A stretch of 64,000 bases of DNA from Mesonia aquimarina (GTDB lineage: Bacteria > Bacteroidota > Bacteroidia > Flavobacteriales > Flavobacteriaceae). Shown piece by piece: positions 1 through 64,000 of the stretch (position 1 is the stretch's first letter; each line of letters opens with the position of its first letter). Under the pieces are notes generated by a model, which ran no database searches, was not told the origin of the DNA, and saw only the letters and a program-made list of their open reading frames with translations. The position numbers were made by a program, and so were the translations under genes. The DNA lies in the NCBI RefSeq assembly GCF_003667275.1, contig NZ_RCNV01000001.1, forward strand, positions 558,001-622,000, given 5' to 3'.

Positions 1-2
1 AT

Positions 3-293
3 GCTATTACTATTAATTATGTATACGACGCTAATCTAAGTACTTCAACAGAAGAATTAGCTCAAATGGGAGTTGATATTGAAAATACTATTGCTTCAGA
101 AGAAATTAGACTTCAAACAAGTGAAAATATTTTTGCTTCTATTTATGATTTAAACGGAAAAAAAGTTTTCGAAAAATCATTACAGAACGGAAATCAATCA
201 ATAAATATTTCTATGCTTAATGCAGGTGTTTACCTTGTTCGATTCAATAATCAATCAGGAAATACAGCTACAGCAAAAATCATAAAAAAGTAA
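3..293 (+). CDS. C-terminal fragment of a T9SS-secreted protein (type A sorting domain)
   Basis: The reading frame is already open at the left edge, so the 5' end of this gene lies outside the window; the stop is TAA at 291-293. The last 75 or so residues show the usual type A C-terminal sorting signal of the Bacteroidota type IX secretion system: a short beta-strand motif (IYDLNGKKV), a middle strand ending in LNAGVYLVRF, and a final lysine-rich strand (AKIIKK). Such tails direct a Sec-exported protein through the outer membrane and are removed on attachment or release. The cargo domain cannot be seen, so its function is unknown. An internal ATG at 66 exists but is not needed as a start. The sorting-domain call is firm from motif and position. 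Confidence 0.85.
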   Translation, partial: AITINYVYDANLSTSTEELAQMGVDIENTIASEEIRLQTSENIFASIYDLNGKKVFEKSLQNGNQSINISMLNAGVYLVRFNNQSGNTATAKIIKK

Positions 294-374
294 ACTATTA
301 TAACTTTTTATTTGAATTCATTAAAAGCGGTATCAAATTTGATCCGCTTTTAGTGGTTTATAAAACTTAACTTT

Positions 375-1691
375 ATGTCGAAAATATTAAAATATAGCTT
401 ATCACTTTTTATATTAGTTATGTTTGCTTGTAGTTCAGAATATGACTATAGTGTAAATGTAGATACAGAAAACCTAAGTTTTGTTACACTAAACACAAAT
501 CTTACTGAAAAAAGTACTGTAGGCTTAGAAGAACTAGTAAGCTTTAACTTAACCAATGATGTAACCGGAGAAAATATAAGTGAAGCCGCTACATTCTTTA
601 TTAATGAAGAAGCCATTTCAGGAAATAGTTATGAGCTTCAAGAAGCTGGAACTTATGAAATTTATGCTACTATAGAAGACATAACCAGTAACACTATACA
701 GCTTGATGTTGTTGATGGCAAATATGTTTCTGTTAATCTAAAAGTAGCGATGAAAGGGCAAACAGTTTTATTCAAAGCTTTTGATACTGATGGAACAGAA
801 ATTACAGATGAAAGTGCATTTATAGTTAATGATAATCCTATTAACGGAAATGAATTTTCTAGCGAACAATCAGGAACTTACTCTGTAGTTGCTCAACATC
901 AGGGAACCACAACAGCAATAACAACTTTTGAAATTTATACGGCAAAAAGAAAAGTTGCCCTAGAAGATTACACTGGAGGTTGGTGTGGTTGGTGTCCTCG
1001 TGTTTTATTAGTTATTGAAGAAGTTGAAAAAGTAACAGAAGATGTTGTGACTCTAGCTGTTCATAATAATGATGAAATGGAGTTTGAACAAGAAGAAGTC
1101 CTTAGAAATTCTTTTGATGTAGGAAGCAGTTTACCTAAACTTCGTGCTAATAGAACAGATAATATTAACGTTATTCAAGATAGTCAAATTCCTAATGCAG
1201 TAGATTATATTGCTTCAATGGCAGGTGCTGAGATAAATAATGCTATTGCTATTAATACGAAGTTATATAATGACCAGTTAAAAGTTAATGTTGAATTAAT
1301 TTCAGAAGAATCTTTGCCGAGTTCATATAAATTAGCTGTTTATCTTTATCAAGATGGTTTAGCTTACGAACAAACCAATTATTACAATAACTCAGAAGGT
1401 AGCAAATGGTATCAGCAAGGAAACCCTATACCGGATTTTGTCCATAACCATGTTTTAGAAGCTAGCTTAACTGAAAACCTTTTAGGCGATAACATTGAAA
1501 ATATTTCTGCTTTCGAAACTCTTAATAGAAATATTGGCACATTTAATTTGTCACGTTATTCTCATACAGATAATGGGAACACCTTTGACCCAAGTAGATT
1601 CGGTGTTGCTGTATTTTTAGTTGATGAAAATAACAACGCAATTAATGCACAATCTGTTAAAGCTGGAAAAAATGTTAGTTTTAATGAGTAA
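375..1691 (+). CDS. Omp28-related lipoprotein with thioredoxin-like domain
   Basis: A 438-residue lipoprotein: the N-terminus has a hydrophobic segment ending in a lipobox (MFACSS, Cys at about 19). Residues about 30-190 look like two Ig-like beta-sandwich repeats, each containing a similar stretch (FINEEAISGNSYEL and FIVNDNPINGNEFS), which suggests an internal duplication. From about residue 195 the sequence matches the Omp28 family, with EDYTGGWCGWCPR resembling a thioredoxin CxxC site (WCGWC). Omp28 proteins are surface or periplasmic proteins of Bacteroidota whose biochemical role is not settled; redox activity is inferred from the CxxC only. It follows a T9SS cargo gene after an 81-base gap and converges on menA with 7 bases between stops. 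Confidence 0.8.
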   Translation: MSKILKYSLSLFILVMFACSSEYDYSVNVDTENLSFVTLNTNLTEKSTVGLEELVSFNLTNDVTGENISEAATFFINEEAISGNSYELQEAGTYEIYATIEDITSNTIQLDVVDGKYVSVNLKVAMKGQTVLFKAFDTDGTEITDESAFIVNDNPINGNEFSSEQSGTYSVVAQHQGTTTAITTFEIYTAKRKVALEDYTGGWCGWCPRVLLVIEEVEKVTEDVVTLAVHNNDEMEFEQEEVLRNSFDVGSSLPKLRANRTDNINVIQDSQIPNAVDYIASMAGAEINNAIAINTKLYNDQLKVNVELISEESLPSSYKLAVYLYQDGLAYEQTNYYNNSEGSKWYQQGNPIPDFVHNHVLEASLTENLLGDNIENISAFETLNRNIGTFNLSRYSHTDNGNTFDPSRFGVAVFLVDENNNAINAQSVKAGKNVSFNE

Positions 1692-1698
1692 TTTCTTA

Positions 1699-2601
1699 CT
1701 ATATAAAAACACTAATTAAAAGCAAAACAGAAAACAAAAATGTGCTTAAAGCAACCTTTTTTAATTCCGGATCTAATTGGTCCGGAATTTTTATTTTTAA
1801 TACTTTACGTAAATGAATAAACAAAGGAATAAATGCTATTAAACTTAAAAATAGCCTATAGTCTTTTTTTAAAAGAATAAAAAACAGCATACAAAATAAT
1901 GGAATAACAACTAAAGCTAAATGATAGATCTTGGCTTTTTTACCTCCTAATTTAACAACTAAAGTGATTTTTCCTGCACGTTCATCACTTTTCCGATCGC
2001 GCATATTGTTTAGATTAAGAACAGCAGAACTTAATAAACCGACACATATTGCCGGTAGGAAAACAATTATTTCAAGATAGTTTGTAAATAAGAAAAAAGT
2101 TCCACAAACACTTAATAAGCCAAAAAAAATAAATACAAAAACATCTCCCAACCCTCTATAACCATAAGCAGATTTTCCGACGGTATATTTTATTGCAGCC
2201 ACGATAGAAGCGATACCAGCTAATAAAAAAAATAAACTATAAGCAAAATTATCAATTCCAAAAGCTTGATAAATCAACAATAGTGCAAGGACAAGAGTAA
2301 TACTTGCCGTTATAATCATTGCTTTTTTCATTTCCTTGTCAGAAATGATTCCGCTCTGTAAAGCTCGCATTGGCCCTACTCTTTCTTCGTTATCGGTTCC
2401 TTTTACGCCATCTCCATAATCATTTGCAAAATTAGAAAGGACTTGCAAACCTAAGGTTGTACAAAGTGCTAAAATGAAAATACTCCAATCAAAAAAATTA
2501 TATTCTACAGCTAATGCTGTACCCACTAAAATACCAGAGATTGACAGCGGTAATGTTCTTAACCTAGCGGCTTCTATCCAGGTTTTTAATTTTAAATTCA
2601 T
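1699..2601 (-). CDS. menA: 1,4-dihydroxy-2-naphthoate polyprenyltransferase
   Basis: An integral membrane prenyltransferase of the UbiA superfamily, 300 residues, with about eight hydrophobic segments. It attaches the polyprenyl chain to 1,4-dihydroxy-2-naphthoate in menaquinone synthesis, at the cytoplasmic membrane. Both Asp-rich sites of the family are present: NFANDYGDGVKG near residue 57, which binds the prenyl diphosphate through magnesium, and a second motif NNMRDRKSDERAG near residue 200. The phrase ERVGPMRALQSG after the first motif is typical of MenA rather than of UbiA. It lies 3 bases downstream of holA on the same strand, so the two are probably co-transcribed. Menaquinone is the usual respiratory quinone of Flavobacteriaceae, which fits. 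Confidence 0.93.
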   Translation of the reverse strand: MNLKLKTWIEAARLRTLPLSISGILVGTALAVEYNFFDWSIFILALCTTLGLQVLSNFANDYGDGVKGTDNEERVGPMRALQSGIISDKEMKKAMIITASITLVLALLLIYQAFGIDNFAYSLFFLLAGIASIVAAIKYTVGKSAYGYRGLGDVFVFIFFGLLSVCGTFFLFTNYLEIIVFLPAICVGLLSSAVLNLNNMRDRKSDERAGKITLVVKLGGKKAKIYHLALVVIPLFCMLFFILLKKDYRLFLSLIAFIPLFIHLRKVLKIKIPDQLDPELKKVALSTFLFSVLLLISVFI

Positions 2602-2604
2602 TTG

Positions 2605-3609
2605 TTATGCAGAAACTTTAACTAATAATTCTTTTAATAAATCGGCTTGTGGTAGCGCGTTAGCACCTATTCCTTTTGCTTTTGAATCTATATCACGTAG
2701 CACTTCTATAATGGAGCTAACTTTTTTCATCGGATAATTTTTTGCGGCTGTAGTATAATCATTTACAAAATAAGGGTTTACTTTTAATGCACTCGCAACA
2801 GCTTTTGGACTTTTATCGCGTAGTCCATGGTATTGCAATACCAACGAAAAATAACGAAATAAAATCGGAAGTGTTGCCAAAATACTATTGTCCTTTGGAT
2901 TTTGAGCAAAATAATTAATAATTCGGTATGCCTTCTGAAATTCTTTTGCGCCTAAGGCTTTTTGCAATTCAAAATTATTAAAGTCTTTACTGATACCTAT
3001 ATTTTCTTCAATAATTGCAGGGGTAATTTGTGTTTCCTTTGGTAAAATTAATTGTAGTTTTTCTAATTCATTATTAATTTTTCCTAAATCTGCTCCTAAA
3101 AACTCAACCAACAAATGTGCAGCTTTAGGTGATATTGTATAACCTTTGCTTTGTAAATTTCGCTTAATCCAATCTGGCACTTGATTATCATAAAGCTTTT
3201 TACTTTCAAAAATAACACCCGTTTTTTTTAGCTCTTTATATAAAGTCTTTCTTTTATCTAACTTTTTATACTTGTAGCAAAATACTAATATGGTTGTTGT
3301 CTGTGGATTTTTAACATAATCTACAAGCTTTTCAATTGTTCTAGAAAGGTCTTGTGCTTCTTTTACAATTAAAACTTGATAATCTGCCATCATAGGAAAA
3401 CGCTTTGCATTGGCTTTTATATCTTCAACACTTACATCTCGACCATATAATACGCTTTGATTGAAGCCTTTCTCTTCTTCAGTAAGCACATGCTGTTCAA
3501 TATAATCGGCAATATTATCTATATAATAAGGCTCTTCTCCCATTAAAAAATAAATGGGTTTGAATTCCTTTTTTTTAATATCACCAATAATTTTTTTTAC
3601 TTCATCCAT
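2605..3609 (-). CDS. holA: DNA polymerase III subunit delta
   Basis: A 334-residue delta subunit of the clamp loader, which opens the beta sliding clamp (dnaN lies at 36.6 kb here) for loading on DNA. The sequence begins with the family's characteristic start (KPIYFLMGEEPYYID, residues about 17-31). It continues with the RFPMMADYQVLIVKEAQ stretch of the AAA-like domain and the helical C-terminal collar domain. Its length is normal for the family. It is divergent from the HsdR-N-like gene, with 31 bases between start codons, and probably heads a two-gene unit with menA. The first ATG is kept because the family usually begins only a few residues before the KxxY motif. Confidence 0.92.
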   Translation of the reverse strand: MDEVKKIIGDIKKKEFKPIYFLMGEEPYYIDNIADYIEQHVLTEEEKGFNQSVLYGRDVSVEDIKANAKRFPMMADYQVLIVKEAQDLSRTIEKLVDYVKNPQTTTILVFCYKYKKLDKRKTLYKELKKTGVIFESKKLYDNQVPDWIKRNLQSKGYTISPKAAHLLVEFLGADLGKINNELEKLQLILPKETQITPAIIEENIGISKDFNNFELQKALGAKEFQKAYRIINYFAQNPKDNSILATLPILFRYFSLVLQYHGLRDKSPKAVASALKVNPYFVNDYTTAAKNYPMKKVSSIIEVLRDIDSKAKGIGANALPQADLLKELLVKVSA

Positions 3610-3640
3610 AAAAAATCTAACTTTGAGTATTTAAAATGCA

Positions 3641-4087
3641 ATGGTAAAACTCAATCTTCCTTCGTATTCATTTCGGTTCAAAAATAGCGAAAATAAAACC
3701 GCTATTTTTGATGTTTTACGTAAAAAATTCATTTACCTCACGCCAGAAGAATGGGTGCGTCAACATTTAATTCATTATTTATTAGATCAAAAAAAAATAC
3801 CAAAACAACTTTTAAATGCTGAAAAACAGGTAAAGGTAAACGGAATGAATAAACGATATGATATTTTAGCCTACAAACCTGACGGAAAAATTCATCTCGT
3901 TGTAGAATGCAAAGCGCCATCAGTAAAAATTACGCAAGATACTTTTGATCAAATTGCACGATATAATCTAAGCTTAAAAGCTGATTTTTTAATGGTTTCT
4001 AATGGATTACAACATTATTATTGTAAAATGAATTATAGGGAAGAAAAATATCAGTTTTTAGCAGATATTCCATCATATTCTATTTAA
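3641..4087 (+). CDS. Stand-alone HsdR N-terminal-type PD-(D/E)XK nuclease domain protein
   Basis: A 148-residue protein corresponding to only the N-terminal nuclease-like domain of type I restriction HsdR subunits. The PD-(D/E)XK core is visible: an Asp in NKRYDILAY (about residue 74), then VVECKAP (E and K of the catalytic triad, about 88-91), followed by a Q-containing helix (FDQIARYN). There is no helicase domain and no hsdM or hsdS nearby, so it is not a complete restriction system. It is divergent from holA and 10 bases upstream of a glycosyltransferase. Small single-domain proteins of this kind occur widely in Bacteroidota, and their function is not established. Nuclease activity is inferred from the motif only. 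Confidence 0.8.
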   Translation: MVKLNLPSYSFRFKNSENKTAIFDVLRKKFIYLTPEEWVRQHLIHYLLDQKKIPKQLLNAEKQVKVNGMNKRYDILAYKPDGKIHLVVECKAPSVKITQDTFDQIARYNLSLKADFLMVSNGLQHYYCKMNYREEKYQFLADIPSYSI

Positions 4088-4097
4088 TTTGTAGATT

Positions 4098-5090
4098 GTG
4101 AAAATTGCAGTAGTCATTTTAAATTGGAATGGTAAAGCTTTACTCGAAAAGTTTCTACCATCGGTTGTTTTCTATTCAGAAAATGCTAGCGTGTACGTTG
4201 CCGATAATGCCTCTACAGATAATTCTGTTTCTTTTGTACAAAAAAACTTTCCTTCCGTAAAGATTATTCAAAATAAAGTTAACGGCGGGTACGCGAAAGG
4301 ATATAATGATGCTTTACAAAAAGTTGAAGAAGATATTTTTATATTATTAAACAGCGATGTAGAAGTTACCAAAAACTGGTTAAACCCAATTGAAGAGCAC
4401 TTTAAAAAAAATAAAAATACTGCTATTATTCAGCCTAAAATTTTAGACTATAAAAATCCTAATTTTTTTGAATATGCGGGAGCAGCAGGCGGATTTATAG
4501 ATAAGTTTGGTTATCCTTTTTGTCGTGGAAGAATTTTTGAAACACTAGAAAAAGACCAAGGACAATATAATGATGATCACCCAATATTCTGGGCAAGTGG
4601 AGCTTGTTTAGCCATTAGAAAATCTGTGTTTTTTGAAATTGGTCAACTCGATGAAGATTATTTTGCTCATCAAGAAGAAATAGATCTTTGTTGGCGAGCA
4701 CATCACGCTGGCTATCGCGCAATATTTCTTTCTAAAAGTAAAGTGTTTCACCTAGGCGGCGCAACATTAGCTGTTATGAATCCACAAAAGACTTTTTTTA
4801 ACTTTAGGAATTCACTTTATAATCTTTTAAAAAATGTCCCCAAACCTCAACTTTTTTACATTATTATTTTCCGAATGATTTTAGATGGTTTAGCCGGGTT
4901 AAAGTTTTTACTAGAAGGAAAACCAAAACACTTTTGGGCAATTTTAAGAGCTCATGCCAGTTTTTACCGTAATTTTTCTAAAACTTTAAAAAAAAGAAAA
5001 ACAATTTATACGATGCGCCATTATGCTTCGTTGACTTCTATTGTAGTTCGATATTATATTTTCAAAAACAAAAAATATAGTGATTTATAG
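4098..5090 (+). CDS. Glycosyltransferase family 2 (rhamnosyltransferase-like)
   Basis: A 330-residue GT-A fold glycosyltransferase starting at GTG (4098), as no ATG lies near the conserved first strand KIAVVILNWNG. Residues about 30-110 carry the nucleotide-sugar site, with DNASTDNS and the metal-binding LNSDVEVT. Further on, FWASGACLAIRKSVF and DEDYFAHQEEIDLCWR match the acceptor-side motifs of the WbbL-like rhamnosyltransferase group. The C-terminal 80 residues are basic and hydrophobic, consistent with membrane association. It follows the HsdR-N-like gene by 10 bases. The donor sugar and acceptor cannot be read from sequence; surface polysaccharide or glycolipid synthesis is likely. Confidence 0.87.
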   Translation: MKIAVVILNWNGKALLEKFLPSVVFYSENASVYVADNASTDNSVSFVQKNFPSVKIIQNKVNGGYAKGYNDALQKVEEDIFILLNSDVEVTKNWLNPIEEHFKKNKNTAIIQPKILDYKNPNFFEYAGAAGGFIDKFGYPFCRGRIFETLEKDQGQYNDDHPIFWASGACLAIRKSVFFEIGQLDEDYFAHQEEIDLCWRAHHAGYRAIFLSKSKVFHLGGATLAVMNPQKTFFNFRNSLYNLLKNVPKPQLFYIIIFRMILDGLAGLKFLLEGKPKHFWAILRAHASFYRNFSKTLKKRKTIYTMRHYASLTSIVVRYYIFKNKKYSDL

Positions 5091-5185
5091 AACAACTAAG
5101 TTTAGCTAAATAATTGTTAATAATAGCTTACTAAGCTCCAATTTTAATAGCTTTGAATCTTAATTATAATTAAATTAAACTGATC

Positions 5186-6055
5186 ATGAAAAGAGTCTTT
5201 TTATTTACTGCTAGCGCAATGATTTTATTATCATCTTGCGTTTCTCAAAAGAAATACGCAGAACTTGAAGAAAAACAAAAAGAGACACAAGACCGCTTAA
5301 ATACTGCAACTGTCAAGTTAAATACTTGTTTAGATGAGAAAAAAGTTGCCACAACAAAATACGAAAGTTTACAAGATCAAGTAAGCACTTTGAAAAACAC
5401 CAATGCTGCTTTATTAAACAGTCAAGGTGATTTAGCAACTTTATCTAAAAAAGGTGCAGAAAATTTAGAACGCTCTTTAGAAAGCATTAAGGAGAAAGAT
5501 CTACAAATAAAAACAATGCGTGATGCTATCAATAAAAAAGATTCGGTAACGCTTGCATTGGTAACGAGCCTAAAAGGTGCACTCGGAAATATTAATGATG
5601 AAGATATTCAAATAAATGTTGAAAAAGGAGTTGTTTTTGTATCAATTTCTGATAAACTTTTATTTAGAAGCGGAAGCTATCAAGTTTCTAATCGTGCAAA
5701 AGAAGTGCTAGGAAAAGTTGCTAAAGTTGTAAAAGACAAGAAAGATTTTGAATTTATGGTTGAAGGGCACACCGATACAGACCCAATCAGTAATTCTTGT
5801 ATACAAGACAACTGGGATTTAAGTGTTAAACGTGCCACTGCAATTGTACGTATTTTACAAAATGATTTTAATGTAGATCCTGCAAGAATGACAGCTGCCG
5901 GACGTAGCGAGTACATTCCTGTTGACTCTAACAACACAAGTGAAGGAAAAGCTGCTAATAGAAGAACAAGAATTGTAGTTTTACCAAAATTAGATCAATT
6001 TTATAGTATGATTGAAGAAGGAATGAAAGAAGCTTCTGAAATGAGTAAAAAATAA
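5186..6055 (+). CDS. OmpA-family peptidoglycan-binding lipoprotein
   Basis: A 289-residue outer membrane lipoprotein. The signal peptide ends in a lipobox (LLSSCVSQ, Cys about 18), followed by a long coiled coil (about residues 22-130, rich in E, K, Q and L heptads). A C-terminal OmpA/MotB domain spans about 150-270. That domain shows the peptidoglycan-binding signature VEGHTDTDPI, with downstream Arg-rich NRRTRIVV. Proteins of this plan tether the outer membrane to the cell wall. The gene stands alone: it has a 95-base upstream gap and its own terminator, which runs into the stop codon of the convergent UDG-like gene. Confidence 0.88.
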   Translation: MKRVFLFTASAMILLSSCVSQKKYAELEEKQKETQDRLNTATVKLNTCLDEKKVATTKYESLQDQVSTLKNTNAALLNSQGDLATLSKKGAENLERSLESIKEKDLQIKTMRDAINKKDSVTLALVTSLKGALGNINDEDIQINVEKGVVFVSISDKLLFRSGSYQVSNRAKEVLGKVAKVVKDKKDFEFMVEGHTDTDPISNSCIQDNWDLSVKRATAIVRILQNDFNVDPARMTAAGRSEYIPVDSNNTSEGKAANRRTRIVVLPKLDQFYSMIEEGMKEASEMSKK

Positions 6056-6082
6056 AAACTTGAATATAAAGTTTCAACCTAT

Positions 6083-6119
6083 AAAAGCTTCGATAAAATT
6101 ATCGAGGCTTTTATTTTTT
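6083..6119 (+). terminator. Rho-independent terminator after the OmpA lipoprotein gene
   Basis: A 12-base stem (6083-6094 with 6101-6112, one G-U pair) is followed by a T-rich run. Its 3' arm overlaps the stop codon (6111-6113) of the convergent gene on the other strand. Confidence 0.8.
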
Positions 6120-6770
6120 GAAAAACTCCTGATATTGTAAAACTCTAAAATCTAACGTATTCATATTAGGTCTTTTTTGCTTTAGTTTTTTATAAAGTTC
6201 CATACTTCCTACCGCTCTATTAGCTGCTCCTGAAGGTGCTGTTAAAGAAATAGTGGTTATTGCTCTTCCATTTAAAACAAATTGATGCTCTCGAGGTACA
6301 TCATTACTAATTCTTTTTAACTTAACATCTGAATGTTTAATATGTTTTCTGAAAAAATACTCAGGTCCATTTTTACTATTTCCCCCTGTAAAAAGTAAGG
6401 TTTCAATGCTAGGATTTTCTTTTAAAATTTGAAGCATATTTCTTAATTTGACATCTTTCATCCCCAAATCTGAAGCATCAATTTTTTCACGCCAAGCGTA
6501 TTCTACCATATAACAAATTCCTATATGGTGATTTATAAGAAAATTTTTACGTTCCTCTACTGCTTCTGTTGTATTTTCAAAATGCAGATTAAGTTTGAAA
6601 ATTTGATCTAATATTTTCCATAATTGTCCATCTCTGCTTCCATAGCAAAAATCAACATCATCTTCTTTAAACTCCCCAATAGTAAAACGTGGTGGCGGAA
6701 GCGTCCCTACAATTAATTTATTAGCATTTTTTGGAATGAACGGCGGATATGGATGTTTGTGTTTAAACAT
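6111..6770 (-). CDS. Uracil-DNA glycosylase superfamily protein (mug/HDG-like)
   Basis: From the ATG at 6770 the product is about 219 residues, starting MFKHKHPYPPF. The frame extends to an ATG at 6806, but that extra stretch falls inside a degenerate repeat seen again at 27.66 kb, so I prefer the later start. Motif 1 of the UDG fold is LIVGTLPPPRF, followed by DFCYGSRDGQLW, like the mug and hypoxanthine-DNA glycosylase branch. A C-terminal LTAPSGAANRAVG stands where the family has its DNA-intercalation loop. Members remove deaminated bases from DNA. The catalytic polar residue is not certain from sequence, so substrate is left open. The gene is monocistronic and convergent with the OmpA lipoprotein. 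Confidence 0.75.
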   Translation of the reverse strand: MFKHKHPYPPFIPKNANKLIVGTLPPPRFTIGEFKEDDVDFCYGSRDGQLWKILDQIFKLNLHFENTTEAVEERKNFLINHHIGICYMVEYAWREKIDASDLGMKDVKLRNMLQILKENPSIETLLFTGGNSKNGPEYFFRKHIKHSDVKLKRISNDVPREHQFVLNGRAITTISLTAPSGAANRAVGSMELYKKLKQKRPNMNTLDFRVLQYQEFFKK

Positions 6771-6783
6771 ATAATTAAAAATC

Positions 6784-6840
6784 ATTGTTATCCAGTAAAG
6801 AATCAAGACCGCTTCGCTTTTAGAACCAAGAAAAGAGACC
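6784..6840 (+). repeat. Degenerate interspersed repeat, copy 1
   Basis: About 57 bases aligning with 27664-27720 at roughly 85 percent identity by eye, in the same orientation; the core CCGCTTCGCT is shared. A shorter relative lies at 29906-29940. It overlaps the upstream part of the UDG-like frame. Confidence 0.7.
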
Positions 6841-6901
6841 TTATTCTAAACTAAATTTAGAATGAGGAAAATTAACTTTTTAGAAAATTTTGATATAAAA
6901 A

Positions 6902-9900
6902 CTACTTTAACTCTACAACCAAGTCATCACTTTTCACCATAGTTCCTTCAGTAAGGTAAACTTTTTTCACAGTTCCGTTTTCGTTAGCGGTAATTGTGGT
7001 TCCCATTTTCATCGCTTCAATAACAAAAAGCGGCTGATTGTTTTTCACAGGATCGCCTTCTTTTACTAAAATTGAAGAAAGGGAACCTTGCAGTGGCGCG
7101 CCAACGTGTTTCGAATTATTTTTATCTACTTTTTGATGAACTACTTTTTCAACTTTTATAGAATTATCTTGTATTTCTACATTTCTTGTTTGTCCGTTTA
7201 CTTTAAAAAATACGGTTACTTTTCCCTCTTCGTTAGCTTCACTTACAGAAACTAAAGTAATTAGTAATGTTTTTCCGCGGTCTAACTCTACAATAATTTC
7301 TTCTTCCGGCTCCATTCCATAAAAGAAATTTTTGGTAGGAATATTCATTACCTTTCCGTACTTCACGTAGTGGTCATATAAATCTTCAAAAACTCTTGGA
7401 TATAATTTATAAGAAAGAAAATCACTTTCATACAATTCCCGATCCATTCCGTCACCAAATTTATCTTTAAATTGTTTAAATTCTTTATCAAAATCTACCG
7501 GTTCTAAATGCGCATTTGGTCGATCAGTATACGGCTTTTCATCTCGCAAAATAATTTTCTGTATTTCTTTAGGAAAACCTCCAACCGGCTGACCTAAATC
7601 TCCTTTGAAGAAGCTCTTAACCGATTCTGGAAAAGAAAGCGATGCTCCTTTTTCCAGAAAATCTTCAATCGATAAATTATTGCTGACTAAATATTGCGCC
7701 ATATCGCCCACCACTTTACTACTTGGCGTAACTTTAATGACATCGCCAAACAACTCATTTACTTGCGCATACATATCTGTAATTTCAGTAAATCGATCTT
7801 TTAAGCCTAAAGCTTCGGCTTGCGGCACTAAATTAGAATATTGACCTCCTGGAATTTCGTGACGGTAAACTTCTCCTGTACCAGCTTTTAAGCCCGATTC
7901 AAATGGATAGTAATATTCACGAACATCACTCCAATAAGTAGAATATTCATTTAATTTTTTAATATCCATTTTATTTTCACGTTCGTGATATCGCATAGAT
8001 TCTGCCAACGAATTAAAATTTGGCTGAGAAGTTAAACCAGATAGACCTGCTAAAGCAACATCTACCACATCTACACCGGCTTCAATTGCTTTTATATATG
8101 TTGCTGATTGAATTGAAGAAGTATCATGTGTATGCAAATGGATAGGAATATTTATTTCGCTTTTAAGAGCTGAAACTAATTCTGAAGCAGCATAAGGTTT
8201 TAGTAAACCAGCCATATCTTTTATCGCTAAAATATGCGCTCCGGCATTTTCAATATCTTTTGCTAATTGTAAATAATAATCGAGCGAATATTTTGTTCGC
8301 TTAGGATCTAAAATATCACCTGTATAACACATAGCTCCCTCTGCTAAACCATCGGTTTTTGTACGAACGTGCTCAATACAAGGTGCGATTGATTTCATCC
8401 AGTTTTGCGAATCAAAAATTCTAAAAATATCAACTCCGTTTTCCCAAGATTCCTGTACAAATTTTTCAATTAAATTATCCGGGTATGCTGTATAACCAAC
8501 TCCGTTAGAACCTCTAATAAGCATTTGTAATAAAATATTTGGCATTGCTTTTCTCAACAATTGCAAACGCTCCCACGGATTTTCTTTTAAAAATCGCATA
8601 CAAACATCAAAAGTTGCACCGCCCCAAACTTCCATGCTAAAAATTTCCGGATGATTTTTCGCATAACCTTCTGCTACTTTAAGCATATCGCTTGTTCGCA
8701 TTCTGGTTGCCAGTAAACTTTGGTGTCCATCGCGCATGGTGGTATCAGTAAAATGAATTTTCTGTTCACTACTTAACCATTTTGCAAAACCTTCTGGTCC
8801 TAGTTCAGTCAATCTATCTTTTGTTCCTTTTGTATAATTCCCGTCTTTATTAAAGCTAGGTACAGTTGGAGTAATCAACTTTTTTGAGGGATCGGTAAAT
8901 TTTACATCTTGATTTCCATTTACAATAATATCACCTAAAAAATTAACCATTTTGGTGGCTCTATTTCTAGGTTCGGTAATTTTAAATAATTCTGGCGTGT
9001 TTTTTATGTAGTTTACGGTAACCTCTCCATTTCTAAAAGTTTGATCTTTTAAAATATTATCTAGAAAGGCCATATTTGTTTTCACCCCACGCACTCTAAA
9101 TTCTGCCAAGGCACGACGCATTTTTCTACAAGCGCCATCTAACGTCCGGCTATTTGCAGTTAATTTGGTAAGCATAGAATCAAAAAATGGCGAAATAGTT
9201 ACGCCTTGATAAACGCTGCCTGCATCTAAACGAATTCCGAAACCACTTGCACTTCGGTAAGTCGTTATGGTTCCATAATCCGGTTTAAAATCATTTTTAG
9301 GATCTTCTGTAGTAATTCTACATTGCACCGCATACCCATTAGTTGAAAGTTTTTCTTGACTTGCAATTTTTATTTGTTCATCAGAAAGTTTATAACCGCC
9401 GGCTATAAAAATTTGTGCTTTCACGATGTCGATTCCTGTAACTACCTCTGTTACGGTGTGTTCTACTTGAACGCGCGGATTTACTTCAATAAAATAAATA
9501 CTTCCGTCTTCATCAACCAAAAATTCTACTGTTCCTGCATTATTATAATCTACTGCTTGACAGATTGATGTAGCGTAATCGTAAAGTTTATTTTTTACTT
9601 CTTCATCTAAACCAATAGAAGGCGCGATTTCTATCACCTTTTGATACCGCCGTTGCACCGAACAATCACGTTCAAAAAGATGAACCATATTTCCATGATT
9701 ATCGGCTAATATTTGAACTTCTATATGCTTTGGGTTTTCAACAAATTTCTCGATGAATAACGTATCGTCACCAAATGCATTTGCGGCTTCCCTTTTGGAC
9801 TCTGGAAATGCTTTTTTTAACTCCTGCTCATTTCTTAAAACACGCATTCCACGGCCTCCTCCTCCAGAAGCTGCCTTCAGCATAATTGGATAACCAATTA

Positions 9901-10354
9901 TTTTAGCTTCTTCTACAGCAATTTCAACAGAAGTTAACTCCTCTTTATTACTCTGAATTACAGGAACATTATTTTGAATAGCTACTTCTTTAGCGGTAAC
10001 TTTATCTCCTAATGATTTTAATACAGAAACTTTTGGACCAATAAAAGTGATTCCGTTATCAGCACAAGCTTGCGCAAATTTGGCGTTTTCAGATAAAAAT
10101 CCGTAACCGGGATGAATAGCATCTATACCATTTTCTTTAGCCACATTAATAATCTTATCAATATCTAAATAAGGTTTCAAAGGGTCGTTGTCTTCGCCTA
10201 TTTGATAAGCTTCATCTGCTTTATAACGGTGTAGAGAATAGCGATCTTCAAACGTATAAATCCCGACAGTTCGCAAACCTATTTCGGTACAAGCTCTAAA
10301 AATTCTAATGGCGATCTCTCCTCGATTGGCTACAAGGACTTTCTGAATATTCAT
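6902..10354 (-). CDS. pyc: Pyruvate carboxylase
   Basis: A 1150-residue single-chain pyruvate carboxylase, which makes oxaloacetate from pyruvate, bicarbonate and ATP to refill the TCA cycle. Domain order is complete. The biotin carboxylase half comes first (residues 1 to about 460), with the Gly-rich ATP loop ASGGGGRGMR near 160 and EVNPRVQVEHTVTE. The carboxyltransferase domain follows (about 530-800), beginning at TTMRDGHQSLLATRMRT. Then come the tetramerisation region and a C-terminal biotinyl domain with EAMKMGTT, the biotinylated Lys being K1116. Length matches the family. It is flanked by non-coding DNA on both sides and appears monocistronic. The 276 bases upstream to the next gene show no clear TANNTTTG box. 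Confidence 0.97.
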   Translation of the reverse strand: MNIQKVLVANRGEIAIRIFRACTEIGLRTVGIYTFEDRYSLHRYKADEAYQIGEDNDPLKPYLDIDKIINVAKENGIDAIHPGYGFLSENAKFAQACADNGITFIGPKVSVLKSLGDKVTAKEVAIQNNVPVIQSNKEELTSVEIAVEEAKIIGYPIMLKAASGGGGRGMRVLRNEQELKKAFPESKREAANAFGDDTLFIEKFVENPKHIEVQILADNHGNMVHLFERDCSVQRRYQKVIEIAPSIGLDEEVKNKLYDYATSICQAVDYNNAGTVEFLVDEDGSIYFIEVNPRVQVEHTVTEVVTGIDIVKAQIFIAGGYKLSDEQIKIASQEKLSTNGYAVQCRITTEDPKNDFKPDYGTITTYRSASGFGIRLDAGSVYQGVTISPFFDSMLTKLTANSRTLDGACRKMRRALAEFRVRGVKTNMAFLDNILKDQTFRNGEVTVNYIKNTPELFKITEPRNRATKMVNFLGDIIVNGNQDVKFTDPSKKLITPTVPSFNKDGNYTKGTKDRLTELGPEGFAKWLSSEQKIHFTDTTMRDGHQSLLATRMRTSDMLKVAEGYAKNHPEIFSMEVWGGATFDVCMRFLKENPWERLQLLRKAMPNILLQMLIRGSNGVGYTAYPDNLIEKFVQESWENGVDIFRIFDSQNWMKSIAPCIEHVRTKTDGLAEGAMCYTGDILDPKRTKYSLDYYLQLAKDIENAGAHILAIKDMAGLLKPYAASELVSALKSEINIPIHLHTHDTSSIQSATYIKAIEAGVDVVDVALAGLSGLTSQPNFNSLAESMRYHERENKMDIKKLNEYSTYWSDVREYYYPFESGLKAGTGEVYRHEIPGGQYSNLVPQAEALGLKDRFTEITDMYAQVNELFGDVIKVTPSSKVVGDMAQYLVSNNLSIEDFLEKGASLSFPESVKSFFKGDLGQPVGGFPKEIQKIILRDEKPYTDRPNAHLEPVDFDKEFKQFKDKFGDGMDRELYESDFLSYKLYPRVFEDLYDHYVKYGKVMNIPTKNFFYGMEPEEEIIVELDRGKTLLITLVSVSEANEEGKVTVFFKVNGQTRNVEIQDNSIKVEKVVHQKVDKNNSKHVGAPLQGSLSSILVKEGDPVKNNQPLFVIEAMKMGTTITANENGTVKKVYLTEGTMVKSDDLVVELK

Positions 10355-10630
10355 AAAAGTAATGTTTAAAAAATGGATATTTGGTCTCGGTTTTAATATC
10401 GTTAAAAAAACAATGTGGTAAAAGTTTATTTTCTAAAAAGCTTGTTAAATAAAGTTTACAGAAAAATATCGCCTAAAAAATTTGAAAGAAAGTATCTCTT
10501 TGGATTTTCTTGTTCTAAAAAATTTAAAACGTTATAAAAAATAATTCTTGTCTTAACATTTAAATTATTATTTTTAATTACTGATAAAGTTGAATTTTTC
10601 AATCACTATATTCTCAGAAACCACCTTGAA

Positions 10631-11698
10631 ATGAAAAGAATCATACTTCTCCTCCCTTTTTTACTTCTAATCTTCACCCAATGTGATAATGAAAAGAAGA
10701 AAATAACAGAAAATTATTCAAAAAAAACAGCACAAAAAAAATTAAGTCCTGCACCTAAAGGAATGGTTAAAATAAATGGAGGAAGATTTCATCTAGGCAC
10801 TAATGATCCTGCCGCGCCTAATTACGAATCGCCTGCAATATTGACCGAAGTCAATGATTTTTATATAGATAAAACTGAAGTTACCAATAAGCAGTATCAG
10901 GAATTTGTTGAAGCTACTGGTTATAAAACTATTGCAGAACGAGAAATAGATTGGAATGAACTAAAAACACAACTTCCACCCGGAACACCAAAGCCACACG
11001 ATTCTGTTTTTAAACCGGGATCGTTAGTTTTTACACCTCCAGAAAAAGAAGTGCCGTTAGAAGATATTTCGCAATGGTGGTCGTGGGTAATTGGTGCTAA
11101 TTGGAAACATCCACAGGGACCAGGCTCTACTATTGAAGATAAAGAAAATTTACCGGTAGTTCACATTGCCTATGAAGACGCTAAAGCTTATGCAGATTGG
11201 GCTGGAAAGCGCCTTCCTACTGAAGCCGAATGGGAATATGTTGCCCAAGGAGGAAATAACAACAGTGCTTTTGCTTGGGGAGATGAATTAACTCCTTCAG
11301 GAAAATATTTAGCCAATTTTTTTCAAGGAAATTTTCCTTATCAAAATACTCAAGAAGATGAATTTGAAAAATCTGCACCTGTAGCAAGTTTTCCTGCCAA
11401 TTACTTTGGCGTATATGATTTAATTGGGAATGTTTGGGAATGGACAAGTGATTGGTACAGACCCGATACGTTTAAAATGTATCAGAATAAAAATTTTGCT
11501 ATTTGTCAAAATCCAACAGGACCAAAATCCAGTTTTGACCCCAATGAACCTTATACTGTAAAAAAAGTCATTAAAGGAGGTTCTTTTTTATGTAGTCTAG
11601 ATTATTGCTCAAATTACAGACCAAATGCTAGGTTTTCTACTGCGATAGATAGTGGTCAGGAACATTTAGGCTTTAGATGTGTAAAAGATATTGAGTGA
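10631..11698 (+). CDS. Formylglycine-generating-enzyme-like lipoprotein (SUMF1/EgtB family)
   Basis: A 355-residue lipoprotein (lipobox IFTQCD, Cys about 18) with an FGE-sulfatase domain from about residue 45 to the end. Family signatures are GGRFHLGTN, FYIDKTEVTNKQY, RLPTEAEWEY, GNVWEWTSDW and HLGFRCV. Two cysteines, C321 and C326 in GGSFLCSLDYCSNYR, occupy the spacing of the copper-binding catalytic pair of true formylglycine-generating enzyme. Many Bacteroidota relatives, such as gliding proteins GldJ and GldK, share the fold but not this activity. The cysteines therefore favour a real sulfatase-activating or other copper oxidase role, acting in the periplasm or on the surface. No sulfatase gene is in the window. 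It converges on an unknown secreted protein. Confidence 0.85.
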   Translation: MKRIILLLPFLLLIFTQCDNEKKKITENYSKKTAQKKLSPAPKGMVKINGGRFHLGTNDPAAPNYESPAILTEVNDFYIDKTEVTNKQYQEFVEATGYKTIAEREIDWNELKTQLPPGTPKPHDSVFKPGSLVFTPPEKEVPLEDISQWWSWVIGANWKHPQGPGSTIEDKENLPVVHIAYEDAKAYADWAGKRLPTEAEWEYVAQGGNNNSAFAWGDELTPSGKYLANFFQGNFPYQNTQEDEFEKSAPVASFPANYFGVYDLIGNVWEWTSDWYRPDTFKMYQNKNFAICQNPTGPKSSFDPNEPYTVKKVIKGGSFLCSLDYCSNYRPNARFSTAIDSGQEHLGFRCVKDIE

Positions 11699-11700
11699 AT

Positions 11701-12483
11701 TTAATCCTCCATTTTTCTTTTAAAGGTGATTTGTTTTAATTGCTCGGTCTCTTTATCAAAATATTCTACGATTAAATTTCCGGATTCATTAAAAGAAACT
11801 GTCCCGTTTATTTTATCTGAGTTATATAAAATATTTTCCGATTTTGTGTAGTGCAAATGACCTACACGTGTACCGCTTTCCTTTTCAGTGAGCAAATAAC
11901 CCGCTTCAATTTTTTTTAGAGCATAAGAAGTATTTCCTCTTAAAAATGTAAAATAAGTAGCTTTATCCAGCTCATTTTTTTCTTCTAAATTTTTATTAAT
12001 AGAATCATTATATTCTTCATAAAAACCCTGTTTCCCATTATAGTGATGATAATATGCGCCAAAAGACTCAAATGCACTTCGAAGCGCATCTTTATAAGCC
12101 GCTTCATAATCTTTTAACTTACTAGAACCCTCTTCTGATTGAAACACAACATTACCTTCGCAATCTTTTAAAAGCAACTTTGCTTTTGTATTCATTTGAA
12201 ATAAGCCCGTCGGAGTTCCCGTTACATCTGCGTAAAGACCCAAACAGCGATCTACACTTAAATTTGAAAGTACAGGATCACTCTCTATGTATGTTTTAAA
12301 GTTTATTTGATTTAATAAATGCTTGGTTAGAGAATTTAATAGAAATTTATTCTCTTCGTTTCCTAAAAAATCGTAATCCAAAGGAACAACTACATATTTA
12401 TAATTATCTAAAACTTCTGTTCGTTGGGCATTGCTTTGAAAACTAACAAATAGAATTAAAAATAATACGATAATTTTTTTCAT
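11701..12483 (-). CDS. Secreted protein of unknown function
   Basis: A 260-residue protein with a clear Sec signal peptide (about 1-19, ending SNAQ) and no lipobox, so probably periplasmic or secreted. I do not recognise a family. The central part (about 75-160) mentions an alternating pattern that resembles small-molecule or lipoprotein 'DUF' folds with ALRSAFESFGAYYHHYNG. The C-terminal 70 residues alternate charged and aromatic residues typical of beta strands. It is the last gene of a minus-strand run behind the YjjG-type nucleotidase (14-base gap), suggesting co-transcription but not shared function. Confidence 0.6.
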   Translation of the reverse strand: MKKIIVLFLILFVSFQSNAQRTEVLDNYKYVVVPLDYDFLGNEENKFLLNSLTKHLLNQINFKTYIESDPVLSNLSVDRCLGLYADVTGTPTGLFQMNTKAKLLLKDCEGNVVFQSEEGSSKLKDYEAAYKDALRSAFESFGAYYHHYNGKQGFYEEYNDSINKNLEEKNELDKATYFTFLRGNTSYALKKIEAGYLLTEKESGTRVGHLHYTKSENILYNSDKINGTVSFNESGNLIVEYFDKETEQLKQITFKRKMED

Positions 12484-12497
12484 ATCACTAAATCGGG

Positions 12498-13178
12498 TTA
12501 TAATATTTCTGATAGTTGTTTTAATGAATTAACACTTAATCTTTCTGTGGTTGGTTGCGATATACTTGCAAAATGAATTGCTTTCATTCCAAATTTTTCT
12601 GCTCCTAAAACATCTGCCTCTAAATTATCACCAATCATTAAACTTTTTGTATGACAGGTTTCTGCTTTCTTTACCGCTCTTTCAAAAATAAGTGGATGTG
12701 GTTTTTTAACACCAGCATCTTCTGAAGTTGTTATCGTGGTAAAATAGTTATCTATAGCAGCATTTTTTAATTTAATGTGCTGTACCTCTTCAAAACCATT
12801 TGTGATGATATGCAACCTATATTTTTTAAATAGATAATCCAAGGTAGGAATCGCATAATCAAATAAATAATTATTTTTTGGTAAAAATACAATATAATCT
12901 TCTGATAGTTGATTTACTTTTTCTTTTGTTATTTTAAACCCTATATCTTCAAAAACCTCCATTAATCTTCGGTAACGCAATTCTTCTTTCGTTATTTTAT
13001 CTTCTCTAAAAAGTTTCCAATACGCATGATTTTTAGGAATATATACTTCTAAAAAATCATCTAAATTAATAGTAAGCTTATTTTTATTGAAAACTTCTTG
13101 AAAAGCTAAAGCAGAGTTTCGCTCAAAATCCCAAAGGGTATGATCTAAATCAAAAAAAATATCGGTAACATTATTCAT
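12498..13178 (-). CDS. YjjG-type HAD-family nucleotidase
   Basis: About 226 residues from the ATG at 13178, which overlaps the stop of the upstream gene in an ATGAATAA arrangement, typical of translational coupling; an ATG at 13199 would add seven residues without family support. HAD motif I is FFDLDHTLWDFE (nucleophile and acid Asp). Motif II is HIITNGFEEVQHIKL and motif IV is MIGDNLEADVLGA. The length and the WDFE after motif I fit the YjjG group, which dephosphorylates non-canonical pyrimidine nucleoside monophosphates and thereby limits their entry into DNA. Activity is inferred from the family. Confidence 0.87.
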   Translation of the reverse strand: MNNVTDIFFDLDHTLWDFERNSALAFQEVFNKNKLTINLDDFLEVYIPKNHAYWKLFREDKITKEELRYRRLMEVFEDIGFKITKEKVNQLSEDYIVFLPKNNYLFDYAIPTLDYLFKKYRLHIITNGFEEVQHIKLKNAAIDNYFTTITTSEDAGVKKPHPLIFERAVKKAETCHTKSLMIGDNLEADVLGAEKFGMKAIHFASISQPTTERLSVNSLKQLSEIL

Positions 13179-14460
13179 GTTCGTGCAATTTGTATACAAG
13201 TTCTAAAAATTTTTCTTTGTCTTGCTCATCTTCAAAATCCGAATTTTTAAATATGAGCACCAAATCGCCGCCAACCTTTTTTACCTTTTCCTGAATAGTT
13301 TCTAAGGTTTTTTTAACCTCAAAATAAGATAATTTCTCCAACACTTGACTATTAAAAGCTATCGGCTCTATAACCAAAGGAGAAATACGTTCAAAATTAA
13401 TATCGTAAAATAAAAATGGCGTACATGTACCGGCTCTAAAACCAATAACATCGGCATAACTCATAGAAAAATCTCTAGCAATTTCTAGCTTATCAAAGTT
13501 ATTATACAAATTAGGTAAATTTATATCGTAATCGTTTACTAAAGTATTTTTCAATGGTCTATTCACGATAGCTTCCCAACGTTTCTTTTCTCTTTTTAAA
13601 ACCTTTAAGCTACTTATCGCTTCATATCCAGGAAGTAAACCAATGGGACCATAATCTGCCATAGATTTTATTAATGCATGATATTTCACTTTATGATAGC
13701 TGATGTTTTTATTATAAATAGAATAATTACTAAGCTGAAACATAAAACTCCAACGCAAATTTTCTTGCTTAGAAAAAGCAATAATATCATCATACACGTC
13801 ATAAGGATCTCTTTTTAAAAAAGTCAAAACTTTTAAACGTTCTATAAAATCAGAAAAATTTAACCGAAAAAAATCTCTTAAGCTCGCTCCTACACTTCTC
13901 ACAATCCCCTTTTTCTTATACTTAAAAACTTCAGCTACCGCTAAAATATTTTTGTTTTGAAATGGTTTTATTTTGTGCTCTAAATTAGGAAAACGTTCTT
14001 TTAAAATCTCTAAAAATTTAAATGCCCATAAGTCAACTAACGGCTGATCTATTATTTCCTCTTTCACCAAAAAACTTTCTGAAGAAGGATATCTTCCTTT
14101 TTCATCTTTTACGTGTGGTAAATATTCTTCGTATCGACTTAATAAATAAAATGATGCCGAAAAAATATCAAAAGGTAAATCACTTTGATCTGAAACTTTA
14201 AAAAAACCAACTGTATTTTCCCAAGGAAATAATTTTAATTCTGTATCTGAAAAACCTTGCTCTAATAATAATTCTGTTTGTTGTACAAATAATTCATTTC
14301 CTAATTTTTGCTTTCCGTAAGAAAGCTTCATGCCTTCGTGTGCAACAAACTCTTCGATCTTTGATGTGAATTTTATATCGATTCCTAAAATATGGGTACA
14401 CACATGCTTAAATGTATAATTAATTCTTGGAGTTAAGGTCTTGGTATAAATTAACAGCAT
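13171..14460 (-). CDS. Polysaccharide deacetylase-like protein with flavobacterial N-terminal region
   Basis: A 429-residue protein without an obvious signal peptide. The C-terminal half (about 225-400) follows a polysaccharide-deacetylase-like plan, with WSFMFQLSNYS, IGLLPGYEAIS and the RAGTCTPFLFYDI segment. The classical metal-binding Asp-His-His set is not intact here, so enzymatic activity is uncertain. The N-terminal half (about 1-200) is a conserved region seen with this domain in Bacteroidota. It lies between radC (11-base gap) and the nucleotidase (8-base overlap). My confidence in the family is moderate, and in the substrate none. Confidence 0.65.
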   Translation of the reverse strand: MLLIYTKTLTPRINYTFKHVCTHILGIDIKFTSKIEEFVAHEGMKLSYGKQKLGNELFVQQTELLLEQGFSDTELKLFPWENTVGFFKVSDQSDLPFDIFSASFYLLSRYEEYLPHVKDEKGRYPSSESFLVKEEIIDQPLVDLWAFKFLEILKERFPNLEHKIKPFQNKNILAVAEVFKYKKKGIVRSVGASLRDFFRLNFSDFIERLKVLTFLKRDPYDVYDDIIAFSKQENLRWSFMFQLSNYSIYNKNISYHKVKYHALIKSMADYGPIGLLPGYEAISSLKVLKREKKRWEAIVNRPLKNTLVNDYDINLPNLYNNFDKLEIARDFSMSYADVIGFRAGTCTPFLFYDINFERISPLVIEPIAFNSQVLEKLSYFEVKKTLETIQEKVKKVGGDLVLIFKNSDFEDEQDKEKFLELVYKLHEHE

Positions 14461-14471
14461 GGTTATAGCAC

Positions 14472-15170
14472 TTATAAAATAGCCTCATCGGCAAAGCTAA
14501 AATAGGATTTTTGCGTAACAATTAAATGATCAAGCACTTTAATATCTAAACTTTCTCCGGCTTGTTTTAGTTTATAAGTAAGCTGTTTATCAGCCGCACT
14601 TGGCTTTAGTGTTCCTGAAGGATGATTGTGAGCTAAAATTAGAGAAGTGGCACCAATTTCTAGGGCATTCTTAAAAGCCAAACGTACATCAACCAGTGTA
14701 CCGGTTATTCCGCCTTTACTTAATTGTGATTTTTGTAAAATTTTGTTAGAATTATTTAGGTATAAAATCCAAAATTCCTCGTGTGGTAAATCACCTAAAA
14801 TAGGCTGCATAACTTCGTAAACTGATGCGCTAGAAGTAATCTTCTTTTTTATAGCGGCTTCTTCTCCCCTTCTTCTCCTTCCTAACTCCATAGCAGCAAC
14901 AATAGAAATTGCTTTTGCTTCACCAATACCTTTAAACTTTAGCAGTTGCTTAACCGAACATTTTCCTAAATCGTTTAATTTATTATTGGATTGTTGAAGA
15001 ATTTTTTGTGCTAATTGCACCGCACTTTCTTCTTTATTACCCGAACCAATTAAAATTGCAATTAATTCTGCATCGCTTAAAGAAATCTCGCCTTTATGCA
15101 ATAATTTTTCTCTTGGGCGGTCGCCTTCCGCCCATTTTTTTATAGAAAAAGAACTTTCCTGTTCTTTCAT
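14472..15170 (-). CDS. radC: RadC family JAB-domain protein
   Basis: A 232-residue RadC (MPN/JAB) protein. N-terminal helix-hairpin-helix segment (LLKFKGIGEAKAISIVAAMELGRR, given here as its start and end around residues 83-106). The JAB domain carries the zinc-binding JAMM motif in LAHNHPSGTLKPSAAD (about 178-193), with HxHP and the downstream Asp. RadC was named for a DNA repair phenotype later traced to another gene, so its true role is unknown; a metalloprotease or nuclease-related role is possible. It has 48 bases to the Mpl-like gene upstream and 11 to the deacetylase downstream. Confidence 0.9.
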   Translation of the reverse strand: MKEQESSFSIKKWAEGDRPREKLLHKGEISLSDAELIAILIGSGNKEESAVQLAQKILQQSNNKLNDLGKCSVKQLLKFKGIGEAKAISIVAAMELGRRRRGEEAAIKKKITSSASVYEVMQPILGDLPHEEFWILYLNNSNKILQKSQLSKGGITGTLVDVRLAFKNALEIGATSLILAHNHPSGTLKPSAADKQLTYKLKQAGESLDIKVLDHLIVTQKSYFSFADEAIL

Positions 15171-15218
15171 GAAAGTGATTTTTTTAAAGGTAATAATTTT
15201 TAGGCGAACCTAATTTTA

Positions 15219-16574
15219 CTAGAGCCAATCTTTTACCTTATCAAAATCTAAACCTCCATAATTACCACTACTCATAAAAAGAACTACAGCATTTCTAAAA
15301 GTATCTTCTTTTAAATATGCTTGAAATAATTCTGAATTTACATATACTTTTAAATTTTTATGCTGAAAGGCTTCTTGAATTTCTTCTGGAGAAAGTGTTT
15401 CCAATTGCTTTAATTGAACCGCTTCTGGTGAATAAAACACAATAGCTTCATCTGCTGCATCTAAGGTGTTTTTATATTGCGCCAAGAATTCTTTCGTTAA
15501 ACTACTGTAAGTATGCAATTCTAAACATGCTACAATTCGCTCTTTATCTGTAAACTGATTTTTTACAGCAGTTGTTGTTGCTTTTACCTTAGACGGGCTA
15601 TGGGCATAATCTTTAAAAACTACCGTGCCACGTTTTTCGGCTATTTTTTCTAATCGTTTTGCAGCTCCTTTAAAAGTAGCAATAGCTTCATAAAAATCGG
15701 CTTCATCTACTCCCATATGCTGACAAACCCATTTTGCTCCGGCTAGATTATTTAAATTATGTTCTCCAAAAATCTCTACCGGCATTTCTCCTTCCGGTGT
15801 TTCAATATAAGTATCGCCATCTTTTATAGTATAGTTTGGAGTTTTATAAGCATGTTTTCTTGTCGGTTTTGTGGCACTTTCGGCAATTTCCTTTACTAAC
15901 GGATCTTCTTCGTTATATACCAAAATACTTCCGTTAACCATTTCTTCGGTAAAAATTTTAAACTGATCTACATAGTTCTTAAAATTTGGAAAAACGTTAA
16001 TATGATCCCAGGCAATTCCACTTATTAAAGCAATGTTTGGTTTATATAAATGAAATTTTGGTCTGCGGTCTATTGCTGAAGATAAATATTCATCCCCTTC
16101 AAGTAGCATAAAATCGTTCTCATCTGTTAAATGAACCATGGTATCAAAACCTTCTAACTGTGCGCCAACCATAAAATCTGTAGGCTTATCAAAATAATGA
16201 AGCACGTGCAAAATCATTGCTGTAATAGTAGTTTTTCCGTGCGAACCACTAATTACAACCCGGGTTTTTTCTTTGCTATGTTCGTATAAAAATTCTGGAT
16301 AAGAATAAATTTTTATTCCTAACTCTTTGGCTTTTTTTAATTCGGGATTATCTTCTTTTGCGTGCATTCCCAAAATTATAGCATCTAAATCTTTGGTTAT
16401 TTTTTCCGGAAACCAGCCTTCTTCTTCAGGTAATAAATCGGCTTTCTCTAATCTAGTTTTTGAAGGTTCAAAAATACTATCGTCGCTTCCGCTTACTTGA
16501 TCTCCTTTTTTATTTAATGCCAAAGCTAGGTTATGCATCGCGCTTCCGCCAATGGCTATAAAATGAATTTTCAT
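15219..16574 (-). CDS. mpl: Mpl-like Mur ligase (UDP-MurNAc peptide ligase)
   Basis: A 451-residue Mur ligase. The N-terminal Rossmann domain begins HFIAIGGSAMHNLALAL, and the central ATPase domain has the P-loop SGSHGKTTITAMI (about residue 110). The C-terminal domain carries AHSPSKVKATTTAVK. The GGSAMHNLA start and the length distinguish it from MurC and fit Mpl, which attaches the tripeptide L-Ala-D-Glu-mDAP to UDP-MurNAc in cell-wall recycling. In Bacteroidota this protein is often labelled simply as a peptidoglycan synthetase, and its peptide specificity cannot be read here. It follows the TPR protein by 24 bases on the same strand. Confidence 0.83.
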   Translation of the reverse strand: MKIHFIAIGGSAMHNLALALNKKGDQVSGSDDSIFEPSKTRLEKADLLPEEEGWFPEKITKDLDAIILGMHAKEDNPELKKAKELGIKIYSYPEFLYEHSKEKTRVVISGSHGKTTITAMILHVLHYFDKPTDFMVGAQLEGFDTMVHLTDENDFMLLEGDEYLSSAIDRRPKFHLYKPNIALISGIAWDHINVFPNFKNYVDQFKIFTEEMVNGSILVYNEEDPLVKEIAESATKPTRKHAYKTPNYTIKDGDTYIETPEGEMPVEIFGEHNLNNLAGAKWVCQHMGVDEADFYEAIATFKGAAKRLEKIAEKRGTVVFKDYAHSPSKVKATTTAVKNQFTDKERIVACLELHTYSSLTKEFLAQYKNTLDAADEAIVFYSPEAVQLKQLETLSPEEIQEAFQHKNLKVYVNSELFQAYLKEDTFRNAVVLFMSSGNYGGLDFDKVKDWL

Positions 16575-16598
16575 AGGTGTTTTTTTATAAGAAATAGA

Positions 16599-17546
16599 TT
16601 ACATCGCTAAAATTAAAGCTTTTTCTTCTTGTGCTTTTTTAAAATCATCTTCAATTGCTAGCGATTTTTCTATCCAATTTTTTGCTTGATTTTTATTGTT
16701 TAAATTTCTGTATAATTGTGCTTTTCTGAAATATGCCACGTGCAGCGGCACACCGTCTATAGAGGAAAAGTCATCAATATAACGCTGCAAATATAAAAGT
16801 CCGCGCTCGTTTTGTACATTATATTCTGCAGAGGCTTTTGCGGTAAGGTAATTTAGCTGATTTCTATTAAAATTCACACAACCGCTAATTTCTTTTCCCG
16901 CTAATTCTACAATTTTATGCATCGGAAATTTTTCTAGTTTTTCTTTGCAATTTTCTGGATTGGTAAACTGAATAGCTTTTAAGTAATATTGCTTTGCTAG
17001 TGCGGTATTTTCTTCAGCTTCGGCTACAAAGGCTTTTGCAAAGTTTCCATTTAAAGAATCTATTGCTAAAATCTGATCTGCATAATTATCTGCAGTATCA
17101 AAGCTTCCGCCTAAAAATCCCGGTAATTGAATGTATAATTGTACTAAGGCCCAACGAGATTCTAAATGACTTTCATCTAATTTTGCTGCTTTTTTAATGT
17201 GTTTTTTTATATCTGAAATATAAAAAGCCGCCTCAAATTTACTAATCACCTTAGCTTTAAGCCCTAACGTTCCACCATATTTAAAATTAAGGTTTGCATT
17301 TTCAGGCTTTTTCTCAAGTAAGTTTTCATAAATAGACAGGGCTGTATCCCAATCTTTTTCCAAAACAGCGATATCTGCAATATACTCTTTTGCTTTTTCT
17401 TTATTTTCTGAAGATTCTTCAACCGCTAGGAAATATTCTTTTGCTTGATCTAAATCTCTTTTTTCAAAAGATTTTTTACCCTCTTCAAAATTGGTTTGTC
17501 CTAAAACAAACATGGGAATCAAGAAAAATACAAATAAAAATTTCAT
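16599..17546 (-). CDS. Secreted TPR-repeat protein
   Basis: A 315-residue exported protein: Sec signal peptide (about 1-16, ending VLGQ). It then carries tetratricopeptide-like helix pairs, such as FEEGKKSFEKRDLDQAKEYF, DWDTALSIYENLLEKKPENANLNFKYG, and a C-terminal KAQLYRNLNNKNQAKNWIEKSLAI, each cited here as a short stretch. TPRs mediate protein contacts; no catalytic motif is seen. It heads the minus-strand run that includes the Mur ligase and radC, and is divergent from the macroglobulin gene with 101 bases between starts. A -7-like TATTTTTG lies at 17574-17581 on the minus strand. Confidence 0.75.
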   Translation of the reverse strand: MKFLFVFFLIPMFVLGQTNFEEGKKSFEKRDLDQAKEYFLAVEESSENKEKAKEYIADIAVLEKDWDTALSIYENLLEKKPENANLNFKYGGTLGLKAKVISKFEAAFYISDIKKHIKKAAKLDESHLESRWALVQLYIQLPGFLGGSFDTADNYADQILAIDSLNGNFAKAFVAEAEENTALAKQYYLKAIQFTNPENCKEKLEKFPMHKIVELAGKEISGCVNFNRNQLNYLTAKASAEYNVQNERGLLYLQRYIDDFSSIDGVPLHVAYFRKAQLYRNLNNKNQAKNWIEKSLAIEDDFKKAQEEKALILAM

Positions 17547-17647
17547 AGGTACTGAATTAATATTCTAATGAAACAAAAATAACAAGCCGAAAAGAATGAT
17601 TAAGAAAGATTTAATAAAATTTTTATCTTTAAACAAAATCATTCGGC

Positions 17648-20600
17648 ATGAAAATTCGCATTTTGGCTTGCATCTGTTGCTTGCTAACCACACAACTTAT
17701 CTTTTCACAACAAAAATTTAACCAATGGTGGAATGAAGTAGAACAATTAGAAGTTAATGGAAAATCTTTTAGCGCTTATGAAAAGGCTGAAAAAATACTC
17801 GAAAAAGCTGAACGAAAGGAAAATGAACTTCAATTTATAAAGGCTTTTTTATACCAGCAAAAATTTAATCTCATATTGAAAAGCGATAGTCAACAGCTGG
17901 TTTTCAATAATTTTGAGCAGACCATTAAAGAAAAAGCATTTCCTACAAAGCAGATCTTAGCTTCTTATTTCGCAGAAAGTCTTTGGAAATACTACCAGCG
18001 GAATTACTACAAAATCAGAAGAAGAACTGAAACCAGCAACAACATTAAGGATTTTAAAACCTGGGATCAAGCAAAATTTCTATCTGAAATTCATCATTAT
18101 TACGAATTATCGTTTCAACATGAAGAAAAATTGTTCGCACTTCCGTTAAGTGATTTTACCGATATTTTACAATATGGAGAAAATTATAATCGCTACCAAA
18201 GCACCTTATTAGATCTACTTGGGAAGCGATATTTAGCGTTTTTAAATTATTCGCAACACCACACAAAAAATCATTATTTTATAAAAAATGAAGCGCATTT
18301 TTTATTACCGAAAAAATTTATAAGCTATTCTTTTGCCGAAGAAGAATTAAAATCGCCGGAAGCTAAACTTCTACAGCTTTACCAGAAATTAATTAGAAAT
18401 CACCTACAAAATAATGATGAATATTCAGCGGTAATGTTAAGTTTAGAACGGCTAAAATTTGTAAAAAACAATGGTGCTTTTGAAGAGAAAAAGCAACTTT
18501 ATCTACAGGCTTTGAAAGAACATTTAAAGAAGTTTACCACAGCCGAAAGTCAGAATTTAATTCAATATCACATCGCGCATTTTTATTTTTCTGAAAGTGA
18601 TAAAGAAAAGCATCCCGATTATTTTCAAAAAAGCTTGGCTCATCTAAACAAAATTTCGAAAAATAGCAAAAGTCCGTTTGTTTGGGAAAATGCGCTACAG
18701 CTAAAAAAAGTGATTTTAATGCCCGAATATAAACTGATTTCTGAACGTGAAATTATTCCAAATGAAGCTTCCCGCATGCTAATTTCCTTTAGAAATACAG
18801 ATACATTACAACTGCAAATTTTTCGGGTTCCCAGAGAAATAAAAGAAGATTTAGGCTGGAATAAGGAATATACACAAACTGAAAAAGATTCAATTTTACG
18901 AAAGTATTTACTTCAACAAAAGTCAGTAAAAACACAAAAAAAATCCTTGCCAAAAATCACAAATCATTATAGCTATACTACCGAATTTTTTATTGAAGGG
19001 CTTCCCGTTGGGAATTACATTTTTTGCGTAACAAACCAAAAGAAGCTTTCTGAAACCAAAAATTTTGACTACGGTTTTGTACAATCTACCAACTTACAAA
19101 TGGCGCGATTTGATTTTAATGATCGGCAAAAAATCTATGTTACGCACCGAAAAACAGGAAAATCTTTAGAAAATGTAATAGTAAAAAAAGGGTTTTCATA
19201 TCAAAATTATACCGACAAAAATGGAATGGCTTGGATAAATGGAAAGAATGATTATTACTACGAAGACATTATTTTAATTTCTGAAAACGACACGCTAGAA
19301 AAGCAAATTCGGTTTCGCGAAAAAAGAACACGGAGTAAACCCGAAGCTGAAATTAATTCTTATTTATTTACCGATAGAAGTATTTATAGACCCGGACAAA
19401 AAGTTTACGTAAAAGGAATTTTAGCTTTTCAACACGATGAGGAAAAGAAGGTTGTAGCTAATGAAAATGTGACTATAAAATTATACGATATTAATAGAAA
19501 TGCAATTGATAGTTTACAACTAAAAACAAATGAATTTGGCTCTGTTCACGGAGAATTCACCTTACCAAAAAATGGATTAACGGGTCGTTTCCGAATAGAA
19601 ATTGATGAAAATTTCCAAAAAAATTCACCATATAAAAATATTGACTTTGATAACGAATATCGCTATTTTCAAGTGGAAGAATACAAGCGTCCGCGTTTTG
19701 AAGTTACTTTCAAAAAAATAGACTCTACGTATGTTTTACAAGATTCTATTCAACTTACCGGAAATGCAGAAGCTTATTTTGGCGGGAATTTAACCGATGC
19801 CGAAGTTGTTTACACCGTTACACGATCGTTAAAATATAACCGACCTTTTCAACGAAGCACATTTTATCAACCTGTTGAAGAAAAAATTATCTTAAGCGAT
19901 AGTACCAAAACCGACGCTTCAGGAAATTTTAAAGTGAATTTTAAAGCGATTCCCGACCTTAAAATAGCTGAAAAATTCAAACCCATTTTCACCTATACTA
20001 TTGAAGCTGATGTTACCGATGTTAATGGTGAAACGCGATCTGCTGAAATGCAAATTCGGGTAGGTTATCATACAAAAGTTGTCAATCTCGAAATTAAACC
20101 TTCGCCGGAAAATAAAAAATTATTACGTATAAAAGCAACCGATCTTAACTTGCGGAAAAAAGAAAGCCAAGGAATTTTAAAAATCTATCATTATCAAATG
20201 CCCGAACAAGCTTTTTTAAAACGCGCTTGGGATGTTCCTGAAATTCAACAAATCGATAAGGAAAAATTCTTAACGCACTTTCCGTATACGGCTTACGATT
20301 CTTTAGATATAGAAAAAAATTGGCCTAAAAAACTAATCGACAGCTTACAAATAGACACTAAAAAACAAGCTGAATTTTCGATAGATTCTTTAGTAGAAAA
20401 ATCCGGTAAATATCAATTCACTTATCAAGACCAATCAGCCTTGATTGAAGAAGCTACCTTAACAAATTTTCATCAATCTGGCGAAAAGTTGCTCTTGCCA
20501 GAACAGCGCATTTTGCAAATTAGTGACAGTGTTGTAACAAAAGAAAAAACAGGAAAAATCAGGCTTACTTTTTCTACGGAATTACCACAACTGCACATTT

Positions 20601-23600
20601 TCTTAGAATTTAATGATAAAGAAAAAATTAGTAATCATCAACTTAAATTAAAAAAAGGAGAAAAAATCACGAAAGAATTTTTAGTTCCACTTCATAAAAA
20701 ATCGGTTAGTTACCGCGTAAGTTATGGAAAAAACAATCGGTTTTATTCAGACCAAAAAAGCATTAATTTACCGCAAACCGATACAAAAGAATCGAAAATT
20801 GAATTTGAAGTCATTACTTTTCGGGATAAGCTTTCACCGGGCAAAGAAGAAACTTGGCAATTAAAAATTAAAGATCAAGACGAAAATCCTGTAGATGCCG
20901 AACTTTTAGCCAGTATGTACGATGCTTCCTTAGATCAATTTACCTCACATTCTTGGCCCGAGAAAATAACACAAGATTTTTATAGATATAATTTTTCTGA
21001 AAGTTTACTTAGACCGATACATTATAGTGACTATAACCGAAACACTTTTCAAAAAACATATAATTTTTATAATAATAATTTTAATGTCAATTTATCATCA
21101 AGTTTTACTTCATTCAAACAATTTGGATATGATTTTGAAAATTATACAGATGCTCAAAATGAACATGTTGAACTTTTAATTAAATCAAAAAACACTAAAG
21201 GTTATATTTCGGGAATCGTAAAAGATGATTCTGGTTTACCGCTCCCAGGAGTTTATGTATTAAAAAATAAAGCTGTAACTACTCAAGCTAATTTTGATGG
21301 ATATTTTTCTACCAAAGTTGAAAAAGGAGATAGTCTGACTTTTAGCTATCCAGGTTTTTATAATCATTCTATACTAATAAAAAACCAAGATTATTTAAAA
21401 ATTAAAATGAGAGAGAATCTGTATAGTAGCGCAGAAAACGTTATAACTTCTTACGGTTCTACTGTAAAGAGAAGAGAAACTTTATCATACGGTTACATGC
21501 AATTAAATGCCGGTGAAGAAATTGACTTTAGAAAAACAACTCAAGCAGCAACTAGTCTTGAAACAGAAAAAATAGTTCTTCGAGGTGTTGGTTCAATCAA
21601 CGGAAATGCAGAACCGCTTTTTATAGTGGATGGGGTTCCTGTTTCAGAAGAAAATTTTAGAGCCTTAAACCAAAATGATTTAGCAGAAGTTCAAGTTTTA
21701 AAAGATGCTGAAGCTACTGCGCTGTATGGAAATAAAGGCGCAAACGGTGTGATTGTCATCACCACCAAAAAAGCAGCAAAAGAAGAATTAGCACAAATTG
21801 AAACAAGAACCAATTTAAACGAAACTGCATTTTTTCTTCCGCAATTACGTACTGATAAAAAAGGGGGAGTCAGTTTTACATTTACCAGTCCGGAAGCTTT
21901 AACCCGTTGGAAATTTCAAGCGTTTGCGCACAACAAAAAACTGCAAAGCGCTTCTATAAACCTCAACACGGTGACGCAAAAAACCTTAAATATTATTCCG
22001 AATTTTCCACGTTTTTTTCGTTCAAAAGACACGGTTTATATTTCAGCGAAAGTCAATAATTTAGCAGAAAAAAAATTAGACGGAATTATTCAGCTTGAAT
22101 TCACTGATGAACTTAGTCAAGAGAAAGTAAAACTCGGTTTAGATGAATCACTTAAAAATTTCAGCATCGATGCAAAAGGAAACAAGCAAATTACCTGGAA
22201 GCTTTTTATTCCTGAACGATTAAACGCGGTTCGATACCGCATTGTCGCCAAAGCCGGAAATTTCTCTGATGGCGAAGAAAATGTTTTGCCGGTACTTACC
22301 AATCGATCCTTCATCACCGAAAGTTTACCAGTTTGGGTAAATCCGAAGGAAGAAAAATCGATTACTTTTGACGCTTTAAAAAATAACACTTCGTCTAGCT
22401 TATCGCATCATCGCTTGGTATTTGAATACACATCAAACCCAGCGTGGACAGTTATAAAATCGCTTCCGTATTTAATTGAATTTCCGCATGAATGTGCCGA
22501 ACAAACCATGGCGCGTTTTTATGCAAACCATTTAGCACAAGTTATCGCTGAAAAAAACCCGTCGATAAAAAAGCAACTCAACACTTGGAAAAATAATAAA
22601 ATTTTAGACAGCGATTTAGCCAAAAATCAAGCTTTAAAATCGGTTGATTTAAGTGAAACACCGTGGCTAAAAACTGCACAAACCCAAGAAGAACAATTAC
22701 ATAATTTAGCAACGCTAGTAAGCGAGGAAAACTCCAAGCAGAAAAAAGAAGAAAGCTTACAAAAATTAAAGGGAATGCAATTAAGTTCAGGCGCTTTTCC
22801 TTGGTTTAAAGGTGGAAGAGAAAATGTATTTATTTCGGTTTATATTTTAGCGACTATGGAACATTTACAAAAAATGGATTCCTCACTAAAAAATCTTGAG
22901 GAATTTCAATCGATAAAAAATAAACTAATTGAATTTGTCGATAATCATTATGAAATTTACAATGTAAATGCCAAAGAACGAAACGATCTTGATACACGTT
23001 TTCTTCATTATTTATACACAAGAAGTTTTGATGAGAATAAACCAACCCAGATTAAAAATTTAGCGGCTGGCTTGTTAGATAAATTTAATAAAAAATGGGT
23101 TACTTGGTCGTTAGAACAGAAATTACAATTCGCTTTAATTGCCTCACGTTTTCAAGAGAAAAAACTAGCCGATAAAATTCTAATCAGTTTAGAAGAAAAC
23201 GCTGTGATTAATTCAGAATTTGGCATGTATTGGAAAGCTAACAAAAAATCTTGGAGCTCCTCTCCTATTGCCACGCAAGCTTTAGCGATTGAAGCTTTTG
23301 CTGAAATAAACAATGACGAAGAAAAAGTAGAAAAATTAAAAATTTGGCTTTTACGCCAAAAGAAAACGCAAGCCTGGAAATCTACTAAAGCGACAACACA
23401 AGCTATTTATGCGTTACTTACTCGCGGAAAAAATTGGCTTGCAGATACTAGTTCAAAAACAAGCATTAAGCTTGGCGAAGAACAATTCGATTTAGATAAA
23501 ACAACGGGAAATGCCGGTTATTTACAAGTGAGCTATCAACCGGAAGAAATTACCCAACAAAAAGCTAATTTGGAAATTGAGAATAAAAGTGATTCTCCAC

Positions 23601-24088
23601 AATACGGCGCTTATCATTGGCAATATTTTGAAGATACCGACAAAATAAAATCAAGCAGTCAAGCTTCACTACACATCACAAAAAAACTCTTAAAAATAGA
23701 AAAAACCAACAGTGGCGAAAAAGGAAAACCTATTGAAAAAACAAGCTTAAATGTAGGCGATTTAGTTCGCGTGCAGTTAACAATTGAAGCGAAAGAAAGT
23801 TTCAGTTTTATGCATTTAAAAGATTTACGCGCTGCCGCTTTAGAACCTGTTGATGTAATTTCTACCTACAAATGGCAAGAAGGTTTAGGCTATTACCAAA
23901 GCACAAAAGATATGGCGACACATTTTTTCTTTGATGAACTCCCAAAAGGAACTTATGTGTTTAGTTATGATTTACGTGTCAATAATTCCGGGAATTTCAC
24001 CAAAGGATTTGCGGAACTTGAAAACATGTACGCGCCTGAATTTTCTGCCCGTTCTAAAAGTGGTCGTTTAGAGATTAAAAACGAATAA
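17648..24088 (+). CDS. Alpha-2-macroglobulin family protein with embedded carboxypeptidase-regulatory and SusC-type plug module
   Basis: A 2146-residue exported protein (signal peptide about 1-20, ending IFSQ; no lipobox at the cleavage site). The MG2 domain starts near residue 571 (YLFTDRSIYRPGQKVYVKG), with MG3-like sequence near 690. The A2M core begins near 1395 (FTSPEALTRWKFQAF). The thioester domain has an intact CAEQ motif, C1616 to Q1619. Bacterial macroglobulins trap or protect against proteases in the periplasm. Between about 1185 and 1380 sits an unrelated module. It starts with a carboxypeptidase-D regulatory-like strand set (YISGIVKDDSGLPLPGVYV) and continues with a SusC-like plug (LFIVDGVPV, VQVLKDAEATALYG, ANGVIVITT). 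No outer membrane barrel follows. The module sits where animal macroglobulins carry the bait region. No pbpC partner is nearby. Confidence 0.9.
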   Translation: MKIRILACICCLLTTQLIFSQQKFNQWWNEVEQLEVNGKSFSAYEKAEKILEKAERKENELQFIKAFLYQQKFNLILKSDSQQLVFNNFEQTIKEKAFPTKQILASYFAESLWKYYQRNYYKIRRRTETSNNIKDFKTWDQAKFLSEIHHYYELSFQHEEKLFALPLSDFTDILQYGENYNRYQSTLLDLLGKRYLAFLNYSQHHTKNHYFIKNEAHFLLPKKFISYSFAEEELKSPEAKLLQLYQKLIRNHLQNNDEYSAVMLSLERLKFVKNNGAFEEKKQLYLQALKEHLKKFTTAESQNLIQYHIAHFYFSESDKEKHPDYFQKSLAHLNKISKNSKSPFVWENALQLKKVILMPEYKLISEREIIPNEASRMLISFRNTDTLQLQIFRVPREIKEDLGWNKEYTQTEKDSILRKYLLQQKSVKTQKKSLPKITNHYSYTTEFFIEGLPVGNYIFCVTNQKKLSETKNFDYGFVQSTNLQMARFDFNDRQKIYVTHRKTGKSLENVIVKKGFSYQNYTDKNGMAWINGKNDYYYEDIILISENDTLEKQIRFREKRTRSKPEAEINSYLFTDRSIYRPGQKVYVKGILAFQHDEEKKVVANENVTIKLYDINRNAIDSLQLKTNEFGSVHGEFTLPKNGLTGRFRIEIDENFQKNSPYKNIDFDNEYRYFQVEEYKRPRFEVTFKKIDSTYVLQDSIQLTGNAEAYFGGNLTDAEVVYTVTRSLKYNRPFQRSTFYQPVEEKIILSDSTKTDASGNFKVNFKAIPDLKIAEKFKPIFTYTIEADVTDVNGETRSAEMQIRVGYHTKVVNLEIKPSPENKKLLRIKATDLNLRKKESQGILKIYHYQMPEQAFLKRAWDVPEIQQIDKEKFLTHFPYTAYDSLDIEKNWPKKLIDSLQIDTKKQAEFSIDSLVEKSGKYQFTYQDQSALIEEATLTNFHQSGEKLLLPEQRILQISDSVVTKEKTGKIRLTFSTELPQLHIFLEFNDKEKISNHQLKLKKGEKITKEFLVPLHKKSVSYRVSYGKNNRFYSDQKSINLPQTDTKESKIEFEVITFRDKLSPGKEETWQLKIKDQDENPVDAELLASMYDASLDQFTSHSWPEKITQDFYRYNFSESLLRPIHYSDYNRNTFQKTYNFYNNNFNVNLSSSFTSFKQFGYDFENYTDAQNEHVELLIKSKNTKGYISGIVKDDSGLPLPGVYVLKNKAVTTQANFDGYFSTKVEKGDSLTFSYPGFYNHSILIKNQDYLKIKMRENLYSSAENVITSYGSTVKRRETLSYGYMQLNAGEEIDFRKTTQAATSLETEKIVLRGVGSINGNAEPLFIVDGVPVSEENFRALNQNDLAEVQVLKDAEATALYGNKGANGVIVITTKKAAKEELAQIETRTNLNETAFFLPQLRTDKKGGVSFTFTSPEALTRWKFQAFAHNKKLQSASINLNTVTQKTLNIIPNFPRFFRSKDTVYISAKVNNLAEKKLDGIIQLEFTDELSQEKVKLGLDESLKNFSIDAKGNKQITWKLFIPERLNAVRYRIVAKAGNFSDGEENVLPVLTNRSFITESLPVWVNPKEEKSITFDALKNNTSSSLSHHRLVFEYTSNPAWTVIKSLPYLIEFPHECAEQTMARFYANHLAQVIAEKNPSIKKQLNTWKNNKILDSDLAKNQALKSVDLSETPWLKTAQTQEEQLHNLATLVSEENSKQKKEESLQKLKGMQLSSGAFPWFKGGRENVFISVYILATMEHLQKMDSSLKNLEEFQSIKNKLIEFVDNHYEIYNVNAKERNDLDTRFLHYLYTRSFDENKPTQIKNLAAGLLDKFNKKWVTWSLEQKLQFALIASRFQEKKLADKILISLEENAVINSEFGMYWKANKKSWSSSPIATQALAIEAFAEINNDEEKVEKLKIWLLRQKKTQAWKSTKATTQAIYALLTRGKNWLADTSSKTSIKLGEEQFDLDKTTGNAGYLQVSYQPEEITQQKANLEIENKSDSPQYGAYHWQYFEDTDKIKSSSQASLHITKKLLKIEKTNSGEKGKPIEKTSLNVGDLVRVQLTIEAKESFSFMHLKDLRAAALEPVDVISTYKWQEGLGYYQSTKDMATHFFFDELPKGTYVFSYDLRVNNSGNFTKGFAELENMYAPEFSARSKSGRLEIKNE

Positions 24089-24137
24089 GAAAAAACGTTA
24101 TTATTGTAATACTAATTACAACTTATTTTTTAATCAA

Positions 24138-24737
24138 ATGAGAAAAAATGTACTAGTCATTCTAATTTTAGCCACCCTCATTTTAGGTGTTACTTCCTGT
24201 CAGCCTATATTAAAAGCAGTGACCGGAATAAGAAACCCGAAATTTGAAATGACTCAAGTAGAACGAATGGAATATTACCAGCCTCTTATAGCCGAAAATT
24301 ACGAAACAAAAATTACAGCTTTTGCTAACTGGGAAGATTTACAAAAAGGATTTAATATAGCTAATGCATCAGGTTATCCTAACCTTTTTATTAAAAACCT
24401 AGAAACACAAAAGATTTATCGTCTAGATTGTTATGAAGATCTTGAAGAGAATATAGAAGAAATTAATCAACAAGATTATTCTTATGTGGAAGAAAAGCAG
24501 GAAGAAACAGAATATTTCTATAAAATAGATAGTTTATCCAGTAATTCTACTGAAGTAGTTTATCATAATTTACCAATACAACCAACCAAAGAGAAAACTT
24601 GGGATGTTATAATTTTATCAGGTACTTTTTTAGGGAAAAAATTAAGAAAACGAACGCTTCCTATCAAAAATCTAGAAAACATCAGTAGCCTAAAAATTAT
24701 CGATTTAAGTATTAATATAATTTCAGAAAAAAGCTAA
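24138..24737 (+). CDS. Lipoprotein of unknown function
   Basis: A 199-residue lipoprotein with a long hydrophobic start and a lipobox (GVTSCQP, Cys about 21). I do not recognise the family. The body is a mix of charged helix (DLEENIEEINQQDYSYVEEKQEE) and beta-like segments. It contains a single further Cys in RLDCYEDL. It lies 49 bases after the macroglobulin gene on the same strand with no terminator I can see between them, so read-through transcription is plausible. It converges on the DUF4136 lipoprotein, with only 2 bases between the genes. Confidence 0.6.
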   Translation: MRKNVLVILILATLILGVTSCQPILKAVTGIRNPKFEMTQVERMEYYQPLIAENYETKITAFANWEDLQKGFNIANASGYPNLFIKNLETQKIYRLDCYEDLEENIEEINQQDYSYVEEKQEETEYFYKIDSLSSNSTEVVYHNLPIQPTKEKTWDVIILSGTFLGKKLRKRTLPIKNLENISSLKIIDLSINIISEKS

Positions 24738-24739
24738 AA

Positions 24740-25267
24740 TTATTCTTCAGATTCCGGAGGATAATTCTCTAAAGCTTCTTCAGCAACTTCTCTAAAAAAG
24801 TTAGTCCGCTCTTCTGGTGTCCAATTATTATAAAAACGATGTTCTACTACGGCTTGCCAAAAAAGCTCATTATCCTTAGCCTTGGCAAAATCTATGGTTA
24901 TGCTTAAATATAATTTGTCGCCACCAACAGGGATTCCGCCGGAAACACCGCCACCAACTGCTCCGCTTCCGCCGCCAATACCAATGCCAATAGAACTATT
25001 GTTCGCTTTACTAAAAGCTTCAGCAAAAATATTGATCTTAAAATCTGGTGTGTTGCTTTTGGTAAATTTGCGTGCGTGTAAACTAGAATCTAAAGCTGTT
25101 TTTAATCGTTCTTCATCTAATTCATTTAAACCGGTTTCCATATCGGTGTAAAATGCGTAACTCTTAAAATTAGAAAAATCAACTTGCTGATCATAATCAA
25201 AATAAGCTTTTGGACCACCACAAGAAATCAGTAAAATCCCTAAAAATATACCTATAAATGTTTTCAT
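24740..25267 (-). CDS. DUF4136 lipoprotein
   Basis: A 175-residue lipoprotein (lipobox LLISCGG, Cys about 17). The mature part begins with the DUF4136 pattern: VDFSNFKSYAFY near 31-42, then LKTALDSSLHARKF. It ends with an aromatic-rich WTPEERTNFFREVAEEALENYPP. A glycine-rich stretch (about 91-117, GIGIGGGSGAVGGG) interrupts the domain, as in many members. DUF4136 proteins are envelope lipoproteins without a known role. It lies 73 bases downstream of obgE on the same strand. Confidence 0.82.
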   Translation of the reverse strand: MKTFIGIFLGILLISCGGPKAYFDYDQQVDFSNFKSYAFYTDMETGLNELDEERLKTALDSSLHARKFTKSNTPDFKINIFAEAFSKANNSSIGIGIGGGSGAVGGGVSGGIPVGGDKLYLSITIDFAKAKDNELFWQAVVEHRFYNNWTPEERTNFFREVAEEALENYPPESEE

Positions 25268-25340
25268 TTTTGTTGCAATTTTTCTTTTAAAATTACTAAA
25301 AACAAAAGTAGCTCAAGCTATTATAACCAATTCTTAACAT

Positions 25341-26360
25341 TTAAGATTTATCTTCCGGATCTTTATTTAAAATCTCCCAAAGTCTATCTTTCAATTCTTG
25401 AATACCTTGTTGTGCTACCGACGAAATAAATTGATAAGGAAGTCCGTTAAAATCTTTTTGAAGCTGCTCATCAAGTTCTTGCTTTAATTCTTCATCTAAC
25501 ATATCACTTTTAGTAATCGCTATAAATCGTTCTTTATCTAACAACTCAGGATTGTAGCGACGCAATTCATCTACTAAAATATCGTATTGCTTTTTGATAT
25601 CATCTGCATCACAAGGAATTAAAAAAAGTAAGGTTGAATTTCGCTCTATATGACGTAAAAAACGATAACCTAGACCTTTACCTTCTGCGGCGCCTTCAAT
25701 AATTCCCGGGATATCTGCCATCACAAAACTTCGATAATCGCGGTATTTTACAATTCCTAAATTTGGCTTTAAGGTTGTAAATTCATAATTAGCGATTTTT
25801 GGTTTTGCTGCTGTAATTACAGAAAGTAAGGTAGATTTTCCGGCATTAGGGAAACCAACTAAACCTACATCAGCAAGCACTTTTAATTCTAAGGTAATAT
25901 CACGTTCTTCACTCTCAATTCCCGGTTGAGAATAACGCGGAGTTTGATTGGTAGAAGATTTAAAATGCCAATTTCCACGACCGCCCATACCACCTTTAGC
26001 GATGATTATTTCTTGATCGTGTTCGGTAATTTCATCTATAATATTTTCGGTGTCGGTATCTCGAATTACAGTGCCCAATGGCACATCTATATACACATCT
26101 TCTCCATCGGCACCGGTACTGCGTTGTTTACCGCCATCTTTACCATGTTCGGCTTTTATATGGCGCTTAAAATTGAACTCAAATAATGTCCAAAGGTTTT
26201 CATTGCCACGTACAATTACGTGTCCGCCACGACCACCATCGCCACCATCAGGACCACCTTTTTCAATAAATTTTTCGCGATGCAAATGCATAGAGCCTTT
26301 TCCGCCCTTTCCTGAAGTCACGTGTAGCTTTACGTAATCTATAAAATTACCTTCTTTCAT
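25341..26360 (-). CDS. obgE: Obg/CgtA GTPase
   Basis: A 339-residue Obg GTPase, needed for late assembly of the 50S ribosomal subunit and linked to growth control. The N-terminal Obg fold (1 to about 158) is glycine-rich ([15 protein letters not shown]), as required for its glycine-helix loops. The G domain follows with G1 GFPNAGKST (about 169-177), G3 DIPGIIEGA, and G4 in the TKSD stretch. The C-terminal extension of some Obg proteins is absent, which is normal for Bacteroidota. It lies downstream of adk behind a hairpin terminator, so it probably has partly separate transcription. Confidence 0.96.
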
Positions 26361-26416
26361 AATTTTTGTTCTTCCCTAAAAAACCGGTTGATTTTTTAAG
26401 CGTTTTCTGACTGAAT

Positions 26417-26453
26417 ATAAAAATCCTTCAAGATTTAAAAAATCTTGAAGGAT
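26417..26453 (-). terminator. Rho-independent terminator between adk and obgE
   Basis: A perfect 13-base inverted repeat (26423-26435 with 26441-26453, 5-base loop) is followed on the minus strand by a T run. It lies 8 bases after the adk stop. Confidence 0.8.
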
Positions 26454-26461
26454 AAAATTTG

Positions 26462-27034
26462 TTATAGTTTATCGATTACGGCACTTAAACGTTCCGTAAT
26501 TTCATCGATACTGCCTACACCATCTATCCCAAAATATTTATCCTGTTTTTTGTAATAATTTTTTAGAATAGCGGTTTCATCGTAATATACTTTAATACGA
26601 TTTCTAATGACACTTTCATCGGCATCGTCTGCACGACCTGAAGTTTTTCCACGTTCTAACAAACGCTCTCCTAACACTTCATCCTCTACTTCTAAAGCAA
26701 TCATTGCATTTACTGAATCGTTTTTACTTTCAAGCAAATTATCTAAGGCTTTGGCTTGCGCTTCGGTTCTAGGAAAACCATCAAAAATAATTCCTTTAGC
26801 ATTAGGATTTTTTTCTACCTCAGCATTCAACATGTCAATAGTAACCGCATCGGGTACTAATTGTCCTTTATCGATATACGATTTTGCGGTTTTCCCTAAT
26901 TCGGTTTCATTCTTAATATTATAGCGAAAAACATCGCCTGTAGAAATATGCACCAAGGAATATTTTTTCTTTAAAATATCTGCTTGTGTTCCTTTTCCGG
27001 CTCCCGGAGGGCCAAATAAAACTATATTTATCAT
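26462..27034 (-). CDS. adk: Adenylate kinase
   Basis: A 190-residue adenylate kinase, which interconverts ATP, AMP and ADP in the cytoplasm. The P-loop is FGPPGAGKGTQA (about 6-17), the AMP site includes HISTGDVFR, and FDGFPRTEAQA is the signature near residue 84. The LID is short (about 30 residues removed compared with the long Gram-negative form), with no zinc cysteines, giving the short-type enzyme. It starts 5 bases after hpt on the same strand, so the two purine genes form one unit. Confidence 0.96.
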   Translation of the reverse strand: MINIVLFGPPGAGKGTQADILKKKYSLVHISTGDVFRYNIKNETELGKTAKSYIDKGQLVPDAVTIDMLNAEVEKNPNAKGIIFDGFPRTEAQAKALDNLLESKNDSVNAMIALEVEDEVLGERLLERGKTSGRADDADESVIRNRIKVYYDETAILKNYYKKQDKYFGIDGVGSIDEITERLSAVIDKL

Positions 27035-27039
27035 AATTA

Positions 27040-27582
27040 TTATGCTTCTTTTAATTGATATATTTCGGGTAAATTTCTTCCTAATCCATTGTAATCTAAA
27101 CCAAAACCAACAATAAATTTATCGGAGATTTCTATGCCAATATAATCTATTGTATGCTTTTTTTGGTAAGCTTCAGGTTTATAAAACAAACTTGCAATTT
27201 TATAGCTTGTTACTTTTTCTGCTTGTAAAATCTTTATAATTTCTGAAATGGTATTTCCGGTATCTACAATATCTTCAACAACCACAACAGTTTTTCCTTC
27301 TAAATTTTCAACGCCAATTAATTCTTGAACATTGCCGGTAGTTTTTGTTCCGCTGTAGGATTTTAATTTAATAAATTCTACTTCGCAATCGCCTTGAAAA
27401 CGCTTGGTTAATTCAGCTGTAAACAAATAAGCACCGTTTAAAACGCCTAAAAAAACCGGTTTCTTTCCTGCTAAATCTCTATTTACTTGCACCGAAACTT
27501 TTTCTATGGCTTCTTTTATTTCTGTTGAAGATAGAAAAGGCACAAATTGTAAATCTTGAAGTTGTAGCATTTTATCAAGCAA
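27040..27582 (-). CDS. hpt: Hypoxanthine phosphoribosyltransferase
   Basis: A 180-residue purine salvage enzyme that makes IMP (and often GMP) from the free base and PRPP. The PRPP-binding motif is VVVVEDIVDTGNT (about 95-107), the catalytic Asp lying in DTGNT. LKSYSGTKTTG is the flexible loop and KFIVGFGLDYNGLGRNLP binds the purine near the C-terminus. The length is normal. It is the first gene of an hpt-adk unit, with a good promoter upstream at 27596-27625. Purine salvage next to purK-purE may be coincidence, since the two units are divergent. Confidence 0.95.
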   Translation of the reverse strand: MLDKMLQLQDLQFVPFLSSTEIKEAIEKVSVQVNRDLAGKKPVFLGVLNGAYLFTAELTKRFQGDCEVEFIKLKSYSGTKTTGNVQELIGVENLEGKTVVVVEDIVDTGNTISEIIKILQAEKVTSYKIASLFYKPEAYQKKHTIDYIGIEISDKFIVGFGLDYNGLGRNLPEIYQLKEA

Positions 27583-27595
27583 TTTTTATAAGCGG

Positions 27596-27625
27596 CAAAG
27601 ATAAGGATAATAATTACCAATCAAA
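27596..27625 (-). promoter_or_regulatory. Bacteroidota-type promoter for hpt-adk
   Basis: On the minus strand: TTTG at 27625-27622, 18 bases, then TATCTTTG at 27603-27596, matching the TTTG/TANNTTTG consensus, 14 bases upstream of the hpt start. Confidence 0.7.
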
Positions 27626-27663
27626 CATTCTACTATTGCGGAAAATCTGTTATTTCTATAAGA

Positions 27664-27720
27664 TATTGTTATCTGGTAAAGAATCAAAACCGCTTCGCTA
27701 TTAGAATCAAGAAATAAGAT
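27664..27720 (+). repeat. Degenerate interspersed repeat, copy 2
   Basis: Aligns with 6784-6840 in the same orientation over about 57 bases with some eight or nine mismatches; shared core CCGCTTCGCT then TTAGAA.CAAGAAA. It contains no reading frame. Confidence 0.7.
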
Positions 27721-27920
27721 TTGATTGTAACTAATCTATAAACAGCAATAAAATTAAGTAGCATTACTAGCTTTATATTCTACTAAAAAGCAAGTTGACT
27801 ATTCTATAGTTTGAAAGCGTTTATTACTCAATTGTAATAGTTCTTTAGAGTAATTCAAGAAATTTTACTCGTACATAATGATTTACAGACTAGAATTTCG
27901 GTTAATCTCTTAGAAAGATT

Positions 27921-28063
27921 TATTTTTGTTGAAATATTTGCGTTAGGGATTGAGGTATCTGTTTAAGCTCTTTTTGTTTTTGCTTTTTAATAATAAAAAG
28001 TAACAACAAAAAAGCGAGTACCGAAAGCCCGACCCGGGCCTTTAAGCGAAGGGAAACGCCCAA
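27921..28063 (+). ncRNA. Structured element before purK (leader or small RNA), with a -7 box
   Basis: A TATTTTTG box at 27921-27928 is followed at about 27940 by a G/C-rich folded stretch in otherwise AT-rich DNA. GCGTT (27940-27944) can pair with AACGC (28055-28059). Inside are a long A/T hairpin (GGTA with TACC as its outer pair), the small hairpin GCCCG-ACC-CGGGC (28027-28039) and CCTTT/AAGGG. It ends about 20 bases before the purK ATG. From memory, similar elements recur between genes in flavobacteria, and the Rfam Flavo-1 family would be the first to compare. It lacks the features of a purine riboswitch. Whether it is a purK leader, a separate RNA or a palindromic repeat is open. Confidence 0.55.
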
Positions 28064-28083
28064 ACTATAGAAATAAAAATTTT

Positions 28084-29244
28084 ATGCATAATTATTTTTC
28101 TTCAGATTTTAAACTCGGTATTCTTGGCGGCGGACAATTAGGTAAAATGATGTTGTACGACACAAGAAAATATGACATACAGACTTACGTGTTAGATGCT
28201 AACCCGGAAGCGCCGTGCAAAATTGCTTGTGATGTTTTTGAACAAGGTGATTTAATGGATTTTGATGCGGTTGTAAATTTTGGTCGAAAAGTAGATGTAC
28301 TCACCTTTGAAATTGAATTGGTAAATGTAGAGGCTTTAGAACAATTAGAAAGCGAAGGCAAAAAAGTTTACCCTTCGGCAGCTACTTTACGAAAAATTCA
28401 AGATAAAGGCGTGCAGAAAAAGTTTTATGCTGAAAAGGGAATTCCTACCGCTGATTTTAAAGTTTATGATGAAAAGTATGAATTAACCGAAGCTTTGGTA
28501 AGAAAAGAATTGGGTTATCCGTTTGTTTGGAAAAGTTGTACGGGAGGTTACGATGGAAAAGGCGTGAGTGTAATTCGAGAAGAAGAAGATTTAATTCCGG
28601 TTTCAGAAGGAGCTTGTTTAGCCGAGAAAATGATTCCGTTTAAAAATGAATTGGCGGTAATTGTAGCGCGTAGTGTTTCTGGCGAAGTAAAAACTTATCC
28701 AGTGGTAGAAATGGAATTTCATCCGGAAGCAAATCAAGTAGAATATGTTTTATGTCCTGCTAGAATTTCTCCGGAAGTAGCCGAAAAAGCGCGAGCGGTA
28801 GCTAAAAAAGTATCAGAAAGTTTTGAACATGTTGGTTTATTAGCGGTAGAAATGTTTCAGACCAAAGATGATGAAATTTTAGTTAATGAGGTGGCTCCGC
28901 GTCCGCATAATAGCGGTCATTACAGTATTGAAGCTAGTTTTACTAATCAGTTTGAGCAACACCTAAGAGCAATTTTAGACCTTCCGCTTGGCAACACAGA
29001 AAGTAAAGTTGGCGGCGTAATGGTTAATTTAGTTGGCGATGAAAATCACGAAGGGAAAGTGCATTACCAAAACATAGAAAAAATTATGCAGATGGGTGGC
29101 GTTACACCACATATTTACGGAAAAAAGCAAACGCGTCCATTTAGAAAAATGGGACACGTAACCATTGTAAATAAAGATTTAAATGAAGCTCGAAAAATTG
29201 CTGAAGAAGTTAAAAAAGAAATTAAAGTAATCAGTAGAGGTTAG
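28084..29244 (+). CDS. purK: N5-carboxyaminoimidazole ribonucleotide synthase
   Basis: A 386-residue ATP-grasp enzyme that carboxylates AIR to N5-CAIR, the step before PurE in purine synthesis. The start KLGILGGGQLGKMM (about 11-24) is the family's nucleotide-binding turn. WKSCTGGYDGKGV (about 150-162) is the ATP-grasp loop, and VNEVAPRPHNSGHYSIEA (about 279-296) holds the metal-binding and substrate residues. Length is normal. purE follows 171 bases later on the same strand; the gap holds a heptamer repeat rather than a terminator. Confidence 0.95.
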   Translation: MHNYFSSDFKLGILGGGQLGKMMLYDTRKYDIQTYVLDANPEAPCKIACDVFEQGDLMDFDAVVNFGRKVDVLTFEIELVNVEALEQLESEGKKVYPSAATLRKIQDKGVQKKFYAEKGIPTADFKVYDEKYELTEALVRKELGYPFVWKSCTGGYDGKGVSVIREEEDLIPVSEGACLAEKMIPFKNELAVIVARSVSGEVKTYPVVEMEFHPEANQVEYVLCPARISPEVAEKARAVAKKVSESFEHVGLLAVEMFQTKDDEILVNEVAPRPHNSGHYSIEASFTNQFEQHLRAILDLPLGNTESKVGGVMVNLVGDENHEGKVHYQNIEKIMQMGGVTPHIYGKKQTRPFRKMGHVTIVNKDLNEARKIAEEVKKEIKVISRG

Positions 29245-29376
29245 AAGTTAGAAAGTTGAAAAATCTAAATTAAATAATCTTGTAAACTGAATTTATTTTT
29301 AACGTTGCTAAAAAAACTCTTTCTTTCTGAAAGAATATGACGAAGGCGGAAGGGTTAAAAAATAAATTTTATAAAT

Positions 29377-29411
29377 GCTAAAGGCTAAATTGCCAAAAGC
29401 TAAAAGCTAAA
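29377..29411 (+). repeat. Imperfect heptamer repeat upstream of purE
   Basis: Five tandem copies of a 7-base unit close to GCTAAAA, the middle one degraded, ending 4 bases before the purE start codon at 29416. It sits where the ribosome binding region of purE would be. Confidence 0.65.
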
Positions 29412-29415
29412 AAAC

Positions 29416-29904
29416 ATGAGTAAAGTAGGTATTATTATGGGAAGCACGAGCGATCTTCCTGTTATGCAAGAAGCCATTGATATTTTAAAAGATTTTGATA
29501 TAGAAGTTGAAGTAGATATTGTTTCGGCTCATAGAACTCCTGAAAAATTATTTGATTACGGAAAAAACGCTCACGAGCGCGGCTTGAAAGTGATTATTGC
29601 CGGTGCCGGTGGAGCGGCTCACTTACCAGGAATGATTGCTTCGCTTTCACCACTTCCGGTAATTGGTGTTCCTGTAAAGTCGAGAAACTCAATTGACGGT
29701 TGGGATTCTGTTTTGTCTATTTTACAAATGCCAGGTGGCGTTCCTGTTGCAACTGTTGCCTTAGATGGCGCAAAAAATGCCGGGATTTTAGCGGCACAAA
29801 TTATTGGTGCTTCTGATAAATGTGTACTTGATAAAATTTTGGTTTATAAAGAAGGATTAAAACAAAAAGTAATTAAAGGTGCTGAAGAAATAAAAAAGAA
29901 ATAA
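29416..29904 (+). CDS. purE: 5-(carboxyamino)imidazole ribonucleotide mutase
   Basis: A 162-residue class I PurE that moves the carboxylate of N5-CAIR to give CAIR, the next step after PurK. Signatures: GIIMGSTSDLPVM (about 5-17), the SAHRTPEKLFDY active-site His (about 42), and AGAGGAAHLPGM (about 73-84). The enzyme is a cytoplasmic octamer in the family. It is directly downstream of purK, which makes a PurK/PurE pair as expected for the two-step bacterial route. Confidence 0.96.
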   Translation: MSKVGIIMGSTSDLPVMQEAIDILKDFDIEVEVDIVSAHRTPEKLFDYGKNAHERGLKVIIAGAGGAAHLPGMIASLSPLPVIGVPVKSRNSIDGWDSVLSILQMPGGVPVATVALDGAKNAGILAAQIIGASDKCVLDKILVYKEGLKQKVIKGAEEIKKK

Positions 29905-29905
29905 G

Positions 29906-29940
29906 ATCGTTTCGCTTTTAGAAAAAAGAACCAAGACTTG
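29906..29940 (+). repeat. Degenerate interspersed repeat, partial copy 3
   Basis: Right after the purE stop, about 35 bases (core TTCGCTTTTAGAA then AACCAAGA) resemble the right half of the repeats at 6784 and 27664. It is followed by a small hairpin (ATGCTAA, 29941-29947, with TTAGCAT, 29959-29965). Confidence 0.55.
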
Positions 29941-30113
29941 ATGCTAATCACTTAATAGTTAGCATTCTTGCAAAATCGTTTTAAATATTTATAATTTATC
30001 AAAAGCAAGTTTTTTTCATTTAAAAGTCTATTAAACACATAAAAATTCACTCGAACATTATTCAAATTATATACTGAAAAAATAATTTTATTTTATAGAT
30101 TGTATTGAATTTT

Positions 30114-30161
30114 CCTCATATTTATAGTATATAAAAAATACTATTTTATGAGGTTTTTTTT
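30114..30161 (+). terminator. Terminator-like hairpin upstream of the secreted protein at 30192
   Basis: CCTCATA (30114-30120) pairs with TATGAGG (30147-30153) and ATAGTAT (30124-30130) with ATACTAT (30138-30144), followed by eight T residues (30154-30161). It is 210 bases after purE and 30 bases before the next start codon, so it could end a long purE transcript or act as a leader attenuator. Confidence 0.65.
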
Positions 30162-30191
30162 GAAAAAAATTTTCACACTAAAAATACACCT

Positions 30192-31268
30192 ATGCATTTT
30201 TTTAAAATTCAATCTTTTTTACTCTTTTTACTGATTTCATTTTCAATAAAAGCTCAAAATAATCCCAAAGAGAATTTATCGAATTCCGAAAAAAAAGCTT
30301 TAAAAGTAATAAAGATGGTTAATAAAAACTTAAACGCTAATCATAATATTTCTGAAATTAATTTTACTGTAAAACATGAAGTAGAATCTCATCCTCAAAC
30401 TAATACGTTTAATATGGAACTTATCAAGGTGAAAAATAACAATCAAATAGATCTAGATAAAATAAATACCATACTTAAAAATACGGAAACAGAAATAGAA
30501 AAGTTAGATGGAAGTGATATACTAAAAACTATATATGAAGCAAATGGGAGCTACAAAAATGAAGAATTACATATTAAGCAAACCCATTGCTTTATTGAAG
30601 ATAAACTTACAGCTTTAGATCTGGAAACTCTTTCTCCTTTTGAAACTATAAAGAAAGGAGTCATTACTCATTTAAATTCTTCATGTGGATTTAATATTAA
30701 ATCTGGGCTTTTTAACGTTTGTGATTCCGTTTCAGTAAACGGTAAAATGAAAGATAGCGATGAAAATACCCTCCCTATAATTAAAGAAAACCTGATTAAT
30801 AAAGAAAATAATTTTGAGTTTATAGAATTTCAAAACGACTATAAATATGATTTTATAACAACTCAAGAATTAAAAGGAAAGCAGGTTTATCATCTCCGTT
30901 TTAAACCGAAAAGTAAACACGCCAAATATTCAGGAGATTTGTATGTATCTTCCAAATCTTTTGCTATTATCAAGGTAAACTACCGATTAGTTCACGAAAG
31001 AAAACTAGATGAAAATATGAATATGAGGTTTTTATTTGGGATAAAAGGTGCTATTACGCAGAAGTCAACTACTGTGATTTACCAGAAAAATAAAGACGAT
31101 AAATACTTCCCGAGTAGCATAAAACGTAACATTATACAATCTATGCATACCAACCGGAAATTTAAACTTGTTGAATGTAAGCCTTCTGATGGAATGAAGG
31201 TAAAAATTGATTTAACATTAGACATCACGGAAAATAAGACCGCTACACTTTTGATAACCGAAAATTAA
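30192..31268 (+). CDS. Secreted protein, paralogue of the C-terminal half of the next gene
   Basis: A 358-residue protein with a Sec signal peptide (about 1-21, ending IKAQ). No N-terminal regulatory domain is visible. The C-terminal half (about 230-330) resembles that of the next gene: GKQVYHLRFKPKSKHAKYSGDLYVSSKSFAIIKVNY here, cited in pieces, matches DWCYKIKFVPRKSKAKLTGQLYISASDYGILKGEY there. This segment is a Bacteroidota envelope motif often found in proteins with a carboxypeptidase-regulatory start; its function is unknown. The gene lies 66 bases upstream of its paralogue, so the pair probably arose by duplication and is likely co-expressed. Confidence 0.7.
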   Translation: MHFFKIQSFLLFLLISFSIKAQNNPKENLSNSEKKALKVIKMVNKNLNANHNISEINFTVKHEVESHPQTNTFNMELIKVKNNNQIDLDKINTILKNTETEIEKLDGSDILKTIYEANGSYKNEELHIKQTHCFIEDKLTALDLETLSPFETIKKGVITHLNSSCGFNIKSGLFNVCDSVSVNGKMKDSDENTLPIIKENLINKENNFEFIEFQNDYKYDFITTQELKGKQVYHLRFKPKSKHAKYSGDLYVSSKSFAIIKVNYRLVHERKLDENMNMRFLFGIKGAITQKSTTVIYQKNKDDKYFPSSIKRNIIQSMHTNRKFKLVECKPSDGMKVKIDLTLDITENKTATLLITEN

Positions 31269-31333
31269 GTCGATAACTTTTTTATATACAGAAAAAGTTG
31301 CATATTTAATAAGTCATTTCTGAATTTATTGTT

Positions 31334-32662
31334 ATGCTAAAAAATTATACACTTCTAATATTTCTAATTTTCTCGTTTTTTCAGATTTCAGCACAAGACT
31401 TGTCAGGAACTATTTTTTCAAAAGAAAACAAAAAAAGTATTTCTTATGCTTCTATAGAAATTGGAAAAAACTATGGGGTTACAACAGATAACAACGGAAA
31501 GTTTCAAATAAATGTAAATCAATTTTCTTCCAAAGATTCTTTACAGTTTTCATCTTTAGGCTATCAAACTAAAAGAATTGCTGTGAAAGATTTTCAGCAG
31601 GACACCGTTATTTATTTAAAGAACAAAGTAAATAAGTTAGATGAAGCATTTTTAGTTGATCATAAACTTTCACCAGAGGAAATAATAAAAAGAGTAAAAG
31701 AAAATATCAACAAAAATTACATGTTGGATTCATTAAACATGAAAATCACAAAAAAATCAACTAAAAATTACAATTTCAATGAATTTGACCTTAAGCTTAA
31801 AAAAATTAATTTAATCGAGAAAGACAAAAGAGAACAGTTTAGGGCGGCTATAAAAAGTATTGTTCAAGAAATTAATGATAATGAGCATGTTTTAGAAAAA
31901 GAAAACAGTTTTTATTATAAGCAGTTACCTAATTCTAAACCTAAGTTTAAAAATATTGACAAAGACTATCATGTCACTAAACATAACCCTAGCGATGTTG
32001 CTTCTTGGTATTATGCTTTAGATAATGTTATTAAAGATTATATTGATATAAATAAGGAATACCAAACAAAATCTGGTGTTATTCCATTTGATAGAGATTA
32101 TGAGTTACAGATAGACAGTACTAATGTTTATTTTCCACTTTCTTGGCCTCGTAAAAAAGTTTTAAACCCCGAAAAGCATGATTTCTTAACCAATAGTGAT
32201 AACTACACGTTTACTATTGAAAGTAATGTCGAATATAAAGGAGATTGGTGCTATAAAATTAAATTTGTCCCTAGAAAATCAAAAGCTAAATTAACAGGCC
32301 AATTATACATTTCGGCTTCGGATTATGGAATATTAAAAGGAGAATATCAGTTAGCTGAAGGAAAGAAAATAAGTTCGGTAAACTTAAAATTTCCGCTGGG
32401 TGCAAAAATGCAAGAAAACATATTTTCAGGTAATTTTATTTACACTAAAAAAGCTTCAGGTAAATACACCCCAGAATTTTATTCTACTAAAACAGGAGAA
32501 TACAATTACTTAAAAAGAGACTATCGTATAAAATATAAAGATGGTAACTGGTTAACACCAAGTAAAAAAGTTACAACTACATTATTAATTGATGGACAGA
32601 AAACACTAGATAATCAATACTATTTTTCACCTTTAGAGAACCAAGATTCAATTAATCAATAA
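31334..32662 (+). CDS. Secreted protein with carboxypeptidase-like regulatory domain
   Basis: A 442-residue exported protein (signal peptide about 1-20, ending ISAQ). Residues about 22-95 form a carboxypeptidase-D regulatory-like domain: LSGTIFSKENKKSISYASI, TTDNNGKFQINV, LQFSSLGYQTKRI. In Bacteroidota this domain precedes outer membrane barrels or envelope proteins. Here no barrel follows, and the C-terminal half (about 300-400) is shared with the upstream gene. The charged, lysine-rich middle carries no catalytic motif I can name. It converges on the LpxR-like gene with 2 bases between stops. Confidence 0.72.
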   Translation: MLKNYTLLIFLIFSFFQISAQDLSGTIFSKENKKSISYASIEIGKNYGVTTDNNGKFQINVNQFSSKDSLQFSSLGYQTKRIAVKDFQQDTVIYLKNKVNKLDEAFLVDHKLSPEEIIKRVKENINKNYMLDSLNMKITKKSTKNYNFNEFDLKLKKINLIEKDKREQFRAAIKSIVQEINDNEHVLEKENSFYYKQLPNSKPKFKNIDKDYHVTKHNPSDVASWYYALDNVIKDYIDINKEYQTKSGVIPFDRDYELQIDSTNVYFPLSWPRKKVLNPEKHDFLTNSDNYTFTIESNVEYKGDWCYKIKFVPRKSKAKLTGQLYISASDYGILKGEYQLAEGKKISSVNLKFPLGAKMQENIFSGNFIYTKKASGKYTPEFYSTKTGEYNYLKRDYRIKYKDGNWLTPSKKVTTTLLIDGQKTLDNQYYFSPLENQDSINQ

Positions 32663-32664
32663 GC

Positions 32665-33627
32665 TTAAAAACGAAAACCAACCCGCAAACCACCCCACTT
32701 TGCCTCTGATCCGGTTTTAAATTCTTTGGTAAGGTGAGTTCGGGTGTATTCTAAATAAAAACGACCTGTTTTCATTACAATTCCATAATTTACTTCACCT
32801 ACTAAACGAGAAACTGCAGAGCTTTCTATTACGTAAGGACTGTCTGAAGTAAACAAACCACCTTGTAAAGTGGCGTCGTAAACAATAGCATTTACCAAAG
32901 CTTGAGTATAAAAATAAATTTGAAATTTATTCTTTTTTTTAACTGAAGTAAAAGGCGAATCAAATAAACCAATTTGCGTCTGTAATCCTAAATTAGCATT
33001 GGTAAACAAGCTTCCTATTTGTACTGAACTTGAACTATTTATCAAAAAGTTATTTTTTAAACTATATAATTTCTTTTCAAAAGAAACTTCATAATTCAGT
33101 ACCAAATCATTTTCTATTTGATTGCGCCAACCAATCGGAATTGTATTTCCGGTAGCTTCATGAATATTGGTTTGCATTTCTTCACCAAAAGCGGCGGGAC
33201 CGATAACTCCTAAACTAATAGAAGAAGAAAATCGAAAACTTTTTTCTGTATTAGTTTCAATTGTGAAACTTTTCAAATAAATAGCTGCTGCAAAGGGACG
33301 ATCGCCAAATTGAATTTCCGGACTTCCATAATCTTCTGGTGTAAAACCAATATGTTCTAAAGCAAGTCCATATTGTTTTTTACTATCTTCAGCTAAATCA
33401 AAAAATAAGTAATTGACAGGATTTTTTGCTAAAACCGGCAATACTAATTCAAAGGCGTAGCCTTGCGTATAATTTTGATCTTGAGCCGTAAAATAATCAT
33501 TATCATAATGAAGTCGAAAATAAGCATCGCTTTGTAAGCTTCTATAAGATGCGATGTTATCTATTTTTTGCGCATAAAAAACGGTTGAACACAATATCAG
33601 TATACATATAAAAACAAAAGTCTTCAT
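32665..33627 (-). CDS. LpxR-like outer membrane lipid A deacylase family protein (DUF2219)
   Basis: About 320 residues from the ATG at 33627, chosen because it gives a clean signal peptide (KTFVFICILILCSTVFYAQ); the longer frame to 33672 would place a basic stretch before it. The N-terminal beta strand with YDNDYFTAQDQNYTQGY (about 43-59) is the hallmark of LpxR, which removes the 3' acyloxyacyl chain of lipid A in the outer membrane. The rest alternates hydrophobic and polar residues as in a 12-strand barrel and ends in aromatic Phe (VGFRF), as barrels do. Conservation of the catalytic set beyond the first strand is not proved here. Confidence 0.8.
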   Translation of the reverse strand: MKTFVFICILILCSTVFYAQKIDNIASYRSLQSDAYFRLHYDNDYFTAQDQNYTQGYAFELVLPVLAKNPVNYLFFDLAEDSKKQYGLALEHIGFTPEDYGSPEIQFGDRPFAAAIYLKSFTIETNTEKSFRFSSSISLGVIGPAAFGEEMQTNIHEATGNTIPIGWRNQIENDLVLNYEVSFEKKLYSLKNNFLINSSSSVQIGSLFTNANLGLQTQIGLFDSPFTSVKKKNKFQIYFYTQALVNAIVYDATLQGGLFTSDSPYVIESSAVSRLVGEVNYGIVMKTGRFYLEYTRTHLTKEFKTGSEAKWGGLRVGFRF

Positions 33628-33730
33628 ACTAAATTTACGCAATAAACAGGAGTAAAGTTTTTTAGAAAACAATTTTTTGTTTTTAAGTTATTTTTAGCTT
33701 GGTAAATTCCATTAGCCAACACAAGCTTTG

Positions 33731-33738
33731 TAAATTTG
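33731..33738 (+). promoter_or_regulatory. -7 box upstream of the M3 peptidase gene
   Basis: TAAATTTG fits TANNTTTG, 19 bases before the start codon; no well-spaced -33 box is visible, so this is a weak call. Confidence 0.4.
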
Positions 33739-33757
33739 CAAATCTTAAAACAAACTT

Positions 33758-35788
33758 ATGAGTCAAGAAAATCCTTTATTGCAAGAATTTAATACTGCTC
33801 CTTTTTCCAAAATAAAAACAGAGCATTATAAACCTGCAATTGAAGAAGCTATAAAAATTGCACGCAAAGAGATTGAAGAAATCACCTCTACAGAAGAAAA
33901 ACCCAGCTTTAGCAATACGATTGAAGCGTTAGAATATTCGGGAGAAAAATTAGGGCGTGTTGCCGGAATTTTTTTCAATATAAATTCCGCCGAAACCAAT
34001 GATGAAATTCAAAAAATTGCACAAGAAGTATCGCCTTGGCTAAGCGAATTTAATAACGATTTATTGCTGAATGAAGCACTTTTTAAACGTGTAAAACATG
34101 TTTTTGATGAACGAGAAAATCTTGATCTAACCGAAGAACAAAAAACTTTACTCAATAAGCATTACAAAGCATTTAGTAGAAACGGTGCTAATTTATCGGA
34201 AGATAAAAAGAAAGAGCTTCGGAAAATAGATTTAGAACTTTCGAAACTTTCGTTGACTTTTGGTGAAAATGTCTTGGCTGAAACCAACCGTTACGAATTG
34301 CATGTCACAGATAAAAATGAACTCGACGGACTCCCGGAAAGTGAACTTGAAAACGCCGAAGAACTAGCAAAAAAGAAAGGAAAAGAAGGTTATATTTTTA
34401 CGCTTCATTTCCCGAGCTATATTCCGTTTATGAAATATGTAAAAAATCGTGAACTGCGAAAAAAACTTGCTATAGCTTTTGGTGCAAAAGCTTTTCAAGA
34501 TGATAAATATGACAATCAAGAAAATGTTCTAAAAATAACAAAGTTGCGTCATCAACGTTCAAATTTACTAGGTTTTAAAACCCACGCACATTTTGTTCTA
34601 GAAGAACGAATGGCAAAAAGTCCTGAAAAAGTAAATGAATTTTTAGAAGAAATGCTGGAAAAAGCAAAACCGGCTGCCGATAAGGAATTTCAGGAACTCG
34701 AAAATTTTGCTAAAGAATTAGATGGTATTGACCGACTTGAAAAATGGGACAGTGCTTATTATTCAGAAAAATTGAAACAAAAACTATTTCAATTAGACGA
34801 TGAGCAATTGAAACCTTATTTTAAATTAGAAAATGTAATTCACGGCGTCTTTTTAATAGCCAAAAAACTTTATGGAATTCATTTTAAAGAAGTTGCTACA
34901 GTAGATAAATATCATGAAGAAGTAAGAACCTATGAAATATTTGATGAAAATGGTGAATATTTAGCCTTATTTTACGCAGATTTTCACCCAAGAGAAGGGA
35001 AACGAAATGGCGCTTGGATGACCATTTACAAAGAGCAAGAAGTAAAAGATGGTAAAAACGAACGACCACATATTTCTAACGTTTGCAATTTTACACGTCC
35101 AACTTCAAAAAAACCATCGCTTTTAACGTTTAACGAAGTAACCACTTTATTTCACGAATTTGGTCACGCATTACATGGAATTTTAGCAAATTCTACCTAT
35201 TCAAGTTTATCTGGACCTTCAGTTTACTGGGATTTTGTAGAATTACCTAGCCAGCTATTAGAAAATTGGTGTTACGAGAAAGAAGCCTTAGAACTTTTTG
35301 CTCGTCATTACGAAACCGATGAAGTGATCCCGATGGAGTTAATAGAAAAAATAAAAAAATCGGCAAATTTTCAAGAAGGTCTGCAAACTGTGCGTCAACT
35401 AAGTTTTGGTATGCTAGATATGGCTTGGCACGCAACAGATCCTTCTTCAATTAAAAATGTTAAAGAACACGAATCAAAAGCTTTTGAAGCGACTAGGCTT
35501 TTTCCCGATGTACCAGAAAACTGTATGAGTACTTCATTTGGACACATTTTTCAAGGAGGATATTCTGCCGGGTATTATTCTTATAAATGGGCAGAAGTTT
35601 TAGACGCCGACGCTTTTGCTTATTTTAAAGAAAAGGGAATTTTTAATGAGGAAGTTGCTACAAAATTTAAAGACAATGTACTTAGTAAAGGAGGAACAGA
35701 AGATCCAATGATTTTGTATAAGCGCTTTCGCGGAAAAGAACCCAATCCTGAAGCTCTATTAAAACGAGCAGGTCTTATGACAGAATAA
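33758..35788 (+). CDS. M3 family metallopeptidase (Dcp/oligopeptidase A-like)
   Basis: A 676-residue zinc oligopeptidase without a signal peptide, so cytoplasmic. The zinc site is HEFGHALHG with H466, E467 and H470; the third ligand Glu is expected about 30 residues on, in the VELPSQLLENW segment. Start NPLLQEFNTAPFSKIKTEHYKPAI is typical of peptidyl-dipeptidase Dcp. C-terminal FQGGYSAGYYSYKWAEVLDADAFAYF, given in part, is the substrate-binding family block. It degrades short peptides such as those left by ATP-dependent proteases. Length matches the family. A shared bidirectional terminator separates it from ferritin. Confidence 0.93.
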   Translation: MSQENPLLQEFNTAPFSKIKTEHYKPAIEEAIKIARKEIEEITSTEEKPSFSNTIEALEYSGEKLGRVAGIFFNINSAETNDEIQKIAQEVSPWLSEFNNDLLLNEALFKRVKHVFDERENLDLTEEQKTLLNKHYKAFSRNGANLSEDKKKELRKIDLELSKLSLTFGENVLAETNRYELHVTDKNELDGLPESELENAEELAKKKGKEGYIFTLHFPSYIPFMKYVKNRELRKKLAIAFGAKAFQDDKYDNQENVLKITKLRHQRSNLLGFKTHAHFVLEERMAKSPEKVNEFLEEMLEKAKPAADKEFQELENFAKELDGIDRLEKWDSAYYSEKLKQKLFQLDDEQLKPYFKLENVIHGVFLIAKKLYGIHFKEVATVDKYHEEVRTYEIFDENGEYLALFYADFHPREGKRNGAWMTIYKEQEVKDGKNERPHISNVCNFTRPTSKKPSLLTFNEVTTLFHEFGHALHGILANSTYSSLSGPSVYWDFVELPSQLLENWCYEKEALELFARHYETDEVIPMELIEKIKKSANFQEGLQTVRQLSFGMLDMAWHATDPSSIKNVKEHESKAFEATRLFPDVPENCMSTSFGHIFQGGYSAGYYSYKWAEVLDADAFAYFKEKGIFNEEVATKFKDNVLSKGGTEDPMILYKRFRGKEPNPEALLKRAGLMTE

Positions 35789-35793
35789 ATAAT

Positions 35794-35826
35794 AACCCCG
35801 AAAAAATTTTCGGGGTTTCTTTTTTT
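35794..35826. terminator. Bidirectional terminator between M3 peptidase and ferritin
   Basis: An 11-base perfect stem (35794-35804 with 35807-35817) has A runs on one side and T runs on the other. It lies between two convergent genes. Confidence 0.85.
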
Positions 35827-35831
35827 AATAT

Positions 35832-36383
35832 TTATGGTCTTTCGGCAGAGGCATCTCTTGCTAAGTCTGCTTCATCCTCTTTTTGTGCCAATTGCGAGTC
35901 AAAAAAGTATAAGGATTCTGATGTAGCTTTTGGACCTCCGGCAATTTTTAGTTTATCTATTAAATCTAAAACTAGCGTTTCCTCTTCTATTTGCTCTTTT
36001 ACAAACCATTGCCCAAAATTCCAAGTTGCCCAATCTTTTTCCTCCTGTGCTAAAGAAACAATTTCATAAATGGCATTTGTATTATCTACTTCGTGTTGAA
36101 AAATTCTCTCAAAACAATCCTGTAAATTTTTTGGATCTGAAGACGGGGCTTCAATTGCTGAAATTTTAACTCTGCCACCTCGCTCCATAATGTAAGACAT
36201 TACTTTATTCATATGATCACGCTCTTCTTGAGAATGACGGAATAAAAAATTGGCGACTCCTGCAAAACCTTGGTCGTCTGCCCAAGCACCGTAAGACAAA
36301 TAAATTTGAGCAGCATCAGCCTCTTTTGTGATTTGCTGATTTAATATTTTTTCTATTTTTGATGATAATCTGTTAGTTTCCAT
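35832..36383 (-). CDS. Ferritin
   Basis: About 183 residues from the ATG at 36383 (METNRLSSKIEKILNQQ); an upstream GTG at 36395 is possible but less likely. Four-helix iron-storage protein: di-iron ligands are in the helix A stretch EADAAQIYLSYGAWADDQG, in HSQEERDHMNKVM (E and H near 58-61) and in the last helices around VKEQIEEETL. The ferroxidase pattern fits non-haem bacterial ferritin (Ftn) rather than Dps. It stores iron as a ferric mineral in a 24-subunit shell. A -7-like TATATTTG lies at 36433-36440 on the minus strand. Confidence 0.92.
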   Translation of the reverse strand: METNRLSSKIEKILNQQITKEADAAQIYLSYGAWADDQGFAGVANFLFRHSQEERDHMNKVMSYIMERGGRVKISAIEAPSSDPKNLQDCFERIFQHEVDNTNAIYEIVSLAQEEKDWATWNFGQWFVKEQIEEETLVLDLIDKLKIAGGPKATSESLYFFDSQLAQKEDEADLARDASAERP

Positions 36384-36524
36384 TTCTTTTTTCACTAAGG
36401 TAAAGAAAGAATAGACGAAAACATTATGCCTTCAAATATATTTAACAGATTAAAATCTTTAAATTGTTAAATTCCCTGTTAATAACATTCTGTAAAGATT
36501 TTAAGGAAACTAATTTGAATAAGA

Positions 36525-36532
36525 TATATTTG
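36525..36532 (+). promoter_or_regulatory. -7 box upstream of dnaN
   Basis: TATATTTG matches TANNTTTG, 31 bases upstream of the dnaN ATG; the -33 box is not clear. Confidence 0.45.
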
Positions 36533-36563
36533 TAATCCAATTGAATTTACCAACGTATATACC

Positions 36564-37682
36564 ATGAAATTTATAGTATCGAGTTCATACCTTCTTAAGC
36601 AACTTCAAATTTTAGGAGGAGTTATTAATAATAACAATACGCTGCCAATTTTAGATAACTTTTTATTTGAATTGAAGCAAGATAAGTTAAAAGTTTCAGC
36701 GTCTGATTTAGAAACCACTATGAGTGCAGAATTAGATGTAGAATCTGATTCTGAAGGAAGTATTGCAGTTCCTGCAAAATTATTGTTAGACACCTTAAAA
36801 ACTTTTCCTGAACAACCCTTAACTTTTGTTGTTGAAGAAAACAACACGATAGAATTAAGTTCTAGTTACGGTAAATATGCTTTAGCATATGCCGATGGTG
36901 AAGAATTCCCCAACGCGGTTTCTTTAGACGAACCTAATAGCACAACAGTAAGTGCAGATGTTTTAGCAACGGCCATTAGCAAAACTATTTTCGCTTCAGG
37001 AAATGACGATTTAAGACCTGTTATGAGTGGCGTATTCTTTCAATTTTCTTCTGAAGGATTAACCTTTGTAGCTACTGATGCTCATAAACTGGTAAAATAT
37101 TCTAGAGAAGATATTAGCACCGCCAATACTTCAGAATTTATTATGCCTAAAAAACCACTTAATCTTTTAAAGGGTATTTTGTCTGGTAGCGATAGTGATG
37201 TGCTTATAGAATATAACGAATCTAATGCGAAATTTACATTTGATGACACACAATTGGTTTGCCGCTTAATCGATGGGAAATATCCTAACTACGAAGCAGT
37301 AATTCCAAAAGAAAACCCTAATGTTCTTACAATTGACAGAACACAATTTTTAAATTCTGTAAAAAGGGTTTCTATATTTTCTAATAAAACAACTCATCAA
37401 GTTAAGTTGAAAATTGCCGGAGCCGAATTAAATATTTCTGCCGAAGATGTAGATTACAGTAATAAAGCCGAAGAACGTTTAACTTGTGATTATCAAGGAG
37501 ATGATTTACAAATTGGTTTTAACTCTCGTTTTTTAACTGAAATGTTGAATAATTTAAACGCAACAAATGTTCAATTAGAAATGAGTTTACCAAACCGTGC
37601 GGGAATTTTAACTCCAAAAGATGGACTTGATGAAGGCGAAAAAGTTACCATGCTCGTAATGCCGGTTATGCTAAACGGATAG
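36564..37682 (+). CDS. dnaN: DNA polymerase III beta sliding clamp
   Basis: A 372-residue beta clamp. The protein has three similar domains of about 120 residues and no catalytic residues, as expected for a ring that holds the polymerase on DNA. Typical stretches: NNTLPILDNFLFEL near 24-37, RPVMSGVFFQF near 152, and LVMPVMLNG at the C-terminus, near the residues that bind clamp-interacting peptides. It is separated from dnaA, which usually neighbours it in other bacteria, and stands alone here with its own terminator. The holA product, also in this window, opens this clamp. Confidence 0.96.
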   Translation: MKFIVSSSYLLKQLQILGGVINNNNTLPILDNFLFELKQDKLKVSASDLETTMSAELDVESDSEGSIAVPAKLLLDTLKTFPEQPLTFVVEENNTIELSSSYGKYALAYADGEEFPNAVSLDEPNSTTVSADVLATAISKTIFASGNDDLRPVMSGVFFQFSSEGLTFVATDAHKLVKYSREDISTANTSEFIMPKKPLNLLKGILSGSDSDVLIEYNESNAKFTFDDTQLVCRLIDGKYPNYEAVIPKENPNVLTIDRTQFLNSVKRVSIFSNKTTHQVKLKIAGAELNISAEDVDYSNKAEERLTCDYQGDDLQIGFNSRFLTEMLNNLNATNVQLEMSLPNRAGILTPKDGLDEGEKVTMLVMPVMLNG

Positions 37683-37713
37683 ATAAAAACAGATAAAGTA
37701 TTTTATAATTTAA

Positions 37714-37746
37714 AAACCTCGAGAAATTATTCTCGAAGTTTTTTTA
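37714..37746 (+). terminator. Rho-independent terminator after dnaN
   Basis: A 12-base stem with one mismatch (37714-37725 with 37730-37741, 4-base loop) is followed by a T run ending near 37746. Confidence 0.75.
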
Positions 37747-37754
37747 TAACAATT

Positions 37755-37789
37755 AAAAAAAGGAATCCAATATAAATTGAATTCCTTTT
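37755..37789 (-). terminator. Rho-independent terminator after carB
   Basis: On the minus strand, a 13-base stem (37789-37777 with 37770-37758, one G-U pair) is followed by T residues. It lies 25 bases after the carB stop, back to back with the dnaN terminator. Confidence 0.75.
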
Positions 37790-37813
37790 CTAATTAATTT
37801 TCCTTTATATAAT

Positions 37814-40669
37814 TTATCTGGTTAGATACATTTTTCTTCGTGCATAAAGATCATAAAAATCATCATCTTTTAAGTCTTTAATGAATAAAATGCTTTCGCC
37901 GGTACTTTTCATTTCCGGTCCTAACTGCTTATTAACTTTTGGAAATTTATTGAAAGAAAATACCGGTTGCTTAATTGCATAACCTTCTAATTGTGGGTTA
38001 AAAGTAAAGTCTGATAACTTCTTATCTCCAAGCATAATTTTAGTCGCATAATTTACATAAGGCTCTCCATAAGCTTTTGCTATAAAAGGAACTGTTCTAG
38101 ATGCTCTTGGATTTGCTTCAATAATATAAACTTTATCATCTTTAATGGCAAACTGAATATTAATTAAACCAACAGTATCTAATGCCAAAGCAATTTTACG
38201 GGTATGATCTTTAATTTGCTGAATAATTAAATCTCCTAAATTAAAAGCCGGTAACAAAGCATTAGAATCTCCAGAGTGAATTCCGCAAGGTTCTATATGT
38301 TCCATTATACCAATAATATAAACATTTTCACCGTCACAAATTGCATCTGCTTCAGCTTCAATTGCTCCATCTAAATAGTGATCTAGCAATAGTTTATTGT
38401 TTGGTATTTTGTGCAATAAATCAACAACGTGTGCTTCTAATTCTTTTTTATTGATAACAATTTTCATTCCCTGTCCACCAAGAACATAAGATGGTCTTAC
38501 TAAAATTGGAAAGTCTAATTCATCTGCTAAAGCTAAAGCTTCATCTGCATTTTCAGCAGTTCCAAATTCTGGATAAGGAATATCATTATCTTGTAATAAT
38601 TTTGAGAAACTTCCACGATCTTCAGCTAAATCTAAAGCTCGATAGCTGGTTCCCATAATTTTAATTCCGTAACGATCTAATTTCTCAGCTAATTTTAAAG
38701 CAGTTTGTCCTCCAAGCTGAACAATTACACCTTCCGGTTTTTCGTGGCGAATGATATCGTAAATGTGCTCCCAAAAAACAGGCTCAAAATAAAGCTTATC
38801 GGCAACATCAAAATCTGTTGAAACCGTTTCTGGATTACAGTTGATCATTATAGTTTCATACCCTGCTTCAGAAGCTGCTAGAATTCCGTGAACACAGCAA
38901 TAATCAAATTCAATTCCTTGTCCAATTCGGTTTGGTCCAGAACCTAGTACTATAATTTTTTTACGGTCAGAAACTTCACTTTCATTATCTACATAACAAT
39001 TACCGTCAGCCGTTTCTACTTCACTTTCAAAAGTAGAATAATAATAAGGTGTTTGTGCCTCAAATTCAGCTGCACAGGTATCAACCAATTTATAAACGCG
39101 GTTAATTTTTAGCTCTTCCCGTTTTTTATACACTTCGCTTTCCAAGCATTTTAGCATATGTGCGATTTGTCTATCGCCATAGCCTTTCTGCTTTGCTTCC
39201 AATAAAATTTCTTTTGAAATATTATCGATAGTATAATTCGTAGATATTTCTTTTTCTAGCATATATAGTTCTTCATATTGTTTTAAGAACCACATATCTA
39301 TTTTTGTAATTTCATGAATTCTACTCAATGGAATTCCTAGTTGAATAGCATCGTAAATTACAAACACACGATCCCAACTTGGGTTGGTGAGTTTTTCTAT
39401 AATTATATCGTAATCTGTATAGCTTTTTCCATCAGCTCCTAATCCATTACGTTTAATTTCTAAAGATTGTGTAGCTTTATGCAACGCTTCTTGAAAAGAA
39501 CGCCCGATACCCATAACTTCTCCAACCGATTTCATTTGTGGACCTAAGGTACGATTAGATCCTTCAAATTTATCAAAATTCCAACGAGGAATTTTTACGA
39601 TAACATAATCTAATGTTGGTTCAAATAAAGCTGAAGTAGTTTTTGTAATTTGATTATCAAGTTCATCTAACGTATAACCTAAGGCTAATTTTGCAGCAAT
39701 TTTAGCAATTGGATATCCAGTTGCTTTTGAAGCTAGTGCTGATGAACGAGAAACACGTGGATTAATTTCGATGGCAATAATATCCTCTTTTTCATCTGGA
39801 CTTACCGAAAACTGAACGTTACATCCTCCAGCAAAATCACCAATATTACGCATCATTTTAATAGCCATATCTCGCATACGCTGAAAAGCAGAATCACTCA
39901 AGGTCATTGCCGGGGCAACTGTAATTGAGTCTCCTGTATGAATACCCATTGGATCCATATTTTCAACGGTACAAATAATAACAACATTATTATTTTTATC
40001 TCTTAATAATTCTAATTCATACTCTTTCCAGCCTTGTAATGCTTTGTCTATTAAAACCTCATGAATTGGAGACACTTCAAGACCGTGAGATAAAGCTTCT
40101 TCAAACTCTTCTTCGGTTTCAACAAAAGCTGCTCCTGCTCCTCCTAAAGTAAACGAAGCACGAATAAGTAATGGAAGCCCAAATTCTTGAGCAATTTCCT
40201 TTCCTTGTAAAATAGATTTTGCAGTTTTTGCCGGAGCTACAGGAATATCTATTCTAGACATTAATTGTTTAAACTCTTCGCGATCTTCAGTTATATTAAT
40301 CGCATCGATATCTACACCGATAAGCTTTATTCCAAAATCTTCCCAAATTCCTTTTTCATCAGCTTCTATACAAAGATTCAAAGCTGTTTGACCTCCCATT
40401 GTTGGTAGTACAGCATCAATTTGCGGATGATCTTTTAGAATTTCAATAATTGATTTTGTAGTCAATGGCTTCAAGTACACATGATCTGCCATTGAGGGAT
40501 CGGTCATAATTGTTGCCGGATTGGAATTTATTAAAATGGTTTCAATTCCATCTTCACGTAGTGAACGTAAAGCTTGCGTTCCTGAATAATCAAACTCACA
40601 GGCCTGACCGATAATAATAGGGCCAGAACCGATAATTAAAATACTTTTAAGGTCTTTATTTTTAGGCAT
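37814..40669 (-). CDS. carB: Carbamoyl-phosphate synthase large subunit, without the C-terminal allosteric domain
   Basis: A 951-residue CarB, which makes carbamoyl phosphate for pyrimidines and arginine from bicarbonate, ammonia (from CarA) and two ATP. The duplicated ATP-grasp halves are both present: the first begins ILIIGSGPIIIGQACEFDYSG, cited in part, and the second near residue 560 with IIVLGSGPNRIGQGIEFDY. The enzyme stops just after the second half (SILFIKDLKDDDFYDLYARR), so the roughly 120-residue MGS-like allosteric domain of the 1073-residue enteric enzyme is missing. carA is not adjacent. rpmH lies upstream on the same strand with a terminator between. Confidence 0.95.
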   Translation of the reverse strand: MPKNKDLKSILIIGSGPIIIGQACEFDYSGTQALRSLREDGIETILINSNPATIMTDPSMADHVYLKPLTTKSIIEILKDHPQIDAVLPTMGGQTALNLCIEADEKGIWEDFGIKLIGVDIDAINITEDREEFKQLMSRIDIPVAPAKTAKSILQGKEIAQEFGLPLLIRASFTLGGAGAAFVETEEEFEEALSHGLEVSPIHEVLIDKALQGWKEYELELLRDKNNNVVIICTVENMDPMGIHTGDSITVAPAMTLSDSAFQRMRDMAIKMMRNIGDFAGGCNVQFSVSPDEKEDIIAIEINPRVSRSSALASKATGYPIAKIAAKLALGYTLDELDNQITKTTSALFEPTLDYVIVKIPRWNFDKFEGSNRTLGPQMKSVGEVMGIGRSFQEALHKATQSLEIKRNGLGADGKSYTDYDIIIEKLTNPSWDRVFVIYDAIQLGIPLSRIHEITKIDMWFLKQYEELYMLEKEISTNYTIDNISKEILLEAKQKGYGDRQIAHMLKCLESEVYKKREELKINRVYKLVDTCAAEFEAQTPYYYSTFESEVETADGNCYVDNESEVSDRKKIIVLGSGPNRIGQGIEFDYCCVHGILAASEAGYETIMINCNPETVSTDFDVADKLYFEPVFWEHIYDIIRHEKPEGVIVQLGGQTALKLAEKLDRYGIKIMGTSYRALDLAEDRGSFSKLLQDNDIPYPEFGTAENADEALALADELDFPILVRPSYVLGGQGMKIVINKKELEAHVVDLLHKIPNNKLLLDHYLDGAIEAEADAICDGENVYIIGIMEHIEPCGIHSGDSNALLPAFNLGDLIIQQIKDHTRKIALALDTVGLINIQFAIKDDKVYIIEANPRASRTVPFIAKAYGEPYVNYATKIMLGDKKLSDFTFNPQLEGYAIKQPVFSFNKFPKVNKQLGPEMKSTGESILFIKDLKDDDFYDLYARRKMYLTR

Positions 40670-40705
40670 CTGAAATAATTAGATAAAAAGGTTAGGGACA
40701 AGATA

Positions 40706-40738
40706 TAAAAAAAGGCGTTACCATTAAGTAACACCTTT
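40706..40738 (-). terminator. Rho-independent terminator after rpmH
   Basis: On the minus strand an 11-base stem with one G-U pair (40738-40728 with 40721-40711, 6-base loop) runs into a T tract. It starts 22 bases after the rpmH stop. Confidence 0.85.
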
Positions 40739-40759
40739 ATATTTTTTAATAACGAATCA

Positions 40760-40918
40760 TTATTTTTTGTGTCTGTTTTCTGAAGAAACAGAAAGTTTTT
40801 TTCTTCCTTTTGCTCTTCTTTTAGCAAGGACTTTTCTTCCATTTACACTAGCCATGCGCTCTCTAAATCCGTGCTTATTTCTTCTTTTTCTCTTTGAGGG
40901 TTGAAACGTTCTTTTCAT
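40760..40918 (-). CDS. rpmH: 50S ribosomal protein L34
   Basis: Translating the minus strand from the ATG at 40918 gives a 52-residue, very basic protein beginning [20 protein letters not shown] and ending SSENRHKK, with the L34 core [19 protein letters not shown] in between. This is the complete ribosomal protein L34 of the large subunit. It is shorter than usual gene-size cut-offs, and a longer frame in another register (40636-40842) overlaps it but has no family features. The gene has a strong promoter upstream (40990-41020) and a terminator downstream, so it is a single-gene unit. In many bacteria rpmH sits by rnpA and dnaA; here it is not. Confidence 0.97.
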
Positions 40919-40989
40919 TGTAAAATATCTTTAAACTTCTTGAATGTCTTGCTAACTAATTAATAAAGCTCTCGCTTTTTAAACTGCGT

Positions 40990-41020
40990 GCAAATATACA
41001 ACATCTTTTTGCTCTTCCAA
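40990..41020 (-). promoter_or_regulatory. Bacteroidota-type promoter for rpmH
   Basis: On the minus strand: TTTG (41020-41017), 19 bases, TATATTTG (40997-40990), a full consensus match about 70 bases upstream of the start codon. Confidence 0.8.
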
Positions 41021-41054
41021 ATGTATTTTTAAATTATTTTTTAATTGTTTTTTA

Positions 41055-41062
41055 TACCTTTG
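41055..41062 (+). promoter_or_regulatory. -7 box for the 41083 gene
   Basis: TACCTTTG matches TANNTTTG, 20 bases before the start codon; no clear -33 box. Confidence 0.45.
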
Positions 41063-41082
41063 CATTTCGAAAAAATTAAGCG

Positions 41083-41598
41083 ATGTACAACAAAAATATA
41101 AAATTAATATTAGCGGGAGCAGCTATTGCGTTTGCAATATACCAAATGACAGAAAGTTATATTGGTAATGGAATACTTTTATTGCTTCTTGCAGGAATAT
41201 TTATCTTTCTTTATTTTAAAAATGAAATGATTCTTCTAGCTTTTCTTCGTCTAAGAAAGCAAGATTTTCCCGGTGCAAAAAAATGGCTCGATAAAATTAA
41301 AAGTCCTGAAAGCGCGCTTACCAAAAAACAGCAAGGTTACTTTTTTTACTTGCACGGCTTAATGGTTTCACAAACAAATATTACACAAGCTGAAAAATAT
41401 TTTAAAAAAGCCATTAGACTTGGACTTTCTATGAAACAAGACTTAGCAATGGCTAAACTTAATCTTGCAGGAATAGCAATGACAAAGCGTAGAAAACGTG
41501 AAGCACAAATGCTATTAAAAGAGGCTAAACAACTGGACAGTCATAATATGCTAAGCGAGCAAATTAGAATGATGAAACAGCAAATGAAAAAAATATAA
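41083..41598 (+). CDS. Small membrane protein with TPR-like tail
   Basis: A 171-residue protein with two adjacent hydrophobic segments (about 8-22 and 29-46: LILAGAAIAFAIYQM and GILLLLLAGIFIFLYF). A cytoplasmic helical tail follows with TPR-like periods (ALTKKQQGYFFYLHGLM, AEKYFKKAIRLGLSMKQDLAMAKLNLAGIAM, cited in part). The N-terminal half resembles the DUF2892 type of small membrane protein. No enzyme motif. Function unknown. It is divergent from rpmH, the promoters lying back to back in 164 bases. Confidence 0.65.
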   Translation: MYNKNIKLILAGAAIAFAIYQMTESYIGNGILLLLLAGIFIFLYFKNEMILLAFLRLRKQDFPGAKKWLDKIKSPESALTKKQQGYFFYLHGLMVSQTNITQAEKYFKKAIRLGLSMKQDLAMAKLNLAGIAMTKRRKREAQMLLKEAKQLDSHNMLSEQIRMMKQQMKKI

Positions 41599-41662
41599 GC
41601 ACATTTTTTTCGCTTTCTTTTGTCCTAAAAATTCAGTATCTTTAGGAAAGAAAGAATAGGAA

Positions 41663-42367
41663 ATGAAAACATTTTTAGCTTTTTTAGCTTGCTTACTTTT
41701 TCCATTTCTGATTAGTGCTCAACATGATAAACTCTACTTTTCAGAAGCGGTTTCATTATACCTTCCTAAACATAATAAAAAAATAAAAAAAGCATATCGC
41801 TACAGAAACTCTGAACGTGCTCGCTTTTTATTTGATTCTTTAGTAAATAACTGTTTTAAGGGCACATATATTGACAATTTCAATATAACTTGTTTACGAA
41901 AAAACAACGACTGTATAAACGATTACAAAAAACCTATTTTCCTTCTTACATACGCTTCTTGGTGCGTCCCTGGAAAAGGAGAAATTCCTGCATTAAACGA
42001 GTTAGCTCAAAAATATAAGGACAAAATTGATTTTGTTGTACTGTATTGGGATAATGAACAAGAAGTAAGAAAAGTTGCTAAAGAATACAATCGGTCAATT
42101 CATATTGTGTATGTTGATGAATTGAAAAATAAGGATGCTTATATTGTAAAAAACATGAAGCATTCCTTAGGTTTTCCTACCACATTTTATATTGGATCTA
42201 ACAAAAAAATTATAGATATTACAAGAATAGAAATGTTACCATACACTGAAGCTTTTGAAAATTCTTACAACTTAAATTATAAAAATGTATCACAAGGAAT
42301 TTCAGCTATTTTAGCTTACGAAGAAGAATTGCTTGCAGATACTCCTTTTAAAATTTCTCCTAATTAA
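41663..42367 (+). CDS. Secreted thioredoxin-like protein with a single active-site cysteine
   Basis: A 234-residue exported protein (signal peptide about 1-20, ending ISAQ). The C-terminal part (about 92-185) is a TlpA-like thioredoxin fold: FLLTYASWCVPGKGEIPALNELA, cited in part. Instead of WCxxC, the site is W-C101-V-P-G104, so the resolving cysteine is replaced by Gly. Three other cysteines lie just before (NNCFKG, ITCLRKNNDC). It may act as a monothiol reductase or carry a non-redox role, but this is inference. It lies 65 bases after the small membrane protein and converges on cls with 2 bases between. Confidence 0.75.
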   Translation: MKTFLAFLACLLFPFLISAQHDKLYFSEAVSLYLPKHNKKIKKAYRYRNSERARFLFDSLVNNCFKGTYIDNFNITCLRKNNDCINDYKKPIFLLTYASWCVPGKGEIPALNELAQKYKDKIDFVVLYWDNEQEVRKVAKEYNRSIHIVYVDELKNKDAYIVKNMKHSLGFPTTFYIGSNKKIIDITRIEMLPYTEAFENSYNLNYKNVSQGISAILAYEEELLADTPFKISPN

Positions 42368-42369
42368 AT

Positions 42370-43824
42370 TTAAAGTAATGGAGCCCAAAGCCTGCTAAAC
42401 GATTCTTTTAAGCGGTTTGTAATTGGTCGGTTTATCCATTCTTGATAATCTACCTGATCACAGTGAGCAATATCATCATTAAAAATTTTTGTCATTTCTT
42501 GTGCAAAAGATTCATTATAAACCAATGCATTAATTTCAAAGTTGATTTCAAAACTACGATAATCCATATTTGAAGTTCCTACGGTAGTAAAAATATCATC
42601 AATAACAATTGTCTTAGCGTGAACCATACCTTTACAATAATGGTAAACCTCTATACCTGATTCTAACAACTCTACTATATAAGAATTAGTTGCATATTTT
42701 GCTGCCCAACTATCTCCTTCTTTCGGAACCAAAATACTCACCTTTACTCCTCTCCTACTCGCTGTTTTTAAAGCAGTTAGAATTTGCTCATTTGGAATAA
42801 AATAAGGCGTAGTAATTTTGATATATTTTTCGGCGCCATTAATTGCAGTGAAAATAGCCTCCATAATATGTGGATAATCTGAGTCTGGCCCACTGGCAGA
42901 AATTTGAACAGGAATCTCCCCACATTTTTCTATGGAAGGGAAAAAATCATCAGTAATTTTTATTTCCTGATCTGAAACAAAATTCCAATTCAATAAAAAA
43001 TGACTTTGTAAGGATTTCACCGCATTTCCTTCAATACGTAAATGTGTATCGCGCCAATATCCTGTATTATTAGGATTTACATATTCATCACAAACATTTA
43101 CTCCGCCAACATACCCGATTTTTCCGTCTATAATAACAATTTTTCTATGATCACGATAGTTTAATTTTCGTGTTAAATTTGGAAACCAAACCGGCATAAA
43201 AGGATAAGATTCTATACCACATGCTTTCATTTTTTTTACACCTTCTCCACTTAATTGGCTCCCTACATAATCATAGTTTACACGAATTTCTACTCCTTCC
43301 TTTGCTTTATCACAAAGAATGTCTATTAATTGAGCTCCAATTTTATCGTAATTTAAAATGTAATATTCTAGATGAATGTGCTTTTTGGCATTTCGTAAAT
43401 CTTCAAAAAGTGCTTCAAATTTCTTTTCGCCATTAATTAAAATCTGAACATCATTATGAAATATTAGAGGCTTTTTTTGATTGTTTTGAAGTAGTTTTAC
43501 AATATTTACTTTATTCCCTAAAAATTTATGCTCATAATTTTCGAGTTTATATTCATCTAAAAGCAATTTATTTTCCCAACGTTTTACGGTTTTATCATCA
43601 AAAACTTTTTTGCGCTTAAACATTTTATCTTTCCGGTATTCTTGACCAAAAAAATAATAAACTAATAAACCTATAAATGGTAAAACTATTAAGGCTAAAA
43701 TATAGGAAACCGTAGTAACCGGATTTCTATTATTTAAAATGATAAAAATTGCTGTTCCTAAAGCTATAATATAATTAAGTATTAAAAGCGAGAACAGCCA
43801 ATTGTTTTGAATAAAATCGATCAT
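42370..43824 (-). CDS. cls: Cardiolipin synthase
   Basis: A 484-residue phospholipase D-type cardiolipin synthase. Two N-terminal membrane segments (about 13-30 and 38-60) anchor it in the inner membrane. Two HKD motifs follow, HRKIVIIDG near residue 226 and HAKTIVIDD near 402, each with the flanking GG/GS-N residues (VGGVN, VGTSNMDYRSFEIN). It condenses two phosphatidylglycerols, or related lipids, into cardiolipin. It overlaps the upstream transglycosylase by one base (TAATG), so translation is coupled. Confidence 0.95.
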   Translation of the reverse strand: MIDFIQNNWLFSLLILNYIIALGTAIFIILNNRNPVTTVSYILALIVLPFIGLLVYYFFGQEYRKDKMFKRKKVFDDKTVKRWENKLLLDEYKLENYEHKFLGNKVNIVKLLQNNQKKPLIFHNDVQILINGEKKFEALFEDLRNAKKHIHLEYYILNYDKIGAQLIDILCDKAKEGVEIRVNYDYVGSQLSGEGVKKMKACGIESYPFMPVWFPNLTRKLNYRDHRKIVIIDGKIGYVGGVNVCDEYVNPNNTGYWRDTHLRIEGNAVKSLQSHFLLNWNFVSDQEIKITDDFFPSIEKCGEIPVQISASGPDSDYPHIMEAIFTAINGAEKYIKITTPYFIPNEQILTALKTASRRGVKVSILVPKEGDSWAAKYATNSYIVELLESGIEVYHYCKGMVHAKTIVIDDIFTTVGTSNMDYRSFEINFEINALVYNESFAQEMTKIFNDDIAHCDQVDYQEWINRPITNRLKESFSRLWAPLL

Positions 43825-44786
43825 TAAGGTTTGTACGTATAAGCTCCTTTTTCAGGAATTTTTATCTGATATAATTTTCTATATCCGTTATTAAGATGTG
43901 CTTCTCTAAGCCAAGGATTATAAAGTTTTAATATTTTATAATTGATACCAAAATCTTTTGCGAATCTTGCGAAGTCAGTTACAGCTGTATCCACAGCAAC
44001 ATTTTTAGTTTCAACTAAATCGTACATGTGTTTTTCAGAAAAATTAAAGCCATATTTTTCAGGGTGACCAATAATTTCTTTTAAGGCTAGGATTCTAAAA
44101 ACATACCGTTCAGTTTCTGCGCCTAGCAACAGATCATAATAATCTTTTACATCTTGACGCTCTTGTTGACGAGCAATTCCATAATTACCGGCATTATATG
44201 CAGCTGCAGCTAATGTCCAAGATCCAAATCGAGCTTTAGCTTGTTTTAAATAATTACAGGCGGCTTCAGTAGCTTTTTCTATATGATAACGCTCATCTAC
44301 ATTATCATTTACTTCTAACCCATTTTCTTTGGCGGCAGCTTCAAGCATCTGCCAAAATCCTGTAGCTCCTGCAGGGGAAACAATTTGTGTAAGTCCACTT
44401 TCTGCAACAGCTAAATATTTAAAATCATCTGGAACACCGTTTGCTTTTAAAATTGGCTCTATAATAGGAAAGTATTTATGGGCGCGTTTCATCAACAACA
44501 ATCCATTAGATTGCCAATACGTGTTAACCAACAATTCACGGTCCATGCGTTCTCTAATATCTGGATTTTCTAATGGAACAGCTTCTCCTGCAAAATTCAT
44601 TTTATCTGGCAATGGCAACGCATACACATTATAATCGTGTACTACTTTATTGACATTTTTTATGGAATCTTTTTTTACGGCAGTAGTATTTGTTTCACTT
44701 TTAAAATCGGTTCGAGTAGCTTGAATTCCAACTCCAACAATTACAAAAGCACCTACCAAACTAGCAATATTTTTCAAACTTTTCAT
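43824..44786 (-). CDS. Lytic transglycosylase, SLT domain
   Basis: A 320-residue protein with a hydrophobic N-terminal anchor (about 8-24), then an SLT (MltD/Slt70-like) catalytic domain from about 95 to 250. The catalytic Glu is in LAVAESGL (about 126), followed by SPAGATGFWQM and AAAAYNAGNYGI, the classic SLT signatures. No LysM repeats are present, so it is shorter than MltD. It cleaves peptidoglycan glycan strands to anhydro products in the periplasm. Coupled by a one-base overlap to cls. Confidence 0.9.
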   Translation of the reverse strand: MKSLKNIASLVGAFVIVGVGIQATRTDFKSETNTTAVKKDSIKNVNKVVHDYNVYALPLPDKMNFAGEAVPLENPDIRERMDRELLVNTYWQSNGLLLMKRAHKYFPIIEPILKANGVPDDFKYLAVAESGLTQIVSPAGATGFWQMLEAAAKENGLEVNDNVDERYHIEKATEAACNYLKQAKARFGSWTLAAAAYNAGNYGIARQQERQDVKDYYDLLLGAETERYVFRILALKEIIGHPEKYGFNFSEKHMYDLVETKNVAVDTAVTDFARFAKDFGINYKILKLYNPWLREAHLNNGYRKLYQIKIPEKGAYTYKP

Positions 44787-44823
44787 AATCGTACTTTTTT
44801 AGGAAAGGTATTAAATAATCAGC

Positions 44824-45507
44824 TTATTCTGCAAGTTTTCCTGAAGAAATTAATTCAGGTAAATGCTCATTAAACCAACGAAAACGATTTATTATCATAA
44901 CGTGCGTTCCTCCAGGAACTACAATACATTCAGTAATATTTTTTATAGGAAAAACTACATCTTGATCTCCGTGAATATGAACAGTATCCGGTAAAGGTTT
45001 TTGCTGATCCCAACACAGCATTTGCTCAATAGCCCAATCTAAATATTGTTTTTCGTGTACAGACATATACTTTTTATATAATTGAACCCGCTTTCTTGCA
45101 AATCTGCCTACCGGAAATTTCTCTAACATTCCTACATAACCTGCTAAGCTAGTCGGGAAAATTTTATAAAGCTTTGTTTGTTTCGCAAATTTCATGCGTT
45201 GCGGTAATTCTTCTTTAGATTTTACCGTAGAAATTAAAATGAGACGTTTAACCGGAATAATTTTACTTATTTCTTGTACAATAACTCCTCCAAAAGAAAC
45301 ACCAATTAATACAGGGTTTTTATGAGTTATATCTATCAACATTCGTTTTGCATAGGCTTGTAATGATTCATTTTTTTTGGGCATTTTCCAAGCAAGCCAA
45401 TGCACTTTGTACTTATCTTCAGGCAATTTAATAAACTCAAAAATACTAGGCTTTGCCGCCATACCGGGCATAAAATAAACGTGGGTTAGTTGGTCTTTGT
45501 TATTCAT
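44824..45507 (-). CDS. Alpha/beta hydrolase
   Basis: About 227 residues from the ATG at 45507 (MNNKDQLTHVYFMPG); the frame extends to 45546 but the extra 13 residues have no family match. Alpha/beta hydrolase fold: HVYFMPGMAA is the oxyanion loop, GVSFGG (about 85) holds the Ser nucleophile, GDQDVVFP the acid Asp and GGTHVMI the His. Without a lid domain it could be an esterase or thioesterase; the substrate is unknown. It is cytoplasmic and divergent from pirin. Confidence 0.8.
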   Translation of the reverse strand: MNNKDQLTHVYFMPGMAAKPSIFEFIKLPEDKYKVHWLAWKMPKKNESLQAYAKRMLIDITHKNPVLIGVSFGGVIVQEISKIIPVKRLILISTVKSKEELPQRMKFAKQTKLYKIFPTSLAGYVGMLEKFPVGRFARKRVQLYKKYMSVHEKQYLDWAIEQMLCWDQQKPLPDTVHIHGDQDVVFPIKNITECIVVPGGTHVMIINRFRWFNEHLPELISSGKLAE

Positions 45508-45608
45508 TTTAACAGCTATATAACAGTAATTTAGCGAAAGAAGCACTAAATTTACAACACAAAATTATTGGTTTACAACTAATTTTAAAGACAATAAAGG
45601 TTAAATAA

Positions 45609-46325
45609 ATGCGAAAAATAATTCACCCTGCAGACACACGTGGTTCTGCAAACTTTGGTTGGCTAGACGCTAAATATTCATTCAGTTTTGCAAATTTCTT
45701 TAATCCCGAGCGTCTTCAGTTTGGAATGTTACGCGTTTTAAATGATGATATTATCGCCGGTGGAATGGGATTTGGAAAACATCCACACGAGAATATGGAA
45801 ATTATTACCATTCCGTTAGAAGGTGCGCTTCAGCACAAAGATTCTATGGGAAACGAAGGCGTAATTCATGCCGGAGAAATACAAGTGATGAGTGCCGGAA
45901 CCGGAGTTGAACACAGCGAGTTTAACGCTAGCAAGTCTGAAAAAGCAAATACCTTACAAATTTGGGTTTTTGCTGAAAAAGATGGTGTACAACCGCGTTA
46001 CGATCAACGAAAATTTAACCCTGAAAAACATAAAAATGAATTGGTAACCGTGGTTTCACCAAAAGATGATAACGATGGTGATGCGGTTTGGGTTCACCAG
46101 CAAACTTACTTTAACTTAGGAGAAATTGAAGCCGGAAAAAAAATTGATTATAAACTTCACAACAAAGCACACGGCATCTATGTTTTTCTGATTTCAGGGG
46201 AAATTGAAGTTGCAGATGAAATGCTTAAAGAAAGAGATGCAATTGGACTTTGGGAGATAGAAAAAATTGATATCAGCATTCTGAAAGATGCTAAAATTTT
46301 ACTAATTGAAGTTCCGATGAACTAA
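45609..46325 (+). CDS. Pirin-family bicupin (YhhW/quercetinase-like)
   Basis: A 238-residue bicupin. The N-terminal cupin carries the metal ligands in FGKHPHENMEII (two His, about 56-58) and GVEHSEFN (His and Glu, about 99-101). DTRGSANFGWLDAKYSFSFANFF at the start is the pirin signature, cited in part. E. coli YhhW and some relatives cleave quercetin; physiological substrates in flavobacteria are not known. A short GNAT-like gene follows by 10 bases. Confidence 0.9.
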   Translation: MRKIIHPADTRGSANFGWLDAKYSFSFANFFNPERLQFGMLRVLNDDIIAGGMGFGKHPHENMEIITIPLEGALQHKDSMGNEGVIHAGEIQVMSAGTGVEHSEFNASKSEKANTLQIWVFAEKDGVQPRYDQRKFNPEKHKNELVTVVSPKDDNDGDAVWVHQQTYFNLGEIEAGKKIDYKLHNKAHGIYVFLISGEIEVADEMLKERDAIGLWEIEKIDISILKDAKILLIEVPMN

Positions 46326-46335
46326 AAAATAATCC

Positions 46336-46641
46336 ATGAAAAATGAAACATTTGAAATAAAAAACAACGAATTTTTACGTCAATTTGAAGCAACAATTGA
46401 AGGTGAATTTGTAAAGTTAGAATATTCTGATCAAGAACGAAAAATATTTCTTTCTAAACTTGAAATGAGCGAAAGCCTACAAGAAAAAGGGTACCAAGAA
46501 AAATTTCTGACCGAAATTTTTGATTATATCGCAGAAAAAGGGCGCATAAAAATTGTACCTACAAGTAAAGAAGTAAAAAGTTTTTTTAAGGCCAATAAAA
46601 TAAAATACAGCGAATTATTACCAATCGGAATTAGTTTTTAA
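46336..46641 (+). CDS. Short GNAT-like (YjdJ-type) protein
   Basis: A 101-residue protein. FVKLEYSDQERKIFLSKLEM is the central beta region and LQEKGYQEKFLTEIFDYIAEK corresponds to the acetyl-CoA-binding helix of the short YjdJ-type N-acetyltransferase fold, both cited in part. The classical Q/RxxGxG/A loop is only weakly present, so activity is uncertain. It follows pirin by 10 bases and its TAA stop overlaps the stop of convergent mtaB by two bases. Confidence 0.72.
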   Translation: MKNETFEIKNNEFLRQFEATIEGEFVKLEYSDQERKIFLSKLEMSESLQEKGYQEKFLTEIFDYIAEKGRIKIVPTSKEVKSFFKANKIKYSELLPIGISF

Positions 46642-47981
46642 GCCACCTCAACTTGCTTATTTACAAACTCAAAACGCACCAAACCGTCTTCGTCTATTTC
46701 GGTTAATTTTACTTGATGTAAAGTATTCACAAATTCAGGATTCCAAGGCATTTTTACTTTTACATAATTTTCGGTAAATCCATGAATGTAACCTTCTTTA
46801 TTTTCACCTTCAAAAAGCACTTCTAAAGTGTTCCCTAACTGACTTTCATAAAATGCGCGACGTTTTTTTGCTGATAAACCGCGTAACATTTTACTGCGCT
46901 TTTTTCTTACTTTTGTAGGTACAACGCCATCCATTTCTGTCGCCGGTGTATTTGCTCTTTCCGAATATGTAAAAACGTGTAAATAAGAAATATCTAATTC
47001 ATTTAAAAAATTATAGGTTTCAAGAAAATGCTCATCAGTTTCTCCCGGAAAACCTACAATTACATCAACACCAATACAAGCGTTTGGCATTGTCTTTTTA
47101 ATTTCTGCAACTCGATCTACGTACAATTCTCGCATGTATCGACGACGCATTAATTTCAACAAATCATTGCTTCCACTTTGCAGAGGAATATGAAAATGTG
47201 GTACAAAAGTATTGCTATCAGAAACAAAATTTATCGTTTCATTTTTTAAAAGATTTGGTTCTATAGAAGAAATTCGCAGACGCTCAATTCCGTCGACATC
47301 ATCTAAGGCTTTTACTAAATCTAAAAACGTATGTTCGTGCTTTTTGTTACCAAACTCACCTTTTCCGTAGTCACCAATATTTACGCCGGTTAATACAATT
47401 TCTTTAATTCCTTGTTCAGAAATTTCTTGTGCGTTCTGTAAAACATTTTCTAATTTATCGCTTCGGGAAATTCCTCTAGCTAACGGAATTGTACAATACG
47501 TACATTTATAATCGCAACCATCTTGCACTTTTAAAAAAGCACGTGTTCTATCACCAATAGAATATGATCCTACGTAGAAATCGGCTTCTTCAATTTCGCA
47601 CGAATGTACTTCGCCAAAATCATTTTTGGTAAGATCATTTAAATAATCGGTTATTTTAAATTTTTCAGTCGCTCCTAAAACCAAATCTACACCATTTACA
47701 TCGGCTAATTCTTCCGGTTTTAGTTGAGCATAACAACCAATTGCAATAATAAAAGCTTCTTCGTTTTTCTTTTGTGCTTGTTTTACAATAGTTTTAAAAC
47801 GTTTGTCAGCATTTTCGGTAACGCTACACGTGTTTATCACATAAATATCTGCCTTTTCTGAAAAATCGACGCGTTTAAAACCTTCACTCTCAAAAGAACG
47901 AGCGATAGTTGATGTTTCAGAAAAATTTAATTTACAGCCCAAGGTGTAAAATGCAACGTTTTTATTTTCATTTCTATTCAT
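46638..47981 (-). CDS. mtaB: tRNA N6-threonylcarbamoyladenosine methylthiotransferase
   Basis: A 447-residue radical SAM methylthiotransferase that adds a methylthio group at C2 of t6A37 in tRNAs reading ANN codons. The N-terminal UPF0004 domain has three cluster cysteines: TLGCKLN, NTCSVTE and GCYAQ. The radical SAM motif CDYKCTYC (CxxxCxxC) is near 150, and a C-terminal TRAM-like segment follows near 380-440. FETSTIARSFE-type spacing and the R-rich CTIPLARG fit MtaB rather than MiaB or RimO. A -7-like box TATATTTG lies at 48071-48078 on the minus strand. Confidence 0.93.
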   Translation of the reverse strand: MNRNENKNVAFYTLGCKLNFSETSTIARSFESEGFKRVDFSEKADIYVINTCSVTENADKRFKTIVKQAQKKNEEAFIIAIGCYAQLKPEELADVNGVDLVLGATEKFKITDYLNDLTKNDFGEVHSCEIEEADFYVGSYSIGDRTRAFLKVQDGCDYKCTYCTIPLARGISRSDKLENVLQNAQEISEQGIKEIVLTGVNIGDYGKGEFGNKKHEHTFLDLVKALDDVDGIERLRISSIEPNLLKNETINFVSDSNTFVPHFHIPLQSGSNDLLKLMRRRYMRELYVDRVAEIKKTMPNACIGVDVIVGFPGETDEHFLETYNFLNELDISYLHVFTYSERANTPATEMDGVVPTKVRKKRSKMLRGLSAKKRRAFYESQLGNTLEVLFEGENKEGYIHGFTENYVKVKMPWNPEFVNTLHQVKLTEIDEDGLVRFEFVNKQVEVA

Positions 47982-48102
47982 AAAGCAACCGGCTCCTTTC
48001 GTAATCTTTTACTATTATTGTAGTGTTTCTAATGAAATTTTCTAAGAAAGAAAATCTTCAAAAACGGGTGCAAATATACTACCTAAAATCGGCATAAGAA
48101 AA

Positions 48103-49719
48103 TTGATAAAATTCATTAACAAAATAGAAATCAACCATTTAGTACTTTTCGTATTAATTTTTGCAATTATAAGTTGTAAAAATGAGGCTGAAAAAAATCG
48201 TGATCACCTAGTTTTCAGATATAATGAACACGCAAATATTACTTCGCTAGATCCGGCTTTTGCAAAAGACCAGCGCAATATTTGGCCTTGTAATCAATTG
48301 TATAACGGCTTAGTGCAACTTGACGACAGCTTGAATATTCAACCAGATTTAGCTAAAAAATGGATCATTTCTGAAGATGCAAAAACCTATACTTTTTTTC
48401 TTCGTGATGATGTTTATTTCCATAAACATAAAATCTTCGGAAAAAATAAAACCCGAAAAGTTGTTGCGGAAGATGTTGTTTTCAGTTTAAAAAGATTAAC
48501 CGATTCTAAAATCGCTTCGCCCGGAAGTTGGGTGATGCAAAATGTTGCTAATATTTCAGCTGAAAATGATTCGATTGTAAAAATTGAATTGTCGCATGCT
48601 TTTCCTGCTTTTTTAGGTTTGCTTTCCATGAAATATTGTTCGGTAATTCCTACAGAAATGGAAGAATTAGATTTTAGAGAAAATCCGATTGGAACCGGAC
48701 CTTTTAAATTTAAACGCTGGGAAGCTAACGAAAAATTAGTGTTCAGAAAAAACAACCTTTATTTTGAAAAAGACAAAAATGGTGAACAACTCCCCTATTT
48801 AGAAGCGGTCGCTATTACTTTTTTACCCGATAAACAAAGTGAATTTTTACAATTTGCACAGGGAAATATTGACTTTTTAAGTGGATTAGATCCTTCTTAT
48901 AAAGATGAATTGTTAAGCGTTCGCGGGAAATTACGTGAGAAATATGCCTCACGTGTAAATATGTTAACCGCACCTTATTTAAACACCGAATATTTAGGTA
49001 TTTATCTCGACAGCAAAACCGAAGAAGTAAATTCTCAAAAAATTAGACAAGCCATAAATTATGGATTTAATCGGGAAACGATGATTACCTATTTACGCAA
49101 CGGAATTGGAACTCCTGCAAATCATGGTTTTATTCCAAAAGGTTTACCGGGTTTTTCTTCTGAAACCTACTACGATTACAATCCTGAAAAAGCGAAAAAA
49201 CTAATTAATGATTATAAAAAAAGTTCCGGAAATGCGAATCCTGAAATTAGTATAAGTACCAACGCACAATATTTAGATTTATGCGAATATATTCAGCGCG
49301 AACTGCAAAAAATCGGCTTAACCGTAAATATTGACGTAATGCCGCCTTCTACACTGCGTCAACAGCGTTCTACCGGAAAACTGGATGTTTTTAGAGCAAG
49401 TTGGATTGCTGATTATCCCGATGCTGAAAATTATTTATCTCTTTTTTACAGTGAAAATTTTTCACCAAACGGACCAAATTATACGCATTTTAAAAATAAA
49501 ACTTTTGATAAATTATATGAAAAAGCTATAAATACTTCATCCACTGAAAAGCGTGTTTTACTTTATAAAAAAATGGATTCCGTTGTGATGAAAAACGCAC
49601 CGGTTGTTCCTTTATATTATGATGAAGTAGTCCGTTTTTCTCAGAAAAATGTAAATGGTTTAGGAATAAACCCGATTAATTTATTGGATTTAAAACTGGT
49701 AAAAAAAGTGAAAAACTAA
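48103..49719 (+). CDS. ABC transporter peptide-binding lipoprotein (SBP family 5)
   Basis: A 538-residue solute-binding lipoprotein of the DppA/OppA class. Start TTG at 48103 is the only start that gives a signal peptide followed by a lipobox (FAIISCKNE, Cys about 25). Family hallmarks: LDPAFAKDQRNIWPCNQLYNGLVQLD near 45-70, cited in part, NPIGTGPFKF, and IRQAINYGFNRETMI. Such proteins bind oligopeptides and pass them to a membrane permease; no permease or ATPase gene lies beside it. It is divergent from mtaB with 121 bases between starts and its stop overlaps that of the convergent small lipoprotein by 3 bases. Confidence 0.9.
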   Translation: MIKFINKIEINHLVLFVLIFAIISCKNEAEKNRDHLVFRYNEHANITSLDPAFAKDQRNIWPCNQLYNGLVQLDDSLNIQPDLAKKWIISEDAKTYTFFLRDDVYFHKHKIFGKNKTRKVVAEDVVFSLKRLTDSKIASPGSWVMQNVANISAENDSIVKIELSHAFPAFLGLLSMKYCSVIPTEMEELDFRENPIGTGPFKFKRWEANEKLVFRKNNLYFEKDKNGEQLPYLEAVAITFLPDKQSEFLQFAQGNIDFLSGLDPSYKDELLSVRGKLREKYASRVNMLTAPYLNTEYLGIYLDSKTEEVNSQKIRQAINYGFNRETMITYLRNGIGTPANHGFIPKGLPGFSSETYYDYNPEKAKKLINDYKKSSGNANPEISISTNAQYLDLCEYIQRELQKIGLTVNIDVMPPSTLRQQRSTGKLDVFRASWIADYPDAENYLSLFYSENFSPNGPNYTHFKNKTFDKLYEKAINTSSTEKRVLLYKKMDSVVMKNAPVVPLYYDEVVRFSQKNVNGLGINPINLLDLKLVKKVKN

Positions 49720-50144
49720 TTCACTTTTGAAAAGCAATTTGAGCAGCTTTTTTGTGTTGATTGTTTTAGTTTCGGTTGAAGTTTTTGCCAAGTAGTTTCT
49801 AAAACTGAATCTTTTTTATACGAAAACTGAAATAAAGTCTCGTTTCTATCTAAGCTTTCTTCAGTAGAAAGAGATTTAATAGTCAGTTTTTCACCATCCA
49901 TTTTCCCGTAAATAGCTATATCTTCAAAAGTTTGTTGACCGTTAATTTTCAAGCTACCATAAATTTTATCATTAGCCAGAGAATCTAAGCTCAATTCCCA
50001 ATTCATTACTTGATAATAATCTGCAATTGCTTTTACAGGTTTTTCGAAATATAGATAATTCCCTTTCCATTTTTTTGGATTAGTTTTTTGACAAGAAGTC
50101 AAGGCTAACAAAAGAGCTATAACAAGAAAGTTCCTAAATTTCAC
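49716..50144 (-). CDS. Lipoprotein of unknown function
   Basis: A 142-residue lipoprotein (lipobox LTSCQK, Cys about 18). The body holds WKGNYLYFEKPVKAIADYY and alternates in a way that suggests a small beta barrel (GSLKINGQQTFEDIAIYG). The C-terminus has a close Cys pair (SCSNCFS). I do not recognise the family. It is 9 bases after mltG on the same strand, so it is probably the end of the dapF-GNAT-mltG unit. Confidence 0.6.
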   Translation of the reverse strand: MKFRNFLVIALLLALTSCQKTNPKKWKGNYLYFEKPVKAIADYYQVMNWELSLDSLANDKIYGSLKINGQQTFEDIAIYGKMDGEKLTIKSLSTEESLDRNETLFQFSYKKDSVLETTWQKLQPKLKQSTQKSCSNCFSKVN

Positions 50145-50153
50145 CTTAATAAT

Positions 50154-51197
50154 TTATCGATTAATTCCCATTTTATTAATCCAACGCACATAAGCTTGAC
50201 GGTTTACATTATGCTGACGCAATGATTTTGCAAATTTATGATAGCCAGGATTTTCAGGATCGGCAACAAAATATAAATAGTCGTGATTTTCATAATTTAG
50301 CACCGCTTCTATAGAAGAAATATCGGGCATCGTTATTGGCCCCGGTGGCAATTCTTTATACATATACGTATTATAAGGAGAATCAACTTTTAAGTCTTTG
50401 TATAAAACGCGTTTTATAACGGTATCAAAATCTTTATTTTGTTTTTTAACTGCGTAAATCACAGTTGGGTCGGCATCTAATTTTATTCCGCGTTTATAGC
50501 GATTCATATAAACACCGGCAACACGTTTACGTTCATCTATTTTTGCAGTTTCTTTTTGAACGATCGATGCGATTACGTTGACAGATTTTGGATTCAAATT
50601 CAGTTTTTCAGCTTTTTGAATTCGGTTTTCATTCCAAAAACGCTTGTATTCTTTTAGCATTCGCTCTTGAAATTCTTCTGCTGAAGTATTCCAATAAAAT
50701 TCGTATTGATTTGGAATATACATTGCCAGTGCATTTTCTTGCGTAAAATCATGTTCAGCTAAAAAAGTAGAATTGCGCATGGTTTTTAACAATGATAAAC
50801 TGTCGGCTTCGATTTGTTCAGCAATTCTTCCGGCTAAATTTTCAACACGTTCTTGGTTATTAAAAACCAATTTTATCGGTTTATTTTGACTACGAAGTGT
50901 ATTTATCATTTCGTTATTATTCATTCCTTTTTTCAGAATAAATCTGCCCGGTAAAATATTACTGGCATAACCTTTTCGGCGAGCAACAGCATCAAAAGAA
51001 GAAATATCATCAACCTTATTGCGCAATTGCTGAATAACATCTTTATAATTGGCATCAGTTTTTATAAAAACTTCCGTTGTGTTTTGCTCAAATTTTGTGT
51101 TTGATACAAAAATACTGTTGTAAACGTAATAACTAAAAATTCCTAATCCGATAACGCCTAGCAAGGCAATAGCAAGTATTATTTTTTTAATATACAT
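50154..51197 (-). CDS. mltG: Endolytic murein transglycosylase MltG
   Basis: A 347-residue MltG (YceG-like) protein, anchored by one N-terminal membrane segment (about 5-27). The YceG domain runs to the C-terminus; its catalytic Glu lies in ASIVQKETAKIDERKRVAGVYMNRY, cited in part, near 215, with LDADPTVIYA and PPGPITMPD downstream. It cuts nascent glycan strands near the membrane and so sets strand length. The first 11 bases overlap the end of the GNAT gene, which itself overlaps dapF: a tight cell-wall cluster. Confidence 0.93.
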   Translation of the reverse strand: MYIKKIILAIALLGVIGLGIFSYYVYNSIFVSNTKFEQNTTEVFIKTDANYKDVIQQLRNKVDDISSFDAVARRKGYASNILPGRFILKKGMNNNEMINTLRSQNKPIKLVFNNQERVENLAGRIAEQIEADSLSLLKTMRNSTFLAEHDFTQENALAMYIPNQYEFYWNTSAEEFQERMLKEYKRFWNENRIQKAEKLNLNPKSVNVIASIVQKETAKIDERKRVAGVYMNRYKRGIKLDADPTVIYAVKKQNKDFDTVIKRVLYKDLKVDSPYNTYMYKELPPGPITMPDISSIEAVLNYENHDYLYFVADPENPGYHKFAKSLRQHNVNRQAYVRWINKMGINR

Positions 51198-51717
51198 TAT
51201 TTATTAATTGGTATAAATATTCTGTTTTATATATTCCGTTGACTAAATTCCAATCTTTTTTTTTGCCAGTTTTCACAAAACCCTGTTGCTGAAAAAGTTT
51301 TTGACTAACAACATTTTCTTCTGAAACACCAGCGTAAAGTTGATGCATTTTTAAATGGGAAAAAGCGTAGTTACACAACAATTGTAAAGCTTCTGAACCG
51401 ATTCCTTTTTGTCTATTTTCAGTTTCTGCAATTAAAATGCCAATTGCTGCCCGATGATGTTGCGGTTCAAAATCAAAAATATCGATTAAGCCTAAACTAT
51501 TTTGCTGAAAATCTTCAATCACTAAACGCAATTGTTTAACTTCAAAAATATCTAAATGTGCGTTTTCTAAATATTGTTTGATTAAAAATTTAGAATAAGG
51601 CGTTTGCGTAGAACTGAGCTCCCATAAATCTTCATTATTTTCTATTTCGTAAATAAATTCAAGATCTTCGGGTTCTAAAGCTCTTAGTTTTATATTTCTT
51701 CCTTGAAGTGTTAGCAT
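51187..51717 (-). CDS. GNAT family N-acetyltransferase
   Basis: A 176-residue GNAT with the RimJ/RimL-like plan: NIKLRALEPEDLEFIYEIENN at the start, cited in part, and the acetyl-CoA loop ENRQKGIGSEAL (R/QxxGxG/A) near 115. AGVSEENVVSQKLFQQQGFVKTG follows, cited in part. Target not known; a protein N-terminus, an amino sugar or an antibiotic could be acetylated. Overlaps dapF by 7 bases and mltG by 11, so it is translationally coupled in the dapF-mltG cluster. Confidence 0.88.
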   Translation of the reverse strand: MLTLQGRNIKLRALEPEDLEFIYEIENNEDLWELSSTQTPYSKFLIKQYLENAHLDIFEVKQLRLVIEDFQQNSLGLIDIFDFEPQHHRAAIGILIAETENRQKGIGSEALQLLCNYAFSHLKMHQLYAGVSEENVVSQKLFQQQGFVKTGKKKDWNLVNGIYKTEYLYQLINNVY

Positions 51718-52490
51718 AAAATTTTGCCTTCAAAAACTTGTTGCGCAGGACCTGTTAACCAGACGTTATGGTATTTAGCATTTTCTTCTTCAAATTGGAT
51801 AGATAAATTTCCGCCAGGTGTTTTTATAGCAACATTTTTTGTGCTTACTTTTTCTGAAAAATGAGCAGCAATTGCGACTGCAGTAACGCCTGTTCCGCAA
51901 GATAGTGTTTCATCTTCTACGCCACGCTCAAATGTTCTAACATTTAAAAAATCTTGAGCTTGTTCTACAAAATTTACATTAACACCTTCTTTTTTATAAA
52001 GCTCGTTGTGACGAATTTTTGCCCCTTCCTTTTTGACATCTAAATCCTTTAAATTATCAGTAAAAACAATATGATGCGGAGAACCGGTATCTAAAAAATA
52101 AGCATCGGCAATTTGTTTTATTTCAGTTACATTTTGCATTTGTAAACTGATAGAATCAGATAAAATTTTTGCTTCATGTTTTCCATCTATCGCCGTAAAA
52201 GTGGCGCTATTTTTTACAATTCCTAAAAATTCAGCAAAGCGTACAAGGCATCTTCCACCATTTCCGCACATTGTGCTTTCATTTCCATCAGCATTAAAAT
52301 AGACCATTTTAAAATCATCTCCTGCAATCGAAGAGTTTTCCAATAAAATGAGTCCGTCAGCTCCTATGCCAAATTTTCTGTCACATAATTGTTTAACAAG
52401 TTTGGTATCATTTTTGAAAATTTTATTTCGATTATCAATCAAAACAAAATCATTGCCTGTACCTTGATATTTGTAAAAAGTAAGCTCCAT
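51711..52490 (-). CDS. dapF: Diaminopimelate epimerase
   Basis: A 259-residue PLP-independent epimerase that makes meso-diaminopimelate from the LL form, for lysine and for the peptidoglycan cross-link. The two catalytic cysteines are in MCGNGGRC (about 75) and SCGTGVTA (about 200). Start TFYKYQGTGNDFVLIDN is typical. It heads a tightly packed minus-strand cluster (GNAT, mltG, lipoprotein). It is divergent from HtrA with a 112-base gap; a minus-strand TATATTTG lies at 52510-52517. Confidence 0.96.
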   Translation of the reverse strand: MELTFYKYQGTGNDFVLIDNRNKIFKNDTKLVKQLCDRKFGIGADGLILLENSSIAGDDFKMVYFNADGNESTMCGNGGRCLVRFAEFLGIVKNSATFTAIDGKHEAKILSDSISLQMQNVTEIKQIADAYFLDTGSPHHIVFTDNLKDLDVKKEGAKIRHNELYKKEGVNVNFVEQAQDFLNVRTFERGVEDETLSCGTGVTAVAIAAHFSEKVSTKNVAIKTPGGNLSIQFEEENAKYHNVWLTGPAQQVFEGKILC

Positions 52491-52602
52491 TTTTTATTTT
52501 TAACGCAGGCAAATATACAATAATAAGAGAGAAGTTAAAGCCGTTATAAAAGTGGTTTATTTCAATATAAAAAAGTTTAATTTAGTATAAAATAAAGGAA
52601 AT

Positions 52603-54003
52603 ATGAAAAAGTTTTCAAGTCTTTTACTCGTTTCTATTTTAGGTGGAATTTTAACATTAGGAAGCTATAAACTTTTGCTAGAAGAAGAAACATTGGAAAA
52701 AGAGTCAACGTCTATTTTACCAGAAACTACTAAGCCTAATTTTGTATCGTACACTAATAATGTGAACAATTTGGCAGAAGCGCCAGATTTTAGAGAAGCA
52801 GCAAATAAAACCGTACACGCTGTTGTACACGTTAAAAACGTTGCTATTTATGAAGGTCCCAGAAATATTTGGGAATATTACAACGGAAGACAAAAAGGAG
52901 AAAAGGCATTACAAGGTGCCGGTTCTGGCGTAATTATCACGCCAGACGGCTATATTGTTACGAATAATCACGTTATAAAAGATGCCAGTGAAATTCAAGT
53001 AACCTTAAATAATAATTTAACCTACAAAGCAGAGGTTATTGGTACAGACCCACAGGCAGATATTGCACTCCTAAAAATTGACGCAAAGGAGTTAGATTAT
53101 ATTCCGTTTGGCGATAGTGAAAGTGCAAAACTTGGTGATTGGGTTTTAGCCGTAGGAAATCCGTTTAATTTAACATCTACCGTTACCGCCGGAATTATAA
53201 GTGCCAAAGGAAGAGACTTAACTGAAGGAGAAACTAGAATGCCATCATTTATACAAACTGATGCAGCAATTAACCCAGGAAATAGCGGTGGCGCTTTGGT
53301 AAATACAAAAGGAGAATTAATCGGAATAAATACAGCCATAACTTCTAGAACGGGAAGTTACATCGGCTATGGATTTGCCGTACCCAGTAACAATGCAAGA
53401 AAAATTGTTGAAGATTTACTAGAATACGGAAACGTACAACAAGCCATTTTAGGTATTACAGGTTCTACCTTAAATCCAAAAGCCGCTCAAGAAAGTGAAT
53501 TAGCGATATCGCAAGGAGTTTATATTGCTTCAGTGAGCGATGGAGCTAAAGAAGCAGGGTTAAAAGAAGGCGATTTGATTACCAAAATTGATGATGTAAA
53601 AGTTAGAAAACTATCAGACCTTACCGCTTACATTGGCACAAAAAGACCAAACGACGAAGTGCAAGTCAACTTTTTTAGAAATGGCGAAGAAAAAATAAAA
53701 ACTATTCAGCTTACAAAATTTGAAAGTTATGCGTTAAGCATTGCCGGAGTTGAAATTATTAATGCTGATAAAGAATATTTATCACATTTTGATACAGATC
53801 ACGGCGTAAGAATTAGTAGAACACTCTCGCAAAATTTCAATATTCCGATAAACAAGTTTATCATCACCAAAATTGATGGTGAAGAAGTTAATAGTGTGGC
53901 TGAAGTTAGAGAAATAATGGATAATAAATCTAAAGGAAGTACAACTAATGTTACTTTTAGAAGCCTAAACGGAAATGAAGAAAGCTATTCCTTTAGAGAA
54001 TAA
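52603..54003 (+). CDS. htrA: HtrA/DegP-type periplasmic serine protease
   Basis: A 466-residue S1C protease with an N-terminal membrane or signal segment (about 6-25). The catalytic triad is H123 (TNNHVIKD), D153 (ADIALLKI) and S228 (NPGNSGGAL). Two PDZ domains follow, about 285-380 (ISQGVYIASVSDGAKEAGLKEGDLI, cited in part) and about 395-460. It degrades or refolds damaged envelope proteins. Its upstream region shows no full consensus promoter that I can see, so stress control by a dedicated sigma factor is possible. A strong terminator follows. Confidence 0.93.
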   Translation: MKKFSSLLLVSILGGILTLGSYKLLLEEETLEKESTSILPETTKPNFVSYTNNVNNLAEAPDFREAANKTVHAVVHVKNVAIYEGPRNIWEYYNGRQKGEKALQGAGSGVIITPDGYIVTNNHVIKDASEIQVTLNNNLTYKAEVIGTDPQADIALLKIDAKELDYIPFGDSESAKLGDWVLAVGNPFNLTSTVTAGIISAKGRDLTEGETRMPSFIQTDAAINPGNSGGALVNTKGELIGINTAITSRTGSYIGYGFAVPSNNARKIVEDLLEYGNVQQAILGITGSTLNPKAAQESELAISQGVYIASVSDGAKEAGLKEGDLITKIDDVKVRKLSDLTAYIGTKRPNDEVQVNFFRNGEEKIKTIQLTKFESYALSIAGVEIINADKEYLSHFDTDHGVRISRTLSQNFNIPINKFIITKIDGEEVNSVAEVREIMDNKSKGSTTNVTFRSLNGNEESYSFRE

Positions 54004-54023
54004 GTGTTTATAATTTCAGACTT

Positions 54024-54062
54024 AAAATCCTCTTACAAAAAATCTGTAAGAGGATTTTTAAT
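54024..54062 (+). terminator. Rho-independent terminator after htrA
   Basis: A perfect 14-base stem (54024-54037 with 54045-54058) and T tract, 21 bases after the htrA stop. Confidence 0.88.
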
Positions 54063-54091
54063 TTTTATGTTATTAAAACGTTTTAAATCTT

Positions 54092-54099
54092 TATTTTTG
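54092..54099 (+). promoter_or_regulatory. -7 box upstream of gap
   Basis: TATTTTTG matches TANNTTTG, 35 bases before the GAPDH start; no convincing -33 box. Confidence 0.45.
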
Positions 54100-54134
54100 C
54101 ACCGAGCTTAAATCTTAACACAACAAAATCAAAA

Positions 54135-55583
54135 ATGAGTCAAAACGAAGTTTACGAAAAAGAACTCTCTTTTCAGGCTGATCGTAGAAGAGCTACCGTA
54201 GAATTTATTAAAATTGTAAGCGACCTCTGGTACGACAAATCAATCGAATTGGTATTATTCAAAAACCAACTAATCGATAGAAATGTAAGTGAAATTTTAA
54301 ACCTGCATGAATATGCCGGAGAATTTGTACAGAAACCAATTTCAATATTTGATTCTGTAGAAATTGCTCAAGCTATCCAAACGCTAGATCTTCCACCTGC
54401 AAAATTAGATATAGGAAAACTTACCTATGAATATCACCTAGAAGATGATAAATACGACAATCCAACTGCTTTTGTTGCCGCAAAATTAGCCAATGCAAAA
54501 TCTTATAAAGATATAGAACCAAAAGATGTGGTTTTATATGGTTTTGGTAGAATTGGTAGATTACTTGCTAGAGAATTAATGACCAGAACCGGAAAAGGTA
54601 GTCAATTACGCCTTCGTGCTATTGTAGTTCGTGGTAATGTAGATAAAACTGTTTTAGAAAAAAGAGCTTCACTATTAAAAAGTGATTCAGTTCACGGAGA
54701 TTTTCATGGTACAGTAAGCATAAATGAAGAAAAAAGTGCGTTGATTATTAATGGAACTACGGTTCATATTATTTCAGCAAACGGGCCTGAAGAAATAGAT
54801 TACACCAGTTACGGAATTGATGATGCTTTAATTATTGACAACACCGGAGCTTTTAGAGATGAAGAAGCATTAAATCGCCATTTAAAAGCAAAAGGTGCAG
54901 CTAAAGTTCTACTTACTGCTCCAGGAAAAGGAGTTCCAAATATTGTACACGGTGTAAACCATAAAGAGCACGATCCTGATAAAGTAAATGTTTTCTCTGC
55001 TGCTTCTTGTACAACAAATGCAATTACGCCAGTATTAAAAGCGGTAGAAGATTCTTTTGGAGTAGAACACGGACATTTAGAAACAATTCACGCGTATACT
55101 AACGACCAAAATTTGGTTGATAATATGCATAAGAAATATCGTCGTGGACGTGCTGCTGCTTTGAACATGGTAATTACAGAAACTGGAGCCGGTAAAGCTG
55201 TTGCAAAAGCATTACCAGTTTTAGAAGGTAAGTTAACATCAAACGCAATTCGTGTACCGGTACCTAACGGTTCTTTAGCAATCTTAAATTTAAGCCTTCA
55301 AAAAGAAACTTCCTTAGAAGAAATGAACGAAGTATTAAAAAAGTACGCTTTAGAAGGTAATTTAGTAGAGCAAATTAAATATTCTATTGACAATGAATTG
55401 GTATCTTCTGATATTGTAGGATCATCAGCTCCTTCAATTTACGATAGTAACGCAACTATTGTTACTGAAGATGGTAAAAATGCAATCCTTTATATTTGGT
55501 ATGATAACGAATATGGTTACAGTCACCAAGTTATTCGTCTTGCTAAATACATTGCTAAAGTTAGAAGATATACCTATTATTAG
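54135..55583 (+). CDS. gap: Glyceraldehyde-3-phosphate dehydrogenase, long N-terminal form
   Basis: A 482-residue GAPDH. The usual fold starts only near residue 136 (VVLYGFGRIGRLLAREL, the NAD-binding turn), so the protein carries about 130 extra residues before it. The catalytic Cys is C292 in ASCTTNAITP, followed by the phosphate-site HAYTNDQ and the C-terminal WYDNEYGYSHQVIRLAKYI. The long form recurs in Bacteroidota; the role of the extension is not clear, and it holds no motif I can name. A strong terminator follows. Confidence 0.95.
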   Translation: MSQNEVYEKELSFQADRRRATVEFIKIVSDLWYDKSIELVLFKNQLIDRNVSEILNLHEYAGEFVQKPISIFDSVEIAQAIQTLDLPPAKLDIGKLTYEYHLEDDKYDNPTAFVAAKLANAKSYKDIEPKDVVLYGFGRIGRLLARELMTRTGKGSQLRLRAIVVRGNVDKTVLEKRASLLKSDSVHGDFHGTVSINEEKSALIINGTTVHIISANGPEEIDYTSYGIDDALIIDNTGAFRDEEALNRHLKAKGAAKVLLTAPGKGVPNIVHGVNHKEHDPDKVNVFSAASCTTNAITPVLKAVEDSFGVEHGHLETIHAYTNDQNLVDNMHKKYRRGRAAALNMVITETGAGKAVAKALPVLEGKLTSNAIRVPVPNGSLAILNLSLQKETSLEEMNEVLKKYALEGNLVEQIKYSIDNELVSSDIVGSSAPSIYDSNATIVTEDGKNAILYIWYDNEYGYSHQVIRLAKYIAKVRRYTYY

Positions 55584-55602
55584 TAGTTTATAATAAGTTA
55601 CA

Positions 55603-55636
55603 AAACCTACCTGAAAATACAGGTAGGTTTTTTTAT
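55603..55636 (+). terminator. Rho-independent terminator after gap
   Basis: A perfect 11-base stem (55603-55613 with 55620-55630) with a T run, 20 bases after the GAPDH stop. Confidence 0.88.
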
Positions 55637-55714
55637 TTCACAAAAATGCTTCTTTTTACAATAAGCTAACGAGTTAGAACGTTCTGCTCTTCAAATAAAA
55701 AACAATCATTAAAT

Positions 55715-56326
55715 ATGCTTAAAAAAAATATTACTCTTTTTTGTACGCTCTTTTTTAGCTTAATTAATTTATACGCTCAAAATCAAGAAGAGCAAATACA
55801 AACTGAAGATTCTTCTATTAACGGACAGTTTACTGAATTAATTGAAGAAGCTAATAATTATCAAGATTATAAAGTTGTAAAACAAGTTCGCTTAGAACGT
55901 TTACAAAAAAATACTATTTCAGAAATTAATAGCTTAAATGACGAAATAGAAGAAGCAAACAATACCATTCAGCAACAAAAAAAACAAGTTGAAAAATTAA
56001 GTCAGGAGCTAAGTAATACAAAAAATAAACTAACCGAAGCTAATCAGCAAAAAGAAGAAATTAACTTTTTAGGTATTGCTACAGATAAGACAACTTACCA
56101 GAGTATCATGTGGCTCATTGTTTTAGGTTTAGTATTAATTTTGATATTCTTCATCTATAAATATAAAAGCAGTAATGCGCAAACTAAAGAAGCTAAAAAG
56201 CGATTACAAGATGCAGAAGAAGATTATGACGATTTCAGAAAAAAATCTTTAGAAAAACAACAACGCCTTGGTAGAATGTTGCAAGATGAAAAAAACAAGC
56301 AGTCAAAAAACGGAAATCAGCCATAA
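55715..56326 (+). CDS. Coiled-coil membrane protein preceding trmD
   Basis: A 203-residue protein with a signal peptide (about 1-21, ending LYAQ), a long coiled coil (about 60-120, with EIEEANNTIQQQKKQVEKL), one transmembrane helix (about 133-152, IMWLIVLGLVLILIFFIY) and a charged cytoplasmic tail. No enzyme motif is present. Relatives in databases are sometimes labelled tRNA methyltransferase because of this position before trmD, but the sequence itself shows no SAM-binding knot. It is 3 bases upstream of trmD. Function unknown. Confidence 0.72.
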   Translation: MLKKNITLFCTLFFSLINLYAQNQEEQIQTEDSSINGQFTELIEEANNYQDYKVVKQVRLERLQKNTISEINSLNDEIEEANNTIQQQKKQVEKLSQELSNTKNKLTEANQQKEEINFLGIATDKTTYQSIMWLIVLGLVLILIFFIYKYKSSNAQTKEAKKRLQDAEEDYDDFRKKSLEKQQRLGRMLQDEKNKQSKNGNQP

Positions 56327-56329
56327 ACC

Positions 56330-57007
56330 ATGAGAATTGATATCATTACCGTTGTTCCCGATATTTTAAAAAGTCCTTTTGAAGCTTCTATTTTAAAAAG
56401 GGCTATAGAAAAAAACTTAGTAGAAATTCACCTGCATAATTTACGTGATTATGTAACCGATAATTACAAACAAATAGATGATTATCAATTTGGTGGAGGG
56501 GCAGGAATGGTAATGATGATAGAACCGATTGATAAATGCATAAGTAATTTAAAATCTCAACGAGATTATGATGAAGTCATTTATATGACTCCAGATGGAG
56601 AAACCCTAGATCAAAAAATATCTAACCAATTATCGCTTCATAAAAACATTATTATTCTCTGCGGACATTATAAAGGTGTAGATCAGCGTGTTCGTGATCA
56701 TTTTATTACGCGTGAAATTTCTATTGGAGATTTTGTTCTTTCAGGAGGAGAGCTAGGCGCAGCTGTACTTTGCGACGCTATTATTAGGTTAATACCCGGA
56801 GTTTTAGGAAATGAAACCTCTGCCCTAACCGATTCTTTTCAAGATAATTTATTAGCCCCACCTATTTACACAAGACCTGCAGATTATAAAGGTTGGAAAG
56901 TCCCAGAAATTTTAACCAGTGGTAATTTTCCAAAAATTGAAGCCTGGCGAGAACAAGAAGCCTATAAGAGAACTGAAGAAAAAAGACCTGATCTTTTAAA
57001 AGATTAG
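56330..57007 (+). CDS. trmD: tRNA (guanine37-N1)-methyltransferase
   Basis: A 225-residue SPOUT-class methyltransferase that methylates G37 next to the anticodon and prevents frameshifting. [17 protein letters not shown] (about 50-66) and the knot stretch [17 protein letters not shown] (about 108-124) are TrmD signatures, with [12 protein letters not shown] supplying the SAM loop. Length is normal. The downstream rplS keeps the order trmD-rplS common to many bacteria, but has its own promoter in the 111-base gap. Confidence 0.97.
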
Positions 57008-57017
57008 TGCAAAATAC

Positions 57018-57048
57018 TTGTAAATAAAAATATTACATAGTAATTTTG
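57018..57048 (+). promoter_or_regulatory. Bacteroidota-type promoter for rplS
   Basis: TTG (57018-57020), 20 bases, TAATTTTG (57041-57048), a full consensus match about 70 bases before the rplS start. Confidence 0.8.
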
Positions 57049-57118
57049 CAGCCGCTTCTAAATTAACCTCTGGCGAAAATCGCGAATGTTACTTTAGATT
57101 TACTTTAAAATATAAAAC

Positions 57119-57472
57119 ATGGAATCCTTAATTAAATTTGTTCAAGACGAATTCGTAACAACTAAAGAATTTCCAAAATTCGATGCTGGAGATACTATCA
57201 CAGTTTATTACGAAATTAAAGAGGGTAGCAAAACTCGTACACAGTTTTACAGAGGTGTTGTTATTCAAAAGAAAGGAGCTGGAACAGCTCAAACATTTAC
57301 TATCCGTAAAATGAGCGGTACCGTTGGTGTAGAGCGTATTTTCCCTATCAATCTTCCAGCACTTCAAAAAATCGAAGTGAACAAAAGAGGTAAAGTTCGT
57401 AGATCTAGAATTTACTACTTTAGAGAACTTACTGGTAAAAAAGCAAGAATTAAAGAACGTCGCTTAAAATAA
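57119..57472 (+). CDS. rplS: 50S ribosomal protein L19
   Basis: A 117-residue L19 of the large subunit. FDAGDTITVYYEIKEGSKTRTQ near the start, cited in part, GVVIQKKGAGTAQTFTIRKMSGTVGVERIFP near the middle, and the basic RRSRIYYFRELTGKKARIKERR tail are family blocks. It contacts the 30S subunit at the bridge. Follows trmD as in most bacteria, with its own promoter and a terminator at 57494. Confidence 0.97.
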   Translation: MESLIKFVQDEFVTTKEFPKFDAGDTITVYYEIKEGSKTRTQFYRGVVIQKKGAGTAQTFTIRKMSGTVGVERIFPINLPALQKIEVNKRGKVRRSRIYYFRELTGKKARIKERRLK

Positions 57473-57493
57473 GCTTACGTTGGTTAAACAAAG

Positions 57494-57528
57494 AAAAGCT
57501 TCCAATTAATTTTGGAGGCTTTTTTTTA
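57494..57528 (+). terminator. Rho-independent terminator after rplS
   Basis: A 12-base stem with one G-U pair (57494-57505 with 57512-57523) and a T run, 21 bases after the rplS stop. Confidence 0.85.
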
Positions 57529-57681
57529 TGAACAAAAGTTAATAAACGCTGTTCATAATGGGTTGATAAATAAATAGTTAAAAAAATAGTTTTTTAAACT
57601 GAATTAATTTATCTTTATATAACAATCAAAATGTGGATGAGTAATGACACAAGGATTTGCCCCCACATTCATTTTTATAGC

Positions 57682-57713
57682 TTGTAAAAAATTACGAACT
57701 TCTTGTAATTTTG
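57682..57713 (+). promoter_or_regulatory. Promoter of the candidate small RNA
   Basis: TTG (57682-57684), 21 bases, TAATTTTG (57706-57713), the same form as the rplS promoter; it would start a transcript near 57719. Confidence 0.7.
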
Positions 57714-57718
57714 AATAA

Positions 57719-57846
57719 GCCCTTTAGAAATGATTTTGCTTTCTGTAATAATCAAGAAAGTATTGAAACTGTTAAGTAAATCAATAAAAAATCATTTCTG
57801 AGAAAGCCATTTTGTTATGCTTTGTAACAAAATGGCTTTTATTTTT
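57719..57846 (+). ncRNA. Candidate small structured RNA between rplS and icd
   Basis: About 128 bases from a consensus promoter to a strong terminator with no usable reading frame. A perfect 12-base closing stem (57726-57737 with 57788-57799) encloses a 50-base region with a small inner hairpin (CTTCT-type arms around 57739-57744 and 57755-57760) and an AT-rich strand that could stay open. The terminator is a perfect 15-base stem (57803-57817 with 57825-57839, 7-base loop) followed by T residues. A closing stem around an open bubble recalls 6S RNA, and the Rfam 6S-Flavo family should be tested, but I cannot confirm that by eye. It could also be an icd-linked leader, though icd has its own -7 box. 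Confidence 0.6.
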
Positions 57847-57847
57847 T
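57803..57847 (+). terminator. Strong terminator of the candidate small RNA
   Basis: Perfect 15-base stem (57803-57817 with 57825-57839) and T-rich tail, the strongest hairpin in the window. Confidence 0.88.
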
Positions 57848-57902
57848 CAGACCTTAACACATTTCTAATATTTCTTGTACACAAAAAACCCTTCTGTTTT
57901 AG

Positions 57903-57910
57903 TATATTTG
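57903..57910 (+). promoter_or_regulatory. -7 box upstream of icd
   Basis: TATATTTG fits TANNTTTG; a TTG lies 25 bases upstream, a little too far for the usual spacing. The leader to icd would be about 105 bases. Confidence 0.5.
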
Positions 57911-58007
57911 TGGCTAATCGAATAAAAGCGATAACTTATTTAATATCAAGTATACAAATGATTTTAAATAAGCTACAAATAAACTAACGCAACATAATAA
58001 CTTTTAA

Positions 58008-60245
<2,238 letters not shown>

Positions 60246-60263
60246 TGATAAAAGTTATAATAA

Positions 60264-60294
60264 AAAACCCGAATAAAACATTCGGGTTTTTTTT
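60264..60294. terminator. Bidirectional terminator between icd and rpmE
   Basis: An 11-base perfect stem (60264-60274 with 60280-60290) with A run before and T run after. Confidence 0.88.
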
Positions 60295-60320
60295 ATGCTA
60301 AAAATTTCAAATTTTGATAT

Positions 60321-60350
60321 AAAAAAACCTCTAAATAAAATTAGAGGCTT
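60321..60350 (-). terminator. Rho-independent terminator after rpmE
   Basis: On the minus strand a 7-base core stem (60347-60341 with 60334-60328) is followed by T residues, 26 bases after the rpmE stop. Confidence 0.75.
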
Positions 60351-60375
60351 TTTATATATTGTAAATAATACAAAA

Positions 60376-60630
60376 TTACTTTTTCTTGAATTTTGCATAT
60401 TTGTTTTTAAACTTATCAATACGTCCTGCAGAATCCACCAATTTCGTTTTTCCAGTATAAAACGGGTGAGAAGATCTTGAAATTTCTAATTTTACCAAAG
60501 GATATTCTTTTCCTTCAACTTCAATCGATTCTTTTGTATTTACAGTAGACTTTGTTAAAAATATTTCATCATTAGACATATCTTTAAAAGCTACTACTCT
60601 ATAATTCTCTGGATGGATTCCTTGTTTCAT
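60376..60630 (-). CDS. rpmE: 50S ribosomal protein L31, type B
   Basis: An 84-residue L31 of the type B, zinc-free form: no CxxC pair is present. [21 protein letters not shown] near the start, cited in part, and [26 protein letters not shown] near the end are family blocks. It is a large-subunit protein at the subunit interface. Zinc-free L31 commonly replaces the zinc form in low zinc, but here there is no zinc-form copy in the window to compare. A full consensus promoter lies upstream. Confidence 0.96.
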
Positions 60631-60667
60631 CTTCTTAAACTTTAAATCTTATGATTTTTTCGAGTTG

Positions 60668-60698
60668 CAAATTTAAATAATTCCTATAATATCACAAA
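60668..60698 (-). promoter_or_regulatory. Bacteroidota-type promoter for rpmE
   Basis: On the minus strand: TTTG (60698-60695), 19 bases, TAAATTTG (60675-60668), 38 bases upstream of the rpmE start. Confidence 0.8.
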
Positions 60699-60795
60699 TT
60701 TTTTGTCAGGTTTTTTTATAAATTATTTGAAAAATAATTTCTTCTCGATTAGACTTTTCAAACTAGTATTTACTAAACAAAAGCGACTAAAATTT

Positions 60796-60829
60796 TTTGA
60801 CTGTGCTATGTAACCTTTTCCTATATTTG
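60796..60829 (+). promoter_or_regulatory. Bacteroidota-type promoter for the DUF4199 gene
   Basis: TTTG (60796-60799), 22 bases, TATATTTG (60822-60829), 36 bases before the start codon. Confidence 0.72.
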
Positions 60830-60865
60830 TATACTTACTAAACAACCAATTTATTATTAAATTTT

Positions 60866-61390
60866 ATGGAAAATACACCTTCAATTAAAAATATAGCTTT
60901 TACCTATGGAATAGGAATAGGCTTATTAGGAATTCTACAGCTTGTTTTAATGTACGTATTAAACCTTCAGCAAGATAACTATTTGTTTGGAGCTATCCTT
61001 TTTATAATCTCAATTATTATTTACGTTTTTGGTATTAAAGATTTTAAAGCTAAAAATAATGGGTATTTGTCCTTAACCCAAGCTTTAAAGTTAGGTCTCG
61101 CAATCGCTGCAATAGGAGGAGTTATTGGTGCTCTATACAGCTTTATACATTACAATTATATTTATCCGGAATTTATAGATATTCAAATTGAAAATGCAGA
61201 AAAAGCAATGCGTGAAAATCAACCCAGTATGACTGAGGAACAAATAAATCAAGCATTAACTATGTCTCGAAAATTCACCAATCCATTTGTATTATCTACT
61301 TTTGCATTAATCGGAACATTATTTTTCGGATTTCTTATTTCTTTAGTTGCTGGATTAATTATGAAGAAAAATGATCCTGCTTTAAATTAA
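60866..61390 (+). CDS. DUF4199 membrane protein
   Basis: A 174-residue protein with four transmembrane segments (about 10-30, 37-55, 73-93, 140-163) and a hydrophilic loop of about 40 residues between the third and fourth (ENAEKAMRENQPSMTEEQINQ, cited in part). This plan, and YGIGIGLLGILQLVL at the start, match DUF4199, a Bacteroidota-specific membrane family without known function. The gene is 15 bases upstream of a glycosyltransferase, a neighbour it also has in other flavobacterial genomes as I recall, so they may act together on a lipid-linked sugar. Confidence 0.82.
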   Translation: MENTPSIKNIAFTYGIGIGLLGILQLVLMYVLNLQQDNYLFGAILFIISIIIYVFGIKDFKAKNNGYLSLTQALKLGLAIAAIGGVIGALYSFIHYNYIYPEFIDIQIENAEKAMRENQPSMTEEQINQALTMSRKFTNPFVLSTFALIGTLFFGFLISLVAGLIMKKNDPALN

Positions 61391-61405
61391 AAATTGAAAT
61401 GATAA

Positions 61406-62362
61406 ATGCAATTATCTATCGTAATTCCTCTTCTTAACGAAGAAAAATCATTACCAGAATTATACAATTGGATTGTAAAAGTTATGCAATCCAATTCTTT
61501 TTTTTATGAAATCATCTTTATCGATGATGGCAGCAGCGATAATTCTTGGCAAATTATTGAACAATTAGCTAAAGAAAATCAGGCGGTAAAAGGAATTCAC
61601 TTCAGAAAAAATTACGGGAAATCTCAAGCTTTACACGCAGGCTTTAAAATTGCTGAAGGCGATGTTGTAATTACAATGGACGCCGATTTACAAGATAGTC
61701 CCGAAGAAATACCCGAACTTTTTCATTTAATAAAAGATAAAAACTACGACTTAATTTCTGGTTGGAAGAAAAAAAGATACGATTCTGTATTGATGAAAAA
61801 CCTTCCTTCAAAATTATTTAATGCTGCTGCTAGAAAAACCTCCGGCTTAAAATTACACGATTTTAATTGTGGTTTAAAAGCTTACAAAAATGCCGTTGTA
61901 AAAGATATCGATGTGTATGGAGAAATGCATCGCTACATTCCTGTGCTCGCTAAAAACGCCGGTTACCATAATATAAACGAAAAAGTAGTACAACATCAAG
62001 CTAGAAAATATGGAAACACAAAATTTGGTGCAGAGCGTTTTATTTTTGGCTTTCTAGACCTTATCACCATTTGGTTTTTCTCTCGTTTTGGAAAACGCCC
62101 AATGCATTTATTTGGTTCGCTTGGTGTGTTGATGTTTTTAGTAGGTTTTGTTTCTGCTGCTTGGATTGGTATTTCTAAACTTTATAAACTTTGGAATCAT
62201 ATTCCCGATATTTTAGTAACCGATAATCCTTGGTTTTTTATTGCATTAACCGTTATGATTTTAGGAACTTTACTTTTTTTAGCTGGATTTTTAGGCGAAC
62301 TAATTTTACGTACACAGAAAAACCCAGAGCGCTACAAAATCAGTAAAATGCTAAATTCTTAA
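61406..62362 (+). CDS. Glycosyltransferase family 2 (DPM1/GtrB-like)
   Basis: A 318-residue polyprenyl-phosphate glycosyltransferase. GT-A domain: LSIVIPLLNEEKSLPELY at the start, FIDDGSSDNSW (first Asp motif) and TMDADLQDSPEEIP (the metal-binding DxD with the DLQD signature of the DPM1/GtrB class). Two C-terminal membrane segments (about 230-255 and 270-300) follow, as in GtrB. It transfers a sugar from a nucleotide donor to undecaprenyl phosphate for later export. The donor sugar is not readable. Immediately downstream of the DUF4199 gene. Confidence 0.92.
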   Translation: MQLSIVIPLLNEEKSLPELYNWIVKVMQSNSFFYEIIFIDDGSSDNSWQIIEQLAKENQAVKGIHFRKNYGKSQALHAGFKIAEGDVVITMDADLQDSPEEIPELFHLIKDKNYDLISGWKKKRYDSVLMKNLPSKLFNAAARKTSGLKLHDFNCGLKAYKNAVVKDIDVYGEMHRYIPVLAKNAGYHNINEKVVQHQARKYGNTKFGAERFIFGFLDLITIWFFSRFGKRPMHLFGSLGVLMFLVGFVSAAWIGISKLYKLWNHIPDILVTDNPWFFIALTVMILGTLLFLAGFLGELILRTQKNPERYKISKMLNS

Positions 62363-62383
62363 CGAGAGCTCTCTTTTTATCTG

Positions 62384-62391
62384 TATTTTTG
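62384..62391 (+). promoter_or_regulatory. -7 box upstream of the phospho-sugar mutase gene
   Basis: TATTTTTG fits TANNTTTG, 24 bases before the start codon; no clear -33 box. Confidence 0.4.
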
Positions 62392-62415
62392 TAACTTATT
62401 TTTGATCACCTTACT

Positions 62416-64000
62416 ATGGAAGATATTTTAGTAAAAGCAAAACATTGGCTTTCTGATGTATTTGATAATAACACACAACAAAATGTTCAGCATCTAATTG
62501 AAAACGATCTTAATGAACTTCAAGATAGTTTTTATAAAAATTTAGCTTTCGGAACTGGCGGAATGCGAGGCGTTATGGGTGTTGGCACTAACAGAATTAA
62601 CAAATACACATTAGGAAAAAACACGCAGGGAATTTCTAATTACCTGAATAATACTTTTCCAAATGAACAACCAAAGGTAGCTATTGCTTACGATTGCCGC
62701 CATAATAGTAAAGAATTAGCACAAATTGTAGCCAACGTTTTTTCGGCTAACGGTATTCAAGTATTTTTATTTAGTGATTTGCGGCCTACTCCAGAATTAT
62801 CGTTTGCGGTTAAAGAATTGAATTGCCACTGCGGAATTGTACTTACTGCAAGTCATAATCCGCCAGAATACAACGGCTACAAGGTTTATTGGAAAGACGG
62901 CGGACAATTAGTTCCACCACAAGATTCCGAAATTATAAATAACATAAATTCTTTAGAGTATCATCAAATAAATTTTGAAGCAAATACAAAGCTAATTGAA
63001 TTTATAGATCAAGAAATCGATCAAAAATTTATGGAAGCTTCCGTCAAAAATGGAAGCTTTCAAACTTCAGCGAAAGCGAAAGAAAACTTAAAAATTGTAT
63101 TCACATCGCTTCACGGAACTTCTATCACTTTAGTTCCGCAGGTTTTAAAAAAAGCAGGGTATAAAAATGTTTTTGTTGTTGAAGAACAAGCAGAACCAAA
63201 TGGAGATTTCCCTACGGTAAAATCGCCAAATCCTGAAGAGCCGGAAGCCTTAAAAATGGCATTAGATTTAGCGGAAGAAAAAAATGCTGATATTGTTATT
63301 GGAACCGATCCTGATTGCGACCGACTAGGAATTGCCGTGCGTAATGCTAATGGACAAATGACCTTGCTTAACGGAAACCAAACTATGATTTTAATGACCG
63401 ATTTTTTACTGAAAAATCATCAGAAAAATCAAGGTTTTAAAGGCAATGAATTTATAGCTTCTACCATAGTTTCTACACCGATGATGCAAAGATTAGCAGA
63501 TCACTATCAAGTAGAATGCAAATTAGGATTAACAGGTTTTAAATGGATTGCCAAAATGATTAAAGACTTCCCAGAGCAACATTTTATTGGTGGTGGTGAA
63601 GAAAGTTTTGGCTTTATGGTAGGCGATTTTGTGCGCGATAAAGATGCTGTTACTTCTACCTTATTAGCCTGTGAGATTGCAGCACAAGCTAAAGAAAATA
63701 ACAAAACACTTATAGAAGAATTACACCAACTTTATAAACAACACGGTTTTTATCAGGAAAAATTAATTTCACTCGTAAAAAAAGGAATAACCGGTGCAGA
63801 AGAAATCAATAAAATGATGCTAAATCTTCGTGAAAATCCACCGAAGAATTTTAACGGTGTAAAAATTGAGAAAATTGAAGATTACCAAACTTCTATTGCG
63901 GTAGATTATAAAACAAAGCAAAAAAACAGCATAGAAATTCCACAATCTAATGTTCTTATTTTCTACTTAGAAGACGGCACAAAAATAGCGGCAAGACCAA
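62416..64000 (+). CDS. Phospho-sugar mutase (phosphoglucomutase/phosphomannomutase), cut by the right edge
   Basis: A reading frame open to the end of the window: 528 codons are present of a family usually about 570 long. Start MEDILVKAKHWLSD, then the N-terminal loop FGTGGMRGVMGVG, the phosphoserine loop LTASHNPPEYNGYK (the Ser takes the phosphate), the metal loop TDPDCDRLGI and the sugar loop GGGEESFGFM. This is the alpha-D-phosphohexomutase family, which interconverts glucose-1- and glucose-6-phosphate or the mannose forms. Specificity between the two cannot be told. It follows the GT2 gene by 53 bases with its own -7 box. Confidence 0.93.
   Translation, partial: MEDILVKAKHWLSDVFDNNTQQNVQHLIENDLNELQDSFYKNLAFGTGGMRGVMGVGTNRINKYTLGKNTQGISNYLNNTFPNEQPKVAIAYDCRHNSKELAQIVANVFSANGIQVFLFSDLRPTPELSFAVKELNCHCGIVLTASHNPPEYNGYKVYWKDGGQLVPPQDSEIINNINSLEYHQINFEANTKLIEFIDQEIDQKFMEASVKNGSFQTSAKAKENLKIVFTSLHGTSITLVPQVLKKAGYKNVFVVEEQAEPNGDFPTVKSPNPEEPEALKMALDLAEEKNADIVIGTDPDCDRLGIAVRNANGQMTLLNGNQTMILMTDFLLKNHQKNQGFKGNEFIASTIVSTPMMQRLADHYQVECKLGLTGFKWIAKMIKDFPEQHFIGGGEESFGFMVGDFVRDKDAVTSTLLACEIAAQAKENNKTLIEELHQLYKQHGFYQEKLISLVKKGITGAEEINKMMLNLRENPPKNFNGVKIEKIEDYQTSIAVDYKTKQKNSIEIPQSNVLIFYLEDGTKIAARP

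What the first reader, a model, noticed from the sequence alone, without database searches (positions are those of the whole stretch)
17648..24088. Macroglobulin with a SusC-type plug module at the bait-region position
Seen: residues about 1185-1380 form a carboxypeptidase-regulatory domain plus a SusC-like plug (VDGVPV, VLKDAEATALYG, ANGVIVITT). They sit between the MG-domain half and the A2M domain that starts near 1395, and CAEQ (C1616) is intact. Known: SusC plugs gate TonB-dependent barrels, and no barrel is here; in animal macroglobulins the bait region lies just before the A2M domain. Inferred: the module may replace the bait as a protease-sensing or partner-binding arm, perhaps docking a barrel or SusD-like protein.
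Basis: partly seen in the sequence, partly recalled or inferred. Interest (0 to 1): 0.75.

Follow-up and report, generated by a model that had tools for sequence, protein, structure and literature searches.

The report
Protease trap baited with SusC copies
A bacterial protease-trapping protein carries, in the stretch that proteases must cut to spring the trap, a copied piece of a nutrient transporter, and across related species that piece tends to resemble the species' own version of one particular transporter, which suggests that the trap is baited with a likeness of something the cell needs to protect.

Summary
The gene (17648-24088 +, 2146 aa) is a thioester macroglobulin (C1616 intact) carrying a SusC N-terminal extension (NTE) and a shortened plug at the bait position: R1387 aligns just behind the human bait (690-728) and the disordered E. 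coli bait (923-942). It is no assembly join: all 10 genomes of the genus with a readable bait (window included) hold a module, one without the NTE. Of 168 non-redundant relatives, 84 hold SusC-derived sequence in the bait; three controls gave 0 of 168. New is the source. The best own SusC is the one beside fusA in G000, G846, G839, G781 and narrowly G734, but not in G848. Over 32 genomes modules match their own fusA-linked SusC beyond permutation (z 9.2, 0 of 20000), though it is the single best in only 7. Modules are not one clade; two congeners with about 95% identical flanks differ in the module; one 41-residue tract shares 113 of 123 nt with the resident SusC. Best reading: a bait repeatedly copied from the housekeeping SusC, serving as a self-mimicking decoy. 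Copying is well supported, the decoy function inferred.

The parts
17648..24088 (+). macroglobulin gene, 2146 aa, with a signal-peptide-like N terminus and no lipobox seen by eye
   Evidence: localisation by eye only
19358..19621 (+). MG2 domain, residues 571-658
   Evidence: Pfam PF01835 E 4.7e-20
20945..21142 (+). N-terminal part of the bait segment, residues 1100-1165, low confidence and probably unfolded
   Evidence: pLDDT mostly under 50 in two AlphaFold2 models
21206..21430 (+). SusC N-terminal extension (NTE), residues 1187-1261
   Evidence: Pfam CarbopepD_reg_2, under its cut-off, TIGR04056; model pLDDT about 90 and best Foldseek match 9hfj, NTE of BT3090, TM on target 0.87, rmsd 1.2
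21428..21457 (+). Ton box equivalent, residues 1261-1270 (SAENVITSYG), degraded from the consensus DEVVVTG
   Evidence: alignment to the own SusC LDEVVITSYG; Ton box of Bt1763 from PMC7782687
21551..21775 (+). shortened SusC plug, residues 1302-1376, with the SusC signature at 1344-1374 (21677-21769)
   Evidence: Pfam PF07715, TIGR04057
21806..22093 (+). segment right behind the bait (alpha'NT equivalent, RTNLNETAFF from R1387) and A2M domain 1393-1482
   Evidence: PF00207; aligned to TEP1, human A2M and ECAM chains
22487..22504 (+). thioester motif HECAEQ, residues 1614-1619
   Evidence: CxEQ kept in 82 of 84 module-bearing relatives
23690..24040 (+). C-terminal bMG10 domain, residues 2015-2131
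   Evidence: PF17973 E 1.6e-29

Best explanation
The protein is a thioester macroglobulin, probably periplasmic, whose bait region has been rewritten with the N-terminal, periplasm-facing part of a SusC transporter: NTE, Ton box and plug. Shown here: the module is at the bait position; baits of this family have taken SusC sequence more than once; there is a family-wide tendency to match the SusC encoded beside fusA in the same genome; modules or patches of them are replaced while the flanks stay; where modules are kept they are under purifying selection, and the thioester motif stays with them. Inferred: a protease that reaches the periplasm and cuts this part of the housekeeping SusC also cuts its likeness in the bait, which frees the alpha'NT segment, collapses the macroglobulin and ties the protease to the thioester. 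The bait would thus be an integrated decoy of a self protein, renewed by copying as the SusC allele changes. Also inferred: a plug without its barrel supplies a loosely folded, easily cut stretch.
For: Position: position 1 of the post-bait profile (R1387) aligns with TEP1 RTNFQESWLW at chain residue 605; position 16 with human A2M 746 and position 17 with ECAM 956, so position 1 falls at about 731 and 940; human bait 690-728 (PMC8267569), ECAM disordered bait 923-942 (PMC4498604). The larger model has three strands before and four after the module, as in one split MG domain (pTM only 0.44). Source within a genome: window module against the 22 Plug proteins of its genome, fusA-linked SusC scores 428, next 280; G846 own fusA-linked SusC 307 bits, next own SusC 92; G839 260 against 94; G781 136 and 101 in two pieces against 90. 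With the G839 module the fusA-linked SusC is the best SusC in 9 of 9 genomes, with the G846 module in 8 of 9. Between genomes: modules against own fusA-linked SusC, 32 genomes z 9.2, one per genus (26) z 8.7, window genus (10) z 4.7, each 0 of 20000 permutations; window genus without the near-duplicate (9) z 4.3, 1 of 20000. Tree: modules need 7 changes, at least 5 on well supported branches; M_G781+M_G557 join F_G781+F_G557 (100/100), M_G846 joins F_G846, F_G848 and F_G697 (99/92), M_G839+M_G844 join F_G839+F_G844 (92/95). Copying: L233 and L234 have 95% nt identity before and after the bait and 65% in Ton box plus plug, the NTE being present in one only; L216/L219 dS 0.11 in A2M, 0.29 in the module; G846 has 41 identical residues, 113 of 123 nt, against 48-78% in the 20-codon windows outside the tract. 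Constraint: of 17 close pairs whose modules share at least 50% of residues, 15 give an omega, and 14 of these lie at 0.12-0.28 (one at 0.60). In human A2M the bait can be replaced whole and its sequence sets which protease is trapped (PMC8267569, passages).
Against: No protease, cleavage or binding data exist. Only 7 of 32 genomes have their own fusA-linked SusC as best match (one of them tied, G088); the lowest own ranks are G170 31st, G068 27th, G118 21st, G174 16th, G549 15th. With the G848 module the fusA-linked SusC is the best SusC in only 6 of 9 genomes, and G848's own best is another SusC. G734's best own SusC is a second one about 10 kb from fusA and another, unlinked SusC is nearly equal (219 against 226 bits). 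In the tree the window's own module sits on a long branch with M_G812 and M_G599, not with its own SusC. 84 of 168 baits have no detectable SusC sequence, so the trap does not need it. The module is 1.5 to 15 times more loosely constrained than the A2M domain. Permutations treat genomes as exchangeable, so relatedness may inflate z.
Confidence: 0.5

Rival explanations
1. Passenger sequence: the bait loop tolerates almost any insert; SusC N termini are among the most repeated sequences of such genomes, so recombination copies them in, and they then decay without a specific role beyond being cleavable filler.
For: Bait length runs from 111 to 342 aa with stages from full module to remnants; half of the baits have none; SusC pieces occur in permuted order in L147, L149 and L212; macroglobulin and fusA lie 20-52 kb apart on one contig in 22 of 36 genomes, which could favour conversion.
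Against: Omega is 0.12-0.28 in 14 of 15 close pairs with kept modules; within a genome the match is often to one SusC well ahead of the others; it persists where the two loci are on different contigs (G781, G000, G846) or 1.27 Mb apart (G833).
Confidence: 0.3
2. TonB docking: the Ton box in the bait binds TonB and stations or mechanically gates the trap beneath SusC transporters.
For: A strict Ton box pattern is in 64 of 168 baits against at most 3 in 200 shuffles, and in 10 of the 84 baits without another SusC signal against at most 2 in 500 shuffles; Ton box columns are covered most often (69 of 85 profile-matched baits, NTE 56, plug end 47).
Against: Degraded in the window protein and in L235 and L236; the strict pattern is absent in 104 of 168 baits; lying in the middle of the module, it is easily covered by both NTE-side and plug-side fragments.
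Confidence: 0.12
3. Partner or barrel docking: the plug module enters a SusC barrel in trans or binds SusD and tethers the macroglobulin to the outer membrane; allele matching would keep plug and barrel compatible.
For: The tendency to match the own SusC would fit.
Against: The plug is shortened here and not detected in 11 NTE-only baits; its N half has no confident fold; no interaction data.
Confidence: 0.06

Closest known systems
Human alpha-2-macroglobulin and E. coli ECAM (YfhM)
   Same: MG domains, bait interval before the alpha'NT segment, A2M domain, CxEQ thioester, C-terminal MG domain
   Different: The human bait has 39 residues and no motif known to matter (PMC8267569, passages); here the bait holds a folded NTE and a plug remnant from SusC. 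The ECAM-like paralogue of this genome (L088; lipobox and PBP1C-like neighbour judged by eye) has no module.
SusC/RagA TonB-dependent transporters (Bt1763, BT3090, RagA)
   Same: NTE fold (9hfj, TM on target 0.87), Ton box position, plug and SusC signature
   Different: No barrel; plug shortened; placed inside a macroglobulin
Anopheles TEP1
   Same: A thioester protein reshaped by gene conversion (abstract of PMC2576239)
   Different: TEP1 exchanges with other TEP genes; here the donor is an unrelated transporter
Integrated decoys of plant NLR receptors (recalled, from no call)
   Same: A defence protein carries a likeness of a target

Membership tests
Thioester alpha-2-macroglobulins | MG2, A2M and bMG10 domains in order | tested here: met
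Thioester alpha-2-macroglobulins | bait region domain before A2M | tested here: met
   No A2M_BRD hit in the window protein itself at E<=1; met through the relative L061, A2M_BRD at 970-1086, strands on both sides of the module and the post-bait alignment
Thioester alpha-2-macroglobulins | CxEQ thioester motif | tested here: met
   HECAEQ 1614-1619
Thioester alpha-2-macroglobulins | cleavage-triggered protease trapping | not testable with these tools
   needs purified protein
SusC/RagA transporters | NTE and plug with SusC signature | tested here: met
   the NTE scores are under the Pfam cut-offs
SusC/RagA transporters | beta-barrel and full-length score | tested here: not met
   161.7 bits against 368.25 needed, matched profile part 3-219 of 981
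SusC/RagA transporters | functional Ton box | tested here: inconclusive
   ENVITS in the window protein, consensus-like in seven of the ten genomes of the genus; function not testable
ECAM-type lipoprotein paired with PBP1C | neighbouring PBP1C gene | tested here: not met
   no such gene seen by eye next to it; neighbours look like Mpl, RadC and ObgE

The most novel reading that the evidence does not exclude
These macroglobulins carry an integrated decoy: a bait region rewritten, by repeated gene conversion or recapture, from the resident housekeeping SusC beside fusA, so that a protease that attacks that transporter from the periplasm springs the trap. The inhibitor keeps pace with its ward by copying it.
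Probability: 0.4. Interest if true: 0.9.

Novelty: new variant of a known kind. Interest (0 to 1): 0.8.

Why it matters
What bacterial macroglobulins guard against is an open question. If the bait is copied from a particular transporter, the bait names the protected target and so narrows the search for the attacking protease. It would also be a bacterial case of self-mimicry in an inhibitor, kept current by gene conversion, and a natural counterpart to the engineering of human A2M, in which the bait sequence decides which proteases are trapped.

Tried and rejected
Assembly join: rejected, relatives of the genus share the build. Chance resemblance: rejected. A single ancient capture followed by decay alone: rejected by the tree and by replaced modules. 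Physical nearness as the only cause: weakened by G781, G000, G846 and G833. A general link with the secreted subtilase next to SusCD: not borne out; seen in 8 of 11 genomes of the genus (3 by Pfam, 5 by motif or build; three of the eight are near-identical species) and in none of 10 other genomes whose next 9-11 kb were listed, one of them cut; my motif alone missed the Pfam-positive G000, so the second count rests on the absence of a frame of that size. Profile comparison with the ECAM-like paralogues was too weak to use. The module-versus-SusC matrix was run with three choices of SusC: the longest at the locus (29 genomes, z about 7.1), a stricter pattern that dropped 13 of 36 genomes (23 genomes, z 6.5), and all profile-positive frames at the locus (32 of 36 genomes: no SusC frame in G719, G002, G091, no bait for G553, used here); all three gave 0 of 20000. 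The tree uses the longest-SusC choice. Alignment A2 was picked for modules, so its 54 of 62 SusC hits are no frequency. The 168 baits come from high-scoring fetched loci with both anchors (MYDxSL-like and RxxLxETAFFxP-like), so diverged relatives such as L074, L085 and L086 are left out. The 'neither NTE nor signature' group was made by pattern and holds some NTEs; one search repeats that test on the profile-based group. Leads that gave nothing: NTE-like BamP of the Bacteroidota BAM complex (PMC12611786, passages), unfolded isolated plugs, a SusC-fusA link in print. Searches of the paper library for this arrangement gave nothing on it (listings only; the library holds open-licence papers only). 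PMC6298971 and PMC6794258 were searched by term only: no macroglobulin and no elongation factor in either.
Full report
What is there. The frame 17648-24088 encodes a 2146-residue macroglobulin. Pfam and NCBIfam place MG2 at 571-658, an NTE (carboxypeptidase-regulatory fold) at 1187-1261, a plug at 1302-1368, the SusC signature at 1344-1374, A2M at 1393-1482 and bMG10 at 2015-2131; the thioester motif is HECAEQ at 1614-1619.

Is it the bait position? A profile of the 270 residues from R1387 on matches TEP1 from its first position (RTNFQESWLW), human A2M with position 16 at chain residue 746 and ECAM with position 17 at 956. R1387 thus falls at about 731 in human A2M and 940 in ECAM. The human bait is 690-728 (PMC8267569, passages) and the disordered part of the cleaved ECAM bait is 923-942 (PMC4498604, passages). 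R1387 and L1390 would match R732 and F735 of the human segment that threads the central channel (PMC9352918, passages; the pairing is my reading). Two AlphaFold2 models (mean pLDDT 70.0 and 73.3, pTM 0.41 and 0.44) show confident strands at 1052-1092, an unfolded stretch from about 1100-1108 to 1154-1164, a confident NTE, a second unfolded stretch at about 1261-1307, a fairly confident plug remnant to 1382, and four strands at 1399-1443. Three strands before and four after fit one MG domain split by the bait. Foldseek ranks the NTE crystal structure 9hfj first (TM on target 0.87, rmsd 1.2); whole-model matches to the macroglobulin family are weak by TM. The finer aligner was not available.

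How common is it? Relatives were sought in 198 genomes of the phylum, 395 of the class, 299 of the family and 16 of the genus; the tallies there count any match, SusCs or distant A2Ms included, so they are no module frequencies. From fetched loci, 231 anchored baits reduced to 186 unique and 168 non-redundant ones. With profiles made from 40 fusA-linked SusC N termini, 45 have NTE and Ton-plug, 28 Ton-plug only, 11 NTE only and 84 neither; shuffled, reversed and downstream stretches give 0 of 168 each. Of the 72 baits from named records, 33 have a module. Of the 84 without profile hits, 10 still show a strict Ton box, against a maximum of 2 in 500 shuffles. Bait length runs from 111 to 342 aa. 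CxEQ is kept in 82 of 84 module-bearing and 78 of 83 other proteins with enough sequence. The second macroglobulin of the window's genome, L088, has no NTE or plug hit.

Where does it come from? In the window genome the best SusC for the module is G000:C3:29403-30020 at 48-50% identity. It lies beside a SusD and fusA. In seven congeners measured, the same SusC locus lies 19.2-20.9 kb from the macroglobulin on one contig. SusC alleles at this locus differ strongly between congeners: N-terminal identities are mostly 42-59%, 73-74% in two pairs and 97% in the pair G812/G599. In the ten-genome table, G000, G839, G846 and G599 have their own fusA-linked SusC as best (50, 62, 74 and 36%); G844, G838, G848 and G812 are best with another species' SusC that is of the type they own (59, 73, 74 and 97% identical to their own); G841 and G842 are best with a type they do not have now. 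Of 36 genomes outside the genus, 33 have a SusC frame in the stretch fetched beside fusA, and 32 could be compared: z 9.2; with one per genus, 26 genomes, z 8.7. Seven of 32 have their own SusC as raw best (one tied) and 14 of 32 in the top three, where 1 and 3 would be expected. The lowest are G170, G068, G118, G174 and G549. Within genomes the fusA-linked SusC leads clearly in G000, G846, G839 and G781 and narrowly in G734, where it is the second SusC of the locus; it does not in G848. With the G848 module as query it is the best SusC in 6 of 9 genomes, with the G846 module in 8 of 9, with the G839 module in 9 of 9 and with the G734 module in 6 of 7.

How did it get there? A tree of 82 rows (26 modules, 40 fusA-linked SusCs, 16 other SusCs) needs 7 changes for the modules, at least 5 on well supported branches, and three module groups sit with SusCs of the same genomes. 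The window's module is on a long branch, with M_G812 and M_G599, and its place is unsure. L233 and L234 are 95% identical in nucleotides before and after the bait, yet one lacks the NTE and Ton box plus plug share 65%. L216/L219, L258/L259 and L056/L129 likewise have a higher dS in the module than in the A2M domain. In G846 the Ton box region is a tract of 41 identical residues (113 of 123 nt, dN 0, dS 0.42), against 48-78% nucleotide identity in the windows outside it. In contrast, L235/L236 and L094/L099 keep their modules, with omega 0.24 and 0.12. So copying and keeping alternate.

What does it do? In human A2M the bait can be replaced by a neutral linker and the protein still folds and responds, and adding a protease's site to the bait makes that protease a target (PMC8267569, passages). 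A bait copied from SusC would therefore report proteases that cut the periplasmic side of SusC. That the match leans to one resident SusC, and that kept modules are constrained, argues for this over filler; that half of the baits lack it, that constraint is looser than in the A2M domain, and that many genomes match other species' SusCs better, argues for caution. Ton box coverage is the best hint for the rival of TonB docking: 69 of 85 profile-matched baits cover it, against 56 for the NTE and 47 for the plug end, and Bt1763 needs its Ton box for growth on levan (PMC7782687, passages). In the window protein it reads ENVITS.

Context. A subtilase with a type IX secretion tail lies beside the SusCD pair in 8 of 11 genomes of the genus, but was not seen in 10 other genomes checked, so it is not part of the general picture. 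Whether the fusA-linked SusCD imports peptides or glycans is not known from these data.

Verdict. Copying from the resident SusC is well supported as a tendency over the family; the decoy function is the best guess and testable.

Noticed in passing
L085:722-6565 (-) and L086:355-6417 (-): Distant A2M-like proteins without MG2 or bait-domain hits over cut-off also have NTE plus Plug directly before the A2M domain; possibly an independent case.
   Followed up: partly
L147, L149, L212: Short baits with SusC pieces in permuted order: the GKVAGV-type block stands before the Ton box. Unexplained.
   Followed up: no
L248, L249, L250, L251: Neighbouring macroglobulin copies on one contig (three in L251) with different open-frame lengths.
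   Followed up: no
L087:7016-10096 and L299-L309: SusC beside fusA is a fixed locus with strongly different alleles between congeners, and different SusD partners by eye.
   Followed up: partly
L087:1842-3815 (-): Subtilase (S8) with a type IX secretion tail beside the fusA-linked SusCD; limited to the genus in this survey.
   Followed up: yes
L026, L132: Two module-bearing macroglobulins read SAEQ in place of CxEQ, so the thioester is probably lost.
   Followed up: no
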